From contig NZ_JAASAF010000005.1 of assembly GCF_012726195.1 (NCBI RefSeq), forward strand, positions 62,001-126,000: 64,000 nucleotides of DNA, written 5' to 3'. The DNA comes from Rhodococcus sp. HNM0563 (GTDB taxonomy: Bacteria > Actinomycetota > Actinomycetes > Mycobacteriales > Mycobacteriaceae). This document shows, piece after piece, positions 1 through 64,000 of the stretch. The notes under the pieces are model-generated. The model saw only the letters and a list, made by a program, of their open reading frames with translations, ran no database searches and had not been told where the DNA came from. The first letter of the stretch is position 1. Each line of letters opens with the position of its first letter. The translations under genes were made by a program, and so were the position numbers.

Positions 1-869
1 ACCTGCTCGATGTCGTCGGTGGGCAGGGGGTACTCAATCTGATCGAGCTCGGTGATCAGGCGATGCGTCCGCGCTTGTTCTCCACTTTCCTGATGTGGCT
101 GCTGGCAGATCTGTTCCAAGCACTGCCGGAAGTCGGCGACCTCGACAAACCGAAACTGGTATTCGTATTGGACGAGGCCCACCTGCTGTTCGCGGATGCC
201 TCCGACGCGTTCCTCCAGCAGGTCGAGCAAACGGTGAAGCTGATCAGGTCGAAGGGTGTCGGCGTGATCTTCTGCACCCAGCTGCCCACCGATATTCCGA
301 ACGCGGTGCTCTCGCAACTCGGCGCGCGGGTGCAGCATGCGCTGCGCGCATTCACCCCCGATGACCAGAAAGCACTGGCGAAGACGGCCCGTACGTACCC
401 GATGACGGAGTTCTACGACCTCGAGGAAGTGCTTACGACGTTGGGGACGGGTGAGGCTGTTGTCACGGTGCTGTCCGAGATGGGAGCCCCGACGCCCGTT
501 GCGTGGACGCGTATCCGCCCGCCTCGATCGCTGATGGACACGGTCGGTGAGAACGCCATGCGGGCGGCGGCGCAGGCGAGCCCGATGTACGGGAAGTACG
601 GCCGCACCATCGATCGCGAGTCGGCGTACGAGAAGCTCACCGCGACAGTGGCGGGCGCACCGAACAACGATCCGGATTTCGAGGCGCCACCTGTTCCGGA
701 CTACGCCGCAGAGCAGGCACCCGCCGCACCGCCCGACGAGGGACCGTCCATCGTCGAGCAGGTGCTCGGTAGCAGTGCGGTGAAGGGGTTTCTGCGGTCG
801 GCAGCGTCGGCGGCGGGCCGGGAGATCTCACGGAGCATCTTCGGGACCGGCAGGCGCCGCCGACGCTAG
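1..869 (+). CDS. HerA-like helicase/DUF853 ATPase, C-terminal part
   Basis: The reading frame is open from the first bases of the window, so the gene starts upstream and only the last 288 or so residues are present. They contain a Walker B-like strand (VFVLDEAHLLF) followed by a RecA-like core segment with FCTQLPTDIP and a basic arginine-rich end (RRRR). This matches the C-terminal half of the DUF853/HerA-like ATPase family of actinobacteria, cytoplasmic P-loop ATPases related to the DNA translocase HerA; the Walker A motif must lie upstream of the window. Cellular role is not established. The stop codon lies three bases from the stop of the convergent monooxygenase gene, and a 7-base repeat (CGCTAGA twice) straddles the stop. 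Confidence 0.85.
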   Translation, partial: LLDVVGGQGVLNLIELGDQAMRPRLFSTFLMWLLADLFQALPEVGDLDKPKLVFVLDEAHLLFADASDAFLQQVEQTVKLIRSKGVGVIFCTQLPTDIPNAVLSQLGARVQHALRAFTPDDQKALAKTARTYPMTEFYDLEEVLTTLGTGEAVVTVLSEMGAPTPVAWTRIRPPRSLMDTVGENAMRAAAQASPMYGKYGRTIDRESAYEKLTATVAGAPNNDPDFEAPPVPDYAAEQAPAAPPDEGPSIVEQVLGSSAVKGFLRSAASAAGREISRSIFGTGRRRRR

Positions 870-872
870 ACG

Positions 873-2333
873 CTAGACGTTCGCGGTGACGCGCGCCTCG
901 GCAGAGCGGAGCGTGCCCGGGATGCGTAGACGCTCGGTTCGAGGGGCCACGACCTTGTCTTCGGGTTCGTCCTTTTTCTCGGCTTCGAAATCATTGCGCA
1001 GGAAGGATTCTCGGGAATCGTCGAGGATCTCCAGCCACGGTGCGGGGAGCGGCGGTGCGGTGGTTCCGGTGAGGGTGGACGTATAGCTACGGTTGCGGTA
1101 GCCCATGATGTCGGCCTTCTTGTCCTTCTTCCACTGCTTGAACACCTCACCCTGGCGCTCGACGTGGAACTCGGGATAGTCGGTCGCATCGACGAGATCC
1201 CGGATGTACGCGGCCTGGAAGTCGATGTCCTCGATCGGGTTGCTCAGAGCCTCTTCGCGGGTTCGCCACGACTCGATATCTGCGTCGCGACTGTCGAAGT
1301 CGGGCAACGCGATCCGGCCGAGCATCACGTCGCGGGCGTACCACGCCTGCGCGTCGAACATGTTGAACGTGAAGTACTGGTCCTGCATGCCGAGGTACAT
1401 CAGGCGCGGGTTGTTCTGGAAGAAGATGCCCTTGTAGATGTTTCGCGGGTACAGCCGGTTGTTGGTACGCAGTCGCAGCTCGTCGGGCAGGAACGGGAAG
1501 TGGTGCTGGTAGCCGGTGCAGAGCACGATGGCGTCGACCTCGCGGGTGCTGCCGTCCTTGAAATGTGCTGTGCTGCCGTCGACATGCGTGAGCAGTGGCA
1601 CTTCGGAGAACGCATCGGGCCAGTCATGTCCCATCGGCGCGGAGCGGTAACTGAAGGTGACCTGCTTTGCACCGTACTTGTAGCACTGCGTTCCGATGTC
1701 CTCGGCCGAGTAACTGCTGCCGACGAGAAGCAGTCGCTTGCCTGCGAACTCGGCGGCGTCACGGAAATCGTGCGCGTGCAGGACGCGCCCGGGGAACCGG
1801 TCGAGGCCCTCGAATTCGGGCACGTTCGGAGTGGAGAAGTGCCCGGTGGCGACGACCACGTAGTCGAATTCGTCGGATTCGAGTTCGCCCTTGTCGTGGT
1901 CCATCACGGTAACGGTGAACTTCTTGGTCTGTTCGGAGTAGTCGACCCACCGCACCGCTGTGTTGAACCGGACGTACTTGCGCACATCGCTTTTCTCTAC
2001 CCGACCCATGATGTAGTCGAGGAGGACCGCGCGCGGCGGGTACGAAGGGATGGGTCGTCCGAAATGCTCCTCGAAGGAGTAGTCGGCGAACTCGAGGCAT
2101 TCCTTGGGGCCGTTGGACCACAGGTACCGGTACATGCTCGCGTGAACCGGTTCGCCGTGTGCATCGAGGCCGGTGCGCCACGTGTAGTTCCACATTCCGC
2201 CCCAGTCTGCCTGCTTCTCGAAGCACACGATGTCGGGGACGTCGTCGAGACCGGCTTTCCGTGCTGCCTCGAAGGCGCGCAGCTGCGCGAGCCCACTCGG
2301 TCCTGCTCCAAGAATTGCGATCTTCGGCGACAA
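873..2333 (-). CDS. tmm: Flavin-containing monooxygenase, trimethylamine monooxygenase-like
   Basis: 486 residues. The Rossmann FAD motif GAGPSG is at 9-14, the FMO fingerprint [11 protein letters not shown] at 180-190 and the NADPH-binding motif [10 protein letters not shown] at 205-214. Long stretches resemble bacterial trimethylamine monooxygenase (Tmm), including the [16 protein letters not shown] block near residue 68 and the [11 protein letters not shown] block near 270, so an S- or N-oxygenating FMO acting on small methylated amines is the best guess. No TMAO demethylase, gamma-glutamylmethylamide or methylamine pathway genes lie nearby, so the physiological substrate is uncertain. The start is TTG, chosen because AGGAG sits 7 bases upstream. 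A nested palindrome overlaps this ribosome-binding site. Confidence 0.85.
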
Positions 2334-2342
2334 AGTACTACT

Positions 2343-2385
2343 CCTGTGTTTGTGAAAATTTTCCGTAACTACTTGTTAACACAGG
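2343..2385 (-). promoter_or_regulatory. Nested inverted repeats in the tmm leader
   Basis: CCTGTGTT (2343-2350) and AACACAGG (2378-2385) are perfect 8-base inverted arms 27 bases apart. Between them are the palindrome GAAAATTTTC (2354-2363) and, overlapping the right arm, TGTTAACA (2374-2381). The left arm overlaps the ribosome-binding site of tmm. This AT-rich patch stands out from the surrounding high-GC DNA and is a plausible operator or RNA hairpin that hides the start site. No known consensus is recognised. Confidence 0.45.
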
Positions 2386-2573
2386 TATCGATTTGTGGGA
2401 ATTTGCGCGACTCATGCCAACTGCACCCTGGTCGACAGGGAAACAGCAGATGGGAGTAGGTGAGGCGAAGCGGAAAGAGCACCCTCGGGAAGTGAGGGGG
2501 ATCACTGTAATGCGCCAGGACCGGCATCCGATGCGAGATGCGCCGGACGCCGGTCGGGGACATGTGCGAGGCG

Positions 2574-3377
2574 TCAGCCTCCGAGCTTCTTGTAGAACGC
2601 GCCGGCGATAGGGGCGGAGATGGACCGGGGAGCAAACTGTCCCGCGGCCGACATCGCCTTCGAGATCACGCCGGGAACGATGCGCATGCGGTTCTGTGCG
2701 AGTGCGTCCAACGACACCTTCGCGGTGTGTTCACTCGAAATCCACAGGAAGTCGGGAACGATCCGATCGACGATCGACGCCTCGGACGGATCCGGAACCT
2801 CGGTGCGCACAGGTCCGGGAGCCAGCAGCGTGACATGCACGCCGCTGCCCTTGAGTTCCCCGCGAAGCGATTCGGAGAAGGTGTTCACGAACGCCTTGGT
2901 CGCGGCGTAGGTCGCGTTGTTGGGGATTGCCATGTTGCCTGCCGCAGACCCGACCATCAGGATCGCGCCCGACTTGCGCTCCACCATCCCGGGAAGAACC
3001 GCGAGAGTCAGATCATGCACCGCAACCGCATTGAGTTCGACCTGCGCCCGCTCATAGGACGGATCCAGCTCGGCCACAGCACCGAACGTGGCGATACCCG
3101 CGTTGTTGCACAGAATGCTGATCCGTCGCGAGGACAACTCGTCGACGAGATCGGTACGGGCCTCGGGGGCGGACAGGTCGCATGCGCGCACGTCGACTTC
3201 GACGCCGTGTGCGGACCTGAGCTCGGTCGCGAGCTCCTCCATGACGTCGCCACGTCGCGCGACGAGGATCAGTGAATGCCCGCGCGCCGCGAGCTCGGTG
3301 GCCAGCGCCTCGCCGATACCGGAGGAGGCTCCGGTGACAACGGCACGGGCATCGGGGTGGGGGTTCGGCAGAGTCAC
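2574..3377 (-). CDS. Short-chain dehydrogenase/reductase
   Basis: 267 residues with the classical SDR layout: glycine-rich cofactor motif TGASSGIG near residues 15-22, NNAGIATFGA near 89-98, catalytic serine in MVGSAAGNM and YAATK near 156-160. The arginines after the first strand (VARRGD) suggest NADP(H). Substrate unknown. The C-terminus ends KKLGG and has a membrane-associated look, as in DltE-like oxidoreductases. The start is GTG and appears leaderless: a TAGGCT hexamer ends 7 bases upstream and no Shine-Dalgarno sequence is visible. It is transcribed towards tmm, with about 240 bases between them. Confidence 0.85.
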   Translation of the reverse strand: MTLPNPHPDARAVVTGASSGIGEALATELAARGHSLILVARRGDVMEELATELRSAHGVEVDVRACDLSAPEARTDLVDELSSRRISILCNNAGIATFGAVAELDPSYERAQVELNAVAVHDLTLAVLPGMVERKSGAILMVGSAAGNMAIPNNATYAATKAFVNTFSESLRGELKGSGVHVTLLAPGPVRTEVPDPSEASIVDRIVPDFLWISSEHTAKVSLDALAQNRMRIVPGVISKAMSAAGQFAPRSISAPIAGAFYKKLGG

Positions 3378-3384
3378 GGCGTTC

Positions 3385-3390
3385 AGCCTA
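3385..3390 (-). promoter_or_regulatory. -10 hexamer of a leaderless promoter (SDR gene)
   Basis: On the minus strand TAGGCT is followed by 7 bases and the GTG start of the SDR gene, placing the transcription start at or next to the start codon. There is no convincing -35 box. Confidence 0.5.
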
Positions 3391-3434
3391 GCCGGGCAGC
3401 GGCACTCGTTCGAACGGCCGACCCCCCGTGCCGG

Positions 3435-3947
3435 TCACGCGTTCTTCTTGTCTTTCTTGACCTGACGGCGCGCACCCGCGGCGATCGTCGATGCTTCGTA
3501 TTTCTTGCGGCCGGACGAATCGCGGGTGGAATCGACGCGTGACTTTCCCTCCGATTTCACCTTGCCTTTGCCCTTGCCACCTGCGCCGTCCGACGGCACC
3601 GGGGAATCACTCCGGGCGAGCGCCAGCTGCTCTTCTTTGAGCTGCTGGGCAGACTGGCGTGCCACCTTGGCCAGCCGACGGCTGACCCGCGCAAGGGCGT
3701 CCTCGAACAGCTCGGCTTTACCGGCATTGCGCTTGTTCGCTGCGCGACCCGAGGCGCGGGACTTCTTCTCACCGACCTTTTCTGCGCCGCTTCTGCGGTA
3801 GAGCTTGACGTACTTGTTGCGCGCCCGGCGGGTCCGAGTGTGCAGGTCGATGAGGTCGTCTTCGGTGAGTTCGGCAATCTGCGACTTCTTCGTTTCCCGG
3901 ATGAGGACGAATTCGTCCTCGGACAGCGTGTTCGGAAGCTTTGCCAT
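3435..3947 (-). CDS. Small lysine/arginine-rich hypothetical protein
   Basis: 170 residues, strongly basic. The N-terminal third (MAKLPNTLSEDEFVLIRET) is predicted soluble and mixed; the middle is helical with a charged repeat-like pattern (RRLAKVARQSAQQLKEEQ), and the tail is low-complexity Lys/Gly/Ser ending VKKDKKNA. The composition suggests a nucleic-acid-associated or cytoplasmic accessory protein, but I do not recognise the family and assign no function. The start was placed at this ATG because residues encoded further upstream look non-coding (Arg/Ser-rich, no homologous feel), while a GGGAA-type ribosome site lies just upstream. It is flanked by the SDR gene and the ABC transporter terminator. 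Confidence 0.7.
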   Translation of the reverse strand: MAKLPNTLSEDEFVLIRETKKSQIAELTEDDLIDLHTRTRRARNKYVKLYRRSGAEKVGEKKSRASGRAANKRNAGKAELFEDALARVSRRLAKVARQSAQQLKEEQLALARSDSPVPSDGAGGKGKGKVKSEGKSRVDSTRDSSGRKKYEASTIAAGARRQVKKDKKNA

Positions 3948-4074
3948 CTTCGATTCCCATCGTCGCGATAATTCGCTGCTACGCAGCAGACTATCGGAAT
4001 GGACAGGTCGGCGACCGGTCTTCTGGTCCGAGAAAGCAGGTCTTGTCCGATCTCGGATTCCGGTCGAACGAGAA

Positions 4075-4108
4075 CGGGGTCGGTCGCCCCCGACGTCGAC
4101 CGACCCCG
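4075..4108 (-). terminator. Terminator hairpin after the liv-type operon
   Basis: A perfect 12-base stem (CGGGGTCGGTCG at 4075-4086 and its complement at 4097-4108) with a 10-base loop lies 29 bases beyond the stop of the binding-protein gene. There is no T tract, as is common in actinobacteria. Confidence 0.65.
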
Positions 4109-4136
4109 CACCCAGAGACCCGATCCGGAGTGACAC

Positions 4137-5399
4137 CTATCCCGTTGCGTACTCGACGACGGGGTCGCCGGGGGTGTCGGTGGTGGTGTACGACGGCCCC
4201 ATGTACTCCTGGATCCCGCCCCGGACCTGGTTGATACGCGCCCCGCCTGCCCCAGCGTGGTCATCGGCCGAGAAGCGGAACGGGACGAGGTTCGGTCCGT
4301 CGAAACCGTTCTCGGTGATCGCGGCGACGATCGATTCGCGGGTCGGGTTCTCACCGGCAGCTTCGAGCGCCTGCACGAACAGATGCGCCATCGACATTCC
4401 GTAGACGATGTTGCCGTCGAACTCGGCCCCGCCGTTGTACTTGTCGTTGATCTCCCGGAACAGGGTGGTCCATTCGTCGTCTTCACTGAAGTGGGACGGC
4501 AGATAGTTGGTGCTCAGCAGGCCTTCCGCGAGGGGAGCGGCCTCACCGAGCGTCTTGGACAATGTCACGAGGTCACCGCCGACCGACGCGGTGGTCCACT
4601 GCGGAGCGAACCCCAGACGACCCGCGGTGCCGATCGCCAGCGCGGTGAATCCGGGGATCGTGGCGAGCATGACCACCTCGCATCCCGCGGCCTGAAGGGC
4701 TCCGATCTGGGGTGCGACGTTGGTGTTGCTCGTGGAGTAGGTCTGGCGTTCGACGACGTTCTCGGCACCGACGATCTGCTCGACCCCGTCGAGGTAGTCG
4801 GCTCCGAAGTCGTCGTCCTGGCCGAACGTGCAGATCTTCTTGTCGGGAAGGTTCTTGTCGACGTAGTCGGTCATGACCTTCGCTTCGACCGTGTAGTCGG
4901 CGTTGTATCCGAAGGTCAGCGGGTACTTGTCGGGCTGGTTCCAGGTCCGCGACCCGGACGCGACGAAAAGGTCGGGCACGCCGTTGGTGTCGAGGAAATC
5001 GAGAACGCCCGAGTGTGTGGGTGTGCCCAGTCCGCCCAGGATCGCGAAGACCTGGTCCTGCAGCACCAGTTCGCGCACCACCTGCTGGGTGTTCGCCGGG
5101 TTGTAGCCGTCGTCGAGCACCTTGTATTCGATGGTGCGTCCGTGCACACCTCCCTGCTCGTTGACGTGGTCGAAGTACGCCTGGGTTGCGGCCGGGATCT
5201 TCGAGTAGCCGGCCGCAGCGGGCCCGGTCATCGGCATGTGGGTGCCGATGAGCACCGACGTGTCGGTGATACCGGTGGTGTCACCCTCGCCTGCGGAGCC
5301 GCCCGTCGCGCTGGTGCCGCTGCCGCATCCGGCTGCGGTGAGAGCCGCGGTCGCCGCGAGTGCGACGATCGGGATCAAGTGTCGCCGGGATCTGATCAT
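4137..5399 (-). CDS. Branched-chain-type ABC transporter substrate-binding lipoprotein
   Basis: 420 residues. The basic N-terminus, hydrophobic stretch and lipobox LTAAGC near residues 20-25 show a lipoprotein exported and anchored outside the membrane. The rest is a type I periplasmic-binding fold of the LivK/Peripla_BP_6 family (early VLIGTHMPMTGPAA strand, later YGMSMAHLFVQALEAAG). It captures the ligand for the LivH/LivM permease. The ligand cannot be read from the sequence; family members bind branched-chain amino acids, urea, amides or aromatic acids. Its ATG overlaps the livM stop by four bases (ATGA), so translation is coupled. It is the last gene of the operon. Confidence 0.88.
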   Translation of the reverse strand: MIRSRRHLIPIVALAATAALTAAGCGSGTSATGGSAGEGDTTGITDTSVLIGTHMPMTGPAAAGYSKIPAATQAYFDHVNEQGGVHGRTIEYKVLDDGYNPANTQQVVRELVLQDQVFAILGGLGTPTHSGVLDFLDTNGVPDLFVASGSRTWNQPDKYPLTFGYNADYTVEAKVMTDYVDKNLPDKKICTFGQDDDFGADYLDGVEQIVGAENVVERQTYSTSNTNVAPQIGALQAAGCEVVMLATIPGFTALAIGTAGRLGFAPQWTTASVGGDLVTLSKTLGEAAPLAEGLLSTNYLPSHFSEDDEWTTLFREINDKYNGGAEFDGNIVYGMSMAHLFVQALEAAGENPTRESIVAAITENGFDGPNLVPFRFSADDHAGAGGARINQVRGGIQEYMGPSYTTTDTPGDPVVEYATG

Positions 5400-6508
5400 C
5401 GGTGTGCCTCAGCTTTCGGTGTGGTGGAGACGGGAACGGGCGCGGGAACCGAACCCGATCGGTGGCACGGGGCGCGCCCGCGCGGTGACACGGCGTGCAC
5501 AGCGCGTGAGAGCAGACCCTGAAGGCCTGCGGGAGCTACGAGAACGACGGCGATCACGGCAAGGCCGAACAGTGCGATCGCGAGATTGCCGTCGAGGCGC
5601 TCGGCCAGCGCCGGCGACATGTGCAGAGAATCGGTGACTGCCGCAACGAGTGCGGGCAGCACGACGAGCAGCACCGCACCCCACACCGCGCCGAGCAGGG
5701 AACCGAGGCCGCCGATGACCACGCCCATCAGCAGGAACAGGGAGAACGTCACACCGAATGCACCGGGCGACGCGCTCTGCGTCACCATCGCCAGAACGCC
5801 GCCGCCGAGTCCCGCGGCTCCGGAGCTCGCCACGAAGGTGGCGATCTTGGTGCGGGTGACGTCGATTCCGGAGAGTCGGGCGGCGATCTCGTCGTCGCGC
5901 ACAGCCTGCATCCGTCGCCCGAATTCGCCGGAGGTCAGGTTGGACAGCGCGAGGACGGTCACTGCCGCAGCGAGAACCGCGATGGTGGCATGCCACTGTT
6001 CGACGGTGAACAAGGCGGCGATCCCACTCGGTGGGCCTTCGACGTACGCCCACAGTCCCTGATCTCCGCCGAGCAGACCCGAGAACGTGGTGGTGATCGA
6101 CGGGATCGCGACGACGAGGGCGAGGGTGAGACCAGCGAGATACGGGCCGTGCAACCGTGCGGCGGCCGCACCGACGATCACTCCCACGACCGAGGTGAGG
6201 ACGACCGCGGCGGCCAGGGGGACGAGCAGTACGGCGATCCCGGTGGCGCCCGCATCGCCCATACTGTTGGCGGTGAGTGCGAATGTGTAAGCGCCGCATG
6301 CCATCAGCGCTCCGTGGCCGAGGGAGAGCTGACCGTTGCGCCCGATGAGTACCGTCAATCCCGCTGTGGCACACACGTACGCGGCGATCGTGGCCAGTTG
6401 GTAGTTGCGGAACGGCGGTAGGACGAAGACCGCGACGATCACCACTGCGGTCGCGCCGACGATCAATGCCGTGCGGGTCACGGATGTGGCGAGTTGTGTC
6501 GACGACAT
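5396..6508 (-). CDS. Branched-chain-type ABC transporter permease (LivM family)
   Basis: 370 residues of mostly hydrophobic sequence with about eight to ten predicted membrane spans. The family-typical segment LIGRNGQLSLGHGALMACGAY lies near residues 53-73 and a conserved cytoplasmic GIDVTRTKI-type coupling segment near 215-225. It pairs with the LivH permease to form the transmembrane channel. Its start lies one base after the livH stop and its stop overlaps the start of the binding-protein gene. The C-terminal 40 residues are Arg/Pro-rich and longer than usual. Confidence 0.88.
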   Translation of the reverse strand: MSSTQLATSVTRTALIVGATAVVIVAVFVLPPFRNYQLATIAAYVCATAGLTVLIGRNGQLSLGHGALMACGAYTFALTANSMGDAGATGIAVLLVPLAAAVVLTSVVGVIVGAAAARLHGPYLAGLTLALVVAIPSITTTFSGLLGGDQGLWAYVEGPPSGIAALFTVEQWHATIAVLAAAVTVLALSNLTSGEFGRRMQAVRDDEIAARLSGIDVTRTKIATFVASSGAAGLGGGVLAMVTQSASPGAFGVTFSLFLLMGVVIGGLGSLLGAVWGAVLLVVLPALVAAVTDSLHMSPALAERLDGNLAIALFGLAVIAVVLVAPAGLQGLLSRAVHAVSPRGRAPCHRSGSVPAPVPVSTTPKAEAHR

Positions 6509-6509
6509 G

Positions 6510-7388
6510 TCAGACCTGCCTTGTCGCTGTGCCGGAGAAGATGCCCTGGGGTCGGATCAGGAGGACTCCGAGCAACGCCAGGAGCACGGCGAGGGGCGCG
6601 ATGCTCCCGCTGAGGTATCCGCTGACGTAGCCGAGCAGCAGGCCGGTGACCAGGCCACCGATGACTGCGCCGACCGGGCTGTCGAGTCCGCCGATCACCG
6701 CTGCCGTGAACGCGAAGATGAACACGAGGTCGACGGCGTGTGGGTTGAGTCCGAGTTCGGTGGGGACGACCAGCAGAGCCGCCAGGGCTCCGACGGCGCC
6801 GGCCAGGGCCCAGCCGAGGGTGAGCATCGCCGAGACCTTCACACCCAGCAGCCGCGACACGTCCGGTGCGAACGCGGAGGCGCGCATCTTCAGGCCGGTG
6901 TCGGTCCGTGTGAACAGGTACGCCAACGCGAGGACCACGATGCCGACCGTGATGAACACGAACAGGTCGTAGGGGGAGAGCACGGCGACGTCGCCGAACC
7001 GGAACGGTTCGCGGCTGAACGGCAGTTGCATCGGACGGAAGTCGTTGCCGTAGATCATGCCGAGCACTGCATGCAGCACCATCACCACACCGAGCGCAAC
7101 GATGACGGCGGCCAAGGGGCGGTTGGTGTCGAGGCGGCGCATGAGCACCCGTTCGACGAGCCCGCCGAGGACGAATCCGCCTGCGATGGCGGCGATGAGG
7201 CCGTACCAATACGACCCCGTCGCGGAGGTGACCGAGTATGCGATGTAGGTCGTGGCTGCTGCCATCGCACCCTGCGCAAAGTTGATCACCCGGGTCCCGC
7301 GCCAGATGAGGACGAGCGCGAGGGCGAACGCAGCGAAGACGGCTCCGCGGGCGAGACCATCGACGGTGAGAAACAGGAATCTGTCCAT
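6510..7388 (-). CDS. Branched-chain-type ABC transporter permease (LivH family)
   Basis: 292 residues, membrane protein with about eight spans. The family signature VINFAQGAMAAATTYIAY lies near residues 34-52 and the C-terminal IRPQGIFSG block is typical of LivH. It is the partner of LivM in an HAAT-family importer. A ribosome site (TGAGGAG) precedes the ATG, and the gene begins 9 bases after the upstream ATPase gene. Confidence 0.88.
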   Translation of the reverse strand: MDRFLFLTVDGLARGAVFAAFALALVLIWRGTRVINFAQGAMAAATTYIAYSVTSATGSYWYGLIAAIAGGFVLGGLVERVLMRRLDTNRPLAAVIVALGVVMVLHAVLGMIYGNDFRPMQLPFSREPFRFGDVAVLSPYDLFVFITVGIVVLALAYLFTRTDTGLKMRASAFAPDVSRLLGVKVSAMLTLGWALAGAVGALAALLVVPTELGLNPHAVDLVFIFAFTAAVIGGLDSPVGAVIGGLVTGLLLGYVSGYLSGSIAPLAVLLALLGVLLIRPQGIFSGTATRQV

Positions 7389-7397
7389 GGTGTCTCC

Positions 7398-8117
7398 TCA
7401 GAAACCCAGGTATGCGGTGCGGAACTCGGGGTCGTGCGCGAGTTCCGCGGCGGATGTGGCGACCGTGACGCGCCCCAGTGACAGCACGATCGCCTGATCG
7501 GCGACGGGGAGAGCGCTGTGGACGTTCTGCTCGACGAGTACGACCGTGAGTCCGGTGCGGTCGCGCAGGTCGCGCAGGGTGGTCATGATCAGGTCCACGA
7601 TGCGCGGGGCGAGGCCGAGTGAGGGTTCGTCGAGCAGGAGCAACGTCGGTCGTGCGACGAGTGCGCGGCCGATCGCGAGCATCTGTCGTTCCCCGCCGGA
7701 GAGTTGGTGCCCCGAGCTGTCGCGGCGCCGGGAGAGCGGCTCGAACATCTCGTACATCTCGGCGACTGCGCGGGCGGCGTCGGCGCGGTCCTTTCGCCAC
7801 AGGCCGCCGAGCCGGAGATTCTCGTCGACGGTGAGTTCGCCGATCACGCCGCGTCCTTCGGGTACGTGGGCTACACCGTGGTGCACGAGCTTCTCGGTGG
7901 GTACCCCGACCAGAGACGTGCCTGAGACACTGATCGTGCCTTGGATGGCAGGGAGTGACCCGGAGAGTGCGCGCAGCAGTGTCGTCTTGCCTGCGCCGTT
8001 GGGACCCACCACAGCAGCGATCGTGCCTGCGGGTACCTCGAAGCAGACGTCGTGGAGGACTGGCACGGGACCGTAACCTGCCGTGAGGTTTTCGACCTGG
8101 AGCAGTGGAGTGCTCAT
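7398..8117 (-). CDS. Branched-chain-type ABC transporter ATPase (LivF family)
   Basis: 239 residues: Walker A GPNGAGKTT near 38-46, C-loop LSGGERQML near 140, Walker B LLLLDEPSLGLAP near 158-170 and an H-loop histidine-type VLVEQNVHSAL block near 192. This is a complete nucleotide-binding subunit of the LivF subfamily. The start was placed at the ATG that overlaps the livG stop (ATGA), because residues encoded further upstream are Arg/Pro-rich and lie inside livG in another frame. Confidence 0.9.
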   Translation of the reverse strand: MSTPLLQVENLTAGYGPVPVLHDVCFEVPAGTIAAVVGPNGAGKTTLLRALSGSLPAIQGTISVSGTSLVGVPTEKLVHHGVAHVPEGRGVIGELTVDENLRLGGLWRKDRADAARAVAEMYEMFEPLSRRRDSSGHQLSGGERQMLAIGRALVARPTLLLLDEPSLGLAPRIVDLIMTTLRDLRDRTGLTVVLVEQNVHSALPVADQAIVLSLGRVTVATSAAELAHDPEFRTAYLGF

Positions 8118-8926
8118 GAAGCCTCCCGGTCGCCGAGGTACGCCTGGGCAACCACGGGATCGGCTTTGATCTCGTCGGGTGTGCCTTGCGAGATCACCCG
8201 GCCGAAGTCGAGGACCGCTATGTGGTCGCACACCGACATGATCAGGTCGACGTTGTGCTCGACGAGCATGACGGAGACGACGCTGTCTGCGCGCTGCGGC
8301 AGAGCTCTGATGAGTTCACGCAGGTCGTCGATATCGGTCTGGTCGAGTCCGCCGGCGGGTTCGTCCAGAAGTAGGAGGGTGGGGTCGGAGATGAGTGCGC
8401 GCGCGATCGCGACCTTCTTTGCGACCGGATAGGGAAGCGCAGGCGGGAGGGTATGTGCGTAGCTGCCGATGCCGAGTTCGTCGAGCAGGTTCGAGGCGTC
8501 GGCGACGGCCTGTCGATTGCGGTGGGCTGCGGGGGGTAGTCCGAGCATGCCGGCGACGAACGGCGAACGATGTCGCCCGGAGGCGCCTGCGGCGACGTTC
8601 TCGACGGCGGTGAGTCCGGCGAACAGGCCGAGGCCCTGCAGGGTCCGGGAGACGCCTCGGGCGGCGAGTCGGTGTGGGACGGGAGTGAACGGCTTCCCGT
8701 CGAGCGACATGGTGCCGTCGCCGGGGCGGATGAACCCGCAGATGACGTTGAACAATGTGGTCTTGCCTGCGCCGTTCGGCCCCATGATCCCGACGACGGA
8801 TCCGGCGGGGACCTGCAGGGAGACGTCGTCGAGGGCGACGATACCTCCGAAGCGAACTCCGATACCGGCCAGTTCGAGGCGCGCGGTATCGGCACTGTCG
8901 GTGCGAGAAAGAGTCTGTAGCTGCAC
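8114..8926 (-). CDS. Branched-chain-type ABC transporter ATPase (LivG family) with divergent C-loop
   Basis: 270 residues. Walker A GPNGAGKTT is near residues 50-58 and Walker B LLLLDEPAGGLDQTD near 180. The usual LSGGQ/LSYGQ C-loop is replaced by LPYPVAKKVAIARAL, lacking the conserved serine and glycines, although the following IARAL is kept. Some actinobacterial LivG-like ATPases share a similar PV-K/R sequence as far as I recall, so this may be a subfamily trait rather than loss of function; LivF supplies a canonical C-loop. It is the first gene of the operon and is divergent from a TetR gene across a 239-base control region. Confidence 0.87.
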   Translation of the reverse strand: MQLQTLSRTDSADTARLELAGIGVRFGGIVALDDVSLQVPAGSVVGIMGPNGAGKTTLFNVICGFIRPGDGTMSLDGKPFTPVPHRLAARGVSRTLQGLGLFAGLTAVENVAAGASGRHRSPFVAGMLGLPPAAHRNRQAVADASNLLDELGIGSYAHTLPPALPYPVAKKVAIARALISDPTLLLLDEPAGGLDQTDIDDLRELIRALPQRADSVVSVMLVEHNVDLIMSVCDHIAVLDFGRVISQGTPDEIKADPVVAQAYLGDREAS

Positions 8927-9017
8927 TTGCGATGCACCTTCTGATTTGTGATCCGCGAATGATGGGTGCGAATCATGTTGAAGTTGAGATCGACATCACG
9001 TTAGCCGAAAGATTACA

Positions 9018-9030
9018 ACACTGACAGTGT
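9018..9030. promoter_or_regulatory. Palindrome ACACTGACAGTGT, candidate TetR operator
   Basis: Perfect inverted repeat (6-base arms around one central A) in the region between the divergent livG-like operon and the TetR gene. It lies 92 bases upstream of the livG start and 136 bases upstream of the tetR start. Position and symmetry suit autoregulation and control of the transporter. Confidence 0.5.
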
Positions 9031-9165
9031 AGATTCCTACTGTCCGACGAAAGTTTGGTATTCAGCGTGGTCTAGCCAGGCGCGAAGTATGCGGCCGTGC
9101 GTCCGCTCCGCTGGCAGACTGTGTGGGATCCAGAGGTGTCACGAACGAAACGAGGAAGTGTGGGG

Positions 9166-9771
9166 ATGAACGGCTCCGACGGCCGGACCGCCCGTGCCGA
9201 GCGCACCCGCCGGTTGGTCATCGAGGCGCACATCCGGCTCATCGAGGGTGGCGAACTGAAGCCGACCGGCGGTCAGATTGCCGAGGCTGCGGGGGTCTCA
9301 CTTCGCGCACTGTGGGCCAACTTCAGCGATCTCGAAACATTGTTCGCTGCGACAGGAGAGGAGGTCTTGCGCCGTCAGGATTCCCAGTTCGTTCCGGTGG
9401 CTCCGGAGCTGCCTCTTCCTGACCGGATCGAGGCGTTCTGCGCTCAGCGGGCGCGGCTACTCGAATACGTTGCGCCGCAGGCGCGGGCCGCTGGGCTTCG
9501 TGAATCGGTCTCGCCACAGCTCCGTGCGAATCGACTGCTGCACATCAATCGTGTGACCGACGAGATCGAGGTCCTGTTTGCGCGCGAGCTCACCCTCTTG
9601 ACTCGTCACCGCCGCACCCGGACAGTGCAGGCGCTCGGGATTGCCTCCACCTGGGCATCATGGTCGGTGCTGCGCGACGAATACGAGCTCACCGTGGACG
9701 AAGCGGTCGCGGTCATGCGCCAGTCGGTCTCCGCGCTCCTGGCAGCAGCTGTTCACGTCGCATTGGGATGA
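9166..9771 (+). CDS. TetR-family transcriptional regulator
   Basis: 201 residues. An N-terminal helix-turn-helix (TGGQIAEAAGVSLRALWANF near 39-58) is followed by an all-helical ligand domain ending in RQSVSALLAAAVHVALG. The recognition helix has RALWANF in place of the common TLYYHF. The ATG is preceded by GAGGAAG; the upstream in-frame extension is not supported. Divergent from the ABC operon, it is likely its local regulator, with the transported compound or a derivative as effector. The gene ends 17 bases before the convergent SDR stop. Confidence 0.85.
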   Translation: MNGSDGRTARAERTRRLVIEAHIRLIEGGELKPTGGQIAEAAGVSLRALWANFSDLETLFAATGEEVLRRQDSQFVPVAPELPLPDRIEAFCAQRARLLEYVAPQARAAGLRESVSPQLRANRLLHINRVTDEIEVLFARELTLLTRHRRTRTVQALGIASTWASWSVLRDEYELTVDEAVAVMRQSVSALLAAAVHVALG

Positions 9772-9788
9772 TGCGGGTCCGGTCGGGC

Positions 9789-10622
9789 TCACGAGTTGCG
9801 CGGTCCGCCCGTGGTTCTCAGCTTCTTCTGGACACGACGGCCCTGTGCAACCATGAGTGGGACGGCTGCGAGGCCGAATCGGGGCAGCGCGTCGCCCAAC
9901 CGGGCGACGACTCCACGCCAACGCGGAATCGTGGTGACGAGTCGAGGTTTGTCGAGCACGGAGCGCACCGCATCGACGACGTCGTCGACCCCCAGCAGCT
10001 TTCCTGAGAACGACAGCGCCGAGGCCGGATCGTCCAGCTTGTCGTGCAGCATCGGTGTCCAGATGCCGTCCGGGCAGACACAGGAGATGTCGATGTTCGT
10101 GATGCCGCGGGACCGGAGATCGGCCATGGTGCTCAGGCTGAATCCGAGAGCTGCGTGTTTGGACGCCGCGTACACCGCTTCGCCGGGCACGGCGGTCAGG
10201 CCGGCGAGCGAGACGATGTTGACCACGTGGCCACTGCCGGTGTCTCGCATGGCAGTAATGGCGGCAACGGTCCCGTTGATCGTGCCGAGTGCGTTGACCT
10301 CGATCATCAGCCGGCGGGTCGCTTCGTCCTGCTCCCAGGCCGGGCCGGTGAGCAACACTCCGGCATTGTTCACCCACAGATCGAGACGTCCCGCGTGTTC
10401 GATGATCGCCTTGCGGGCGGCGTCGACCTGGGCATGGTCACGGACGTCGACCGCCAGAGCTATGGTGCGGCTGCCTAGTTCGTCGGCTGTCGCCTGCGCA
10501 GTCGCGGGGTCGACGTCGGTGACCAGCACCCGGTAGCCACGCTCGACGAGGAGGGCAGCGATCTTCTTGCCCAGACCACGGCCTGCTCCGGTGACCACTG
10601 CGCCTGCGCGAGCACGACTCAT
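9789..10622 (-). CDS. Short-chain dehydrogenase/reductase
   Basis: 277 residues. The cofactor motif TGAGRGLG is near 11-18, an acidic VTDVD after the second strand suggests NAD(H), NNAGVL is near 89-94, the catalytic serine lies in NIVSLAGL and YAASK near 157-161. The C-terminus is long and basic (QGRRVQKKLRTTGG). Substrate unknown. The ATG overlaps the stop of the metallo-beta-lactamase-fold gene (ATGA), so the two are co-translated. The upstream in-frame extension lies inside the preceding gene and was rejected. Confidence 0.87.
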   Translation of the reverse strand: MSRARAGAVVTGAGRGLGKKIAALLVERGYRVLVTDVDPATAQATADELGSRTIALAVDVRDHAQVDAARKAIIEHAGRLDLWVNNAGVLLTGPAWEQDEATRRLMIEVNALGTINGTVAAITAMRDTGSGHVVNIVSLAGLTAVPGEAVYAASKHAALGFSLSTMADLRSRGITNIDISCVCPDGIWTPMLHDKLDDPASALSFSGKLLGVDDVVDAVRSVLDKPRLVTTIPRWRGVVARLGDALPRFGLAAVPLMVAQGRRVQKKLRTTGGPRNS

Positions 10623-11755
10623 CGCTGCCCGGCCTCGATCGTGCCGTACTCGATACCGCCGTGAACGTAGGTCGGTACGACAGGCCACTGCCGCTTGCGC
10701 GGAGCAAGCTCGCTCGAGGGCAGAATCTGGAGCCAGCGAGGGTCGGTCTTGCAGGGGTCGGCGAGCGTCTTCTCCTTGATCATCGAATCGTACTGATCGA
10801 GAGAATCTTCCAGCGTGTTCGCGTTGGGGCAGATCTCGCGGCCGAATCGCTCGTGGTACTTGCGCACACCGGGAATCCTCGAGAGCTCCGGCTGCCAGTT
10901 GTCCAGAGCAATACCGTTCTCCGACGAGACCCAGACCCCGTCCGGAGTGTTGACCACCAGAGAATGGTTGCCGTCGGTATGGCCGGGCGTCCACAGGAGC
11001 GCGATTCCCGGGCCGAGTTCGATGTCGCCGTCGAATGTCACGAATTTGGCGGGATCCACCCCGGCGAGCCCGCCGTCGACGTACCACGCCCATTGCATGG
11101 GGTGGAGGGACTGCAAGGTGGCCAGCTCGCGCCTGTGCACCAGCATTTTCGCGTCGCCGAACAGCGCTCTGCGTGGTTCGGTCTCGCCTTCGATGACCTC
11201 GGTGGAACCCAGGATCATCCGTGGGTCCTGCACGTGAAGGTGGTCGAAGGTGCAGAAGTCGATGTCGTCCGGTGCCAGGCCGAGCTTCTCGAGCACCTCG
11301 CCCGGCTCGTTGTAGTAGCTCAGGACGAGTTTCTCCGCGAGGTGGCCACCGGGGATCTTGTCGATGAGCGCGCGCAGGTTTCGGTAGAACGGGGCTTCGG
11401 CCGACCCATCAGGCACGGTGGGTTCGAACACCAGTGTGCGCGCGGTGCCGTTCCAGTCGTCGTACTGAACGACGATCATGCGGTTGATCATCGAGATCAG
11501 GGGGAGGGTCGGTACCGACACGGCGTTGTGGAAGGCGTATTCGACCGGGTACGGTGCTGCGGCGATATCGACCGACTTGATCGCACGGATGCGACCCTGA
11601 GACGTGAAGCGTTGCTTGTACATTTGCGCGGCGCGGCGCACGGCTTTCAGACGCTCACCCCGTGGCCAGACGTCGTGTACACCCTCGAACTCGGGGATGG
11701 TGCGTGCCCCGATGTTCGAAAGCTCGACGTCGGTTCGCTCTGCCTGAGTCGCCAT
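10619..11755 (-). CDS. Metallo-beta-lactamase-fold hydrolase-like protein
   Basis: 378 residues. The central part has DHLHVQD near residues 190-196 where the superfamily normally has HxHxDH, then TPGHTDGNHSL near 280-290 with the conserved Gly-His, and further acidic/His positions after it. The first metal motif is therefore altered (HxHxQD), so metal occupancy or chemistry may differ from typical members. An N-terminal domain of about 100 residues precedes the fold. Function unknown. It sits between an AraC regulator (67 bases upstream, same strand) and an SDR it overlaps by four bases, pointing to a small catabolic or detoxification unit. Confidence 0.75.
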   Translation of the reverse strand: MATQAERTDVELSNIGARTIPEFEGVHDVWPRGERLKAVRRAAQMYKQRFTSQGRIRAIKSVDIAAAPYPVEYAFHNAVSVPTLPLISMINRMIVVQYDDWNGTARTLVFEPTVPDGSAEAPFYRNLRALIDKIPGGHLAEKLVLSYYNEPGEVLEKLGLAPDDIDFCTFDHLHVQDPRMILGSTEVIEGETEPRRALFGDAKMLVHRRELATLQSLHPMQWAWYVDGGLAGVDPAKFVTFDGDIELGPGIALLWTPGHTDGNHSLVVNTPDGVWVSSENGIALDNWQPELSRIPGVRKYHERFGREICPNANTLEDSLDQYDSMIKEKTLADPCKTDPRWLQILPSSELAPRKRQWPVVPTYVHGGIEYGTIEAGQR

Positions 11756-11822
11756 CAGATCACTCCTTGCGCCTGAATCGTTCTCGGTCCAGGGTGCAAG
11801 GCGCGTCTCGAGAAAACTTGTT

Positions 11823-12845
11823 TCAGCGCGACAATCCGGTTTCGACGGTGTTGCGGAGTTCTCTGGGGCTCATCCCGTACCAGCGCCGGACCGCATGGCT
11901 GAGAGTGGCCTGTTCGGTGAAACCGACGAGTCCGGTCACCTGCGAGAACGGCACATTGCCGGTAGTGATGAGTCGATGGGCAGTGTCGCGGCGAATGGCG
12001 TCGAGAACCGTGTCGAAGGTGGTGTCCTCCGCGGCGAGCCACCGTTGCAATGTTCGAGGGTGCATCGCGAGCGCGCGCGCAACCTCGGGCAGGGACGGCG
12101 GCGCGGACAATGTCGCGGCGAGGATGCTGCGCACGCGCGCAGGCAAGTCGGTTGCCGGGTCGGAAAAGTTCTCTACCAGGAATTGGAAAGCGTATTGCCG
12201 AATGGTCTCGTCGGCATGCGCGAAGCGTTCGTCCAGGATCCGCCTGTCGACACAGATGGCGGCGACCGCGCGGCCGAACTTCACGTCGCTGCCGAAGAAG
12301 TCGGTGTATCGGCGGACGGATGAGAGCGGACGGTGTGGGATCTCGACCGATCGGAGTCCGATCCGGCCTCCGATGAGCAGTTCCGCGATCCGGAAGAAGA
12401 GGCCGAGTCCCAGCTCGATGCCCTGCCGTGAGTACGACGATTCCCGGAGATCCTTGCGGTACGTCAACGCGACGACCCCGCGACGGCCGTAGGGGTCGGG
12501 CTCAACGTCCACCCTGAGTGCGGGACTGTGTACGTACAGGAACCGCGACGCGCAATGGAGTGCTTCGGCCACGGTCGAGGACTTCTGGATCGCCAATGCG
12601 AGCGGTCCGAGAACACTCACGTCCTGCACCGCTGCCAGCCGCAGACCGAGGTCGGGACATTCCAGCTCGGTCGCAGCGGTCTCGAGCATCAAGTCGTGTG
12701 CATCGATCGGGATGAGTTCGTCATCGGACGTGAGGAGTTTCCGAGACAGCGCGAACCGCCCGAGCAGCCGATCCGGATCGCCGCCGAGTTCTTCGACCAA
12801 CGACGCGAATCCGCGAAGGCTGGCGGCGCGGATCTTCGGGACCAT
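11823..12845 (-). CDS. AraC-family transcriptional regulator
   Basis: 340 residues. The N-terminal about 200 residues resemble the Arabinose_bd-type domain of OruR/ArgR-like AraC proteins (PIDAHDLMLETA, YVHSPALRVDVEPDPYG). The C-terminal double helix-turn-helix contains VARALAMHPRTLQRWLA near 255-271 and the second signature GFTEQATLSHAVRRWYGMSPR near the end. It probably activates the downstream metallo-hydrolase/SDR genes on the same strand. The ATG at MVPKIR was chosen over a longer reading frame because the family normally begins close to this point. Confidence 0.85.
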   Translation of the reverse strand: MVPKIRAASLRGFASLVEELGGDPDRLLGRFALSRKLLTSDDELIPIDAHDLMLETAATELECPDLGLRLAAVQDVSVLGPLALAIQKSSTVAEALHCASRFLYVHSPALRVDVEPDPYGRRGVVALTYRKDLRESSYSRQGIELGLGLFFRIAELLIGGRIGLRSVEIPHRPLSSVRRYTDFFGSDVKFGRAVAAICVDRRILDERFAHADETIRQYAFQFLVENFSDPATDLPARVRSILAATLSAPPSLPEVARALAMHPRTLQRWLAAEDTTFDTVLDAIRRDTAHRLITTGNVPFSQVTGLVGFTEQATLSHAVRRWYGMSPRELRNTVETGLSR

Positions 12846-12900
12846 GAGACGACAGACTAACCACTGCGTGCGCGCAGTCGCATCGCCGACCGGTCGCTCA

Positions 12901-12906
12901 TAAGCT
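12901..12906 (+). promoter_or_regulatory. -10 hexamer of a leaderless promoter (MFS gene)
   Basis: TAAGCT is followed by 7 bases and the ATG of the MFS transporter gene. There is no Shine-Dalgarno sequence in the gap apart from a GCGGGG run too close to the start. Confidence 0.5.
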
Positions 12907-12913
12907 GCGGGGC

Positions 12914-14245
12914 ATGAACGCACATACGGACTTCAGACCCGGCACGGGTACTGACGCGACACGTCGGCAGGTCTTCGCATGGGGCCTGTGGGACTGGGGT
13001 TCGGCAGCATTCAACGCGGTGATCCTCACTTTCGTGTTCTCGGTGTACCTGACCGACGCGGTCGGCGATGATCTTCCCGGGTCGATCTCGGCGAGTACCT
13101 GGCTCGGTTGGGCTCTCGGCATCGCAGGATTCGCCATCGCCGTACTCGCGCCCGTGTCGGGACAGAAGTACGACGCGAGCGGACGCCGGAAGCGTTCGTT
13201 GGGGGTTCTGACCTTCGCGACAGTGGCGTTGATGGCAGCAATGTTCTTCGTTCGGGACGACCACCATTTCCTGTGGCTCGGGCTTGTACTCCTCGGAGCA
13301 GGCTCGGTGATCTTCGAACTCGCCAATGTTCCGTACAACGCGATGCTCAGTCAGGTCTCCACCGAGAAGAACATCGGCCGGGTCTCCGGATTCGGCTGGT
13401 CCATGGGCTATTTCGGTGGCATTGTGCTCTTGCTGTTGTGTTACACGGGGTTCATCGCCGGAGACGGCGACACCCGAGGATTCCTGTCGATCACCACCGG
13501 CGACGGACTCAACATCCGGCTGGTGGCATTGCTCGCTGCGGTGTGGTTCGCGGTGTTCGCCTTGCCGGTGTTGTTTGCCGTGCCCGAAAAACCCCACCAA
13601 CGTTCCGACGACGACCGCCGGGTGGGTTTCGTCGAGTCGTACCGTGTGCTGTGGAACGATCTGAAGGAGCTGTGGAACGAGGACCGGCGCACCGTCTGGT
13701 ATCTCGGTGCGTCCGCCTTGTTCCGCGACGGCCTTGCGGGGGTGTTCACCTTCGGGGCGGTCCTCGCGGTCACCGTGTACGAGATCAGCGCCGCCGACGT
13801 GTTGTTGTTCGGCGTGGCCGCAAACGTGGTGTCGGCGGTCGGTGCGCTCGTAGCGGGCCGCGTCGACGATCGGGTCGGCCCGAAGGCAGTCATCGTCGCT
13901 TCGTTGGCGTCGATGATCGTGGTCGGTGGGGTGTTGTTGGTGGTGTCCGGGCCTCTGATGTTCTGGGTCTTCGGCCTTCTTCTGTGCCTGTTCGTCGGCC
14001 CCGCCCAGTCGTCGGCGCGTACCTTCCTCGTTCGCATCACCCCGGCCGGCCGCGAAGGCCAGATGTTCGGTCTCTATGCCACTACAGGCCGTGCAGTGTC
14101 GTTCCTGGCGCCGACGTTGTTCGGATTCTTCGCGTGGTGGTTCGGCGCGGACCGGGCGGGCATCGCGGGTCTGCTTCTCGTGCTGGCGTCGGGTCTGGTC
14201 GCGCTGCTCGCCGTGCGTGCACCCGAACGCTCAGTTGTCGGCTGA
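12914..14245 (+). CDS. MFS transporter, UMF1/Atg22-like
   Basis: 443 residues with about 11-12 hydrophobic spans. The N-terminus FAWGLWDWGSAAFNAVILTFVFS and the segment FELANVPYNAMLSQV near 138-152 are typical of the bacterial UMF1 family (related to yeast Atg22, a vacuolar amino-acid effluxer). Substrate unknown; the eukaryotic relatives export amino acids. Divergent from the AraC gene across 68 bases. The last 15 bases overlap the convergent SGNH hydrolase gene. Confidence 0.87.
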   Translation: MNAHTDFRPGTGTDATRRQVFAWGLWDWGSAAFNAVILTFVFSVYLTDAVGDDLPGSISASTWLGWALGIAGFAIAVLAPVSGQKYDASGRRKRSLGVLTFATVALMAAMFFVRDDHHFLWLGLVLLGAGSVIFELANVPYNAMLSQVSTEKNIGRVSGFGWSMGYFGGIVLLLLCYTGFIAGDGDTRGFLSITTGDGLNIRLVALLAAVWFAVFALPVLFAVPEKPHQRSDDDRRVGFVESYRVLWNDLKELWNEDRRTVWYLGASALFRDGLAGVFTFGAVLAVTVYEISAADVLLFGVAANVVSAVGALVAGRVDDRVGPKAVIVASLASMIVVGGVLLVVSGPLMFWVFGLLLCLFVGPAQSSARTFLVRITPAGREGQMFGLYATTGRAVSFLAPTLFGFFAWWFGADRAGIAGLLLVLASGLVALLAVRAPERSVVG

Positions 14246-15106
14246 CAACGCGCTGACCACCCGCTCTGCCGCATTGCGATGGCCCGCTGCATTGGGGTGC
14301 AGTGGGATACCCGGAGATGACGGAACGATCCCTTCCATCCACCGCTGCTCGGGGGTGGCGCACGCGTCGTGCCCGATCGTCGATGTGCGAAGGTCCACGA
14401 ATCGGGCTCCGGCGCCGACGACCTGCTCGGCCATCACCGTGTTGAGCCGGTCGATCTTGGACTGCAGATATGTGGCGTCCTGCGGCCACATCTGTTGTTC
14501 CGGAAAGCATCCGCCGTCACGGATCCCCGTCGGGTAGCCGACGAACACGATGTCTGCGTGCGGTGACCGCGTCCGGATTTCCTCGACTATCACGGCATAC
14601 CTGGACGCGAAGGTGTCGATCGCGATGTCGTAGGGATCGGGCCGGCCGGAATTGCTCTCCGCGCACGACACACCCTGCGGGGGAGGAGCGACATTGGTGC
14701 AGGAGATCGCCAGCTGGACCAGGCCGATGTCGTTTCCGCCGATTCCGACCGTGACGAGGTCGGTGTGGGGCCGCAGAGCGTCGTACTGCGGTGGCACTGC
14801 CGAGCGGGTCAGGACGGAGATCTGTCGACCATGCAGATCGCTGGAGACGGCACCGCTGCACGAGGCGTCGACGAATTCGGCGACGCCGAGCGTTTCGGCT
14901 ACCAGGGTGGGGTAGTTCACTTCGGAACGTCCGCACTCGTCGCTCGTGCTCGGTGGGATTCCCGGCCCGGCCACGAACGAATCACCCAGCGCGACGTACG
15001 ACCCGATCGCCTGCTCCGCCGATGCCGGTGGTGCGACGCTCAGAGCAACAACTCCGGCCGCTGCGAAGGCGGCTGCAGAGAATCGACATTCGATCGACCA
15101 GCGCAC
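14231..15106 (-). CDS. Secreted SGNH-family lipase/esterase
   Basis: 291 residues. A signal peptide is evident (hydrophobic AAAFAAAGVVALSVAPPASA, cleavage near residue 30). Block I GDSFVAG has the catalytic serine near residue 43, block III GIGGNDIG is near 123 and block V PLHPNAAGH near 270 has the catalytic Asp/His region. Paired cysteines (CGRSEV, ASCSG, ISCTN, VSCAE, DGGCF, DACAT) suggest disulfides, as in Streptomyces extracellular SGNH lipases. It hydrolyses an ester outside the cell; the substrate is unknown. The start is GTG with GGGGGA a few bases upstream. It overlaps the convergent MFS gene by 15 bases. Confidence 0.87.
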   Translation of the reverse strand: MRWSIECRFSAAAFAAAGVVALSVAPPASAEQAIGSYVALGDSFVAGPGIPPSTSDECGRSEVNYPTLVAETLGVAEFVDASCSGAVSSDLHGRQISVLTRSAVPPQYDALRPHTDLVTVGIGGNDIGLVQLAISCTNVAPPPQGVSCAESNSGRPDPYDIAIDTFASRYAVIVEEIRTRSPHADIVFVGYPTGIRDGGCFPEQQMWPQDATYLQSKIDRLNTVMAEQVVGAGARFVDLRTSTIGHDACATPEQRWMEGIVPSSPGIPLHPNAAGHRNAAERVVSALSADN

Positions 15107-15412
15107 GTGTCCCCCCGTCGTCTGATGACGATCATCATGACGGGGTGTGCCTGATCTGTCAGGAGAATGGGCCTCAGGCTCACAACAGTCGATGAGAAAT
15201 CCGATACTCCCTCATACTCACTGATATCTCCTCCGACCTCCTTCGCCCCCGAGGTGACCACGGAATACCGCAGCACCCTGCAAAACGAAAGTTCACCTCC
15301 CCCGGCCGTCGGACCGGTTCCGCTCCCCGCACCATCGCAGAAACAACCCTCGTGCATCCCGGGACACCCCGTCACACACACCCCAGGCGCCGCGGTGCGG
15401 GCCGAACAGAAC
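15107..15412. other. Intergenic region upstream of the SGNH gene
   Basis: About 306 bases between the SGNH hydrolase start and the first plausible start of the TnpB-like remnant. It must carry the SGNH promoter, but no convincing -10/-35 pair is obvious. A small CCTGA/TCAGG inverted repeat occurs near 15148-15161. No RNA gene or insertion-sequence end was identified. Confidence 0.4.
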
Positions 15413-16800
15413 ATGTCGGTACCCCGGCGTTATCGTCACCGCCGAGACCGCACACCCACATCACCGGGCGATGACGAGAAGGGACGCGATGGCCGGCACC
15501 GACCCGACCGAGCGACGCCGGTCCGCGTTCACCACCAGCCCCATACGGCGGTCGACGACACCACCGGCAACCCGATCGGGCTCGACGACATCGACAGCCG
15601 GGGCCGGGCACTACCGACACACGGACACGTCGTCGCCGCCCGCCTCGGCTGGACCCTCACCTACCCCGACGGGTGTTATGTGCCATCGCGGGTGTCGCGG
15701 GTGGTCACCGCACAGGCCACCGCGACGCTACGGACCTTGACCTACCGCGACACCGCGATCGCGTCGCTCTCGGCCCGCTTCGATCCCGCCACCGGACACA
15801 TCGCCCCGCCGGCGAGCGGGGAGGCGTACGTGCCGCCGGGGTTCGCCCGGGGTGTACGACGGCAACTGGTCGCCCGTACCCGCAGGCGCGAGGAGGTGAG
15901 CTCGGGTACAGCAACCGACCCTGACCCTCGACGGGCGGGGGCTGTTGCTGCGGTGCGCGGCCACCGAAGTCGTCCCCGCCGGTGACCTGAGCAGTGCCAC
16001 GGTGGGGGTGGACTGGTCACCGGCCACGCTCGGGGCCGCCGCGATCGTCACCGGCGGCGGCGACGGCCTGGTGTCCGATTTTCGGGGTTACACCTACGAC
16101 GACCGCGGCCTCGGCATCAAAGTCGCCCGCCTGCAGACCGAAGGCCAATTCCTGCACCGCAAGGCAGCCCGCCTACGCCAACTGGCCGAGAACGCGCCAC
16201 CGCAGGCACGAGTGGAACTCGAAGCGAAGATCGCGGTGCTCGACGCCAATCGCACCGCGGTCGGTGCCAAGCGGGGGGAAGATCAATCGGGAACTCGCGT
16301 TTCATTTCGCGCGTCAGGTCACCGACTACGCGGTCGCCGCCGATACGACAGTGATCGCGGTCGAAGATCTCGCGAGTCTCGAACCGCGTGGGCGTGGCCG
16401 GGTGAACAACACTCGGGCTGCGCAGTCCGCGCGCCGAAAGGCCGCCGATGCATTGGCGTACACCGCCGCGGGGGTGGGTGTGGTGGCGGTGACGGTGCCG
16501 GCGAAAGGGTCGTCGGCGTGGTGTCCGGGCTGCAACGAGGAACTGGCACGGCCGGGTGGCTATCACCATGCGTGGTGTGAATCCTGCCGACTGGGTGGGG
16601 ATCGTGATCATGTGGCGGCGGTGAACCTTGCCAAACGCGCCCTCCTCGGCCGAGGGGCTGCGGTCCGGACTCGTGCCGGTGGTCGGGAGATCCGCACCAC
16701 CATGCATGCCCCGGTGCACAAGTGCCGGGACAAGACCGGCCCGACTCCGGGGAGGCCGCGGCATCGCAGGATGTTTCGGGTAGCCGTGAGGGACGTGGGT
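15413..16800 (+). pseudogene. TnpB-like RuvC nuclease (IS200/IS605-IS607 OrfB type), broken by two frameshifts
   Basis: Three successive reading frames encode one TnpB-like protein. The first ends around 15899-15906 (…TRRREEVSS), the second runs to the G6 run at 16273-16278 and the third carries the C-terminus. Each change is repaired by removing one G (in TCGGGTA at 15902-15908, then in the G6 run). The joined protein keeps RuvC-I (VGVDWSPATLG, Asp codon 16011), RuvC-II (VIAVEDLASL, Glu codon 16363), a CPGC/CESC zinc ribbon (Cys codons 16522, 16531, 16576, 16585) and RuvC-III (DRDHVAAVN, Asp codon 16606). Start and end are approximate: the third frame has no stop before it enters the reverse strand of the thioesterase gene. 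No TnpA or serine recombinase is adjacent. The G-run errors could also be sequencing errors. Confidence 0.75.
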
Positions 16801-16839
16801 CTGGACTGCCTGGCATGTTGGTGGCAGGAAGTATCAGGT

Positions 16840-17667
16840 TTACGTAGACGCTTTGAAATACACCAATTGATGGGCGGTGGCGAGCAATGTGTCGCTCGAG
16901 CCCCACAGATGCGCGGTCTGATCGAAGTAGTTCTGACCGAACCGGTGGCTGCGGGCTGTGGCGAGGATCGGATGATCCGACTGGGCTTCGATCTCGGCGG
17001 CGTCCGCGTGGAAATAGATCGTCAGCGTCACCGTGCCTGCGGGGAGCGCGTGGCCGCGGCGCAGGAACGCGCGGGGATAGAACACGTCGCACAGGGCGGT
17101 CAGAGAGGTGAAGTCGAGTGGGCGCGCGGGCTCGTCACGGACCCAGAGGGTGGAGGTGGAATCGGGGTGCGGGGCGGCGTCGGCGCCGGGAATCGGGCCC
17201 TCGACGAACCGCATCTCGTAGTTCTTGCCCCACGCAACGAAATCGGGGAAGGGGGTGGCCGCCACCTCGTCCGCAGGTGGTGCGGTGGGCGCGGCGAGCT
17301 CGGTCGATGCCCAGGTGTCCTTACGATTGCCGAACACCGCGGTAGCGGTGGTCGTGACAGACCCGCCCTGGGTCAGCTCGACCACCCAGTGCTGGCTCGA
17401 GCGATTGGTGCGCACCGGCCGGGCGACAACCTCGAACTCCCCGTACGCGATCGCCGCGGCGAAGTTGACCGTCAGTGACAGCGGTGTCCCGAGAACCTCG
17501 GGATGAAGCCGGACGGCCTGCAGCATCGTGGCGGCCGTGACACCGCCGAAAGGGCCGACCATGTTCGCGTACGCGGGGTGGGTGTTTCCGGTATAACGAC
17601 CCGCATCGATGGCGGTGAGCTCTACAGCGGCGTCGAAGACGTGGACGGCGTTCTCGGTTTCGGGCAT
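16840..17667 (-). CDS. Acyl-CoA thioesterase, TesB-like double hotdog
   Basis: 275 residues. The N-terminal hotdog contains YANMVGPFGGVTAATMLQAV near 33-52, typical of the 4HBT_3/TesB-like family, and the second hotdog ends with FGQNYFDQTAHLWGSSDTLLATAHQ, whose Asp/Gln/Ser pattern fits the active-site region. It probably hydrolyses fatty acyl-CoA in the cytoplasm. The 3' end abuts the TnpB-like remnant, whose last frame runs antisense into it. Confidence 0.82.
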   Translation of the reverse strand: MPETENAVHVFDAAVELTAIDAGRYTGNTHPAYANMVGPFGGVTAATMLQAVRLHPEVLGTPLSLTVNFAAAIAYGEFEVVARPVRTNRSSQHWVVELTQGGSVTTTATAVFGNRKDTWASTELAAPTAPPADEVAATPFPDFVAWGKNYEMRFVEGPIPGADAAPHPDSTSTLWVRDEPARPLDFTSLTALCDVFYPRAFLRRGHALPAGTVTLTIYFHADAAEIEAQSDHPILATARSHRFGQNYFDQTAHLWGSSDTLLATAHQLVYFKAST

Positions 17668-17743
17668 GACGTCATGAAACCAGAGTCGGCGGTGCTCCTC
17701 GATTCCCGCCCGGGTAAGTGGGTCGGCAGGTGTGGCGCATTGG

Positions 17744-18184
17744 TCACTGCCACGGTGTGGCGCACAGTTCCTGACGTGCTTTGTTCCAGAAGGGGGTGAG
17801 CTCGACGGATCCGGCGTCCGGGTGCGTGCGCTGCCCCAGCTCGATGAACTCGAGGACCGTCATTCCCGCCGTGCGTGAGTACACGCATGCTTGCAGGGCC
17901 AGCTCGGCCGCCTCCGCGAAGGGCAAGGAGTTACCCCACGGCCCGAGGTCGGTCGAGTCCACGAAGGTGTCGAGATCCGTGCCCCGACGGTTGTATTCGA
18001 GCTGGGTTTCGTAATCACATGGCTTGCGGAACAGGGCGGCGCAGGTCGTGGACTGCCCGTCCAGGACGAACGCGCTGTTGTCGAGGGTGCGCAGAGGTGG
18101 GTCCTTCGGCCCGTCCCACGCAATGAAGAACGCTGCCACAGCAGCCGCGATCAACACAACCAGCAACAGCGCGCCCCGTTTCAT
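17744..18184 (-). CDS. Small exported or membrane-anchored hypothetical protein (DUF732-like)
   Basis: 146 residues: an N-terminal hydrophobic helix (ALLLVVLIAAAVAAFFIAW) that is a signal peptide or anchor, then a soluble domain with three cysteines and an end resembling mycobacterial DUF732-like proteins (VLEFIELGQRTHPDAG). Function unknown. A GTGAGGAG ribosome site precedes the ATG. It begins 41 bases after the stop of the upstream epoxide-hydrolase-like gene on the same strand, so it is probably co-transcribed. Confidence 0.72.
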   Translation of the reverse strand: MKRGALLLVVLIAAAVAAFFIAWDGPKDPPLRTLDNSAFVLDGQSTTCAALFRKPCDYETQLEYNRRGTDLDTFVDSTDLGPWGNSLPFAEAAELALQACVYSRTAGMTVLEFIELGQRTHPDAGSVELTPFWNKARQELCATPWQ

Positions 18185-18205
18185 GGTGATCTCCTCACCG
18201 GCAGT

Positions 18206-18239
18206 TCCTCATCGACCTTGTCTCCTCATCGACTTTGTC
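18206..18239. repeat. 17-base tandem duplication over a stop codon
   Basis: TCCTCATCGACCTTGTC (18206-18222) is followed directly by TCCTCATCGACTTTGTC (18223-18239), one mismatch. The second copy contains the stop codon of the alpha/beta hydrolase gene on the minus strand. Confidence 0.8.
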
Positions 18240-19095
18240 CCACCTGGTGGCCGATGGCGGCCGTGACGGCACCGGGAGCTTCGTCCGGGATCCAGTGCGA
18301 TACGCCGTCGAGCACCTCGAACGTGTAGTCGGCGTCGACGTAGTGACCGCAGAGTTCCGCGGCGAACCGGCCGACCGCGGCATCATCGGTACTCCAGATG
18401 TAGGTGGTGGGGACCTTCACCGGAGGGAGCGCGCCGGTGTCGGGGGTCATCGCCCGATACCAGTTGAGGGTGGCGGTGAGCGCGCCCGGTCGCCGGAGCA
18501 CGCGCACGTATTCGTCGACTGCGTCGGCTGCTACTCCTTCGCCGTAGAGGGCGCGCAACCGGTGCGCGTCGTCGGCGAGCAGGACGTGCTCGGCCTTGCC
18601 GGCTTCACGGAACAGGGAGAAGTACGTCGAGCGTGCTTTCTGGTCCTCGTCTTCGCGCAACGCCGCTCCGAACGCAGCCAGGTGCGGAATCGACAGTGCG
18701 GTCAGTGATCGCACCCGCGCGGGATGATGTGCCGCCACGTGCCATGCGACCGACGAACCCCAGTCGTGTCCGACGATGTGCGCGTCGTGGACATCGAATG
18801 CGTCGAGAATTCCGAGAACATCCGCGCGCAGGTGATCGATCCTGTAGTCCATGACCGCGGTCGGGCGGGCGCCGGGGGAGTAGCCGCGCTGATCAGGTAG
18901 CAGTACCCGCATACCGTTGCGGACAAGTTCCTCGGCCACCGCGTTCCAGCACCGCGAGGTCTGGGGGAAACCGTGCAGCAGTACGATCGGTGGTCCGTCG
19001 TTCGGGCCCGCGGACCGGACGTCGAAGGTCAGGTCGCCGAGCGTGACGGCAGTCGACTCGAACCCTGCTGAATCGCACGCTACTGTTTCGGGCAC
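18226..19095 (-). CDS. Alpha/beta hydrolase, epoxide hydrolase-like
   Basis: 289 residues. The oxyanion motif HGFPQ is near 41-45, DQRGYSPGARP is near 70-80, the nucleophile elbow GHDWGSS with aspartate (rather than serine) is near 108-114, and the catalytic His is in GVSHWIPDE near 266-274. An Asp nucleophile with HGFP is characteristic of epoxide hydrolases and haloalkane dehalogenases; DQRGYSPG favours epoxide hydrolase. The start is GTG and looks leaderless (TACCGT ends 6 bases upstream). It lies 22 bases downstream of the TetR stop on the same strand. Confidence 0.82.
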   Translation of the reverse strand: MPETVACDSAGFESTAVTLGDLTFDVRSAGPNDGPPIVLLHGFPQTSRCWNAVAEELVRNGMRVLLPDQRGYSPGARPTAVMDYRIDHLRADVLGILDAFDVHDAHIVGHDWGSSVAWHVAAHHPARVRSLTALSIPHLAAFGAALREDEDQKARSTYFSLFREAGKAEHVLLADDAHRLRALYGEGVAADAVDEYVRVLRRPGALTATLNWYRAMTPDTGALPPVKVPTTYIWSTDDAAVGRFAAELCGHYVDADYTFEVLDGVSHWIPDEAPGAVTAAIGHQVGQSR

Positions 19096-19101
19096 CCTTC
19101 A

Positions 19102-19107
19102 ACGGTA
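19102..19107 (-). promoter_or_regulatory. -10 hexamer of a leaderless promoter (hydrolase gene)
   Basis: On the minus strand TACCGT is followed by 6 bases and the GTG start of the epoxide-hydrolase-like gene. It lies between the TetR stop and this gene, so the hydrolase probably has its own promoter. Confidence 0.45.
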
Positions 19108-19117
19108 CGTCCCGAAG

Positions 19118-19756
19118 TCAGTCGTGGAGCGGATTCCACGCGGCCATTCCGAGCATGATCAGGCGCATCTGCTTCTCTGCGCGCGTGAGGACCTCCGCTT
19201 CTGCGGCGCGTCCGGGGGCGACGGCGAGCAGGTCCAACACGACTTCGAACATGGAAGTGACGAGCAGGTCGGCGGCCATCTCGAGATCGTCGGATTCCCA
19301 TCCGGCGAGTTGGGGGATACGGGCGAGGTCGACTGCGAGTTCGCGGGTGAGCAGGCGCAGTTCGACCGTGAAGGCCCGCGCCACTTCCGGGTGACCACCG
19401 TGACGTTCGCGCGCGAGAAATCGGAAGGCGAGTTCGTGGTCGCGCACCTGCCCGAGTAGTGCGGCCAGCGATGCTTGGGCGTTGGAAGGGCCCGGATTGC
19501 GACGCGCGTCGCGCAGGACGGAGCGCAGCAACCGCATGGTGTCGTCGGCGAGTGCGACGCCGAGCTCCTCCATCGACGCGAAATGGCGATAGAACGCCGT
19601 GGGCACGATGCCGACCGATCGGGCCACCTCGCGCAGGCTCACGCTCGCGAAACTGCGGTCCGAGGACAACTCGAGCGCGGCGTCGAGGATCGCCTGGCGG
19701 GTGCGCTCCTTGCGTTCGGCCCGGCTGGTCGGTTCAGGGGTGGAGGCTACGGGCAC
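19118..19756 (-). CDS. TetR-family regulator of fatty-acid desaturation (FabR/DesT-like)
   Basis: 212 residues. The helix-turn-helix (VSLREVARSVGIVPTAFYRHF near 39-59) is of the FabR/DesT type, and the C-terminal domain has FLARERHGGHPEVARAF, typical of that subgroup. Such proteins sense acyl-CoA saturation and repress desaturase genes. The gene is divergent from a reductase/desaturase operon, and the 167-base gap contains a strong three-half-site palindrome. The start is GTG with TACACT ending 7 bases upstream (leaderless). Confidence 0.83.
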   Translation of the reverse strand: MPVASTPEPTSRAERKERTRQAILDAALELSSDRSFASVSLREVARSVGIVPTAFYRHFASMEELGVALADDTMRLLRSVLRDARRNPGPSNAQASLAALLGQVRDHELAFRFLARERHGGHPEVARAFTVELRLLTRELAVDLARIPQLAGWESDDLEMAADLLVTSMFEVVLDLLAVAPGRAAEAEVLTRAEKQMRLIMLGMAAWNPLHD

Positions 19757-19763
19757 GGTCCCG

Positions 19764-19769
19764 AGTGTA
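19764..19769 (-). promoter_or_regulatory. -10 hexamer of a leaderless promoter (tetR gene)
   Basis: On the minus strand TACACT is followed by 7 bases and the GTG start of the FabR/DesT-like gene. Confidence 0.5.
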
Positions 19770-19860
19770 GGCAGGCGGCGTGTTGCGCGGTCGTGTCGCC
19801 CCCTCGTGGGGTGTTACCGCTGTCACAGCAGGGTTGACAGCGTCCGGTCCGCTCCTGGCA

Positions 19861-19891
19861 CACTGAGTTCAGTGTACGAATGTGCACTGAA
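19861..19891. promoter_or_regulatory. Three-half-site operator upstream of the desaturase operon
   Basis: Three alternating half-sites occur in 31 bases: CACTGA (19861-19866), TTCAGTG (19868-19874) and CACTGAA (19885-19891). The first two form a palindrome with a 2-base gap and the last two a palindrome with a 10-base gap. This is the expected kind of site for the adjacent TetR protein. It lies 33-63 bases upstream of the reductase start. A TTGACA at 19834-19839 could be a -35 box, but no good -10 pairs with it. Confidence 0.65.
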
Positions 19892-19923
19892 ATAGCGCCT
19901 CCGGATCAGGAAGGGTGGACACC

Positions 19924-21027
19924 ATGACCTCGACCCAAGCGCCGAGCCGTGCCCCAATCAGAGGAAAAGCCAGAAAACTCCTGGTCGGAGCGCTTGGTGC
20001 ACTGTCCTCACCGCACCATCTCGACCGCTACCTGGAACTTGCCGACCCGCTGCTCGCGACCGCGTCGAATCGGGCGAGGATCACCCATATCGATACAAGT
20101 GTGCACGGATCGACGACGCTGGCAGTACGGCCAGCACGGCCCTGCCGGTTCGTTCCGGGGCAACACGTCCAGTTCGCCATGGTGATCGATGGAGTGCGGC
20201 ACGTGCGTACGTTCTCACCTGCGATCATGCCTGGATCGCGCGAGATGGTGTTCACCGTCGGTACGCGGCACGGAGGGCTCGTATCGGGTCATCTCGCGGA
20301 ACACGCGCGGGTCGGAGATATTGTCGAAGTCGGTGACGGCGCGGGGGACTTCGTGCTCCCGAAGTCGCGACCCTCGCGTCTGCTGATGATCAGCGGCGGG
20401 TCCGGTATCACTCCCGTGTTGTCGATGTTGGGATCGCTTGCTGAAAGCGGCGCGACCGCGGTCACGTTCGTGCACTACGCGCGTAGTCCGGGGCACGTCC
20501 CCCGCCGCGCAGAACTCGATGCACTGTCCTCGCTTCCCAACGTCGAGGTCGTGCTGGTCCATACCCGTGGCGAGGGTGGGCACCTGCGCGGTCGGTTCGA
20601 ACGCGCGCACCTCGATGCGGTCGCACCGTGGTTCGCCGACACCCCTACCTATGTATGCGGGCCGTCCGGATTGGTCGGGAGAGTGCGCGAGCTGTATGCC
20701 GAGACCGGCTCCACGGAGCTGTTGCACACCGAAGAGTTCACGCCGCCCGCATACGTCGTCGACCCTGACGATGTGTCGGGGTCGGTGTCGTTCGCCGAAT
20801 CCGGAATCGTCGCTGCGAACAGTGGCGCGACTGTTCTGGAGCAGGCCGAGAATGCGGGACTCACACCGGAACACGGCTGCCGCATGGGAATTTGTCACAC
20901 CTGCACCGCGATCCGGTCGTCCGGATGCACGCGCGATATCAGGACGGGCGAGACCGACTCCGAACCGGGCGCGCGCATCCAGATCTGTGTTAGCGCGCCG
21001 ATCGGCAACGTCACCGTCGAGCTCTGA
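19924..21027 (+). CDS. Ferredoxin/flavodoxin reductase partner of the acyl desaturase (Rv3230c-like)
   Basis: 367 residues in three parts. The FAD domain has HVRTFSPAIMPG near 95-106, the NAD(P)H domain has MISGGSGITPVLSML near 155-169 and YVCGPSGLV near 241-249, and a C-terminal plant-type [2Fe-2S] domain carries CRMGICHTC plus a final Cys in IQICVSAP. It moves electrons from NADPH through FAD and the cluster to the di-iron desaturase encoded next. The ATG 8 bases after AGGAAGGG was preferred to a GTG 9 bases earlier. First gene of the operon. Confidence 0.88.
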   Translation: MTSTQAPSRAPIRGKARKLLVGALGALSSPHHLDRYLELADPLLATASNRARITHIDTSVHGSTTLAVRPARPCRFVPGQHVQFAMVIDGVRHVRTFSPAIMPGSREMVFTVGTRHGGLVSGHLAEHARVGDIVEVGDGAGDFVLPKSRPSRLLMISGGSGITPVLSMLGSLAESGATAVTFVHYARSPGHVPRRAELDALSSLPNVEVVLVHTRGEGGHLRGRFERAHLDAVAPWFADTPTYVCGPSGLVGRVRELYAETGSTELLHTEEFTPPAYVVDPDDVSGSVSFAESGIVAANSGATVLEQAENAGLTPEHGCRMGICHTCTAIRSSGCTRDIRTGETDSEPGARIQICVSAPIGNVTVEL

Positions 21028-21089
21028 CGAAAACCACAGTCGAACACAGACGACAATTCATTTGAGAACCGAACACATTGGAGGACAGC

Positions 21090-22316
21090 ATGTTCGGATT
21101 GACCATTCCGGCGATCCCGTTTCTGCCGTTCCTGTCGCGCAGCCGTGCGGAACCCGCCGTCGCGGAACCGATCGTGCTCGATCGCGATCAGATCGACGAG
21201 ATCGGACGCGAACTGGACGCGCTGCGGGAGCGTACCGTTGCCTCGCTCGGCGCCGAGGATCGCGACTACATCTACCGGATCATCAAGGCCCAGAGGGGGT
21301 TCGAGGTGGCCGGTCGTGGACTGTTGTTCCTCGGCTTCTTCCCTCCGGCGTGGGTGGCCGGTGTCGCCGCGCTCAGTGTGTCGAAGATTCTCGACAACAT
21401 GGAGATCGGCCACAACGTGATGCACGGCCAGTACGACTGGATGCGCGAGCCGTCGCTGAACTCTCGCACCTTCGAATGGGACACGGTCTGTCCGTCGGAT
21501 CAGTGGCGGCACTCGCACAACTACATGCATCACACCTACACCAACATCGTGGGGAAGGATCGGGATATCGGATACGGGATCCTTCGGATGGACCCCGCGC
21601 AGAAGTGGCATCCGTACTACCTCGGAAACCCATTGTATGCAACAGCTTTGATGCTCTTGTTCGAATGGGGGGTGATGCTCCACGACGCGGAGGTGGAGCG
21701 ATTGGTCTCGCGTGAACGGAACTGGCGCGACGTGATCCCACTGGCGAAGGGCTGGTGGCGCAAGGTGCGGCGTCAGGTGGTCAAGGACTACATCGCGTTC
21801 CCGTTGTTGAGCGGCCCGATGTTCGTTCCGACACTGGTCGGGAATGCGACCGCCAACCTGGTCCGCAACCTGTGGACCTTCTCGATCATCTTCTGCGGCC
21901 ACTTCCCGTCGGGAGTGCAGTCCTTCTCGAAGGAAGAGACCGCGAACGAGACACGCGGCGAGTGGTACGTCCGTCAGATGCTGGGGAGCGCGAACATCAC
22001 CGGCACCCCGTTGTTCCACATCATGTCGGGCAACCTGTCGCATCAGATCGAACACCACCTGTTCCCGGATCTGCCGGCGCACCGGTATCCAGAGCTGGCA
22101 CCGCAGGTGCAAGCGCTGTGCGAGAAGCACGGATTGCCCTACAACACCGGCGGCCTGTTCGCGCAGGTCTCGTCCGTTTGGCGGAAGATCTTCCGGTTCG
22201 CTCTTCCGCCTTCGCTGGTGTCGCCGGAGCCGGAGACGACGGTGTTCCTCGATCGGGCGCCCAGTTCCGAGCGCGGAATCGAGACGGCGGGTACTCTCGC
22301 GCGGGACAACGCGTGA
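21090..22316 (+). CDS. desA3: Membrane acyl-CoA desaturase (DesA3-like)
   Basis: 408 residues. Three histidine boxes bind the di-iron centre: HNVMHG (HxxxH) near 110, HSHNYMHH near 140 and HQIEHHLFPDLP near 315. Between them are hydrophobic spans, and the layout matches the stearoyl-CoA delta-9 desaturases of mycobacteria (DesA3, Rv3229c). It introduces a cis double bond in acyl-CoA and feeds membrane and storage lipids. GGAGG precedes the ATG. The gene follows its reductase by 62 bases and is presumably controlled by the divergent TetR protein. Confidence 0.87.
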   Translation: MFGLTIPAIPFLPFLSRSRAEPAVAEPIVLDRDQIDEIGRELDALRERTVASLGAEDRDYIYRIIKAQRGFEVAGRGLLFLGFFPPAWVAGVAALSVSKILDNMEIGHNVMHGQYDWMREPSLNSRTFEWDTVCPSDQWRHSHNYMHHTYTNIVGKDRDIGYGILRMDPAQKWHPYYLGNPLYATALMLLFEWGVMLHDAEVERLVSRERNWRDVIPLAKGWWRKVRRQVVKDYIAFPLLSGPMFVPTLVGNATANLVRNLWTFSIIFCGHFPSGVQSFSKEETANETRGEWYVRQMLGSANITGTPLFHIMSGNLSHQIEHHLFPDLPAHRYPELAPQVQALCEKHGLPYNTGGLFAQVSSVWRKIFRFALPPSLVSPEPETTVFLDRAPSSERGIETAGTLARDNA

Positions 22317-22327
22317 GGGGATCCGGC

Positions 22328-22561
22328 ATGGTTGGAAGATTCGAGCGAAACAAGGACGTGATCCAGGAGGTCACCGAATCGACGGCGACACATGTCGGGG
22401 CCATCGCCAGCATCATCGCCGGCGCGGTCCGCGACGTGACCCGTGAAATAGGTGACCTGATCACCGAAGGAATCGAGATGCGCGAAGCCTCACGGAAGGC
22501 GCGCAGTGATCATCGCAGTGACGAGGTTTTCGGCAAGGACGAGAACCGCGACGAGCAGTAA
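22328..22561 (+). CDS. 77-residue helical protein at the end of the desaturase operon
   Basis: MVGRFERNKDVIQEVTEST begins a short, mostly amphipathic protein with a central hydrophobic patch (VGAIASIIAGAVRDVTREI) and a charged tail ending KDENRDEQ. It starts 11 bases after the desaturase stop, with GAGGGG ahead of the ATG, and ends at the operon terminator. The family is not recognised. The position suggests an accessory to the desaturase or membrane. Confidence 0.7.
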   Translation: MVGRFERNKDVIQEVTESTATHVGAIASIIAGAVRDVTREIGDLITEGIEMREASRKARSDHRSDEVFGKDENRDEQ

Positions 22562-22602
22562 GCCCCGCAGCCCTGGTGGACGACCACCAGGGCTGCGGGG
22601 CT
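22561..22602. terminator. Bidirectional terminator between desaturase operon and gdhA
   Basis: Perfect 19-base stem (22561-22579 with 22584-22602) and an ACGA tetraloop. The left arm starts on the last base of the stop codon. It lies between convergent genes and can serve both. Confidence 0.85.
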
Positions 22603-22625
22603 CCACAGCAGGTCTGCGACCTTCG

Positions 22626-23975
<1,350 letters not shown>

Positions 23976-24299
23976 CTACCTGACTGTGAGAAGACTGTTA
24001 CACCGTATTTACGTCGTGAACTATAGGGGCCGACCAATACTGTCTGGTAATCCGGTCCGCTTGTGCGAGAAGGAACACAGCTGTCGAGGAACGTGGAAAT
24101 GAGAGTCTGTGAGGCGCACGGGACGCATGTTCTCGATCGCGTCGGGTGCTCGAGCAGCACGTACGAGTCTACCGGCGCGCGCGAATGAACGTCTCGATAC
24201 TTCGAAGTGATGCATGGCTGTGACCAGTGCGTACGGTGCGATGCAGGGCGTCTTGCCCGTTCGAGCGAGTCCGGTCTGGTGAGGTTCTTGGGATGTGGG
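23976..24299. other. gdhA upstream region
   Basis: About 324 bases with no supported gene. It holds the gdhA control region (GlnR-like box) and, at its far end, the region downstream of tRNA-Arg, where a small GGGCG-TCTT-GCCC hairpin occurs near 24247-24258. Nothing else was seen. Confidence 0.5.
23997..24012 (-). promoter_or_regulatory. Candidate GlnR box upstream of gdhA
   Basis: On the minus strand GTAAA-N6-GTAAC fits the actinobacterial GlnR consensus gTnAc-N6-GnAAc in most positions. It is 22-37 bases from the gdhA start. Nitrogen control of gdhA is known in relatives; the site itself is an inference. Confidence 0.4.
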
Positions 24300-24373
24300 T
24301 GCCCCCGGCAGGACTCGAACCTGCGACCTAGAGATTAGAAGGCTCTTGCTCTATCCAGCTGAGCTACGGGGGC
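24300..24373 (-). tRNA. tRNA-Arg (anticodon UCU)
   Basis: Cloverleaf on the minus strand: 7-base acceptor stem GCCCCCG/CGGGGGC, D stem GCTC/GAGC, anticodon loop CTTCTAA giving UCU, and T arm GCAGG-TTCGAGT-CCTGC. The last anticodon-stem pair is a C-U mismatch. CCA is not encoded. Confidence 0.92.
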
Positions 24374-24422
24374 GCGGCCAGAATCTTAACGGGACCGCGG
24401 TGTCGGGTGCAGGCAGGGTCGA

Positions 24423-25109
24423 CTACAGGGCGCGGGTGGGTCCCGGTTCTCCGGAATCCCCGACGTCGCCGGTCTCGGTGGCGTCGCGAATCGACACGTC
24501 GTCGCTCGCATCTGCCTTGTCGCTCTGCAACCTTTGCATCACGTGGTCGACCCCGATGCCCAGCAGTACCGCGACGCAGATCGAGACCACCGCACCGAGT
24601 AGCGGTTGCTCGTGGAAGAACCCGCCCACGAGACGCCCCATCATCGACGAGTACACCGCCCAGGTGATCCCTCCGATGATGGTCAGCGGCACGAACTTCT
24701 TGCGCGGGTAGCGTGTCGCCCCCGCGGTCATGTTCACCGCGATCCGGCCGATCGGGATGTACCGGGCCGTGATGATGATCGCGGCTCCGCGCTTGTCGAG
24801 TCCCCTGCGAGCCCAGGCGAACGCTGCTCGGGCTTTGGGTTTGCGCATCCACGCGAACCGCTCGGTACCGACCTTCTGTCCGATCGTGTAAGCGATGTTG
24901 TCGCCGACGATTGCGCCCAGTGCTGCGAGGGGAATGACCGCCCACAGATACGGCTTGCCCGTGGAACCCGAGAGTGACGCGAGGGTGACCAGGATGGTCT
25001 CGCTCGGTACCGGAGGGAAGAAACCGTCGAGGATGCAGACGAAGAACAAGAGTGGATAGACCCACAGGGCTGCTGCCTGGCCGATGATGAATTCGTTGAT
25101 CACGTCCAT
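24423..25109 (-). CDS. DedA-family membrane protein
   Basis: 228 residues. The signature DGFFPPVPSETILV near 28-41 and ITARYIPIGRIAVNMTAGATRYP near 112-134 identify the DedA (SNARE-associated) family. Predicted spans flank these re-entrant segments and a charged cytoplasmic tail follows residue 185. DedA proteins act in membrane homeostasis, and members flip polyprenyl phosphate or phospholipid. Divergent from the cox operon. Confidence 0.88.
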   Translation of the reverse strand: MDVINEFIIGQAAALWVYPLLFFVCILDGFFPPVPSETILVTLASLSGSTGKPYLWAVIPLAALGAIVGDNIAYTIGQKVGTERFAWMRKPKARAAFAWARRGLDKRGAAIIITARYIPIGRIAVNMTAGATRYPRKKFVPLTIIGGITWAVYSSMMGRLVGGFFHEQPLLGAVVSICVAVLLGIGVDHVMQRLQSDKADASDDVSIRDATETGDVGDSGEPGPTRAL

Positions 25110-25395
25110 TGAGGCGGTGATGCTCCTGTCGGGTCACGAGGTTGCTGCTTCCACGGTATTCGTAGTCAAGGGTGAACACATCAGGGTGACCCCCGATCTC
25201 GGTCTCTGGTGCAGCCCTCGATCGCACATTGAGATGTGATCATCAGCACTCTCGTCGGGTATCGGAACGAGGTTGGTCGCAAAAGTCCGATTTCGGCGCG
25301 GAGCTCGGAGATCGGCACTACCCTGGGCGGCACGGGATATGGGGATGCATCGGCGCGACCGGTGTGGCTTGATTCACCTAGGTCGGGAGTGGGAC

Positions 25396-26283
25396 ATGCA
25401 GGTTCCGGGCCCTTTCGAATACGAGCGTGCTACCGGCGTGGAGCACGCCATAGCGTTGCTGGACCGCTTGGGGGAGGAAGCCCGAGTCGTTGCCGGCGGG
25501 CACAGTCTCCTGCCCATGATGAAGCTCCGGCTCGCCAATCCTGAGTATCTGATCGACATCAACGATCTGGACGAACTCGCGTATCTCGAGATCGAGCCGG
25601 AGTCGGTCCGAATCGGAGCGCTCACCCGTCACCGTGTACTGCTCGAATCCGACGACCTCGCCGCCGTGTTCCCGATCTTCCGGGACGCAGAGGAAGTGAT
25701 CGCGGATCCGGTGGTGCGCAATCGTGGCACGATCGGCGGCTCGCTGTGTCAGGCCGACCCGGCCGAGGATCTCTCGACGGTGTGCTCGGTACTCGACGCC
25801 GTATGTGTCGTTCGCGGTCCGTCGGGGGTGCGTGAGCTGCCGTTCGCAGAGTTCCATCTCGGCCCGTATGAAACAGCGGTGGCTCCGAACGAGCTTCTCG
25901 TCGAGATCCGCTTGCCACGCAAGGGGCCCTGCTCGAGCGCCTACGCGAAGGTGGAGCGTCGCGCAGGCGACTGGGCCGTCGCTGCGGTAGGCGCCGCGGT
26001 GTGGATTGCCGACGGCGTGTTCTCCGACGCCCGCATCGGACTCACGGCAGTCCGCGCCGATGACGATGCCCTCGCTGCGATCGGAGATCTGCTTCACGGC
26101 AGCGCCCCGACGGAAGAGCTCTTCCGCGACGCCGGAGCACTTGCATCGGCTGCCTGCTCGCCGGAATCAGACCAGCGTGGCACCGCCGAATACAAGCGTC
26201 ACCTCGCGTCGGAACTGACCGTACGGACACTGCGCCGCGCGGCCGAACGACTCGACTTGCTCGAAGGGAATCGACATCGATGA
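25396..26283 (+). CDS. coxM: CO dehydrogenase medium (FAD) subunit
   Basis: 295 residues. The FAD-binding motifs AGGHSLLPMMKLRLANP near 34-50 and TIGGSLCQADPAED near 112-125 are those of the CoxM/CutM subunit of molybdenum hydroxylases. It passes electrons from the iron-sulfur subunit to the quinone pool. The ATG after GGGAG was preferred to an upstream frame extension. It is the first gene of coxMSLFDE, and its stop overlaps coxS (ATGA). Confidence 0.93.
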   Translation: MQVPGPFEYERATGVEHAIALLDRLGEEARVVAGGHSLLPMMKLRLANPEYLIDINDLDELAYLEIEPESVRIGALTRHRVLLESDDLAAVFPIFRDAEEVIADPVVRNRGTIGGSLCQADPAEDLSTVCSVLDAVCVVRGPSGVRELPFAEFHLGPYETAVAPNELLVEIRLPRKGPCSSAYAKVERRAGDWAVAAVGAAVWIADGVFSDARIGLTAVRADDDALAAIGDLLHGSAPTEELFRDAGALASAACSPESDQRGTAEYKRHLASELTVRTLRRAAERLDLLEGNRHR

Positions 26284-26780
26284 GAATCTCGATGACCGTC
26301 AATGGTCAAGACGTCGAGGCCGACGTCGAACCACGCACGCTGCTCGTACATTTCCTCCGTGACCACCTGGGGCTGACCGGAACCCACTGGGGGTGCGACA
26401 CCAGTAACTGCGGAACGTGCGTCGTCGCGATCGACGGCGAACCCGTCAAGTCCTGCACGACACTCGCTGCGATGACCGCAGGCCACGATGTGCGGACCGT
26501 CGAGGGCCTCGAGCAGGATGGCGTCCTCGACCCGGTGCAGGAGGGATTCATGCAGTGTCACGGACTCCAATGCGGCTTCTGCACGCCAGGCATGATGATC
26601 ACGGCCCGTGCGCTGCTCGACCGCGACCCCGACCCGGACGAAGCCACGATCCGCAAGGCGATCTCCGGACAGATATGCCGGTGCACCGGCTACACCACGA
26701 TCGTCCGCTCGGTGCGCTGGGCGGCCGAGCACACAGACCAGGATGCTCACTCGTCCCAGAACGCGAGGGCCACCTCATGA
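26280..26780 (+). CDS. coxS: CO dehydrogenase small [2Fe-2S] subunit
   Basis: 166 residues. An N-terminal plant-type cluster motif (GCDTSNCGTC near 39-48, further Cys at SCTT) and a C-terminal helical cluster domain (QCGFCTPGM, then CRCTGY) hold the two [2Fe-2S] centres. It relays electrons between the molybdenum and FAD subunits. Overlaps both neighbours by four bases. Confidence 0.95.
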   Translation: MRISMTVNGQDVEADVEPRTLLVHFLRDHLGLTGTHWGCDTSNCGTCVVAIDGEPVKSCTTLAAMTAGHDVRTVEGLEQDGVLDPVQEGFMQCHGLQCGFCTPGMMITARALLDRDPDPDEATIRKAISGQICRCTGYTTIVRSVRWAAEHTDQDAHSSQNARATS

Positions 26781-29173
26781 CCGCCGTCGATCCCGGCTTC
26801 GAAGCCTCGGTGACCGAGGACAACGACCACAAGCCCTGCGGACACGGCCGGATGCTCCGCAAGGAGGACCCCCGCTTCATCCGCGGACAGGGCCACTACG
26901 TCGACGACGTTCAGCTGCCGGGGATGCTGCACCTCGCGGTGCTGCGCTCCCCGGTCGCGCATGCTCGGATCAACGGCATCGACACCTCCGCGGCATTGGC
27001 GCACCCGTTGGTCAAGGCCGTCATCACCGGCGCCGATCTCGCAGAGAAGGGCCTGGCGTGGATGCCGACCCTGTCGAACGACGTGCAGGCAGTACTCGCC
27101 ACCGACAAGGTGCGGTTCCACGGACAGGAAGTCGCGTTCGTCGTCGCGGAGGACCGCTACTCTGCCCGCGATGCGCTCGAACTCATCGATGTCGACTACG
27201 ACATCCTCGATCCGGTCGTCGATGTCCGCACTGCCCTGTCGCCCGATGTGCCCGTCATCCGGGACGACCTCGACGGCAAGACCGACAATCACTGCTTCGA
27301 CTGGGAAGCCGGCGATGCCGCCGCGACCGATGCGGTGTTTGCGCGCGCCGACGTCATCACCCGTCAGGAGATCGTCTACCCGCGAGTGCATCCTGCGCCG
27401 ATGGAGACCTGCGGTGCCGTCGCCGACTACAACCGGGTCACCGGAAAGCTGACGCTCTGGTCGACATCCCAGGCACCGCACGCCCATCGCACACTGTATG
27501 CGCTGGTCGCCGGCTTGCCCGAACACAAGATCCAAGTGATCTCACCCGACATCGGCGGTGGATTCGGCAACAAAGTGCCGATCTACCCCGGTTACGTGGG
27601 TGCGATCGTCGCATCACTGATCCTGGGCAAGCCCGTCAAGTGGATGGAGGATCGCAGCGAGAACCTGATGAGCACAGGTTTCGCGCGTGACTACATCATG
27701 GTCGGCGAGATCGCGGCGACCGATGACGGGAAGATCCTCGCGATCCGGTCGCGGGTCCTCGCTGATCACGGCGCCTTCAATGCCACCGCCGCCCCAGTGA
27801 AATATCCGGCCGGGTTCTTCGGCGTGTTCACCGGAAGCTACGACATCGACGCGGCCTACTGCCACATGACGGCCGTCTACACGAACAAGGCGCCCGGCGG
27901 CGTCGCGTACGCGTGTTCGTTCCGGATCACCGAGGCCGTGTACTTCGTCGAACGACTCGTCGACTGCCTCGCATTCGACCTCGGAATGGATCCGGCAGAG
28001 CTACGGCTGAAGAACCTGCTGCGGCCCGACCAGTTCCCCTACACCAGCAAAACCGGCTGGAAGTACGACTCGGGCGACTACGAGACAACGATGCGCAAGG
28101 CCATGGACATGATCGGCTACGAGGACCTGCGCCGTGAACAGGCAGAGCGGCGTTCCCGCGGCGAACTCATGGGTATCGGCATGGCGTTCTTCACCGAAGC
28201 AGTCGGCGCCGGCCCCCGCAAGGACATGGACATCCTCGGACTCGGCATGGCCGACGGCTGCGAATTGCGTGTCCACCCCACTGGTAAAGCAGTGGTGCGG
28301 TTGTCGGTGCAGAGCCAGGGGCAGGGACACGAGACCACCTTCGCGCAGATCGTCGCTGAGGAGATCGGCATCCCTCCGCAGGACATCGATGTCGTTCACG
28401 GAGACACCGACAACACCCCGTTCGGTCTCGGCACCTACGGAAGCCGATCCACCCCGGTGTCGGGGGCGGCCGCCGCCCTCGTCGCCCGCAAGGTACGCGA
28501 CAAGGCGAAGATCATCGCATCGGGCATGCTCGAGGTTTCCGTCGCCGACCTGGAATGGGAGAAAGGCTCGTTCCACGTCAAGGGCGACCCGTCCGCGGCC
28601 GTGACGATCCAGGACATCGCGATGCGCGCGCACGGCGCAGGCGATCTTCCCGAAGGGCTCGAAGGTGGTCTCGAGGCCCAGATCTGTTACAACCCCGAGA
28701 ATCTCACCTACCCGTACGGCGCATATTTCTGCGTCGTCGACATCGATCCCGGCACCGCCGAGGTGACAGTCCGCCGATTCCTCGCCGTCGACGACTGCGG
28801 CACCCGCATCAACCCGATGATCATCGAGGGACAGGTCCACGGCGGAATCGTCGACGGAATCGGTATGGCCCTCATGGAGATGATCGCGTTCGACGAGAAC
28901 GGCACCTGCCTCGGTGGCTCGTTCATGGACTATCTGATCCCCACCGCGCTCGAGGTCCCGACACTGGAGACCGGGCACACCGTCACCCCGTCGCAGCACC
29001 ATCCGATCGGTGCGAAGGGAATCGGTGAATCCGCGACGGTCGGTTCGCCGCCCGCGATCGTCAATGCAGTCCTGGATGCGTTGAAGCCGCTCGGGGTGAA
29101 GCACGCGGACATGCCGCTGACCCCGTCACGGGTGTGGGAAGCGATGCAGGGGCGGGCGACACCCCCGATCTGA
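26777..29173 (+). CDS. coxL: Form I aerobic CO dehydrogenase large (molybdenum) subunit
   Basis: 798 residues. The active-site loop AYACSFR (Cys near residue 380) fits the form I signature AYxCSFR that separates true CO dehydrogenases from form II AYRGAGR paralogues; the variable position is Ala rather than the common Arg. The catalytic-glutamate region GAKGIGESATVG is near 750 and the cofactor-binding stretch PDIGGGFGNK near 257. It oxidises CO to CO2 at a Mo-Cu centre. The ATG overlapping the coxS stop was chosen over a long upstream frame that lies inside coxS. Confidence 0.94.
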   Translation: MTAVDPGFEASVTEDNDHKPCGHGRMLRKEDPRFIRGQGHYVDDVQLPGMLHLAVLRSPVAHARINGIDTSAALAHPLVKAVITGADLAEKGLAWMPTLSNDVQAVLATDKVRFHGQEVAFVVAEDRYSARDALELIDVDYDILDPVVDVRTALSPDVPVIRDDLDGKTDNHCFDWEAGDAAATDAVFARADVITRQEIVYPRVHPAPMETCGAVADYNRVTGKLTLWSTSQAPHAHRTLYALVAGLPEHKIQVISPDIGGGFGNKVPIYPGYVGAIVASLILGKPVKWMEDRSENLMSTGFARDYIMVGEIAATDDGKILAIRSRVLADHGAFNATAAPVKYPAGFFGVFTGSYDIDAAYCHMTAVYTNKAPGGVAYACSFRITEAVYFVERLVDCLAFDLGMDPAELRLKNLLRPDQFPYTSKTGWKYDSGDYETTMRKAMDMIGYEDLRREQAERRSRGELMGIGMAFFTEAVGAGPRKDMDILGLGMADGCELRVHPTGKAVVRLSVQSQGQGHETTFAQIVAEEIGIPPQDIDVVHGDTDNTPFGLGTYGSRSTPVSGAAAALVARKVRDKAKIIASGMLEVSVADLEWEKGSFHVKGDPSAAVTIQDIAMRAHGAGDLPEGLEGGLEAQICYNPENLTYPYGAYFCVVDIDPGTAEVTVRRFLAVDDCGTRINPMIIEGQVHGGIVDGIGMALMEMIAFDENGTCLGGSFMDYLIPTALEVPTLETGHTVTPSQHHPIGAKGIGESATVGSPPAIVNAVLDALKPLGVKHADMPLTPSRVWEAMQGRATPPI

Positions 29174-29204
29174 CGAACGTCCGGGCGCGAGAGGAGACGC
29201 GGGA

Positions 29205-30086
29205 ATGGATCTGAGCATCCGTGAGACACAGTTGCACGAGAAACGGCTCCCGTTCGTTCGGGCGACCGTGGTGCGCGCGCAGCCACCGACCTCGGCGCAC
29301 TCCGGTGATTGCGCGCTCGTTCTCGTAGACGGCACGATCGAAGGGTTCGTGGGCGGGCAGTGCACCGAGTCGTCGGTGCGTGCCGCCGCTCAGCAGGTGC
29401 TCGACCGAGGCGAAAGCCTGCTTCTGCGGGTAGTGCCCGCCGATTCGAAAGGATTCCCCGAGACGCCGGGTGCGACCATTGCGGTCAACCCCTGCATGTC
29501 GGGCGGGGCGATGGAGATCTTCCTCGAGCCGCAGCTGCCGCCCACGCTGGTCGCCGTGTCCGGCACATCTCCGGTAGCGCAGGCGGTCGAGGATTTCGCC
29601 CGCCGGGTCGGGTACACGGTCGAAGCGGTACACCGATCCTCCGTTCCGTCGGGCGCGTCGGTCGTGATCCTTGCGATGCACGGCGGCGACGAAGCAGGTG
29701 TGATCCGCAGCGCGCTCGATGCCGGCGCCGGGTACATCGGACTCGTCGCAAGCCGGACACGCGGTGCCGCCGTCCTCGACGAACTCGAGCTGACCTCCGA
29801 TGAACGCGCCCGGATCCATACCCCCGCGGGACTCGATGTCGGGGCGCGGACCGCGGCGGAGATAGGGCTGTCGATCGTCACCGACATCGTGCGGGTGGTG
29901 CGTAGCGGCGAACTCGCCCGAGCGCCGCGAACGGTCCGTTCGGCGACACGGACCGCAGTCGACCCGGTGTGCGGGATGACGGTGACGGTGACGGACTCGA
30001 CGCCACACCTCGTCGTCGCAGACACCGACGTGTGGTTCTGCTGTCCCGGTTGCCGACGCGCCTACCAGAAGGAACACGCAGCGTGA
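29205..30086 (+). CDS. coxF: XdhC/CoxF-type cofactor maturation protein with C-terminal YHS domain
   Basis: 293 residues. The XdhC/CoxI N-terminal domain (FVGGQCTESSVRAAAQQVL near 49-67) and a Rossmann-like XdhC C-domain (YIGLVASRTRGAAVLDEL near 178-195) indicate a role in inserting or maturing the molybdenum cofactor. The last 45 residues add a YHS metal-binding module (DPVCGM near 253-258, then FCCPGCRRAYQ). That fusion is interesting because CODH needs copper and sulfur at its active site. GAGGAG precedes the ATG; the coxD start overlaps the stop (GTGA). Confidence 0.85.
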   Translation: MDLSIRETQLHEKRLPFVRATVVRAQPPTSAHSGDCALVLVDGTIEGFVGGQCTESSVRAAAQQVLDRGESLLLRVVPADSKGFPETPGATIAVNPCMSGGAMEIFLEPQLPPTLVAVSGTSPVAQAVEDFARRVGYTVEAVHRSSVPSGASVVILAMHGGDEAGVIRSALDAGAGYIGLVASRTRGAAVLDELELTSDERARIHTPAGLDVGARTAAEIGLSIVTDIVRVVRSGELARAPRTVRSATRTAVDPVCGMTVTVTDSTPHLVVADTDVWFCCPGCRRAYQKEHAA

Positions 30087-30982
30087 CCGACCCTGCTCGA
30101 CCGTGGGCCTTCGATGACGTCGACGATGTCGTCGCACGGTTCGATGCCCGAGACCATCTCCTCGACGAGGGCACTGCGAGCGCAATGTATCTGGCGGTCG
30201 AACTGGGCCGGCCGCTGCTTCTCGAGGGGGAACCCGGTGTCGGCAAGACCACGGCGGCGAAGGTGCTCGCAGAGATCTTGGGGAGTCCACTGATCCGATT
30301 GCAGTGCTACGAGGGACTGTCGATCTCGGAAGCGTTGTACGACTGGAACTATCGACGTCAACTACTTGCGATTCGGCTTGCCGAAGCGCACGGGACCACG
30401 CCGACGGAAGACGACCTGTACACCGAGGAATACCTGCTCGAGCGTCCGATCCTGCAGTGCGTCAGACATCGGGGTGACGCTCCGGCTGTTCTACTGGTAG
30501 ACGAGATCGACCGCGCCGACGACGAATTCGAGGCTCTCCTGCTCGAGTTCCTCGGTGAATTCACCGTCACCGTACCGGAACTGGGAACACTCACTGCTGC
30601 ACAGCGACCGGTGGTCGTGCTGACGTCCAACCGCAGTCGCGATCTGCACGACGCGTTGCGGAGGCGCTGCCTGTATCACTGGATCGACTATCCGGACCGT
30701 GAGCGTGCCGTCGCGATTCTGCGGCGCACAGTCCCGGAGGCCAGTGCAGCGCTGATCGAGCGGGCCACCGATTTCGTTGCGACCGTGCGCGCACTCGACC
30801 TGGACAAGGCACCCGGCATCGCGGAGACCATCGACTGGGTGTCCGCGCTCTCGGCTCTCGGTGTCTCGGATCTGGCGCGTCCCGGCGCCGGTGTGTCGTT
30901 GGCGGCGCTCGCCAAGACCCCCGACGATCGCGACGTCGTGGGGGAGGCGTTCAGCGAGTTCTTGGTGGCCGGCGCACCGTGA
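30083..30982 (+). CDS. coxD: MoxR-type AAA+ ATPase for CO dehydrogenase maturation
   Basis: 299 residues. Walker A GEPGVGKTT near 52-60, Walker B VLLVDEIDRAD near 136-146 and a sensor motif LTSNRSRDLHDALRRRC near 175-191 mark a MoxR AAA+ ATPase. In Oligotropha, CoxD is needed to assemble the [CuSMoO2] centre, and the adjacent coxE is its VWA partner. The start is GTG, overlapping the coxF stop, with GAAGGAAC upstream. Confidence 0.9.
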   Translation: MTDPARPWAFDDVDDVVARFDARDHLLDEGTASAMYLAVELGRPLLLEGEPGVGKTTAAKVLAEILGSPLIRLQCYEGLSISEALYDWNYRRQLLAIRLAEAHGTTPTEDDLYTEEYLLERPILQCVRHRGDAPAVLLVDEIDRADDEFEALLLEFLGEFTVTVPELGTLTAAQRPVVVLTSNRSRDLHDALRRRCLYHWIDYPDRERAVAILRRTVPEASAALIERATDFVATVRALDLDKAPGIAETIDWVSALSALGVSDLARPGAGVSLAALAKTPDDRDVVGEAFSEFLVAGAP

Positions 30983-32217
30983 CCGCTTTTCTCCTCCCGG
31001 GTATCGATCTGGCGGCATTCGCGGTGGGGCTCGCAGATCGGCTTCGCCGATCCGGCATTCCCGTCACGGTCGATGGTGCCGCGACTCTCACGCGTGCGCT
31101 GCGTCTACAACCTCCGCGTACTCGTGCGCAGCTGTACTGGACCGCGCGGCTCACTCTCGTCGACCGACGCGAGAACCTCGAGAAGTTCGACGCCGTGTTC
31201 TCAGCGGTGTTCGACCACGGTGCGGTGCCGATGGATCCTCATGCTCGCCGCACCGGACCCCATGACGGCGGGCACACTCGGCCCTCGACGAACCCGGCGA
31301 ATGTGAGCCGCCGTCGAGCCGGGAGGAAGTCCGACGTGCCATGGGTGACCCGCACCGTCACCGGTACGTTCAGCGACGACCGATCCCCGCCTGCGACACG
31401 ACCCGGCGACCGGATTCCCAGCGCCCTCGAGGCGGTCGCCGATCAGCGGTTCTCCGACCTCGATCCCGCTCGTCTGGCAGAGATCGCCTCATGGCTCGAG
31501 CACGCTGCGGTGACGTGGCCGACCCGGGTCGGCCGCCGCCGCGCACCGCATCACAGCGGACACCTCGATCTGCGCGCGAGCATCGCGGCGTCGCGGTACA
31601 CAGGCTACGAGCCGGCACGACTCGTCCACACCCGCCCTGAGCGGCGTCGCCGGCGACTCGTGTTGTTCTGCGACGTGAGCCGCTCGATGCGTGCCTACGT
31701 CGACATCTATCTACACCTGATGCGCGCTGTCGTGCGCACCGGAGATGCCGAGGTCTTCGCATTCTCGACCACGGCGACCCGTCTGACACCGACGTTGAAG
31801 AACCGGTCTGTCGAGCAGGCGATCGACGCCGTCAACGACCACGTCGAGACGCGTTTCGGCGGGACCCGCATCGCGGGATCGCTGTCCTCCGTCCTCCGCT
31901 CACATCGTGGCCACGTGCTGCGCGGCGCGATAGTCGTGATCGCGTCGGATGGGTGGGACAGCGACGATCCCGACGACCTGGCACGTGTGATGAGACAGAT
32001 CCGTCGCCGCGCGCACCGGGTGGTGTGGCTCAACCCGCGTGCGGGTCTGCGCGATTTCGCCCCGGCAACAGGGTCGATGACGGCGGCCCTGCCGCACTGC
32101 GACGCCCTGCTACCTGCGGACACTCTCGATGCGCTGCACGACGCGATCGATGTGGTCGCCGGTGCGCAGCTCGCGAGACTCCGCACATCGCCGCTCGAGG
32201 GGACAATGGTGTCGTAG
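30979..32217 (+). CDS. coxE: VWA-domain CO dehydrogenase maturation protein
   Basis: 412 residues. The C-terminal VWA domain begins with the metal-site motif DVSRSMRAYVD near 230-240 and contains FGGTRIAGSL and IVVIASDGWDSDD. The N-terminal half is the CoxE-specific region with an Arg/Pro-rich linker. It works with the MoxR ATPase coxD. Its GTG start overlaps the coxD stop by four bases. Last gene of the operon; it ends 18 bases before a convergent hypothetical gene. Confidence 0.9.
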   Translation: MTAFLLPGIDLAAFAVGLADRLRRSGIPVTVDGAATLTRALRLQPPRTRAQLYWTARLTLVDRRENLEKFDAVFSAVFDHGAVPMDPHARRTGPHDGGHTRPSTNPANVSRRRAGRKSDVPWVTRTVTGTFSDDRSPPATRPGDRIPSALEAVADQRFSDLDPARLAEIASWLEHAAVTWPTRVGRRRAPHHSGHLDLRASIAASRYTGYEPARLVHTRPERRRRRLVLFCDVSRSMRAYVDIYLHLMRAVVRTGDAEVFAFSTTATRLTPTLKNRSVEQAIDAVNDHVETRFGGTRIAGSLSSVLRSHRGHVLRGAIVVIASDGWDSDDPDDLARVMRQIRRRAHRVVWLNPRAGLRDFAPATGSMTAALPHCDALLPADTLDALHDAIDVVAGAQLARLRTSPLEGTMVS

Positions 32218-32235
32218 GTGTCGCTGCGCCCGGTG

Positions 32236-32712
32236 TCACCTCCACGCGTAATTACCTGCCCACAGACTTGCCGTGGTCATGGGTGCCGCCGGTGCTTTCA
32301 CCGCTGCCGCCCGTTCGCGGAGTCTGCGGAGCACGCCATGTGGGCGCGGTGTATCGCGCTCGACCGCCTTGTGGGCCTCGATCATTGCGACCTCACCGCG
32401 TCGAACATTTCGCAACGTCGGTGACATGCGAGTGCCTGCGTCGAGAACTGCTCGAACCGCAGGCATCTCGTCCGCCAGACGGACATACGCCGCGTCCAGC
32501 GATGTGCCGTCCTCGAGCGCTTGATCGAGGCGGACAGCGAGGTGCGTGGTCCAATGACGCTGCAAGGTGAGCAGGACGTTGTCTCCGGATCCGAAAAGCT
32601 CTATCGCGCCGTGGATCTCATCGAACCGGAGCGACGCATCGAGATCTTCTTGTGCTCGGGTGAGCACGTCGTCGAGTACAGCCCGCCGTGCTCGGTATGT
32701 TTCCCAGGTCAT
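32236..32712 (-). CDS. Hypothetical actinobacterial protein
   Basis: 158 residues, mostly helical, with no signal peptide or membrane span. An N-terminal charged helical region (RARRAVLDDVLTRAQEDLD) is followed by HWTTHLAVRLDQALEDG and a basic helical tail. The family is not recognised. The ATG 9 bases after AGGGGG was chosen; a TTG three codons earlier is also possible. It is divergent from the histidine kinase and convergent with coxE. Confidence 0.65.
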   Translation of the reverse strand: MTWETYRARRAVLDDVLTRAQEDLDASLRFDEIHGAIELFGSGDNVLLTLQRHWTTHLAVRLDQALEDGTSLDAAYVRLADEMPAVRAVLDAGTRMSPTLRNVRRGEVAMIEAHKAVERDTPRPHGVLRRLRERAAAVKAPAAPMTTASLWAGNYAWR

Positions 32713-32870
32713 CCCCGTCAACCCCCTGAATCGGTTCGAGCGCTGCCTTCGAAGGAAACGCTACGGAGATTCGGCCCCTCTTTCGTCGTGCCACCGTCGA
32801 GTCTTTCTCTCCTACCGTGGGTGGAGAAGGGATCCGCTCCAGGAACGACGCCGCAGCGGATTTCTCCGCC

Positions 32871-32876
32871 TACGCT
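32871..32876 (+). promoter_or_regulatory. -10 hexamer of a leaderless promoter (histidine kinase gene)
   Basis: TACGCT is followed by 6 bases and an in-frame GTG at 32883. The spacing matches the other leaderless starts in the window and decides this start codon over an ATG at 32892. Confidence 0.45.
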
Positions 32877-32882
32877 GATCGT

Positions 32883-34082
32883 GTGGAATTGATGGCGTAC
32901 CTCCGTCGTCGTATCGCATCGAGCGGCTACGACTATCCGGTCGGTGTGATGCTGTTCGGCCACATCGGGTTGGTCGTCGTCGCCGGTATCGCGGTCGCGC
33001 AGCGTGACGGGATCGTGCCGCCTGGGTGGGTGCTCCTGTTCGGGCTGATCGCCGCGACAGCACCGATCCTCGGCGACGCGATCGAACCGGATTCGATGCT
33101 CGTGCGACTACTCATGGGATTCGTGGTGCTGGCGGCGACCTCGTTGCTGCTGGTGCAGCCACCGGACTCGGCCTTCGATTTCGCCCCACTCGTGCTCGTG
33201 TTGATGGTCGGTGAGATCGCGGCCATGACGCCCTTCTCGATCAGCGTCGGGGCGTTGGCCGCGGCCGCGGCAACGCTCTCGGCGTTCGCCTTCGCCGGTC
33301 ATCTCGAGGGCGTGCTGTACTACCTCGGCGGCGTCGTGCTCGGGTGGATCGTCGGGCGCCTGCTTCTCACCCAGTTGCGCCTTCTACACCAGGAGCGCGC
33401 CTCGCGAGCGATCCAGGCCGAACAGGCCGCGACCTCCGAGCGCCAACGCATCGCCCGCGAGGTCCACGACGTCGTGGCGCATTCGTTGAGTGTCACGCTG
33501 CTGCATCTGACGGCTGCTCGTCGCGCGCTGGAGCAGGACCGGGACATCGACGAGGCCGTCGATGCCCTGACCGACGCAGAGAGATTGGGGCGCGAAGCGA
33601 TGGCCGACATCCGACGCACAGTGGGCCTTCTCGATGCGGGACCCTCGGGTACCAGACCGGAACCGACGATCGGGGACATCCCAGAGTTGATCGACGACTT
33701 CCGTCGTGCGGGTCTGCCCGTGACATTCGAGATGTCGGGAGACGTGGACGTGGCCTCCGGCGCCATCGGCCACGGAATCTTCCGCATCTGCCAGGAATCG
33801 CTGGCCAACATCGTCAAACATGCCCCCGCAGCGAAGACGGATGTGCGGCTCGAGATCGGAGCGCAGGTGCTGACTCTGCAGATCCACAACGATCTCCGCG
33901 CTCCGGCGATGCCCCCGAGTGGTGGGGTGGGCTCGGGGCTGCGCGGCATGCGGCAGCGCGCGGCGCTGCTCGGCGGTCAACTACGTGCCGGCCCGGACGG
34001 CGGAGGGTGGTCCGTACACGCTCGTGTTCCGCTCGCGGCAGACTCGTGCCCGATCGTGCGCCGCATCCCGGGGCTGACGTGA
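32883..34082 (+). CDS. NarL-type sensor histidine kinase
   Basis: 399 residues: five or six hydrophobic spans up to about residue 165, then HisKA_3 dimerisation with the phosphoacceptor in REVHDVVAHSLSVTLLHL near 197-214, and a short HATPase_c domain ending in GGVGSGLRGMRQRAALLGG. There is no extracellular sensor domain of size, so the signal is probably membrane- or ligand-derived. It phosphorylates the response regulator encoded next, whose GTG start overlaps its stop (GTGA). The GTG start is supported by the -10 hexamer spacing; ATG at 32892 is the alternative. Confidence 0.85.
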   Translation: MELMAYLRRRIASSGYDYPVGVMLFGHIGLVVVAGIAVAQRDGIVPPGWVLLFGLIAATAPILGDAIEPDSMLVRLLMGFVVLAATSLLLVQPPDSAFDFAPLVLVLMVGEIAAMTPFSISVGALAAAAATLSAFAFAGHLEGVLYYLGGVVLGWIVGRLLLTQLRLLHQERASRAIQAEQAATSERQRIAREVHDVVAHSLSVTLLHLTAARRALEQDRDIDEAVDALTDAERLGREAMADIRRTVGLLDAGPSGTRPEPTIGDIPELIDDFRRAGLPVTFEMSGDVDVASGAIGHGIFRICQESLANIVKHAPAAKTDVRLEIGAQVLTLQIHNDLRAPAMPPSGGVGSGLRGMRQRAALLGGQLRAGPDGGGWSVHARVPLAADSCPIVRRIPGLT

Positions 34083-34759
34083 CCGCCCCGGAGATCGGGG
34101 TGCTCCTCGTCGACGACCAAGAACTCGTACGGTCCGGTCTGCGACGCATCCTCCGTCGCAAGGACGGGTTCGTGATCGTCGCCGAGTGCGGCGACGGCGC
34201 CGAGGTACCTGCGGCCGTGGTCGAACACAACCCTGACGTCGTCGTCATGGACATCAGGATGAAGAACGTCGACGGCATCCAGGCGACTCGTGCGCTTCGA
34301 CACCTCGAGACCTCACCGCCGGTGCTCGTGCTCACGACGTTCGACGACGACGAACTGCTGTCCGGCGCCCTGCGTGCCGGTGCGGAGGGATTCATTCTGA
34401 AGGATTCGCCGGCGGAGGACCTCATCCGCGCGGTGCGGAGGGTCGCGGCGGGGGACGGCTTCCTCGACCCCACGGTGACCGGTCGTGTGCTCTCGACCTA
34501 TCGCACCGCCGCGCAGCCCACGGGGAACGTCGGTCCTGGGCTCGACGGGCTGACCGCCCGTGAGGTCGATGTGCTCGCGCTCATCGGGCGCGGATTCAGC
34601 AACGCGGAGATCGCGCAGGAACTCGGTATCGCCGGTGTGACGGTGAAGAGTCACGTCGGCCACATCTTCGTCAAACTCGATCTCCGCGACCGCGCCGCCG
34701 CCATCGTGTATGCCTTCGACCACGGTGTCGTCACCCCAGGGGAATCGCTTCGTGAGTGA
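34079..34759 (+). CDS. NarL/LuxR-family response regulator
   Basis: 226 residues. The receiver domain has the acidic pair in VDDQ near 9-12, phosphoacceptor Asp in VVVMDIRMKN near 60, and TTFDDDE and KDSPAEDL near the switch residues. The C-terminal LuxR helix-turn-helix is LTAREVDVLALIGRGFSNAEIA near 158-179. It pairs with the overlapping kinase gene. Target genes are unknown; the downstream CopD-CtaG gene (71 bases away) has its own promoter. Confidence 0.9.
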   Translation: MTAPEIGVLLVDDQELVRSGLRRILRRKDGFVIVAECGDGAEVPAAVVEHNPDVVVMDIRMKNVDGIQATRALRHLETSPPVLVLTTFDDDELLSGALRAGAEGFILKDSPAEDLIRAVRRVAAGDGFLDPTVTGRVLSTYRTAAQPTGNVGPGLDGLTAREVDVLALIGRGFSNAEIAQELGIAGVTVKSHVGHIFVKLDLRDRAAAIVYAFDHGVVTPGESLRE

Positions 34760-34817
34760 GCATCGCCGGGTGACACGAGTCTCCGACGGGGCGTCGTAGC
34801 CGGGTTCGGCGGGGTCT

Positions 34818-34823
34818 TACCCT
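34818..34823 (+). promoter_or_regulatory. -10 hexamer of a leaderless promoter (copD-ctaG gene)
   Basis: TACCCT is followed by 7 bases and the ATG of the CopD-CtaG gene. Confidence 0.5.
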
Positions 34824-34830
34824 GGTAGGT

Positions 34831-36864
34831 ATGGCAACACCGGATCTCGAGCGGGAGGCGCCGCAGCCCGCGCCGGCCTCTGCGCGCAGCAGCACCTCGG
34901 CGCTGTTCGTTCTCTTCGGCATTGTCGCGGCGATCGTCGCGGCGATCGTCGTGGGTCTGTCGGCAGCGCAGGCGCTGGTCCTGCTCGGTATCCCCGACCC
35001 CGGTCCGCTCACCACCTACGGCTTACCGATGGTGCGTGCGGTGTCGGAGATCGCAACGGTTCTGACCATCGGATCGTTGTTCTTCGCCGCGTTCCTCGTG
35101 CCGCCGCAGGCGAACGGGGTCCTCGACGTCGGCGGGTATCGCGCGGTGCGGACCGCCGGCGCATCCGCGATGGTGTGGGCCGTCACGGCCGCGCTGATGG
35201 TTCCGTTGACACTGTCGGACACCTCGGGCCAGCCGCTGTCCGAGGCGATCCGGCCGGAGAACCTGTTCTCGGCGCTCGGTCAGGTCGAGACGTCCCTCGC
35301 ATGGGCTTGGACCACGGTGCTTGCGCTGATCACTGCGATCCTGATCCGGCTCGCACTGCGCTGGTCGTGGACTCCGTATCTGCTGTTGCTCTCGATCGTG
35401 GCGTTGATGCCGATCGCATTGACGGGACACTCGTCCACCGGCGGCTCCCACGATATGGCCACGAACAGCCTGGTATTGCATCTTGTGGCTGCGTCGGTGT
35501 GGGCAGGCGGGTTGTTCGCGGTGCTCGCCCACGCCTGGCGCAGAGGTGACCACTCCGACCTGGCTGCCCGGAGATTCTCGTTCGTGGCGTCGATCGCGTT
35601 CGTGGTCATGGCGATCAGCGGTGTCATCAATTCGGCGGTGCGCGTGCCGTTCGAGGACTTGTTCACCACCACGTACGGTCGGCTGGTGGTCGCGAAGACG
35701 GTGGCTCTGGTCGTGCTCGGAATCTTCGGCTGGGCGCAGCGACGGCGCGCACTTCCCGACCTCGAAGCCGATCCGACGAACCGCGGCGCGTTCGTGCGGT
35801 TCGCCGCGGTCGAGTCCCTCATCCTCGCCGCGACCGTCGGTCTGGCGGTGGGACTCGGGCGCACCCCGCCGCCCCCGCCGGCGGCATCACCCTCGGTACT
35901 GGAGGTGGAACTCGGCTACAACCTCGACGCACCGCCCACGTTCATGAACCTGTTCTTCGGCGAGTGGCGATTCGATCTGATCTTCGGCACGGCAGCGCTG
36001 GTGCTCGCGGCCGGTTACGCGATCGGGCTGCGGACGCTTCGCAAGCGCGGCGACACGTGGCCGATCGGTCGGTCCATCGCGTGGTTCGCAGGATGCTTCG
36101 TCCTGCTCGTGACGACCAGTTCCGGTGTCGGGATGTACTCGCCGGCCATGTTCAGTGTCCATATGGGCGCTCACATGGCGATGTCGATGCTCACTCCGGT
36201 GCTGCTTGCCCTCGGTGGTGCGATGACGCTCGCGTTGCGTGCGTTCAAACCTGCAGGGCGCGGTGCGCCTCCCGGGCCGCGCGAATGGATCCTCGAGTTC
36301 CTGCACAGCCCCCCGTCACGCTTCTTCACCCACCCGCTCGTCGCTTCCGTGATGTTCGTCGGCGGGTTCTATGCCCTGTACCTGGGCGGGATCTTCACCA
36401 CGTTTGCCGACAGTCACACCGCGCACGTGCTGATGAACCTGCACTTCCTGTTGAGCGGCTATCTCTTCTACTGGGTGGTGATCGGGGTCGACCCGGCACC
36501 GCGCGATGTGCAGCCCGTGACGAAGCTGGCGATGGTGTTCGGGTCGCTGCCGTTCCACGCGTTCTTCGGCGTGACGCTGATGAGCATGGGTTCGGTCATG
36601 GCCGAGTCCTACTATCGCGGGCTGGCCCTGCCGTGGAACGCCGATCTGTTCTCGGATCAGAAGGTCGGTGGCAGTATCGCGTGGTCGGCGGGGGAAATTC
36701 CGCTCGTCCTCGTGATGATCGCGCTCCTGGTGCAGTGGTCGAAGAGTGACGAACGCACGGCACGTCGGGTGGATCGCGCCGCCGATCGCGACGATGATGC
36801 AGATCTGGCCGCGCACAATGCGATGTTCGCCGAACTGGCGCGGCGGGACCGGGAGAACAGTTAG
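34831..36864 (+). CDS. CopD-CtaG fusion, copper handling/cytochrome oxidase assembly membrane protein
   Basis: 677 residues with many spans. The first half resembles the copper-resistance CopD domain (HSSTGGSHDMATNSLVLHLVAA near 195-215 with conserved histidines); the second half is a caa3-type CtaG domain (SVHMGAHMAMSMLTPVLLALGG near 438-460, FFTHPLVASVMFVGGFYAL near 495). This actinobacterial fusion is thought to deliver or manage copper for cytochrome oxidase. The tail after residue 630 is charged and cytoplasmic. It may serve the same respiratory chain as CtaJ further right. Leaderless start (TACCCT). Confidence 0.88.
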   Translation: MATPDLEREAPQPAPASARSSTSALFVLFGIVAAIVAAIVVGLSAAQALVLLGIPDPGPLTTYGLPMVRAVSEIATVLTIGSLFFAAFLVPPQANGVLDVGGYRAVRTAGASAMVWAVTAALMVPLTLSDTSGQPLSEAIRPENLFSALGQVETSLAWAWTTVLALITAILIRLALRWSWTPYLLLLSIVALMPIALTGHSSTGGSHDMATNSLVLHLVAASVWAGGLFAVLAHAWRRGDHSDLAARRFSFVASIAFVVMAISGVINSAVRVPFEDLFTTTYGRLVVAKTVALVVLGIFGWAQRRRALPDLEADPTNRGAFVRFAAVESLILAATVGLAVGLGRTPPPPPAASPSVLEVELGYNLDAPPTFMNLFFGEWRFDLIFGTAALVLAAGYAIGLRTLRKRGDTWPIGRSIAWFAGCFVLLVTTSSGVGMYSPAMFSVHMGAHMAMSMLTPVLLALGGAMTLALRAFKPAGRGAPPGPREWILEFLHSPPSRFFTHPLVASVMFVGGFYALYLGGIFTTFADSHTAHVLMNLHFLLSGYLFYWVVIGVDPAPRDVQPVTKLAMVFGSLPFHAFFGVTLMSMGSVMAESYYRGLALPWNADLFSDQKVGGSIAWSAGEIPLVLVMIALLVQWSKSDERTARRVDRAADRDDDADLAAHNAMFAELARRDRENS

Positions 36865-36901
36865 CGGTCAGCGAAGCGGACGAACCGGCGTGCGTTGCAC
36901 G

Positions 36902-36907
36902 TAAGGT
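36902..36907 (+). promoter_or_regulatory. -10 hexamer of a leaderless promoter (lipase gene)
   Basis: TAAGGT is followed by 7 bases and a GTG at 36915. This is the reason for choosing that GTG rather than the one at 36906, which overlaps the hexamer. Confidence 0.45.
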
Positions 36908-36914
36908 GCTCGGT

Positions 36915-38081
36915 GTGTCGAGCCGAAATGGGATCAGCGCACCTGCTGCGCGCTGGCGGGTGGCACCGACCGTCACCGGCGTCGTGATGTGTCTTCTACT
37001 TGCCGCCGCTGTGATGGTTGCACCACCGGCTCACGCACAGGAAGCGCCCGGCGCCGTCGTCTCGGTCGAATCGCTGCCCGGCGAACTGTCGGTGCCAGGT
37101 GCCTCGACCATCCGGAAGATCACCTACCGGACGCAATGGCGTTCCGGGGCGGACACCGTCGGTACCGGTGTGCTGTTCTTACCGCCCGGCGAGGCACCCG
37201 AGGGTGGGTGGCCGATACTCGCGTGGGCGCATGGCACGACCGGACTGTCGGATTCCTGCGCCCCATCGCGTAACCCGCGCAGTGCCCGCGACACTGCTTA
37301 CCTCGACCACTGGCTTGGACAGGGCTACGCGGTGGTGGCAGCGGATTACCCCGGGCTGGGCAGTGAGGGGCTGCACCGTTATCTGGACGGACAGAGCGCC
37401 GCGAACAGCATCGTCGACCTCGTTCGCGCCGCCCGCACAGCCGAACCGACCCTGTCTGCCGAGTGGGTCGTGGTCGGACAGTCGCAGGGTGGCCACGCCG
37501 CGCTCCACACCGCGCACCTCGCGACCACCCGTGCGCCCGAACTCGACTTCCGCGGCACGGTGACCACCGGTGCACCGTCCAATCTCGAACTGGTCTTCCC
37601 TCTCGGTTTCCCCGGATTCCCCGATCTCGGTCTCGACGGCCTCACCACGTTCAGTGCCTACATCTTCGCCGGGCTCCGTGACGCGGATCCGGGCCTGGGC
37701 CTCGACAGCTATCTCAGCGATACCGGCCGTGAGGTGCTCGCCGCGGCCGAGGACCTCTGCTATGACGAGTTGACCGAGCGCTACGCTGGCGTGGACATCG
37801 GCGACCTGCTGACGAGACCGCTCTCCGACGACCGCTTCCGTTCCGCGTTCACCGACTACCTCGGAGTTCCCGTCACGGGATTCGACCGGCCGATGTTCCT
37901 CGCCCAGGGGCTACGCGACACGATGGTGCCGGCTCCGTTGTCGTTCAAGCTCGCCGCCGACCTGACCGCCGGGGGTGCAGCACCGCTGTTCCGGACCTAC
38001 CCGACGGGGCATTCGGAGACGATGGCTGCGTCGCTGCCCGACACCACACCTTTCGTCGCGGACCTGTTCTCCGCACCCTGA
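36915..38081 (+). CDS. Secreted lipase, LIP family alpha/beta hydrolase
   Basis: 388 residues. A signal peptide (VVMCLLLAAAVMVAPPAHAQ) is cleaved near residue 42. The fold carries AWAHGTTGLSDSCAPS near 101-116, the nucleophile elbow GQSQGGHA near 188-195, and a late Asp (LRDTMVP) and His (PTGHSE) completing the triad. This is the layout of secretory lipases in the LIP/PF03583 family. It hydrolyses extracellular acylglycerols or esters. It is in its own transcription unit, with the EttA gene following. Confidence 0.85.
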   Translation: MSSRNGISAPAARWRVAPTVTGVVMCLLLAAAVMVAPPAHAQEAPGAVVSVESLPGELSVPGASTIRKITYRTQWRSGADTVGTGVLFLPPGEAPEGGWPILAWAHGTTGLSDSCAPSRNPRSARDTAYLDHWLGQGYAVVAADYPGLGSEGLHRYLDGQSAANSIVDLVRAARTAEPTLSAEWVVVGQSQGGHAALHTAHLATTRAPELDFRGTVTTGAPSNLELVFPLGFPGFPDLGLDGLTTFSAYIFAGLRDADPGLGLDSYLSDTGREVLAAAEDLCYDELTERYAGVDIGDLLTRPLSDDRFRSAFTDYLGVPVTGFDRPMFLAQGLRDTMVPAPLSFKLAADLTAGGAAPLFRTYPTGHSETMAASLPDTTPFVADLFSAP

Positions 38082-38100
38082 CCCCAGGCTTCGTGGCCCG

Positions 38101-38143
38101 ATGTCACCTCGGGTGCGTTGAACTGTATGAATGTCACCTTCGG
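38101..38143. repeat. Pair of ATGTCACCT-CGG repeats upstream of ettA
   Basis: ATGTCACCTCGGG (38101-38113) and ATGTCACCTTCGG (38131-38143) are 30 bases apart. The same core (GATGTCACCTTCGG) forms both arms of the long hairpin at 48409-48461. The first copy is preceded by GGCCCG, as in that hairpin. They lie in the 129 bases between the lipase and the ettA start. Confidence 0.6.
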
Positions 38144-38197
38144 CCATGGCGGTGCGACGTCAGAGCCGCAGGATATGGGATCTGCGCGCGGGGCGGA

Positions 38198-38203
38198 TAC
38201 GCT
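38198..38203 (+). promoter_or_regulatory. -10 hexamer of a leaderless promoter (ettA)
   Basis: TACGCT is followed by 7 bases and the ettA ATG. Confidence 0.55.
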
Positions 38204-38210
38204 GGTCGTC

Positions 38211-39876
<1,666 letters not shown>

Positions 39877-39884
<8 letters not shown>

Positions 39885-40308
39885 GCGGTCCGTGCCCGGC
39901 GACTCGGTCGAGCCCTACCGGTCGCAGATCGAGGTCCGTTGGGCGGATTCGGACCGGCTCGGACATGTCAACAACACCAAGGTCGTCGAGTACATGCAGG
40001 AAGGGCGGATCAAGTTCCTGCAGTCCGGTGAGCTGAGGCGGGGCGCGATCGCCGTGAGGAAAATGGACGTCGAGTTCCTGAGACCCATCAAGGACGAGTC
40101 GGGCCCGCTCACGATCGAGATCGTCGCCCTGCATGTGGGAAACACCTCCTACACACTCAGGCATACGGTGCTCGACCGCGACGGTGGCGTGTGTGCTCGC
40201 GGCGACGCGGTCCTGGTCGGGTTCGACGTGGCGACCGAGCGTCCGCGACCCATCACCGACGGTGAACGCGAGGTCCTCGCCCGGCATCGGGTTGTCGCGA
40301 CGAGCTGA
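39877..40308 (+). CDS. 4HBT hotdog thioesterase
   Basis: 143 residues, a single hotdog domain. IEVRWADSDRLGHVNNTKVVEYMQ near 18-41 carries the Asp and the N-terminal helix typical of 4-hydroxybenzoyl-CoA thioesterase relatives. It probably cleaves an acyl-CoA. The GTG start overlaps the last eight bases of ettA, so the two genes are co-translated. A second, related thioesterase gene lies on the other side of the large GDH gene. Confidence 0.82.
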
Positions 40309-40427
40309 CCACAGGATCGGATCGGTGACTGCGCGCGCTTTCACCTCCTGGCATCGGACGCCGCGGATAGGCTCGACAACGGGCCCATCCGCGGCGTCTG
40401 CGGTTTCGGCGGCAAGCGAGGGGAGTG

Positions 40428-43400
40428 ATGTCGATGTCGGAATCTGCGGATTCGCGAGATCTTTCGTCGACGGTGCGAGTTCTGAAGCACGCGTATCTGC
40501 AGTCCCCTGACGGAATAGGCGACCTCGAGGCTGCTGCAGCGGCGCATCTGGCTCTCGGACTCGACCGTCCTGCGGGCGCGACAGCGACGCGCGTGTACCG
40601 GGCGGACGAGGCGGCCGGTGCAGCAGTCCAGATCGTCACCGACGACATGCCGCTGCTCGTGGAGTCCACCACTGCATTGCTCTCGCGTCTCGGCGCGACC
40701 ATTGCCGCGCTCGTCCACCCGGTCTTCGCGGTGGACCGCGACTCGGACGGGGTGCTTCTCGCAATGACACCGGATGGTGCGCTGCAGAGCGACGCGCCCG
40801 CCGAATCGTGGATTCATATCCAGCTGCAACCGTCCACACCGCCGGACGTCCTCGCCGGAATCGAAGGCGAGATCGACGGTGTACTCGACGATGTGCGACA
40901 GGTCGTCATCGACAGCGACGCCATGAGCACCGTGCAGAACCGGCTCGCCGAGGAACTCGACGTACTCGTTGCAGACCCGCCGGCGACCCAGTCCGCGGAC
41001 GACCTCACCGAAACAGCGGAGTTGCTGCGATGGCTCGCTCGCGGGAACTACGCGATGCTCGGGTATCGCTGCTACGAATTCGACGAACCCGACACTTCCG
41101 GCGTGTGCCGTTCCCGCGCTGTCCCGGACAGCGGCCTCGGTGTGCTGCGCACACTCTCCGACACGGACGACCCGATCGACCTGCCCTCCGAGGTGAATCC
41201 AGACCGGCGGCCACTGCTGGTGCTCACTCAAGGTGCTCGTCCGGCGACTGTGCACCGCTCTGTGTATCCGTACTTCGTCGGAGTCGGGATCCTCGATGAC
41301 GAGGGCCGAACCGTCGGCGAGCACCGCTTCCTCGGCATCCTCACTGTGACGGCAATGCACGAGAACATCCTCGATATCCCGCTGCTCCGACGGCGTGCAC
41401 GCGGCGTGATCGCACGCGCAGGTGTCGAGCTGTCGTCGTACGGCGGGCAGTCGATGCTCGAGATCATGCAGACCCTGCCGCGTGCAGAGTTGCTGTCCAT
41501 GGACCCGGACACCCTCTACGAGACGGTGACCTCCGTCGTGGAGATCCGCCGACAGGTGCGGCTCTTCGTTCGGGTGGACACGTACGGACGATATGTATCG
41601 TGCCTGGTGTACCTTCCCCGCGATCGATACACGACGAAGGTCCGGGTCCGGATGCAGAACGTACTGCTCCACGAATTCGGCGGTGGCACTCTCGATTACA
41701 CCGCACGGGTGTCCGAAGGTGACTTGGCGCTGTTACACGTGACCGTCCGGTTCCCCGAGCATGTACGTCCTCAGGTCGACACCTCCGAGAGCAACAGGCA
41801 ACGAATACAGTCACTCCTCGCGGAGGCCAGTCGCAGCTGGGAAGATCGGATCACGGAGGTCGCAGGGTCCCGTCCGATGGTGGACCCCGCACTGGTCCAG
41901 CGGTACGTCGATGCCGCTCCCGAGGCATACAAAGAGGACTTCAGTTCCGAACGCGCACTCGCCGACCTGATGCGCCTCGAAGCGCTCGGTCCCGGCGACT
42001 TCGACACCTACGTCTACCGCTCCGACACCGACGACCACCGCAGCTGGCGTTTCACCCTGTACGTCGGAGCGGAACCGGTGACGCTCGGCCGTGTGCTCCC
42101 GGTGTTGCAAAGCCTCGGTGTGGAAGTCGTCGACGAGCGGCCCTACTTGTTGCCGCGATCCGATGGCGTCGACTGCTGGATCTACGACTTCGGCCTGCAC
42201 CTTCCGAGCGATGTCGATCCCGGCCTGTTCGACACCGACCACACACTCGCCGCCCGGATCACCGATATGTTCGCTGCGGTGTGGCGTGGCCACGCCGAGA
42301 CGGACCGTTTCAACGAACTCGTACTTCGCGCCGGTCTCACCTGGCGGCAGGTCACGATGCTCCGCGCGTACGCGAAATTCCTTCGGCAGACAGGGTTTCC
42401 GTACAGCCAATACAACATCGAAGGTGTCCTGCTCGGCACACCCGATACGACGACGCTACTCGTAGAACTGTTCGCTGCCCGCTTCGATCCCGATCACGCA
42501 TCCGAGGTACGCGAGCAGGCCATCACCGATGAACTGCTCGAGAAGATCGACGCGGTCACCGCACTCGTGGCCGATCGCATCCTGCGGGCGGTGCTGTCGT
42601 TGATCCGATCCACTTTGCGAACCAACTTCTTCGTGCCGGAGATTGACGACGAGGCGCGCGGCCGGACCCTGGCGTTCAAGTTCGACCCCAGCGGCATCTC
42701 GGAGCTCCCGGAGCCGCGGCCGAAGTTCGAGGTATTCGTGTACTCACCGGATGTCGAGGGTGTGCACATGCGCTTCGGCGCCGTCGCGCGCGGCGGCCTC
42801 CGCTGGTCGGATCGACACGAAGATTTCCGCACCGAGATCCTCGGCCTCGTGAAGGCGCAGGCGGTGAAGAACGCGGTGATCGTCCCGGTCGGAGCGAAAG
42901 GCGGGTTCGTCGTCAAGCGTCCACCGGCACCCACCGGCGATGCGACCACGGACCGGCAGGCAGCACGCGCTTCCGGCGAAGCCTGCTACCGGCGATTCAT
43001 CGCCGCCCTGCTCGACCTCACCGACAACCTCGACCGCACGAGTGGCACCGCGACTCCGCCGCGGCGAGTGGTGCGACACGACGACGACGACACCTATCTG
43101 GTGGTTGCTGCGGACAAGGGCACCGCGACCTTCTCGGATCTCGCCAACTCGGTTGCCGCCGAATACGGGTACTGGCTCGGTGATGCATTCGCATCGGGAG
43201 GGTCGGCCGGGTACGACCACAAGGAGATGGGGATCACCGCGCGCGGTGCATGGGAGAGCGTCAAGCGGCACTTCCGTGAACTCGGCGTGGACACCCAGAG
43301 CCAGGACTTCACCGCGGTCGGAGTCGGCGACATGAGCGGCGATGTGTTCGGCAACGGGATGCTGCTCAGCAAACACATCCGGTTGGTCGCCGCGTTCGAT

Positions 43401-45224
43401 CATCGCCACATCTTCCTCGACCCGAACCCTCGGGCGGCACCCTCGTTCGCGGAACGCAGCAGGCTTTTCGAGATGCCGCGCTCGTCCTGGGCGGATTACA
43501 ACCCGGCCCTGATCGGAACCGGCGGGGGAGTGTGGGAGCGCACCCGCAAATCGATTCCGATCAGCGAACAGGGTCGCGCGGCGCTGGGGTTGCCCGGTCA
43601 CGTCACCGAACTCACCCCCTCCGAACTGATCCGCGCGATCCTGCGTTCACCCGTCGATCTGTTGTGGAACGGAGGTATCGGTACCTACATCAAGGCGCGA
43701 ACCGAATCGCACGCCGACGTCGGTGACAAGGGCAACGACACGGTTCGCGTGGACGGCGCGGATCTGCGTGTCCGGGTGATCGGAGAGGGAGGAAACCTCG
43801 GGGTCACCCAGCTCGGGCGGATCGAGTACGCGCGCAACGGCGGAAAGATCAACACCGATGCCATCGACAACTCCGCCGGTGTCGACTGCTCCGACCACGA
43901 GGTCAACATCAAGATCCTGCTCGACTCGATGGTCACCTCCGGCGACCTCGACCTCGCGGAACGCAACCCACTGCTCGCCTCGATGACAGACGATGTCGCC
44001 GAACTCGTGCTCGCGGACAACATCGGCCAGAACGGTGTCCTCGGCCTGGAACGAGCATCGGCACCCGCGTTGCTCGGCGTCCACCAACGGCTCATCGCCG
44101 AACTGGAGAAAGAGAGGCGAGTCGACCGTGTCCTCGACGCACTCCCCGACGACACCGAGATCGAACAGCGTCACGCCGACGGAGAAGGACTGAGCTCGCC
44201 GGAACTCTCGCAACTGCTCGCCCACGTCAAGCTCGCCCTCGTCGATGACCTGCTCGACACCGACCTGCCCGACAGCGACACATTCGCGACCCGGTTACCC
44301 GCCTACTTTCCGCCCGCACTCCGCACGAAGTTCCGTACGGGTATCAAGGCACATCCACTCCGCAGACAGATCGTCGCGACGATTCTCGCCAACGACACTG
44401 TCGACAACGGCGGTGTGTCCTTCGTCTTCCGCCTCTGCGAGGAGACAGGGGCCTCGCGTACCGACGCCGTCCGAGCGTTCGCCGCGGTCACCGAGATCTT
44501 CGGCCTGCGCGGGATCTGGGACCGGATCCGCGCGGCCGACCTGCCCACCGACCTCGCGGACGAGTTGCTGCTCGAATCCCGTCGTGTCCTCGACCGTGCG
44601 TCGCGGTGGCTCTTGTCGAATCGGCCCCAGCCACTGGCCGTGGGCGCGGAGATCAGCCGTTACCGGCAGTTGTTCGCGAATCTTGCTCCGCTGGTGGGGG
44701 GGTGGATGCGCGGTCACCACGTACTGGATCTGGAGGAACGGACGCGGCACATCCTGTCGCACGAGGCGCCTCCGGAACTGGTCGCGATGGTGTACCGCCT
44801 ACTCGATCAGTTCCCGATTCTCGACGTCATCGACATCGCGGACATCGTCGAACGGAAGGAGGACGAGGTCGCGGAGCTGTACTACGCGATGGATGCGCAC
44901 CTCGGCATCGACCGGCTGCTGTCCGCGGTCACGGAACTCGAACGCGGCGACCGGTGGCATTCCCTTGCACGACTCGCACTGCGCGACGAACTGTACGGAT
45001 CGTTGCGCACGCTCGTCCTCGATGTCCTCACCGGGGCGGAGCCGGGGGAGACCTGCCCGGAGATGATCGAGGACTGGGAGATGTCGAACGGCTCGCGGCT
45101 CGTGCGCGCGAGGTCGGCACTCGACGAGATCTTCGCATCTGGGAGTCTGGACTTGGCCACCCTGTCAGTGGCCGCACGGCAGATCAGGAGCATGGTGCGC
45201 ACTGGCGCACCCGATCGGAGGTAG
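40428..45224 (+). CDS. gdh: NAD-specific glutamate dehydrogenase, large (180 kDa) class
   Basis: 1598 residues, as expected for the large GDH class (Rv2476c in M. tuberculosis is similar). It deaminates glutamate to 2-oxoglutarate with NAD+. The N-terminal about 700 residues hold ACT-like regulatory regions; the catalytic core has RGGLRWSDRHEDFRTEILGL near 785 and VPVGAKGGFVVK near 820, and a Rossmann segment is near 950-1150. In mycobacteria this enzyme is inhibited by GarA. GAGGGG precedes the ATG at 40428; GTG at 40425 and ATG at 40434 are alternatives. Confidence 0.93.
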   Translation: MSMSESADSRDLSSTVRVLKHAYLQSPDGIGDLEAAAAAHLALGLDRPAGATATRVYRADEAAGAAVQIVTDDMPLLVESTTALLSRLGATIAALVHPVFAVDRDSDGVLLAMTPDGALQSDAPAESWIHIQLQPSTPPDVLAGIEGEIDGVLDDVRQVVIDSDAMSTVQNRLAEELDVLVADPPATQSADDLTETAELLRWLARGNYAMLGYRCYEFDEPDTSGVCRSRAVPDSGLGVLRTLSDTDDPIDLPSEVNPDRRPLLVLTQGARPATVHRSVYPYFVGVGILDDEGRTVGEHRFLGILTVTAMHENILDIPLLRRRARGVIARAGVELSSYGGQSMLEIMQTLPRAELLSMDPDTLYETVTSVVEIRRQVRLFVRVDTYGRYVSCLVYLPRDRYTTKVRVRMQNVLLHEFGGGTLDYTARVSEGDLALLHVTVRFPEHVRPQVDTSESNRQRIQSLLAEASRSWEDRITEVAGSRPMVDPALVQRYVDAAPEAYKEDFSSERALADLMRLEALGPGDFDTYVYRSDTDDHRSWRFTLYVGAEPVTLGRVLPVLQSLGVEVVDERPYLLPRSDGVDCWIYDFGLHLPSDVDPGLFDTDHTLAARITDMFAAVWRGHAETDRFNELVLRAGLTWRQVTMLRAYAKFLRQTGFPYSQYNIEGVLLGTPDTTTLLVELFAARFDPDHASEVREQAITDELLEKIDAVTALVADRILRAVLSLIRSTLRTNFFVPEIDDEARGRTLAFKFDPSGISELPEPRPKFEVFVYSPDVEGVHMRFGAVARGGLRWSDRHEDFRTEILGLVKAQAVKNAVIVPVGAKGGFVVKRPPAPTGDATTDRQAARASGEACYRRFIAALLDLTDNLDRTSGTATPPRRVVRHDDDDTYLVVAADKGTATFSDLANSVAAEYGYWLGDAFASGGSAGYDHKEMGITARGAWESVKRHFRELGVDTQSQDFTAVGVGDMSGDVFGNGMLLSKHIRLVAAFDHRHIFLDPNPRAAPSFAERSRLFEMPRSSWADYNPALIGTGGGVWERTRKSIPISEQGRAALGLPGHVTELTPSELIRAILRSPVDLLWNGGIGTYIKARTESHADVGDKGNDTVRVDGADLRVRVIGEGGNLGVTQLGRIEYARNGGKINTDAIDNSAGVDCSDHEVNIKILLDSMVTSGDLDLAERNPLLASMTDDVAELVLADNIGQNGVLGLERASAPALLGVHQRLIAELEKERRVDRVLDALPDDTEIEQRHADGEGLSSPELSQLLAHVKLALVDDLLDTDLPDSDTFATRLPAYFPPALRTKFRTGIKAHPLRRQIVATILANDTVDNGGVSFVFRLCEETGASRTDAVRAFAAVTEIFGLRGIWDRIRAADLPTDLADELLLESRRVLDRASRWLLSNRPQPLAVGAEISRYRQLFANLAPLVGGWMRGHHVLDLEERTRHILSHEAPPELVAMVYRLLDQFPILDVIDIADIVERKEDEVAELYYAMDAHLGIDRLLSAVTELERGDRWHSLARLALRDELYGSLRTLVLDVLTGAEPGETCPEMIEDWEMSNGSRLVRARSALDEIFASGSLDLATLSVAARQIRSMVRTGAPDRR

Positions 45225-45228
45225 ACGC

Positions 45229-45663
45229 GTGAGTGATGCGCGCCAGCAGTTCGGATTCCATACGGAAGTGACCGTGCGATGGTCCGACATGGACGTCTTC
45301 CAGCACATCAACCACGCGCGGATGGTGACTCTGCTCGAAGAAGCCCGCATACCGTGGCTCTTCGCCGACGGGCGACCCACCCAGAGTCTCCGCGAGGGCG
45401 CCGTGATCGCCGACCTCCACGTCCGCTATCGCAGACAGCTGCGACACGACGACGGCCCCCTCGACGTCATGATGTGGACCGAAAAGGTGCGCGCCGTCGA
45501 CTTCACGATCGGTTACGAGGTTCGGCCCGGCGGTGCGCCCGCCGACGCGGCACCCTCGATCGTCGCGTCCACCCAGATCGCCGCATTCGACATCGACGCG
45601 CAGAAACTCCGTCGGCTCACCGACGAGGAACGCGCCTACCTGCTGCGGTGGCAGCGTGACTGA
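45229..45663 (+). CDS. 4HBT hotdog thioesterase (Rv2475c-like)
   Basis: 144 residues. VTVRWSDMDVFQHINHARMVTLLEEARIPWL near 11-40 (only partly quoted motif: WSDMDVFQHINHARM) shows the catalytic Asp and helix of the hotdog family. GGAGG precedes the GTG start, which lies 4 bases after the GDH stop. The following gene overlaps its stop. It occupies the place of Rv2475c next to the large GDH gene. Confidence 0.83.
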   Translation: MSDARQQFGFHTEVTVRWSDMDVFQHINHARMVTLLEEARIPWLFADGRPTQSLREGAVIADLHVRYRRQLRHDDGPLDVMMWTEKVRAVDFTIGYEVRPGGAPADAAPSIVASTQIAAFDIDAQKLRRLTDEERAYLLRWQRD

Positions 45664-46351
45664 CCTCACGCCGAGTTTCGGGGAGCGGGCGGTCGCACTG
45701 GCCGGAGAGAGCGACCGCACCGATCTCGCCGCCTTCCTCACCCGCGCACTGCGTCTCGACGAGGCCGCGGTCGTGAGGCTGCGGCGTCGCGGTGATGACG
45801 TGCTCAGCGCGTGGATCATGACGGGATTCGATGTGCTCGCGGCTCGGATCGTGAGAGGAACCGTCCACCCCGCAGACCTCTGCGTCGCCGCCGATTCGCT
45901 GCGCACCGCGCTCACCGCGTCGCTGGGAACTGCGAAGGCGATCGATCCGGGATGGGCGATGGACTCGGCATGGCGCGGGGCGCTGCCGCCGGACGAGGGA
46001 TTTGCACACGTCGATGATGTTCCGGCCAGGGTTCTCGTCGAACTGGCCCAGCAAGGCGTCGCACTGACACGCGACGCGGGAGCGCAGGGGCCGCCCGCGT
46101 CGCTGCTCGCACAGGAGGTGCTCGAGGTCAGCGGCGGCGAGACCGTCGTCGGCGTGCCCATGCGGATGGTGTTCGCGCTCGGTGCGATGGGGTTCGTGCC
46201 CACCACCGGCCGTGACTCGATGGCCGCTGACGACATTGCCGCCGACGAGGTCGTACGGGTGCGGGCGTCGAACACCTGGATCCGCCTCGACGCCCGATAC
46301 GGATCCGTCTACCTGCGCAGAAGTGGAGGTCTCGGTCTGACCGTTCTCTGA
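45656..46351 (+). CDS. Rv2474c-like hypothetical protein
   Basis: 231 residues, soluble, Ala- and acidic-rich with mixed helix/strand. No catalytic motif is recognised. The GTG start overlaps the thioesterase stop by eight bases, so it is translationally coupled. It holds the position of Rv2474c in the M. tuberculosis order, which is the only functional hint. It converges on glbO with 28 bases between stops. Confidence 0.7.
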   Translation: MTDLTPSFGERAVALAGESDRTDLAAFLTRALRLDEAAVVRLRRRGDDVLSAWIMTGFDVLAARIVRGTVHPADLCVAADSLRTALTASLGTAKAIDPGWAMDSAWRGALPPDEGFAHVDDVPARVLVELAQQGVALTRDAGAQGPPASLLAQEVLEVSGGETVVGVPMRMVFALGAMGFVPTTGRDSMAADDIAADEVVRVRASNTWIRLDARYGSVYLRRSGGLGLTVL

Positions 46352-46379
46352 CGAACGTCCGGATCGAGACCTGGACCGA

Positions 46380-46772
46380 TCACACCGGCGAGTTCATCAA
46401 TGAATCCGCCGCCATATCGATGTAGTCGACAAGTTGACGACGATGCGCGGAGTCGAGTGTCCGATCGTCGATCGATGCGATCGCGGTGTGCATGCATCGC
46501 AACCAGGCGTCGCGCTCGAGGGGGCCGATCTTGAACGGATGATGGCGCATCCGCAGTCGCGGGTGACCGCGCTCGTCCGAATAAGTGCGTGGACCACCCC
46601 AGTACTGTTCGAGGAACATCCGCATGCGGCGCTCCGCCGGGCCGAGATCCTCCTCGGGGTAGAGGGGCCGGACGATCTCGTCCTTAGCCACCTCTTCGTA
46701 GAAGCGCGCGACGATCCTGCGGAACGTGTCGGCGCCGCCGATTTCGTCGTAGAAGGTCTGCTGGTCGGTCAT
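46380..46772 (-). CDS. glbO: Group II truncated haemoglobin
   Basis: 130 residues, very close to M. tuberculosis GlbO (trHbO). [15 protein letters not shown] near 7-21 starts the fold; [13 protein letters not shown] near 53-65 holds the CD1 tyrosine region; [10 protein letters not shown] near 74-83 contains the proximal histidine and DAWLRCMH near 88-95 the G8 tryptophan. It binds O2/NO and is linked to respiration and nitrosative stress. The region upstream carries two palindromes. Confidence 0.95.
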
Positions 46773-46805
46773 CGTCTTCTGCTTACCTCCCTCTCACCGG
46801 CCATT

Positions 46806-46838
46806 GTGCCCGTACGGGCACGAGCGCGCCCGTACGGG
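46806..46838. promoter_or_regulatory. Two CCCGTACGGG palindromes between glbO and HNH genes
   Basis: GTGCCCGTACGGGCAC (46806-46821) is a perfect 16-base palindrome. A second CCCGTACGGG core lies at 46829-46838, its centre exactly 20 bases (about two helical turns) away. Both are 34-66 bases ahead of the glbO start and 124-156 bases ahead of the HNH start. This is a likely dimeric-repressor or activator site for one or both divergent genes. Confidence 0.6.
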
Positions 46839-46961
46839 GTCGCGTACCTCGCCGTATCCATGACACAGGATGTTCATCGGACAGTCCTTGATTCGTCCGC
46901 GGAAATCGGGTGCGATTCGGAGGTATCCGTGGTGCACTGTTTCCAGTCTTCCGGAGGTCGT

Positions 46962-47588
46962 ATGAAGCACGGCAGCACAGCACATCGACAACTCCCGCCC
47001 GCGGACGTCCCGATCGGGGCGCCGGGGGCCACCACCTTGCGCGTGGTACGCGATGACGTCGGTCTTCCCGATTGGGTGAAACTTCGGGTGTTGCTGCTCA
47101 ATGCCACCTACGAGCCGCTCACCGCACTGCCCGCACGACGCGCTGTTGTTCTCATGGCCGGCGGTAAGGCCGACACCGTGCACGACGACCCGCTTGCACC
47201 GATGGTCCGATCGGCCGAATGGTCGGTGCAGTTGCCGTCGGTGATCCGGTTGCGCACCTACGTCCGGGTTCCCTATCACGCTCGGGTACCTATGACCCGG
47301 GCCGCTCTCATGCACCGCGACGGCAATCGCTGCGCGTACTGCGGATCCAAGGCCGAGACCATCGATCATGTCGTTCCCCGCAGTCGCGGTGGTGCGCACG
47401 CCTGGGAGAACTGCGTGGCATGCTGTGCGCCCTGCAACCACAAGAAGGCCGACAAACTACTCAGCGAACTCGGATGGACGTTGCGTGCGTCGCTGGTTCC
47501 GCCGAAAGGCAGGCACTGGCGACTGCTGGCCACGCTGCAGGACCTGCATCCGACCTGGCTTCCATACCTGGGCGAGGGTGCCGCCTGA
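46962..47588 (+). CDS. HNH endonuclease-domain protein (Rv2469c-like)
   Basis: 208 residues. The N-terminal half has LLLNATYEPLTALPARRAVVL, and the HNH core is CAYCGSKAETIDHVVPRSRGG near 127-147 (only fragments quoted: CAYCG, IDHVVPRSRGG) followed by CCAPCNHKKAD, with paired CxxC zinc ligands. These proteins are common near glbO in mycobacteria; their DNA substrate is unknown. The ATG at 46962 follows GGAGG by four bases; a GTG about 11 codons earlier is possible. Confidence 0.82.
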   Translation: MKHGSTAHRQLPPADVPIGAPGATTLRVVRDDVGLPDWVKLRVLLLNATYEPLTALPARRAVVLMAGGKADTVHDDPLAPMVRSAEWSVQLPSVIRLRTYVRVPYHARVPMTRAALMHRDGNRCAYCGSKAETIDHVVPRSRGGAHAWENCVACCAPCNHKKADKLLSELGWTLRASLVPPKGRHWRLLATLQDLHPTWLPYLGEGAA

Positions 47589-47663
47589 CCGGCGAGTCCT
47601 GGCAATTGCGCTCTCGTCGGGACCAAATCCGGGGCATGTGAGGTCTTTCGCAGCCACCTGGGA

Positions 47664-47669
47664 TACCTT
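47664..47669 (+). promoter_or_regulatory. -10 hexamer of a leaderless promoter (ctaJ)
   Basis: TACCTT is followed by 6 bases and the GTG start of ctaJ. Confidence 0.5.
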
Positions 47670-47675
47670 CTCCGT

Positions 47676-47942
47676 GTGAGCATTCTCGAGACAACGCTGA
47701 TATTCGTCGGCATCCCGCTGCTGATCGTTCTGGTCTTCGGGGCTATCTCCTGGACCGCGCCTCGCAAGCCCGGCCCGGCCGCGTCCGACCACCCCTACAA
47801 GCTCGGCGACGAATGGAACCACAGTGCACTGCTGTGGACCGCCGCCGACGAGGTGACCGAGCACGGTCGTCACGCGCATCACGGACACGTGGCCGGTGCA
47901 CCGGCAGAGCTGATCGGAGGTACCGCAAGTGGCAAGTGGTGA
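47676..47942 (+). CDS. ctaJ: Small membrane subunit of aa3 cytochrome oxidase, CtaJ-like
   Basis: 88 residues: one N-terminal span (ETTLIFVGIPLLIVLVFGAI), then a short soluble part with WTAPRKPGP, LGDEWNH and a His-rich stretch. It lies between glbO/HNH and a DUF5130 gene just upstream of pepN, the position occupied by the CtaJ subunit found in the mycobacterial respiratory supercomplex. Assignment rests on topology and gene order. GTG start, leaderless; its end overlaps the next gene by 14 bases. Confidence 0.6.
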   Translation: MSILETTLIFVGIPLLIVLVFGAISWTAPRKPGPAASDHPYKLGDEWNHSALLWTAADEVTEHGRHAHHGHVAGAPAELIGGTASGKW

Positions 47943-48399
47943 CGTGATTCATGCCCCGGCGCGCAGCGACGCGCCGCTGCCGCACGCTGCGGCTCTGACC
48001 TCGAGCGGCCGAATCTCCGAAGCTCGTGCCGACGGCATCGAGTTCGCAGGCCCGCCGTTCGCGGACGACGAGATGGTCGCTCTCGACGACACGCTCACGT
48101 CTGCGATCCGCGCCACCGGTGTGCGCTTCAACGTATACGTTGCCGATGCCTCGGACCCGGCTGCGGCGACCGACACGATCTTCCCGTCGACGCCCGAAGC
48201 CGAGAACTCGGTGCTCATCGCGGTGTACCCGAATCAGAAGGCTGTCGAGGTCCGTAGCGGACGCGATGCCGCTCAGGTCACCGACCGGATCGCTCAGCTC
48301 GGCGTAACCGCAGCGGTCGGGCCGTTCGGTCAGGGACAGCTCATCGACGGCATCATCAGCGCCGTTCGCGTGATCGCCAACGCGATCATCGCCCCGTAG
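47929..48399 (+). CDS. DUF5130 (TPM-like) protein
   Basis: 156 residues, cytoplasmic by sequence. VLIAVYPNQKAVEVRSGRDA near 95-114 and a hydrophobic C-terminus (IDGIISAVRVIANAIIAP) match the DUF5130/TPM-like family of actinobacteria. In mycobacteria the equivalent protein was reported with the aa3 oxidase supercomplex, as far as I recall. GGAGG lies 7 bases before the GTG start, and the gene overlaps ctaJ, so the pair is co-expressed. Confidence 0.75.
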   Translation: MASGDVIHAPARSDAPLPHAAALTSSGRISEARADGIEFAGPPFADDEMVALDDTLTSAIRATGVRFNVYVADASDPAAATDTIFPSTPEAENSVLIAVYPNQKAVEVRSGRDAAQVTDRIAQLGVTAAVGPFGQGQLIDGIISAVRVIANAIIAP

Positions 48400-48408
48400 G
48401 ACCCGCTT

Positions 48409-48461
48409 CGGCCCGATGTCACCTTCGGTCACTTCGAGTGACCGAAGGTGACATCGGGCCG
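48409..48461. terminator. Bidirectional terminator between DUF5130 gene and pepN
   Basis: Perfect 25-base stem (48409-48433 with 48437-48461) and a three-base loop. Its arms contain the CCCGATGTCACCTTCGG sequence that recurs upstream of ettA. Confidence 0.85.
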
Positions 48462-48474
48462 TATGCGTTCTACG

Positions 48475-51057
<2,583 letters not shown>

Positions 51058-51120
51058 AGAAGAACTCCTTCTCACGACGGGATGTCGGTCGGGATCCATC
51101 CCATCATGGTGGGGCCGTGT

Positions 51121-52362
51121 TCAGGTGGCGACGTCCGCCAACGGCACGTTCGCGTCGGCAAGACGAACGGCGTCGACGCGCGAACCCGACGAGATGAGCG
51201 TGCGGATGTCGTCGCCCGCGTCCCAGACGTTCACGTTCATGCCTGCCCTCACCGTGTTGTCGTCGTCGAGCCAGAACGCGAGGAATTCGTGTTTTGCTAC
51301 GTCTCCTCGCGTGACCACGTGTGCGTCGGACGGGGCGAGCCCGACGTACTCCATCCCGAGGTCGTACTGGTCGGTGAAGAAGTAGGGCAGCCTGTCGTAG
51401 GAGGCGTCGATTCCGAGCATCGTGGCCGCGGCCACCGCAGGCTGATTGAGAGCGTTGGCCCAGTGCTCCACCCGGACACGGCACCCGAGTCCGGGATGCT
51501 CGGCCGCCGCGATGTCGCCGACCGCAACGATGTCGGGATCGCTGGTGGCCAGTGATGCGTCGACGAGCACTCCGGTGTCGACCTCGAGACCGGCGTCCCG
51601 GGCGAGTTCGACATTCGGTGCGGCGCCGACAGCGACGAGCACAGCGTCGGCGTGCACCGGAGTGCCGTCAGCGAGAACGACGCCGGCAGCGCGCCCGCCC
51701 GCGACGGCGATCTCGGATACGGACGTCCCGAGCCGCAGGTCCACACCGTGCGACCGGTGCAACTCGGCGAACACCGCACCCATCTCGGGGCCGAGCGCCG
51801 CATACAGGGGAGTCTGCGCCGATTCGATCACCGTTACTTCGGCGCCGCGGCCCCGCGAGCCCGCCGCGATCTCGAGGCCGATCCAACCGGCCCCGATGAT
51901 CGCCAGGCGAGCGGCAGGGCCGTTGTCGCGGCGGATCGCGGCGAGAAGTTCGTCGGCTTCCCCGACGGTGCGTAGGACGTGAACTCCCGGCGCATCGGCG
52001 CCGGGCAGGGGGAGACGCCGGGATCGTGATCCGGTCGCGAGTGCCAGCTTGTCGTAGTGGACGGTCGAGCCGTCCGGCAACGAAACCGTGTGCGCGGCGG
52101 GATCGATCGCGGTGACCGTCGTCCCGAGACGAAGGTCGACACGATGGTCCCGGTACCAGTCGCCGCGCTGCACAGTGAAGTCGAGAAGTCGCTTGGCGCC
52201 GGCGAAATACTCCTTCGACAGCGGCGGTCGCTCGTACGGCAGATGCTCTTCGGCGCCGATCAGTACGACCTGCCCCGGAAAATCGCGTGCACGCAGTTCC
52301 TCCGCCACCTTTGCACCGGCGAGTCCGGCACCGACGATCACGAAGGTCTTCTCACCAGACAT
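51121..52362 (-). CDS. FAD-dependent oxidoreductase (ferredoxin/rhodocoxin reductase-like)
   Basis: 413 residues. Two Rossmann motifs, GAGLAG near 11-16 (FAD) and GAGWIG near 152-157 (NAD), plus DPDIVAVGDIAAAEHP near 271-286 and a C-terminal Reductase_C domain (EHWANALNQPAVAA) place it with the putidaredoxin/rhodocoxin reductase family. It reduces a ferredoxin serving a P450 or dioxygenase, though no such partner is nearby. GAGAGG precedes the ATG. It is not part of the mycobacterial order at this point. Confidence 0.85.
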   Translation of the reverse strand: MSGEKTFVIVGAGLAGAKVAEELRARDFPGQVVLIGAEEHLPYERPPLSKEYFAGAKRLLDFTVQRGDWYRDHRVDLRLGTTVTAIDPAAHTVSLPDGSTVHYDKLALATGSRSRRLPLPGADAPGVHVLRTVGEADELLAAIRRDNGPAARLAIIGAGWIGLEIAAGSRGRGAEVTVIESAQTPLYAALGPEMGAVFAELHRSHGVDLRLGTSVSEIAVAGGRAAGVVLADGTPVHADAVLVAVGAAPNVELARDAGLEVDTGVLVDASLATSDPDIVAVGDIAAAEHPGLGCRVRVEHWANALNQPAVAAATMLGIDASYDRLPYFFTDQYDLGMEYVGLAPSDAHVVTRGDVAKHEFLAFWLDDDNTVRAGMNVNVWDAGDDIRTLISSGSRVDAVRLADANVPLADVAT

Positions 52363-52540
52363 CGCATGACCTCTCGTTCGCTTGTCCGTACGCGATGGCG
52401 CTTACTCGCCCGATGCGCTACGTCCCGGTCTTCGTGTCCGACGGTACGGGGACCGCGCGTTGCTGCGGCGAAGATCGGGAAGAATGCCCCGCTGGACTGT
52501 GTTGCACTCCGTGCAACCCGACCCGTGTGAGGAGACCGTC

Positions 52541-53170
52541 TTGAGCAACCAGACAACCGGTGCCGCCGGTAAGGACACCGCCGACTTCTGGTTCGACCCG
52601 CTTTGCCCGTGGTGCTGGATCACCTCGCGGTGGATTCTCGAAGTAACCAAGGTCCGCGATATCGAAGCACGCTTCCATGTCATGAGCCTCGCCGTCCTCA
52701 ACGAAGGCCGTGAGCTGCCCGACGCCTACGCCGAGATGATGAAGACGGCGTGGGGGCCGGTGCGTGTGGCGATCGCCGCATCCCAGAAGTATGGCGACGA
52801 GATTCTCGAGAGTCTCTACACCGCGATGGGCACCCGCATCCACAATGAGGGAAACAAGGACTTCACCGACGTCATCGCCGGTGCCCTTGCAGAGCTCGAC
52901 CTCGACCCCGTCCTCGCCCAGGCCGCCGACAGTCAGGACTATGACGAGGCGCTACGCGCAAGTCACGCGGCGGGGATGGACGCAGTGGGCCCGGACGTGG
53001 GCACCCCCACGATCCACGTCAACGGTGTTGCGTTCTTCGGGCCGGTGCTGTCGAAGATCCCGCGTGGTGAAGACGCGGGCAAGGTGTGGGATGGGGTCGT
53101 TGCGCTCGCTTCGTACCCGCACTTCTTCGAACTCAAGCGCAGCCGCGACGAGGATCCGGCCTTCGACTGA
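52541..53170 (+). CDS. DsbA-fold oxidoreductase, mycothiol-dependent (Rv2466c-like)
   Basis: 209 residues. The CPWC active site is near residues 22-25 (DPLCPWCW), with a thioredoxin/DsbA fold and the conserved cis-proline region [17 protein letters not shown] near 159-175. Close relatives (Rv2466c) are mycothiol-dependent nitroreductase-like disulfide enzymes. No signal peptide, so it acts in the cytoplasm. The start is TTG, 6 bases after GAGGAG; no better start is present. The stop codon lies inside a 15-base tandem duplication. Confidence 0.9.
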
Positions 53171-53187
53171 CGGGCCTTCGACTGACG
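53161..53187. repeat. 15-base tandem duplication over the stop codon
   Basis: CTTCGACTGACGGGC is followed in register by CTTCGACTGACG, repeating the last codons and the stop (AFD-stop then R-AFD-stop). Confidence 0.75.
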
Positions 53188-53199
53188 AGGCGCGCTCGA

Positions 53200-53240
53200 A
53201 AAGGTGTCCTCCAGCTCAGGCGGAGGTGGAGGACACCTTT
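53200..53240. terminator. Bidirectional terminator between DsbA-like and FecB-like genes
   Basis: AAAGGTGTCCTCC (53200-53212) pairs perfectly with 53228-53240 over a 15-base loop, which has its own CCTCC/GGAGG options. It lies between convergent genes, and A/T runs flank the stem on both sides. Confidence 0.75.
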
Positions 53241-53253
53241 CTGCGGAGGTTTG

Positions 53254-54195
53254 TCAGCCCAGGGTCTTCTCGAGGTCGTCGAGGATGGTGTTCGCACCGA
53301 CAACGCCGATGCCGACCATCCAGGTCTCGTCCTCGAACTCGTGGACGTTTCCTGCTGCGACACCGGGCTGTGCGCCCCACAGCCCGGTCACCGCTGCCAT
53401 CGTGGTTGCTGCCGGATCGCCTCCGGGGTTGGTGAAGAAGACCACCTCGCCGTCGATCTCGGTGTAGTTCTCGGGGCTGAGTTCGAGCATCGAGTACTCG
53501 TTCCAGGCGCGGTCCGCGCCGAGATCGTAGCCGACCTGGGTGAGGATCGTGCCGGAGAAGGTGTCGGGACCGTACAGACGGAAGTTGTCCGGCCGGAACC
53601 GCACCATCGAGGCGGTCTGTCCTTCGGCACCGATCTCGTCACCGATCTGTGCGGCGCGTTCCTCGACCCCGGTGAGCAACGTTTCCATCTGATCCGTCTC
53701 GCCCACTGCGGCGGCGGTGATGCGCGCCTGCTCCTCCCAGTCGGTTCCCGAGTTCACGGAGAAGACCGTCGGCGCGATCGCCGAGAGCTGCTCGTAGAGC
53801 GCCTCGTGTCGTACCTGCGCGCCGATGATGAGATCGGGGTTCAGGCTTGCGATGGCCTCGAGGTCGGGCTCCATCGTCGGGCCGACGATCTCGGTGTCCT
53901 CGAGATCTTCGGCGAGGTACGCGGGGACACCGGTCGCGGCACCGGATTCGGTGGCACCGACCGGCGTGATCCCCAGCGCAACGAGGGCGTCGAGGTGCGG
54001 AGAGTCGATGACGACGATCCGTTCCGGCGTGCCCTCGATCGTGGTCTCGCCCATGGCGTGCTCGACGGTGTAGGACTCGGCAGAGGCAGTCGTGTCGTCG
54101 GACGAACTCGTGCCACACGCCGACAGGAGAAGTGCGGTGACGGCGGCGGCCGCGCCGAGGATGAGGCGTGCCGATCGGCTTTGTGTTGTGAACAT
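53254..54195 (-). CDS. Iron-siderophore ABC transporter binding lipoprotein (FecB/FepB-like)
   Basis: 313 residues. Signal peptide with lipobox LLSACG near 22-27, then a type III binding-protein fold: PERIVVIDSPHLDALVALGI near 57-76, LNPDLIIGAQV near 117-127. It binds a ferric siderophore or haem outside the cell for an importer encoded elsewhere (no permease is adjacent). An iron box overlaps its promoter, implying IdeR/DtxR repression when iron is plentiful. The ATG is leaderless (TAGATT ends 6 bases upstream). Confidence 0.87.
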   Translation of the reverse strand: MFTTQSRSARLILGAAAAVTALLLSACGTSSSDDTTASAESYTVEHAMGETTIEGTPERIVVIDSPHLDALVALGITPVGATESGAATGVPAYLAEDLEDTEIVGPTMEPDLEAIASLNPDLIIGAQVRHEALYEQLSAIAPTVFSVNSGTDWEEQARITAAAVGETDQMETLLTGVEERAAQIGDEIGAEGQTASMVRFRPDNFRLYGPDTFSGTILTQVGYDLGADRAWNEYSMLELSPENYTEIDGEVVFFTNPGGDPAATTMAAVTGLWGAQPGVAAGNVHEFEDETWMVGIGVVGANTILDDLEKTLG

Positions 54196-54201
54196 TCGCT
54201 C

Positions 54202-54207
54202 AATCTA
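54202..54207 (-). promoter_or_regulatory. -10 hexamer of a leaderless promoter (FecB-like gene)
   Basis: On the minus strand TAGATT is followed by 6 bases and the ATG of the binding lipoprotein gene. It lies between the iron box and the start. Confidence 0.5.
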
Positions 54208-54212
54208 GCGGG

Positions 54213-54231
54213 TTAGGTGAGGTAACCCTAT
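54213..54231. promoter_or_regulatory. Iron box (IdeR/DtxR operator)
   Basis: TTAGGTGAGGTAACCCTAT matches the DtxR/IdeR consensus TTAGGTTAGGCTAACCTAA in 14 of 19 positions, with both half-sites (TTAGGT, CCTA) kept. It sits just upstream of the -10 hexamer of the FecB-like gene, where a bound repressor would block polymerase. Confidence 0.75.
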
Positions 54232-54273
54232 GTGAAGGGGTGGCGTGATTCCGTGCTCCTCGCAGTGCTTGTC

Positions 54274-54279
54274 TAGACT
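54274..54279 (+). promoter_or_regulatory. -10 hexamer of a leaderless promoter (rpiB)
   Basis: TAGACT is followed by 6 bases and the ATG of rpiB. Confidence 0.5.
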
Positions 54280-54285
54280 CTGTTC

Positions 54286-54762
54286 ATGCGCGTTTACCTG
54301 GGAGCCGACCATGCCGGTTTCGAACGGAAGAATCAGATCATCGAGCACCTGACGGCGAACGGTCACGAAGCCGTCGATTGCGGTGCCTTCGAATACGACG
54401 CACTCGACGACTACCCGGCGTTCTGCATCGAGGCCGCGCGCCGCACGGTTGCGGACCCGGGCAGCCTCGGCCTCGTCCTCGGCGGCAGCGGCAACGGCGA
54501 GCAGATCGCCGCGAACAAGGTTCCTGGTGCGCGCTGCGCGCTGGCCTGGAGCGTCGAGACGGCCAAACTTGCCCGTGAGCACAACAATGCCCAGCTGATC
54601 GGTATCGGCGGCCGGATGCACTCGCTCGAGGAGACACTCGCGATCGTCGATGCTTTCCTGTCGACGGAGTGGTCGAACGAGGAACGCCACCAGCGGCGCA
54701 TCGATATTCTCGCGGCATACGAGAAGTCCGGCGACGCACCCGCAGTGCCGGGCGCGAACTGA
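54286..54762 (+). CDS. rpiB: Ribose-5-phosphate isomerase B
   Basis: 158 residues, the usual length. LGADHAGFERKNQI near 5-18, YDALDDYPAFC near 42-52 and LVLGGSGNGEQIAANKVPG near 65-83 are RpiB hallmarks (Asp/His pair binding the sugar phosphate). It interconverts ribose-5-phosphate and ribulose-5-phosphate in the pentose phosphate pathway. Equivalent to Rv2465c. Three bases separate it from the nei-like gene. Leaderless ATG. Confidence 0.93.
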   Translation: MRVYLGADHAGFERKNQIIEHLTANGHEAVDCGAFEYDALDDYPAFCIEAARRTVADPGSLGLVLGGSGNGEQIAANKVPGARCALAWSVETAKLAREHNNAQLIGIGGRMHSLEETLAIVDAFLSTEWSNEERHQRRIDILAAYEKSGDAPAVPGAN

Positions 54763-54765
54763 CCG

Positions 54766-55563
54766 GTGCCCGAAGGACACATCCTGCACCGGCTCGCCCG
54801 GTTGCACCACGAGTGGTACGCGGGTGCGCCGGTGCGGGTGTCCAGCCCCCAGGGGCGCTTCGCCGACGGCGCAGCCGCGGTGACCGGACGGGTCCTCACG
54901 CACGCCGACGCGTGGGGTAAGCACCTGTTCCATCACTACGAGGGCGCGCTGACCGTGCATGTGCACCTCGGAATCTATGGCGCGTTCACCGATTCCGAGC
55001 TCCCACTCGGCGAACCCACCGGGCAGGTCCGCATGCGGATGACCGGTTCGGGACACGGCAGTGATCTGCGCGGACCGGCCGCATGCGAGGTCCTCACCGA
55101 GGGCGAGGTCGACGCCATCGAAGCGCGCCTCGGCCCGGACCCGTTGCGTGCCGACGCCGATCCGGAGCAGGCGTGGGCGAGGATCAGCCGCTCCCGCAGC
55201 CCGATCGGGGGTCTGCTCATGGACCAAACGGTCATCGCCGGAATCGGCAATGTGTACCGCGCCGAAGTGTTGTTCCGGCACGGAATCCACCCCGAACGAC
55301 CCGGTAGGAATCTCTCACGTGCCGAATTCGATGAGATCTGGGCCGATCTCGTCGAGTTGATGCAGGTGGGGATGGCGCGGGGCCGCATGCACGTCGTGCG
55401 TTCCGAACACGACCACGGCGCACCCGCATATGCGAAGGACCGGCCCCGCACCTATGTGTACCGGCGAGCGGGGGAGCCGTGCCGGGTGTGCAGCACGCCG
55501 GTGCTCCACAAGGTGATGGGAGCGCGGAACCTGTTCTGGTGCGAGGTCTGCCAACCGAAGTGA
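54766..55563 (+). CDS. nei2: Formamidopyrimidine/endonuclease VIII-type DNA glycosylase
   Basis: 265 residues. The catalytic Pro-Glu (MPEGH) is at 2-3, the helix-two-turn-helix region IAGIGNVYRAEVLF lies near 157-170 and a C-terminal zinc finger has CRVCSTP and WCEVC. It removes oxidised bases from DNA and nicks the strand. Histidine-rich MPEGHILHRLARLHH resembles mycobacterial Nei2 (Rv2464c), which also follows rpiB. The start is GTG, 3 bases after the rpiB stop. Confidence 0.88.
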   Translation: MPEGHILHRLARLHHEWYAGAPVRVSSPQGRFADGAAAVTGRVLTHADAWGKHLFHHYEGALTVHVHLGIYGAFTDSELPLGEPTGQVRMRMTGSGHGSDLRGPAACEVLTEGEVDAIEARLGPDPLRADADPEQAWARISRSRSPIGGLLMDQTVIAGIGNVYRAEVLFRHGIHPERPGRNLSRAEFDEIWADLVELMQVGMARGRMHVVRSEHDHGAPAYAKDRPRTYVYRRAGEPCRVCSTPVLHKVMGARNLFWCEVCQPK

Positions 55564-55579
55564 ACGTGTGATCGGTAGG

Positions 55580-56359
55580 TCAGAACCCGTCGAACCCGAA
55601 GTCGCCGAATCCGCCGTCGCCGCCACCGACATCACCGATCCCGCCGTCGGAACCGCCTCCGTCGAAACCGCTGCCGTCGTCGCCGACGTGATCGCCCGCG
55701 ACGCCGTCCGAACCGTCCGCCGCTCCACTCTCGAACTCCTGCGCACCGTACGGCACTCCCGCCATGCCCGTGAACAACGACGAGAACAGCAGCATCGACC
55801 CGACGCCCCACGCACCCGCGACGAGCGCAGGCTTCCACCACGGCTCGGAGTACCATCCCGCCGGAACCGGACGGCCCGCGACACGGCCACCCGGGTAGTA
55901 GTTCGGAGTGCGCGCTGACGGCGATGGTGACGCTGCCACCTGGCGGCCCTCGAACTCGACCTGCCGGTCCTCCGTCACGGCACCAGCAGACTTCTGGCCG
56001 TCCAGCGTGGGGATCTCGGGCCCGGGGTCCATGTCCATCGCGATGCGTGCGGCGCGAATGTAGTACAGACCCTCGAGCGCGGTCTGTTTCGCCAGGCGCG
56101 CTTGGACGGCGGACCGGGCCTGGTCGATCTGCGAACCGGCCGCTGTGTAGCGCTCGGCGGCGTCGGCGAGTGCCTGACGGGACGCGTCGTCGGTGCCGGT
56201 GAGGTTGTAGACCTGGCCTCCGAGCCGTTCGATGGCCTGTCGGGCCTCGGCTTTGGCGTCGTCGAGGTTGCCGGCGGCCTGGCGAGTGGTGGATTTCTGT
56301 GAGCGTGCCACGAAGTACACGACTACTGCCACAACGGCGAGGATCAGCAGGAGTTCCAC
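55580..56359 (-). CDS. Membrane-anchored DUF1542-like protein with Gly/Asp-rich tail
   Basis: 259 residues. N-terminal span (LLLILAVVAVVVYFVA), a helical charged region with repeated Ala/Glu/Gln (residues 30-110), a Pro-rich linker, a second hydrophobic segment (ALVAGAWGVGSMLLFSSLF near 180-198) and a tail of about 45 residues made almost wholly of Gly, Asp, Ser and Phe. I recognise only a resemblance to DUF1542-type actinobacterial membrane proteins; the function is unknown. It converges on nei2 with 16 bases between. Confidence 0.7.
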   Translation of the reverse strand: MELLLILAVVAVVVYFVARSQKSTTRQAAGNLDDAKAEARQAIERLGGQVYNLTGTDDASRQALADAAERYTAAGSQIDQARSAVQARLAKQTALEGLYYIRAARIAMDMDPGPEIPTLDGQKSAGAVTEDRQVEFEGRQVAASPSPSARTPNYYPGGRVAGRPVPAGWYSEPWWKPALVAGAWGVGSMLLFSSLFTGMAGVPYGAQEFESGAADGSDGVAGDHVGDDGSGFDGGGSDGGIGDVGGGDGGFGDFGFDGF

Positions 56360-56412
56360 GGTGAGTCCCTACGACGAGGTCTTCCGGTCTGCGCTCCAGC
56401 GTACCGATTCGG

Positions 56413-57579
56413 TCAGCTGTCGAGGACGGTCCGCAGACCCGTGCGCAGGCATTCGTCGAACACGGTGCGGTCGGGCACCGCGGCGGGGTCGACAGTGAGG
56501 CCGACACAACACATGTCCAGGTACGACATCAGGGTTGCGTTGATCGCAGACCCCAGGGTGCGGCCGAAACCGTAGTACCGCGCGATGCCGGCGCCCGCCA
56601 CGAACAGGGGGGTCGCCGAACCGGGGACCGTGCAGGTCAGCACATCGTCGTGACCGAACATCCGCGTACTGGGAAGTGCGTTCGGGTCGTCGGGCATGCC
56701 CGCGGTCACACGGTCGATGCGCTGCATCAAGGCGACTGGTCCGTCCTCGATCTCGGTGCCGCCGAGGCTGACCTGAGCGGGTTCCTCGGATCCGGCGCCA
56801 GGGGTCGCGGCGAACGGATCGTCCGCGGGGGAGCCGTGCACGTGCCGATACGACGCGTATCCGAGCAACACAGCGGCTGCGACACCACTTTCGAGTCCGC
56901 AACCGGCGCGCTTCGCTGCGGCGTGCATCTCGCCGCGGGGGATGTCGAGGGTATGAAGTCGGTGCGGGCCGCTCGTCGGATAGGCATGGTGCGGGAGTGG
57001 TTGCGAAGCCGGTGCGACGATTGCTTTCACCAGGTCGGTGGTGCTGCCCACGAGAAGTTCGGTCGACGAGCGAATCGCTTCCGCAGTGTGTTCCGACATG
57101 CTGCGCAGCCACGTCCATACCGAGCCGTGGTGTTCGCGGCCGTTCTGCCCGGGTGCACCGTGTCCGCCCCGTTCGGGACGAACGATGCTGATCACGAGTG
57201 CAGCCTGGCCACCGGTCAGACCGTCCACGAGCGTGAGGCCCCAGCTCGCACGATGGCTCTCCATGGTCTCGGGGACGGTGGGCGTCAGCGCCAGCACGTC
57301 CGGAAAGCCGGCGGTGCCGGTCAGCGATATCCGGTCGAGGTGCCACGGTGTGTCGTCGTGATCAGCGCTGCGGCGGGTGACCTCGAGTCCGATGGGAACC
57401 TCGACCACCCGGTGCCGGAACGCCGCTGCTTCCAGATTCCCGGGCGCGAGCATCGCGGTGACACGATCCCATTCCGGCACGGCGTCGAGGAGCACTGCTG
57501 CGACGACGGACGACCGCGAGGCGGCGGCGGCCTCCGCCGCGCCGGACCTCATCGACGTGCGGTGGGGTGTCGCGCTCAC
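56413..57579 (-). CDS. WS/DGAT-like protein lacking the HHxxxDG motif
   Basis: 388 residues. The C-terminus (VPGSATPLFVAGAG near 318-331, GSAINATLMSYLDMCCVGLTVDP near 342) and the middle match the wax ester synthase/diacylglycerol acyltransferase family, and the N-terminal GLTLVDGLTGGQAALVI (near 113-129) lines up with the family's LVEGLPGGRFAL region. Where the catalytic HHALVDG should follow there is VRPERGG, so acyl transfer is doubtful. It may be a structural or regulatory paralogue for storage lipid. GTG start. It lies near tRNA-Gly, away from other lipid genes. Confidence 0.7.
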   Translation of the reverse strand: MSATPHRTSMRSGAAEAAAASRSSVVAAVLLDAVPEWDRVTAMLAPGNLEAAAFRHRVVEVPIGLEVTRRSADHDDTPWHLDRISLTGTAGFPDVLALTPTVPETMESHRASWGLTLVDGLTGGQAALVISIVRPERGGHGAPGQNGREHHGSVWTWLRSMSEHTAEAIRSSTELLVGSTTDLVKAIVAPASQPLPHHAYPTSGPHRLHTLDIPRGEMHAAAKRAGCGLESGVAAAVLLGYASYRHVHGSPADDPFAATPGAGSEEPAQVSLGGTEIEDGPVALMQRIDRVTAGMPDDPNALPSTRMFGHDDVLTCTVPGSATPLFVAGAGIARYYGFGRTLGSAINATLMSYLDMCCVGLTVDPAAVPDRTVFDECLRTGLRTVLDS

Positions 57580-57677
57580 ACTGGCGACGCTCTCACAGCG
57601 GACGGGTGTTCGGTCTCGGATTCGAGTCGGCTTCGAGGGATCGAGTCGAAACGGTGATCCGGGCGGTGCAGAAACGA

Positions 57678-57713
57678 GAACCGCCCGAGATCTCGACGAG
57701 ATCCGGGCGGTTC
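57678..57713 (-). terminator. Terminator after tRNA-Gly
   Basis: A 16-base stem with one bulged A: GAACCGCCCG (57678-57687) and GATCTC pair with GAGATC and CGGGCGGTTC (57704-57713). It lies two bases beyond the tRNA 3' end on the minus strand. Confidence 0.7.
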
Positions 57714-57715
57714 GC

Positions 57716-57789
57716 TGGAGGGGATGACGGGAATCGAACCCGCGTAGCCAGTTTGGAAGACTGGGGCTCTACCATTGAGCTACATCCCC
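57716..57789 (-). tRNA. tRNA-Gly (anticodon UCC)
   Basis: Cloverleaf on the minus strand: acceptor GGGGATG/CATCCCC, anticodon stem CCAGT/ACTGG with loop CTTCCAA (anticodon UCC), T loop TTCGATT. CCA is encoded (57716-57718). Confidence 0.94.
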
Positions 57790-57952
57790 GTGCCTGTGGC
57801 TTCGTCGGTGCTCACCGGGTAGTTTTCCGATGTTCTCCGGCGTTTGCCGCTTGCAGGATGAGACTGTACCGAACCCGGCTTTGGAATTCATAATCGGGGG
57901 GCCGTAGGATTCAGTCCGGCCCCCGGCGCCATGGCGGGAGCACTAGGTACGA

Positions 57953-58029
57953 CGGGATGTGGCGCAGCTTGGTAGCGCATCCGCTTTGGGAGCGGAGGGT
58001 CGCAGGTTCGAATCCTGTCATCCCGACCA
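57953..58029 (+). tRNA. tRNA-Pro (anticodon UGG)
   Basis: Acceptor CGGGATG/CATCCCG, anticodon stem TCCGC/GCGGA with loop TTTGGGA (anticodon UGG), T loop TTCGAAT. CCA is encoded at 58027-58029. It lies 68 bases ahead of tig. Confidence 0.94.
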
Positions 58030-58097
58030 GATCGAACAGCGTCAGGGCGCTCAGTAGTGAGAACGAACGACCGACAAGAGCACGACAAGAAGGAGTC

Positions 58098-59486
58098 ATG
58101 TCCGTGAAGAGCACCGTCGAGCAGCTGAGCCCGACGCGAGTCCGTATCAACGTTGAGGTGCCCTTCGAGGAGCTCCAGCCTGATTTCGACCGCGCCTTCA
58201 AGTCCCTCGCAGGTCAGGTGCGGATCCCCGGGTTCCGTCCCGGCAAGGCCCCGCGCAAGATTCTCGAGGCTCGCGTCGGTCGCGGTGCGGTGCTCGAGCA
58301 GGTCGTCAACGACGCGATCCAGTCGCGCTACTCCGAGGCAGTGACCACGAACGAAGTCAAGGCGATCGGTCAGCCGGAGATCGACATCACGAAGCTCGAG
58401 GACAACGTCGAACTCGTCTTCGCTGCGGAGGTCGACGTACGCCCCGAGGTCACCCTCCCCGACTTCTCCGAGATCGCGGTCACCGTCGATCCCGTCGAGA
58501 TCTCCGACGAGGACATCGAAGAGCAGTTGCTGTCGCTGCGGCAGCGTTTCGGCACTCTGACCGGTGTCGAGCGCGCTGTGCAGGACGGCGACTTCGTCTC
58601 GATCGACCTGTCTGCCACTGTCGACGGCGAAGAGGTCACTGAGGCTGCCACCGAGGGGCTGTCCCACGAGGTCGGCTCCGGCCAGCTCATCGAGGGCCTC
58701 GACGAGGCCATCGTCGGTCTCGAGGCCGGCGGGTCGAAGGAGTTCACCTCCACGCTCGTCGCAGGTGAGTACGCGGGCAAGGAAGCCGTCGTCACCGTCA
58801 AGGTGAACACGGTCAAGGAGCGCGAACTTCCGGCTGAGGACGACGAGTTCGCCCAGCTCGCGAGCGAGTTCGACACCCTCGACGAACTGAAGGCAAACCT
58901 GCGTGAGCGTGTCGGCCGCGTCAAGCAGGTCGAGCAGGCAGGTCAGATCCGCGACAAGGTGCTCGAAGAACTCCTCGAGAAGGTCGAGGTGCCGCTGCCC
59001 GAGGCCGTCGTCCAGGCCGAGATCGACAGTGCACTGCACGACGCGATCCACGAGCTCGACCACGACGAGGCCGAGCTCGACAAGCTGCTCGAGGCCCAGG
59101 GTTCGAGCCGCGAAGAGTTCGACAAGGAAGCTCGCGAGTCCGCAGAGCGGTCCGTCAAGACCCAGCTGCTTCTCGATGCGATCGCCGAGTCGGAGAACAC
59201 GACGGTCGAGCAGGAAGAGCTCACCGAGCGGATCTTCTTCCAGGCACAGCGCTACGGCATTCCGCCGGAGCAGTTCATCCAGCAGATCAGCCAGGCCAAC
59301 CAGCTCGGCGCGATCTTCGCGGACGTTCGTCGCGGCAAGGCTCTCGGCACCGTCGTCGACCGTGTCGCGGTCACCGACACCACCGGCGCGACCGTCGACA
59401 CCTCCGAGCTCTTCGGTGGCCCGAAGGCCGACTCGGATGAAGCTGCCGAGGACGCCGAGGCGGCCGAGGAGAAGGCATCCGAGTAA
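58098..59486 (+). CDS. tig: Trigger factor, ribosome-associated chaperone and prolyl isomerase
   Basis: 462 residues. The ribosome-binding loop GFRPGKAP lies near 45-52, an FKBP-type domain is near 150-240 ([11 protein letters not shown]) and the C-terminal chaperone domain follows; the tail is very acidic ([15 protein letters not shown]). It folds nascent chains. AAGGAG precedes the ATG; longer upstream frame runs into tRNA-Pro and was rejected. Equivalent to Rv2462c, directly upstream of clpP1. Confidence 0.94.
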
Positions 59487-59498
59487 TCGGATCTTTTC

Positions 59499-59509
59499 CG
59501 CTTTGAGCG
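59499..59509. promoter_or_regulatory. CGCTTTGAGCG, candidate ClgR site
   Basis: The inverted repeat CGCT-N3-AGCG fits the actinobacterial ClgR core CGCYNANRGCG except for one base. ClgR activates clpP1P2 in relatives. It is 88 bases upstream of the clpP1 start, just after tig. Confidence 0.4.
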
Positions 59510-59513
59510 AAGA

Positions 59514-59543
59514 AGGGCGGCACCGGGCATCCGGTGCCGCCCT
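59514..59543 (+). terminator. Terminator after tig
   Basis: A 13-base perfect stem (59514-59526 with 59531-59543), GCAT loop, followed by GTTTCGTT. It is the most classical intrinsic terminator in the window. Confidence 0.75.
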
Positions 59544-59552
59544 GTTTCGTTA

Positions 59553-59565
59553 CTGTCAATGACAG
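59553..59565. promoter_or_regulatory. CTGTCAATGACAG palindrome upstream of clpP1
   Basis: Perfect 6-base arms around a single A, 32-44 bases before the clpP1 start, in the short stretch between the tig terminator and clpP1. Possible operator; no consensus recognised. Confidence 0.4.
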
Positions 59566-59596
59566 CAATCCACGATTGACGAGAAGGCAGGTACCC

Positions 59597-60223
59597 GTGA
59601 CTCCTCAGAATCCGGCGACATCCATCGGCCCGACGATGACCTCGGCCACCGCTGGGCTGAACCTCAGCGACTCGGTGTACGAACGCCTGCTCCGCGAGCG
59701 CATCATCTTCCTCGGCACCCAGGTCGACGACGACATCGCCAACAAGCTCTGTGCACAGATCCTGTTGCTGTCGGCGGAAGACCCTACCCGCGACATCTCG
59801 CTGTACATCAACTCCCCGGGTGGTTCGGTCACCTCGGGTATGGCGATCTACGACACGATGAAGTTCGTGGAGTGCGATGTGGCGACCTTTGCGATGGGGC
59901 TGGCTGCGTCGATGGGGCAGTTCCTCCTCTCGGCAGGCACCAAGGGCAAGCGTTACGCTCTGCCGCACGCGCGGATCATGATGCACCAGCCGTCCGCCGG
60001 TATCGGTGGTACTGCCAGCGATATCGCCATCATGGCCGAGCAGTTCGCACACACCAAGCGTGAGATGGCCGAGCTGATCGCCGAGCACACCGGGCAGACC
60101 GTCGAGCAGATCACCCTCGACTCGGACCGCGACCGCTGGTTCACGGCACAGCAGGCACTCGAATACGGCTTCGTCGACCACGTCGTCGCGCGGGCCCAGC
60201 AGGCCGGCGGCACGTCGAGCTAG
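59597..60223 (+). CDS. clpP1: ATP-dependent Clp protease proteolytic subunit 1
   Basis: 208 residues. The catalytic serine is in [12 protein letters not shown] near 103-114 and the histidine in ARIMMHQP near 127-134; [17 protein letters not shown] near 72-88 is the family strand. With ClpP2 it forms the mixed tetradecamer fed by ClpX. The GTG start follows AAGGCAGG; the upstream frame extension has no support. Separated from clpP2 by 49 bases. Confidence 0.95.
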
Positions 60224-60272
60224 TCCCCGAGGCCCCGACCCGCTCCACGTCCCACACTTTCTTGGAGAAGCG

Positions 60273-60935
60273 ATGACCAACATGTTCGATCCGCGCCAAC
60301 TCGGCGGCCAGGCCCCGAATTCACCGGCGAGCCGTTACATCCTCCCGTCGTTCATCGAGCACTCGAGCTACGGCGTCAAGGAATCCAACCCGTACAACAA
60401 GCTCTTCGAAGAGCGCATCATCTTCCTGGGCGTTCAGGTCGACGACGCGTCCGCGAACGATGTCATGGCTCAGCTGCTCGTGCTCGAGTCGCTCGATCCC
60501 GACCGCGACATCACCATGTACATCAATTCACCCGGTGGTTCGTTCACGTCGCTGATGGCGATCTACGACACCATGCAGTACGTCCGCGCCGACATCACCA
60601 CCGTGTGCCTCGGCCAGGCGGCCTCGGCGGCAGCTGTGCTGCTCGCGGCAGGTACCCCGGGTAAGCGCCTTGCGCTGCCGAACGCCCGCGTGCTCATCCA
60701 CCAGCCGGCCACCGGCGGCATCCAGGGTCAGGTCTCGGACCTGGAGATCCAGGCCGCTGAGATCGAGCGTATGCGCCGCTTGATGGAGACGACGCTGGCC
60801 AAGCACACCGGTAAGGATCCCGAACAGATTCGCAAGGACACCGATCGGGACAAGATCCTCACCGCTGCCGAGGCGGTCGAGTACGGTCTGATCGACAACG
60901 TGCTCGAGTACCGCAAGTTGTCTGCTCAGGCATAG
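60273..60935 (+). CDS. clpP2: ATP-dependent Clp protease proteolytic subunit 2
   Basis: 220 residues. The sequence [20 protein letters not shown] near 18-37, catalytic Ser in [11 protein letters not shown] near 116-126 and His in [10 protein letters not shown] near 143-152 identify ClpP2; the long N-terminus is the mycobacterial propeptide type. GGAGAAG precedes the ATG. Last gene before a hairpin terminator. Confidence 0.95.
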
Positions 60936-60942
60936 TCACGCC

Positions 60943-60980
60943 CGGCCCGGTCGAACCTCCGAGTGTGTTCGACCGGGCCG
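60943..60980 (+). terminator. Terminator after clpP1-clpP2
   Basis: A perfect 14-base stem (60943-60956 with 60967-60980) and a 10-base loop, directly after the clpP2 stop. Confidence 0.75.
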
Positions 60981-61054
60981 TTGTGCAGGGTGTGAGCTGC
61001 GCCGCTGTCGGCGCGCACAAATCTGACCGGAAACGCGGAGAACCTGTCGACCCG

Positions 61055-61076
61055 CGTACCGAAGTCCGGGTACGGT
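61055..61076 (+). promoter_or_regulatory. Candidate clpX promoter element
   Basis: CGTACC (61055-61060) and GGTACG (61069-61074) form an inverted repeat, and TACGGT at 61071-61076 is a possible -10. The leader would be about 80 bases. Weak evidence. Confidence 0.3.
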
Positions 61077-61162
61077 CGATCAAAGGGCCCGCTCCCCGGG
61101 CCGGCGTTCGTCGACGGACACGGGATCGGTTGCACGCACACGAGGAAGTAGGGACCTGACAG

Positions 61163-62440
61163 ATGGCACGTATCGGTGACGGCGGGGATCTGCTCAAGTG
61201 CTCGTTCTGCGGAAAGAGCCAGAAGCAGGTCAAGAAGCTCATTGCGGGCCCCGGGGTCTACATCTGCGACGAGTGCATCGACCTCTGCAACGAGATCATC
61301 GAAGAGGAACTCGCCGAAACGAGCGAGGTCAAGCTCGACGAACTGCCCAAGCCGGCCGAAATCCGGGAGTTCCTCGACAATTATGTGATCGGCCAGGATT
61401 CTGCAAAGAGGTCGCTTGCGGTGGCCGTCTACAACCATTACAAGCGCATCCAGGCCGGCGACAAGACGCGCGACTCACGCGGTGAGTCGGTCGAACTCGC
61501 CAAGTCGAATATTCTTCTGCTCGGACCCACGGGCTGTGGCAAGACCTACCTCGCCCAAACTCTCGCGAAGATGCTCAACGTGCCGTTCGCGATCGCCGAT
61601 GCCACCGCTCTCACGGAGGCCGGATATGTCGGTGAGGACGTCGAGAACATCCTCCTCAAACTGATTCAGGCCGCCGACTACGACGTCAAGCGCGCCGAGA
61701 CCGGCATCATCTACATCGACGAGGTCGACAAGATTGCGCGCAAGAGCGAGAATCCGTCGATCACTCGCGATGTGTCGGGCGAGGGTGTCCAGCAGGCGCT
61801 GCTGAAGATCCTCGAGGGTACGCAGGCGTCGGTGCCACCGCAGGGCGGCCGGAAGCATCCGCACCAGGAATTCATCCAGATCGACACCACGAATGTGCTG
61901 TTCATCGTGGCCGGTGCTTTTGCGGGTCTCGAGCGCATTGTTTCCGATCGCGTCGGCAAGCGGGGCATCGGTTTCGGCGCCGAGGTGCGGTCGAAGGCCG
62001 AGATCGACACCACCGATCACTTCGCCGATGTCATGCCGGAAGATCTGATCAAGTTCGGGCTCATTCCCGAGTTCATCGGTCGCCTGCCGATTGTCGCGTC
62101 GGTGACCAATCTCGACAAGGACTCGCTCGTCGAGATTCTGTCGGAGCCGAAGAACGCACTCGTCAAGCAGTACGTGCGTCTGTTCGAGATGGACGGGGTG
62201 GAACTCGATTTCACCAGGGACGGGCTCGAGGCCGTCGCCGACCAGGCGATTCTGCGCGGTACCGGTGCCCGCGGGCTCCGTGCGATCATCGAAGAAGTCC
62301 TGCTGCCGGTGATGTACGACATCCCGAGCCGCGATGACGTCGAGAAGGTTGTCATCACCGCAGAAACCGTGACCGACAACGTGCTCCCGACGATCGTGCC
62401 ACGCAAGCCCGACCGCGAACGCCGCGACAAGAGCGCCTGA
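61163..62440 (+). CDS. clpX: ATP-dependent Clp protease ATP-binding subunit ClpX
   Basis: 425 residues. The N-terminal zinc-binding domain has CSFC at 13-16 and CDEC near 35-38; Walker A GPTGCGKT is near 117-124; the pore loop GYVGED is near 153-158; Walker [10 protein letters not shown] is near 181-189. It unfolds tagged substrates and threads them into ClpP1P2. ATG start. The gene ends in a bidirectional terminator shared with the convergent SDR gene. Confidence 0.95.
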
Positions 62441-62447
62441 GTCCGAC

Positions 62448-62495
62448 CACACGACTCGGCCCCGGCAGGAAATCCTGCCGGGGCCGAGTCGTGTG
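62448..62495. terminator. Bidirectional terminator between clpX and SDR gene
   Basis: Arms of 23 bases (62448-62470 and 62473-62495) are perfect complements around AA; the effective loop will be a few bases larger. It lies between convergent stops. Confidence 0.85.
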
Positions 62496-62509
62496 AGCTG
62501 CCGAACCGA

Positions 62510-63253
62510 TCAGCGCAGTTTGATGCTGCCGCCGTCGACCATCAGTGTTTGGCCGGTCATGTACGAAGCGTCGTCGCTGGCAAGGAACACTGCGACACGC
62601 CCGATATCGGATTCCGGATCTCCGAACCGGTGCAGCGGCGTCTTGGCGAGCAGGACGTCCTCGACGCCCGGATTCGCCTCGATGTACGCCTGCACACCTT
62701 CGGTCAAGGCCAGCGGCGAGATGAGATTGACGTTGATGTTGTCGGAGGCCCACTCGTTGGCAGCAACCCGGCTGATCCCGCGGATCGCTTCCTTCGCCGC
62801 GGCGTACGAGGCCTGCGTGACGTTACCGTCGATGCCGGCTCCGGACGCAAAGTTGATCACCGAACCCTGATTCGCAGCGAGTTCTGCGTGTGCGGCCTGC
62901 ATGAGCCAGAGGGTCGGATAGAAGCCCGTGCCGAAGGACAGGTCGAACATTTCCTGCGTGGTCTCGAGCAGCGGTGCCTGGCGCGACACGTGCGCGTTGT
63001 TGACGAGGACGTCGACCTTCCCGAATGCTTGAATCGCGGCATCGACAATCGTTGCGGCGCTGTTTTTCTGGGAAATGTCTGCGTTGATGAACTTTCCCGC
63101 GCCGTCGAGTTCGGCCTCGAGGTCGGTGCCCTTGACTTCGTCGATGTCGACGAAGAGGACGTGAGCACCCTCCTTGGTGAATGCTCGGACGATACCGCGA
63201 CCGATACCGCCGGCTCCGCCGGTGACGATCGCGACTTTCCCTGCAAGTCTCAT
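62510..63253 (-). CDS. Short-chain dehydrogenase/reductase
   Basis: 247 residues. TGGAGGIG near 11-18, acidic VDID near 35-38 (NAD preference), NNAHVSR near 85-91, Ser in NFASGAG and YAAAK near 150-154; the end VDGGSIKLR is typical of FabG-like enzymes. NNAH replaces the usual NNAG. GGAG precedes the ATG. It begins 24 bases after the stop of the next SDR gene on the same strand, so the two form an operon. Substrate unknown. Confidence 0.87.
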   Translation of the reverse strand: MRLAGKVAIVTGGAGGIGRGIVRAFTKEGAHVLFVDIDEVKGTDLEAELDGAGKFINADISQKNSAATIVDAAIQAFGKVDVLVNNAHVSRQAPLLETTQEMFDLSFGTGFYPTLWLMQAAHAELAANQGSVINFASGAGIDGNVTQASYAAAKEAIRGISRVAANEWASDNINVNLISPLALTEGVQAYIEANPGVEDVLLAKTPLHRFGDPESDIGRVAVFLASDDASYMTGQTLMVDGGSIKLR

Positions 63254-63277
63254 GCCGTGCTCCTTCGAGTGACGTGA

Positions 63278-64000
63278 TCAGTCGACTGCGAGTGCGGCCT
63301 TCTCCAGTTCCGCAATGCTGTAGGCAGCGTACGTCTCGTACTGGCCGCGACCGGTGAAGTACGACGACAGCTGCTCGTCGAGTTCTTCGACAGTGAAAGC
63401 GGAACCTGCGGCGTCGAAACGATTTTCGAGCTTCGGGGAGGCCATGAGTGCGACCATCTTGCCGTACACCACGAACACCTGGCCGTTGATCTCGTGCGAG
63501 GCGGGTGAGGCCAGGTACGACACGAGCGTGCCGACGCGCTCGGGTGCGAGTGGGTCGAGACCGGTGTTCGCAGCGTCTGCCTCGCCGAATGCCTCGGCGG
63601 TCATGGCCGTCCGGGCGCGCGGGCAGATCGCGTTCGCGGTGACGCCGTAGCGGGAGAGTCCCTGTGCGGTGGACAGCGTCAGGGCGGTGATGCCCGCCTT
63701 GGCGGCCGAGTAGTTGGGCTGTCCGGCGGAGCCGAACAGGAACGCTTCCGATGAGGTGTTGATGATGCGGCCGTACACGGGGTCACCGGTCTCCTTGCTG
63801 GCTGCGCGCCAGTGGACCGCGGCAGCGTGGGAGGTCGCGGCGTGGCCCTTGAGGTGCACGCGAATTACGTCGTCCCAATCGGATTCGGTGAGGTTGAAGA
63901 TCATTTTGTCGCGAATGATGCCGGCATTGTTGACGAGGATGTCGAACGAGCCGAACGCCTTGACGGACTCCTCGATGAGGCGGCCACCGAGCGACCAGTC
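63278..64000 (-). CDS. Short-chain dehydrogenase/reductase, HSD17B4/FabG-like, N-terminus beyond window
   Basis: The frame is open to the last base of the window, so about 240 residues are present and the cofactor-binding N-terminus is missing. NNAGIIRD, the Ser in INTSSEAF and YSAAK are in order. The sequence up to the active site resembles steroid or beta-oxidation (3R)-hydroxyacyl-CoA dehydrogenases of the HSD17B4 type (MIFNLTESDWDDVIRVHLKG), followed by a 50-residue C-terminal extension. It is the upstream gene of the SDR pair. Confidence 0.8.
   Translation of the reverse strand, partial: DWSLGGRLIEESVKAFGSFDILVNNAGIIRDKMIFNLTESDWDDVIRVHLKGHAATSHAAAVHWRAASKETGDPVYGRIINTSSEAFLFGSAGQPNYSAAKAGITALTLSTAQGLSRYGVTANAICPRARTAMTAEAFGEADAANTGLDPLAPERVGTLVSYLASPASHEINGQVFVVYGKMVALMASPKLENRFDAAGSAFTVEELDEQLSSYFTGRGQYETYAAYSIAELEKAALAVD

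Follow-up and report, generated by a model that had tools for sequence, protein, structure and literature searches.

A broken tnpB gene in Rhodococcus sp. HNM0563 and the IS607-type insertion sequence from which it appears to derive

The window analysed here, a 64,000-nucleotide stretch of a contig of Rhodococcus sp. HNM0563, carries at positions 15413-16800 consecutive TnpB-like pieces that are spread over three reading frames. We conclude that this locus is almost certainly a dead copy of an insertion sequence of the IS607 family (Table 1). The identification of the pieces as a TnpB-like gene, made earlier from the sequence alone, held up. The open reading frame at 15994-17478, which contains the third piece, matches PF07282 (Cas12f1-like TNB) at 35.5 bits, with a cut-off of 26.3; the frames holding the first two pieces match no Pfam family. 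At E <= 1e-4, pieces 1, 2 and 3 find matches in 22, 24 and 25, respectively, of the 25 family loci described below. The start codon of homologous tnpB genes corresponds to the ATG at 15489, and not to 15413. As the same reading had it, the catalytic residues are kept: the pieces retain an Asp codon at 16011-16013, a Glu codon at 16363-16365 and an Asp codon at 16606-16608, together with four Cys codons starting at 16522, 16531, 16576 and 16585, which we take, from their motifs, to be the RuvC residues and the zinc ribbon. All of these residues are invariant in 16 intact homologues.

Table 1. Features of the remnant in window coordinates
Feature	Position	Strand	Evidence
Whole IS607-type remnant, left end to right end	15176..16852	+	points where copies stop matching; insert-free site in four genus genomes
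Left end and non-coding lead, without tblastn-detectable tnpA	15176..15488	+	left end starts AGGCTCACAAC, as in L022, L042 and L043
tnpB start region (homologous ATG); frame differs from next piece	15489..15542	+	1-bp deficit at 15539 relative to six of six copies
tnpB N-terminal piece; scar 15596/15597 (105 bp) inside, scar 15911/15912 (~239 bp) at end	15543..15911	+	
tnpB middle piece; RuvC-I Asp at 16011-16013, 6-bp deletion at 15990	15912..16272	+	
G6 run, one base longer than in six aligned copies; frame change	16273..16278	+	
tnpB C-terminal piece with RuvC-II Glu, zinc-ribbon Cys and RuvC-III Asp; stops at 112-bp scar	16279..16766	+	PF07282, 35.5 bits
Right end, keeping the terminal hairpin region; constrained block upstream shortened by about two thirds	16767..16852	+	alignment, consensus fold, synonymous constraint

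Lesions and the age of the decay

Lesions were called from an alignment of the window element with six related copies (L022, L042, L043, L020, L019 and L032). Relative to all six, the window lacks 105 bp at 15596/15597, 6 bp at 15990 and 112 bp at 16766/16767, and it is 1 bp short at 15539, which puts the homologous start codon in another frame. A further 237-243 bp (about 239 bp) are missing at 15911/15912; five of the six copies have this stretch, and the sixth, L042, which is itself damaged, has 136 bp at the equivalent site. The G6 run is one base longer in the window than in any of the six copies, and the frame changes there. The three large deletions together amount to about 460 bp. The sequence-only reading had described a gene that was whole except for two single-base shifts, each an extra G. 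The one in the G6 run stands; the one in TCGGGTA does not, the frame change there being the scar of the ~239-bp deletion. Nor is the gene otherwise whole: it has deletions of 105, ~239, 112 and 6 bp, and one base is missing close to the start codon.

On an intact homologue of 612 amino acids (P0004), the large deletions correspond to the loss of roughly residues 37-71, 192-271 and 558-595. The window tnpB lacks about 35 codons and then about 80 more before RuvC-I, and what is left does not encode a complete protein. The second of these losses, due to the ~239-bp deletion, lies ahead of the first catalytic Asp and covers strands predicted to precede it in an AlphaFold model of an intact homologue, a model of low overall confidence (mean pLDDT 56.7, pTM 0.39). 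The stretch corresponding to the 112-bp deletion is bounded in L022 by direct copies of CCGCGGCATCG, an arrangement that fits a repeat-mediated deletion; L020, L043 and L042 show a weaker repeat.

Two readings under which the gene would be intact after all have to be weighed against these losses. A functional TnpB might be decoded through programmed +1 frameshifting in the G runs, an idea favoured by the retained catalytic residues and by the G6 run, which could plausibly be slippery; but 35 codons near the N terminus and some 80 ahead of RuvC-I are missing, the start codon is in a further frame again, and the 16 homologues, although selected as open, cross the same place in a single frame. 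Alternatively, an intact gene might have been corrupted by homopolymer or assembly errors. Homopolymer errors do not make losses of 105, 239 and 112 bp, and the direct repeats at the ends of the 112-bp stretch in L022 also speak against this reading, although the draft state of the assembly (53 contigs) and the dN/dS of 0.28 (see below) count in its favour. Since about 460 bp are missing, neither mechanism, both of which had been proposed from the sequence, explains the window copy; we regard sequencing or assembly error as very unlikely and frameshift decoding as extremely so.

Compared piece by piece with its closest intact homologue, the window copy has a dN/dS of 0.281, just above the range of 0.205-0.278 obtained when that homologue is compared with the 15 others; the window copy against those 15 gives 0.179-0.273. 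At the 181 family-invariant sites that the window pieces cover there are 11 changes. When the 16 intact copies were left out in turn, they showed 0-15 changes with a mean of 4.9, and two of the 16 exceeded 11. Another 46 of the 227 invariant positions fall outside the window pieces, mostly owing to the deletions. These values indicate that most of the divergence arose under selection and that the breakage is recent on the scale of substitutions, in agreement with the very recent decay suggested earlier. Taken by themselves, selected-looking substitutions imply either that the loss is recent or that some part could still serve something. The window copy is a recent fossil: frameshifting cannot make a whole nuclease of it, and two base errors do not suffice to account for its state.

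Ends, insertion site and transposase partner

Matching between copies ends at two shared points, which define the limits of the remnant in the window. Of the 25 loci, 24 carry the right-end motif where it is expected; L042 lacks it. Left-end readings come from 15 copies, namely the window, L042, nine loci found by a pattern (24 loci were searched, and 15 gave no clear match), L157 and L158-L160. The first ~51 bp of the window left end are 79% identical to those of L157, a copy that bears tnpA. Thirteen of the 15 copies have an A immediately before the left end, which gives AGG at the boundary; L020 has C there and L023 has G. As read from these 15 copies, the left end is preceded by a preferred A and by no fixed target of 4-5 nt.

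Matches to the flanks of the insertion were found in 16 (downstream) and 15 (upstream) of 18 genomes of the genus, its own included, and four of these genomes were fetched. In all four (G010, G011, G016 and G008, the last compared by eye) a GDSL lipase gene and a thioesterase gene adjoin without an insert. Comparison of the insertion with the insert-free sites revealed no duplication, and GC is found at the left end, the right end and the target in the one insertion compared; GC is the likely core dinucleotide, at a presumed core position. IS607 elements are described as having neither inverted repeats nor target duplications in an excerpt of PMC6188088, and as inserting by means of matching dinucleotides in an excerpt of PMC10711439, and the absence of a duplication and the shared GC fit that mode. 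The insertion substitutes for the end of the thioesterase gene: the acyl-CoA thioesterase gene at 16840-17667 on the minus strand ends inside the transposon right end and is two residues longer than in relatives. Eight neighbouring ORFs were scanned. Two match no family, and six match ordinary ones (an MFS/Atg22-type transporter, a lipase, a thioesterase, an alpha/beta hydrolase, and TetR and AraC regulators).

The window copy is the only member of the family in its genome (5.54 Mb in 53 contigs). A single copy, no detectable tnpA and substitutions that look selected are features that a stand-alone guide-RNA nuclease or regulator, domesticated and kept by the host, would also present, and such a role had been raised in the sequence-only reading. 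No sign of domestication was found at the window locus. Transposon ends flank it, the same site is without the insert in four relatives, a relative carries an IS607-type tnpA, and much of the probable guide scaffold is deleted; the chance that the remnant is a domesticated gene is practically negligible. A different possibility is that the remnant is a non-autonomous element that can still be mobilised in trans, since both ends are kept and a derivative of ~253 bp with little more than the ends (L160) exists in G010. This we consider unlikely: a related TnpA is absent from the genome and was matched in two of the 18 genus genomes, one of the two matches being weak and partial with a stop, and the element is present once.

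L160 (G010 contig 236, about 460-712 after reversing) is MITE-like, and consists of the left end, the last ~30 codons of tnpB and the right end. A left-end fragment of ~72 bp on contig 2 of G005 (L161) is apparently a relic within another reading frame; G005 has no match to tnpB piece 3.

The assignment of the element to the IS607 type rests on its relative L157 in genome G014. Directly upstream of the same tnpB, L157 has a gene whose product matches the IS607 TnpA equivalog NF033518 at 118.7 bits (cut-off 110) and also exceeds the cut-offs of PF00239 (69.3 bits) and HTH_17 (36.6 bits). This serine-recombinase TnpA with an N-terminal HTH, lying beside the same tnpB, makes the element IS607-type. 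The L157 contig stops inside tnpB, and no single copy has been seen with tnpA and tnpB both complete. In the window copy, tblastn with the L157 TnpA detected no tnpA, which bears out the earlier remark that no transposase partner is adjacent.

The same search, run without composition adjustment, found traces of tnpA 5' of tnpB in 17 of the 25 loci at E <= 0.001. The longest stop-free match among the 17 spans 142 of 218 residues (L040), and the others are shorter, stopped or frame-split. Across L019-L043, examined up to about 2 kb 5' of tnpB, the traceable tnpA is damaged in 17 of 17 cases, and 16 of the 25 loci have an open tnpB. From these comparisons tnpB seems to survive longer than tnpA in the family copies examined.

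An IS200/IS605 origin was considered and dropped. A Y1_Tnp match is absent from four of the 13 family-bearing genomes searched, some of which are drafts, the left end has no fixed target, and the sole partner with an unbroken frame is the serine TnpA of L157, not a Y1 transposase. Six other genes in the genome of the window exceed the PF07282 cut-off, with 74-94 bits (one each on contigs C53, C4, C12 and C51, and two on C1); two of these higher-scoring genes have a Y1 transposase match at a distance of about 1 kb. They are a different kind of TnpB from that in the window.

Intact homologues and the 3' end of tnpB

Relatives had been suggested as a source of intact copies, and they supplied them. 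Scanning 84,980 species genomes with a pattern-based method yielded the 25 loci, which by title belong to Rhodococcus, Prescottella, Tomitella and Nocardia. In 16 of them tnpB is an open frame of 555-820 amino acids from stop to stop, two of these (L025 and L035) ending about 50 codons early; five are interrupted within tnpB (L026, L033, L034, L042 and L043), and in four tnpB is cut by the end of a contig (L030, L031, L037 and L039). A search of 298 genomes of the order at the strict threshold of E 1e-60 found matches in two, and piece 3 was matched in five of the 18 genus genomes at E <= 1e-5, the genome of the window being included in both counts. Piece 3 had no match in 50,697 phage records and matches in eight of 72,556 plasmid records, none of which covers 80% of the query.

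The intact homologues are divergent. The guided_TnpB model NF040570 matches all 16, with a best E of 3.2e-11; the one member for which a score was shown reaches 24.8 bits, where the cut-off is 100, and scores 26.7 bits for PF07282, whose cut-off is 26.3. A Foldseek search with the low-confidence model of an intact homologue placed the TnpB of ISFba1 (8iaz) third, at E 3.1e-6 and a TM-score of 0.19, which we take as support only. A single-sequence search of the PDB returned one meaningless match (E 0.99), and a profile search gave weak matches, the best to Cas12g (E 0.007) and the others mostly to Cas12 types, with some unrelated proteins. PADLOC likewise gave mostly Cas12 models, the best being Cas12f, and all were weak.

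The 3' end of the intact tnpB genes is unusually constrained. Synonymous variation at residues 569-609 is 0.04-0.10 in windows of 12 columns, compared with 0.33 overall and about 0.20 in the next lowest stretches listed (16 intact sequences, two of which end before the block). The block corresponds to about 6523-6645 of L022, and its DNA hardly varies among 23 other aligned right ends. Low synonymous variation combined with invariance of the DNA is the mark expected of an RNA that overlaps the reading frame, and the block is probably the guide-RNA scaffold. A consensus fold of the right ends predicts a terminal hairpin and a longer-range helix, which would form the right-end RNA structure of the family; covariation in this fold is weak (term -0.38; two-sided change in seven of 57 pairs). 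At the gathering threshold Rfam has no family at the locus and reports three tRNAs only in the window. Twenty-seven of the 41 constrained residues, about two thirds, fall in the 112-bp deletion of the window copy, which keeps the terminal hairpin region.

A history that would account for the window locus begins with an element, of a kind whose components occur in Rhodococcus relatives, that encoded a serine-recombinase TnpA, a TnpB of ~600 amino acids and, at its right end, an RNA sharing sequence with the 3' end of tnpB. This element would have entered the thioesterase gene at its end, presumably at a GC core dinucleotide. The window copy itself would then have lost tnpA, rather than having arrived without it, and several deletions and two one-base frame changes would have followed, in an order that we can only suppose. 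The deletions would have wrecked the nuclease and most of the putative guide-RNA scaffold.

Comparison with known elements

The family shares with the IS607 elements ISXfa1 and ISFba1, as described in parts of PMC10711439 and PMC11061315, a serine TnpA 5' of TnpB, observed here in L157. Other features in common with TnpB-bearing IS607 elements are a left end without a fixed target of 4-5 nt, a conserved right end, the RuvC Asp-Glu-Asp and the zinc ribbon. The TAMs of the IS607 group are given in an excerpt of PMC11061315 as AGGAG or GAGGG motifs, with AG-rich TAMs beside putative left ends, and the AGG at the left-end boundary of the present family (A in 13 of 15 copies) resembles them. Two features differ from the account in that excerpt: IS607-group TnpBs average 390 amino acids there, whereas the intact homologues here have ~600, and the reRNA of the group is independent of the coding sequence, whereas the constrained right-end block of this family overlaps the tnpB frame. 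In having a TnpB nuclease, the family is also like IS200/IS605, in which, according to the same excerpt, the guide RNA overlaps the tnpB coding sequence; unlike IS200/IS605, it has no Y1 partner that we could see, four of the 13 genomes being without any Y1_Tnp, and its left end, in 15 copies, lacks a fixed target.

We lean, with modest confidence, towards regarding the intact relatives as a separate subfamily of large (~600 amino acids) actinobacterial IS607 TnpBs whose guide RNA would overlap the 3' end of tnpB and in which, among the copies compared, tnpB lasts longer than tnpA, a hint that the nuclease gene is selected in its own right; the window copy would be a fossil of this group. Among open-licence literature we found no paper that joins TnpB, IS607 and Rhodococcus. 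The window copy itself is of little significance, being a dead insertion by which the neighbouring thioesterase gains two residues. The mildly interesting part is its intact relatives, a divergent group of IS607 TnpBs in which the reading frame appears to contain a guide-RNA block; they could serve to test both RNA-guided nuclease activity and the persistence of tnpB once tnpA has decayed.
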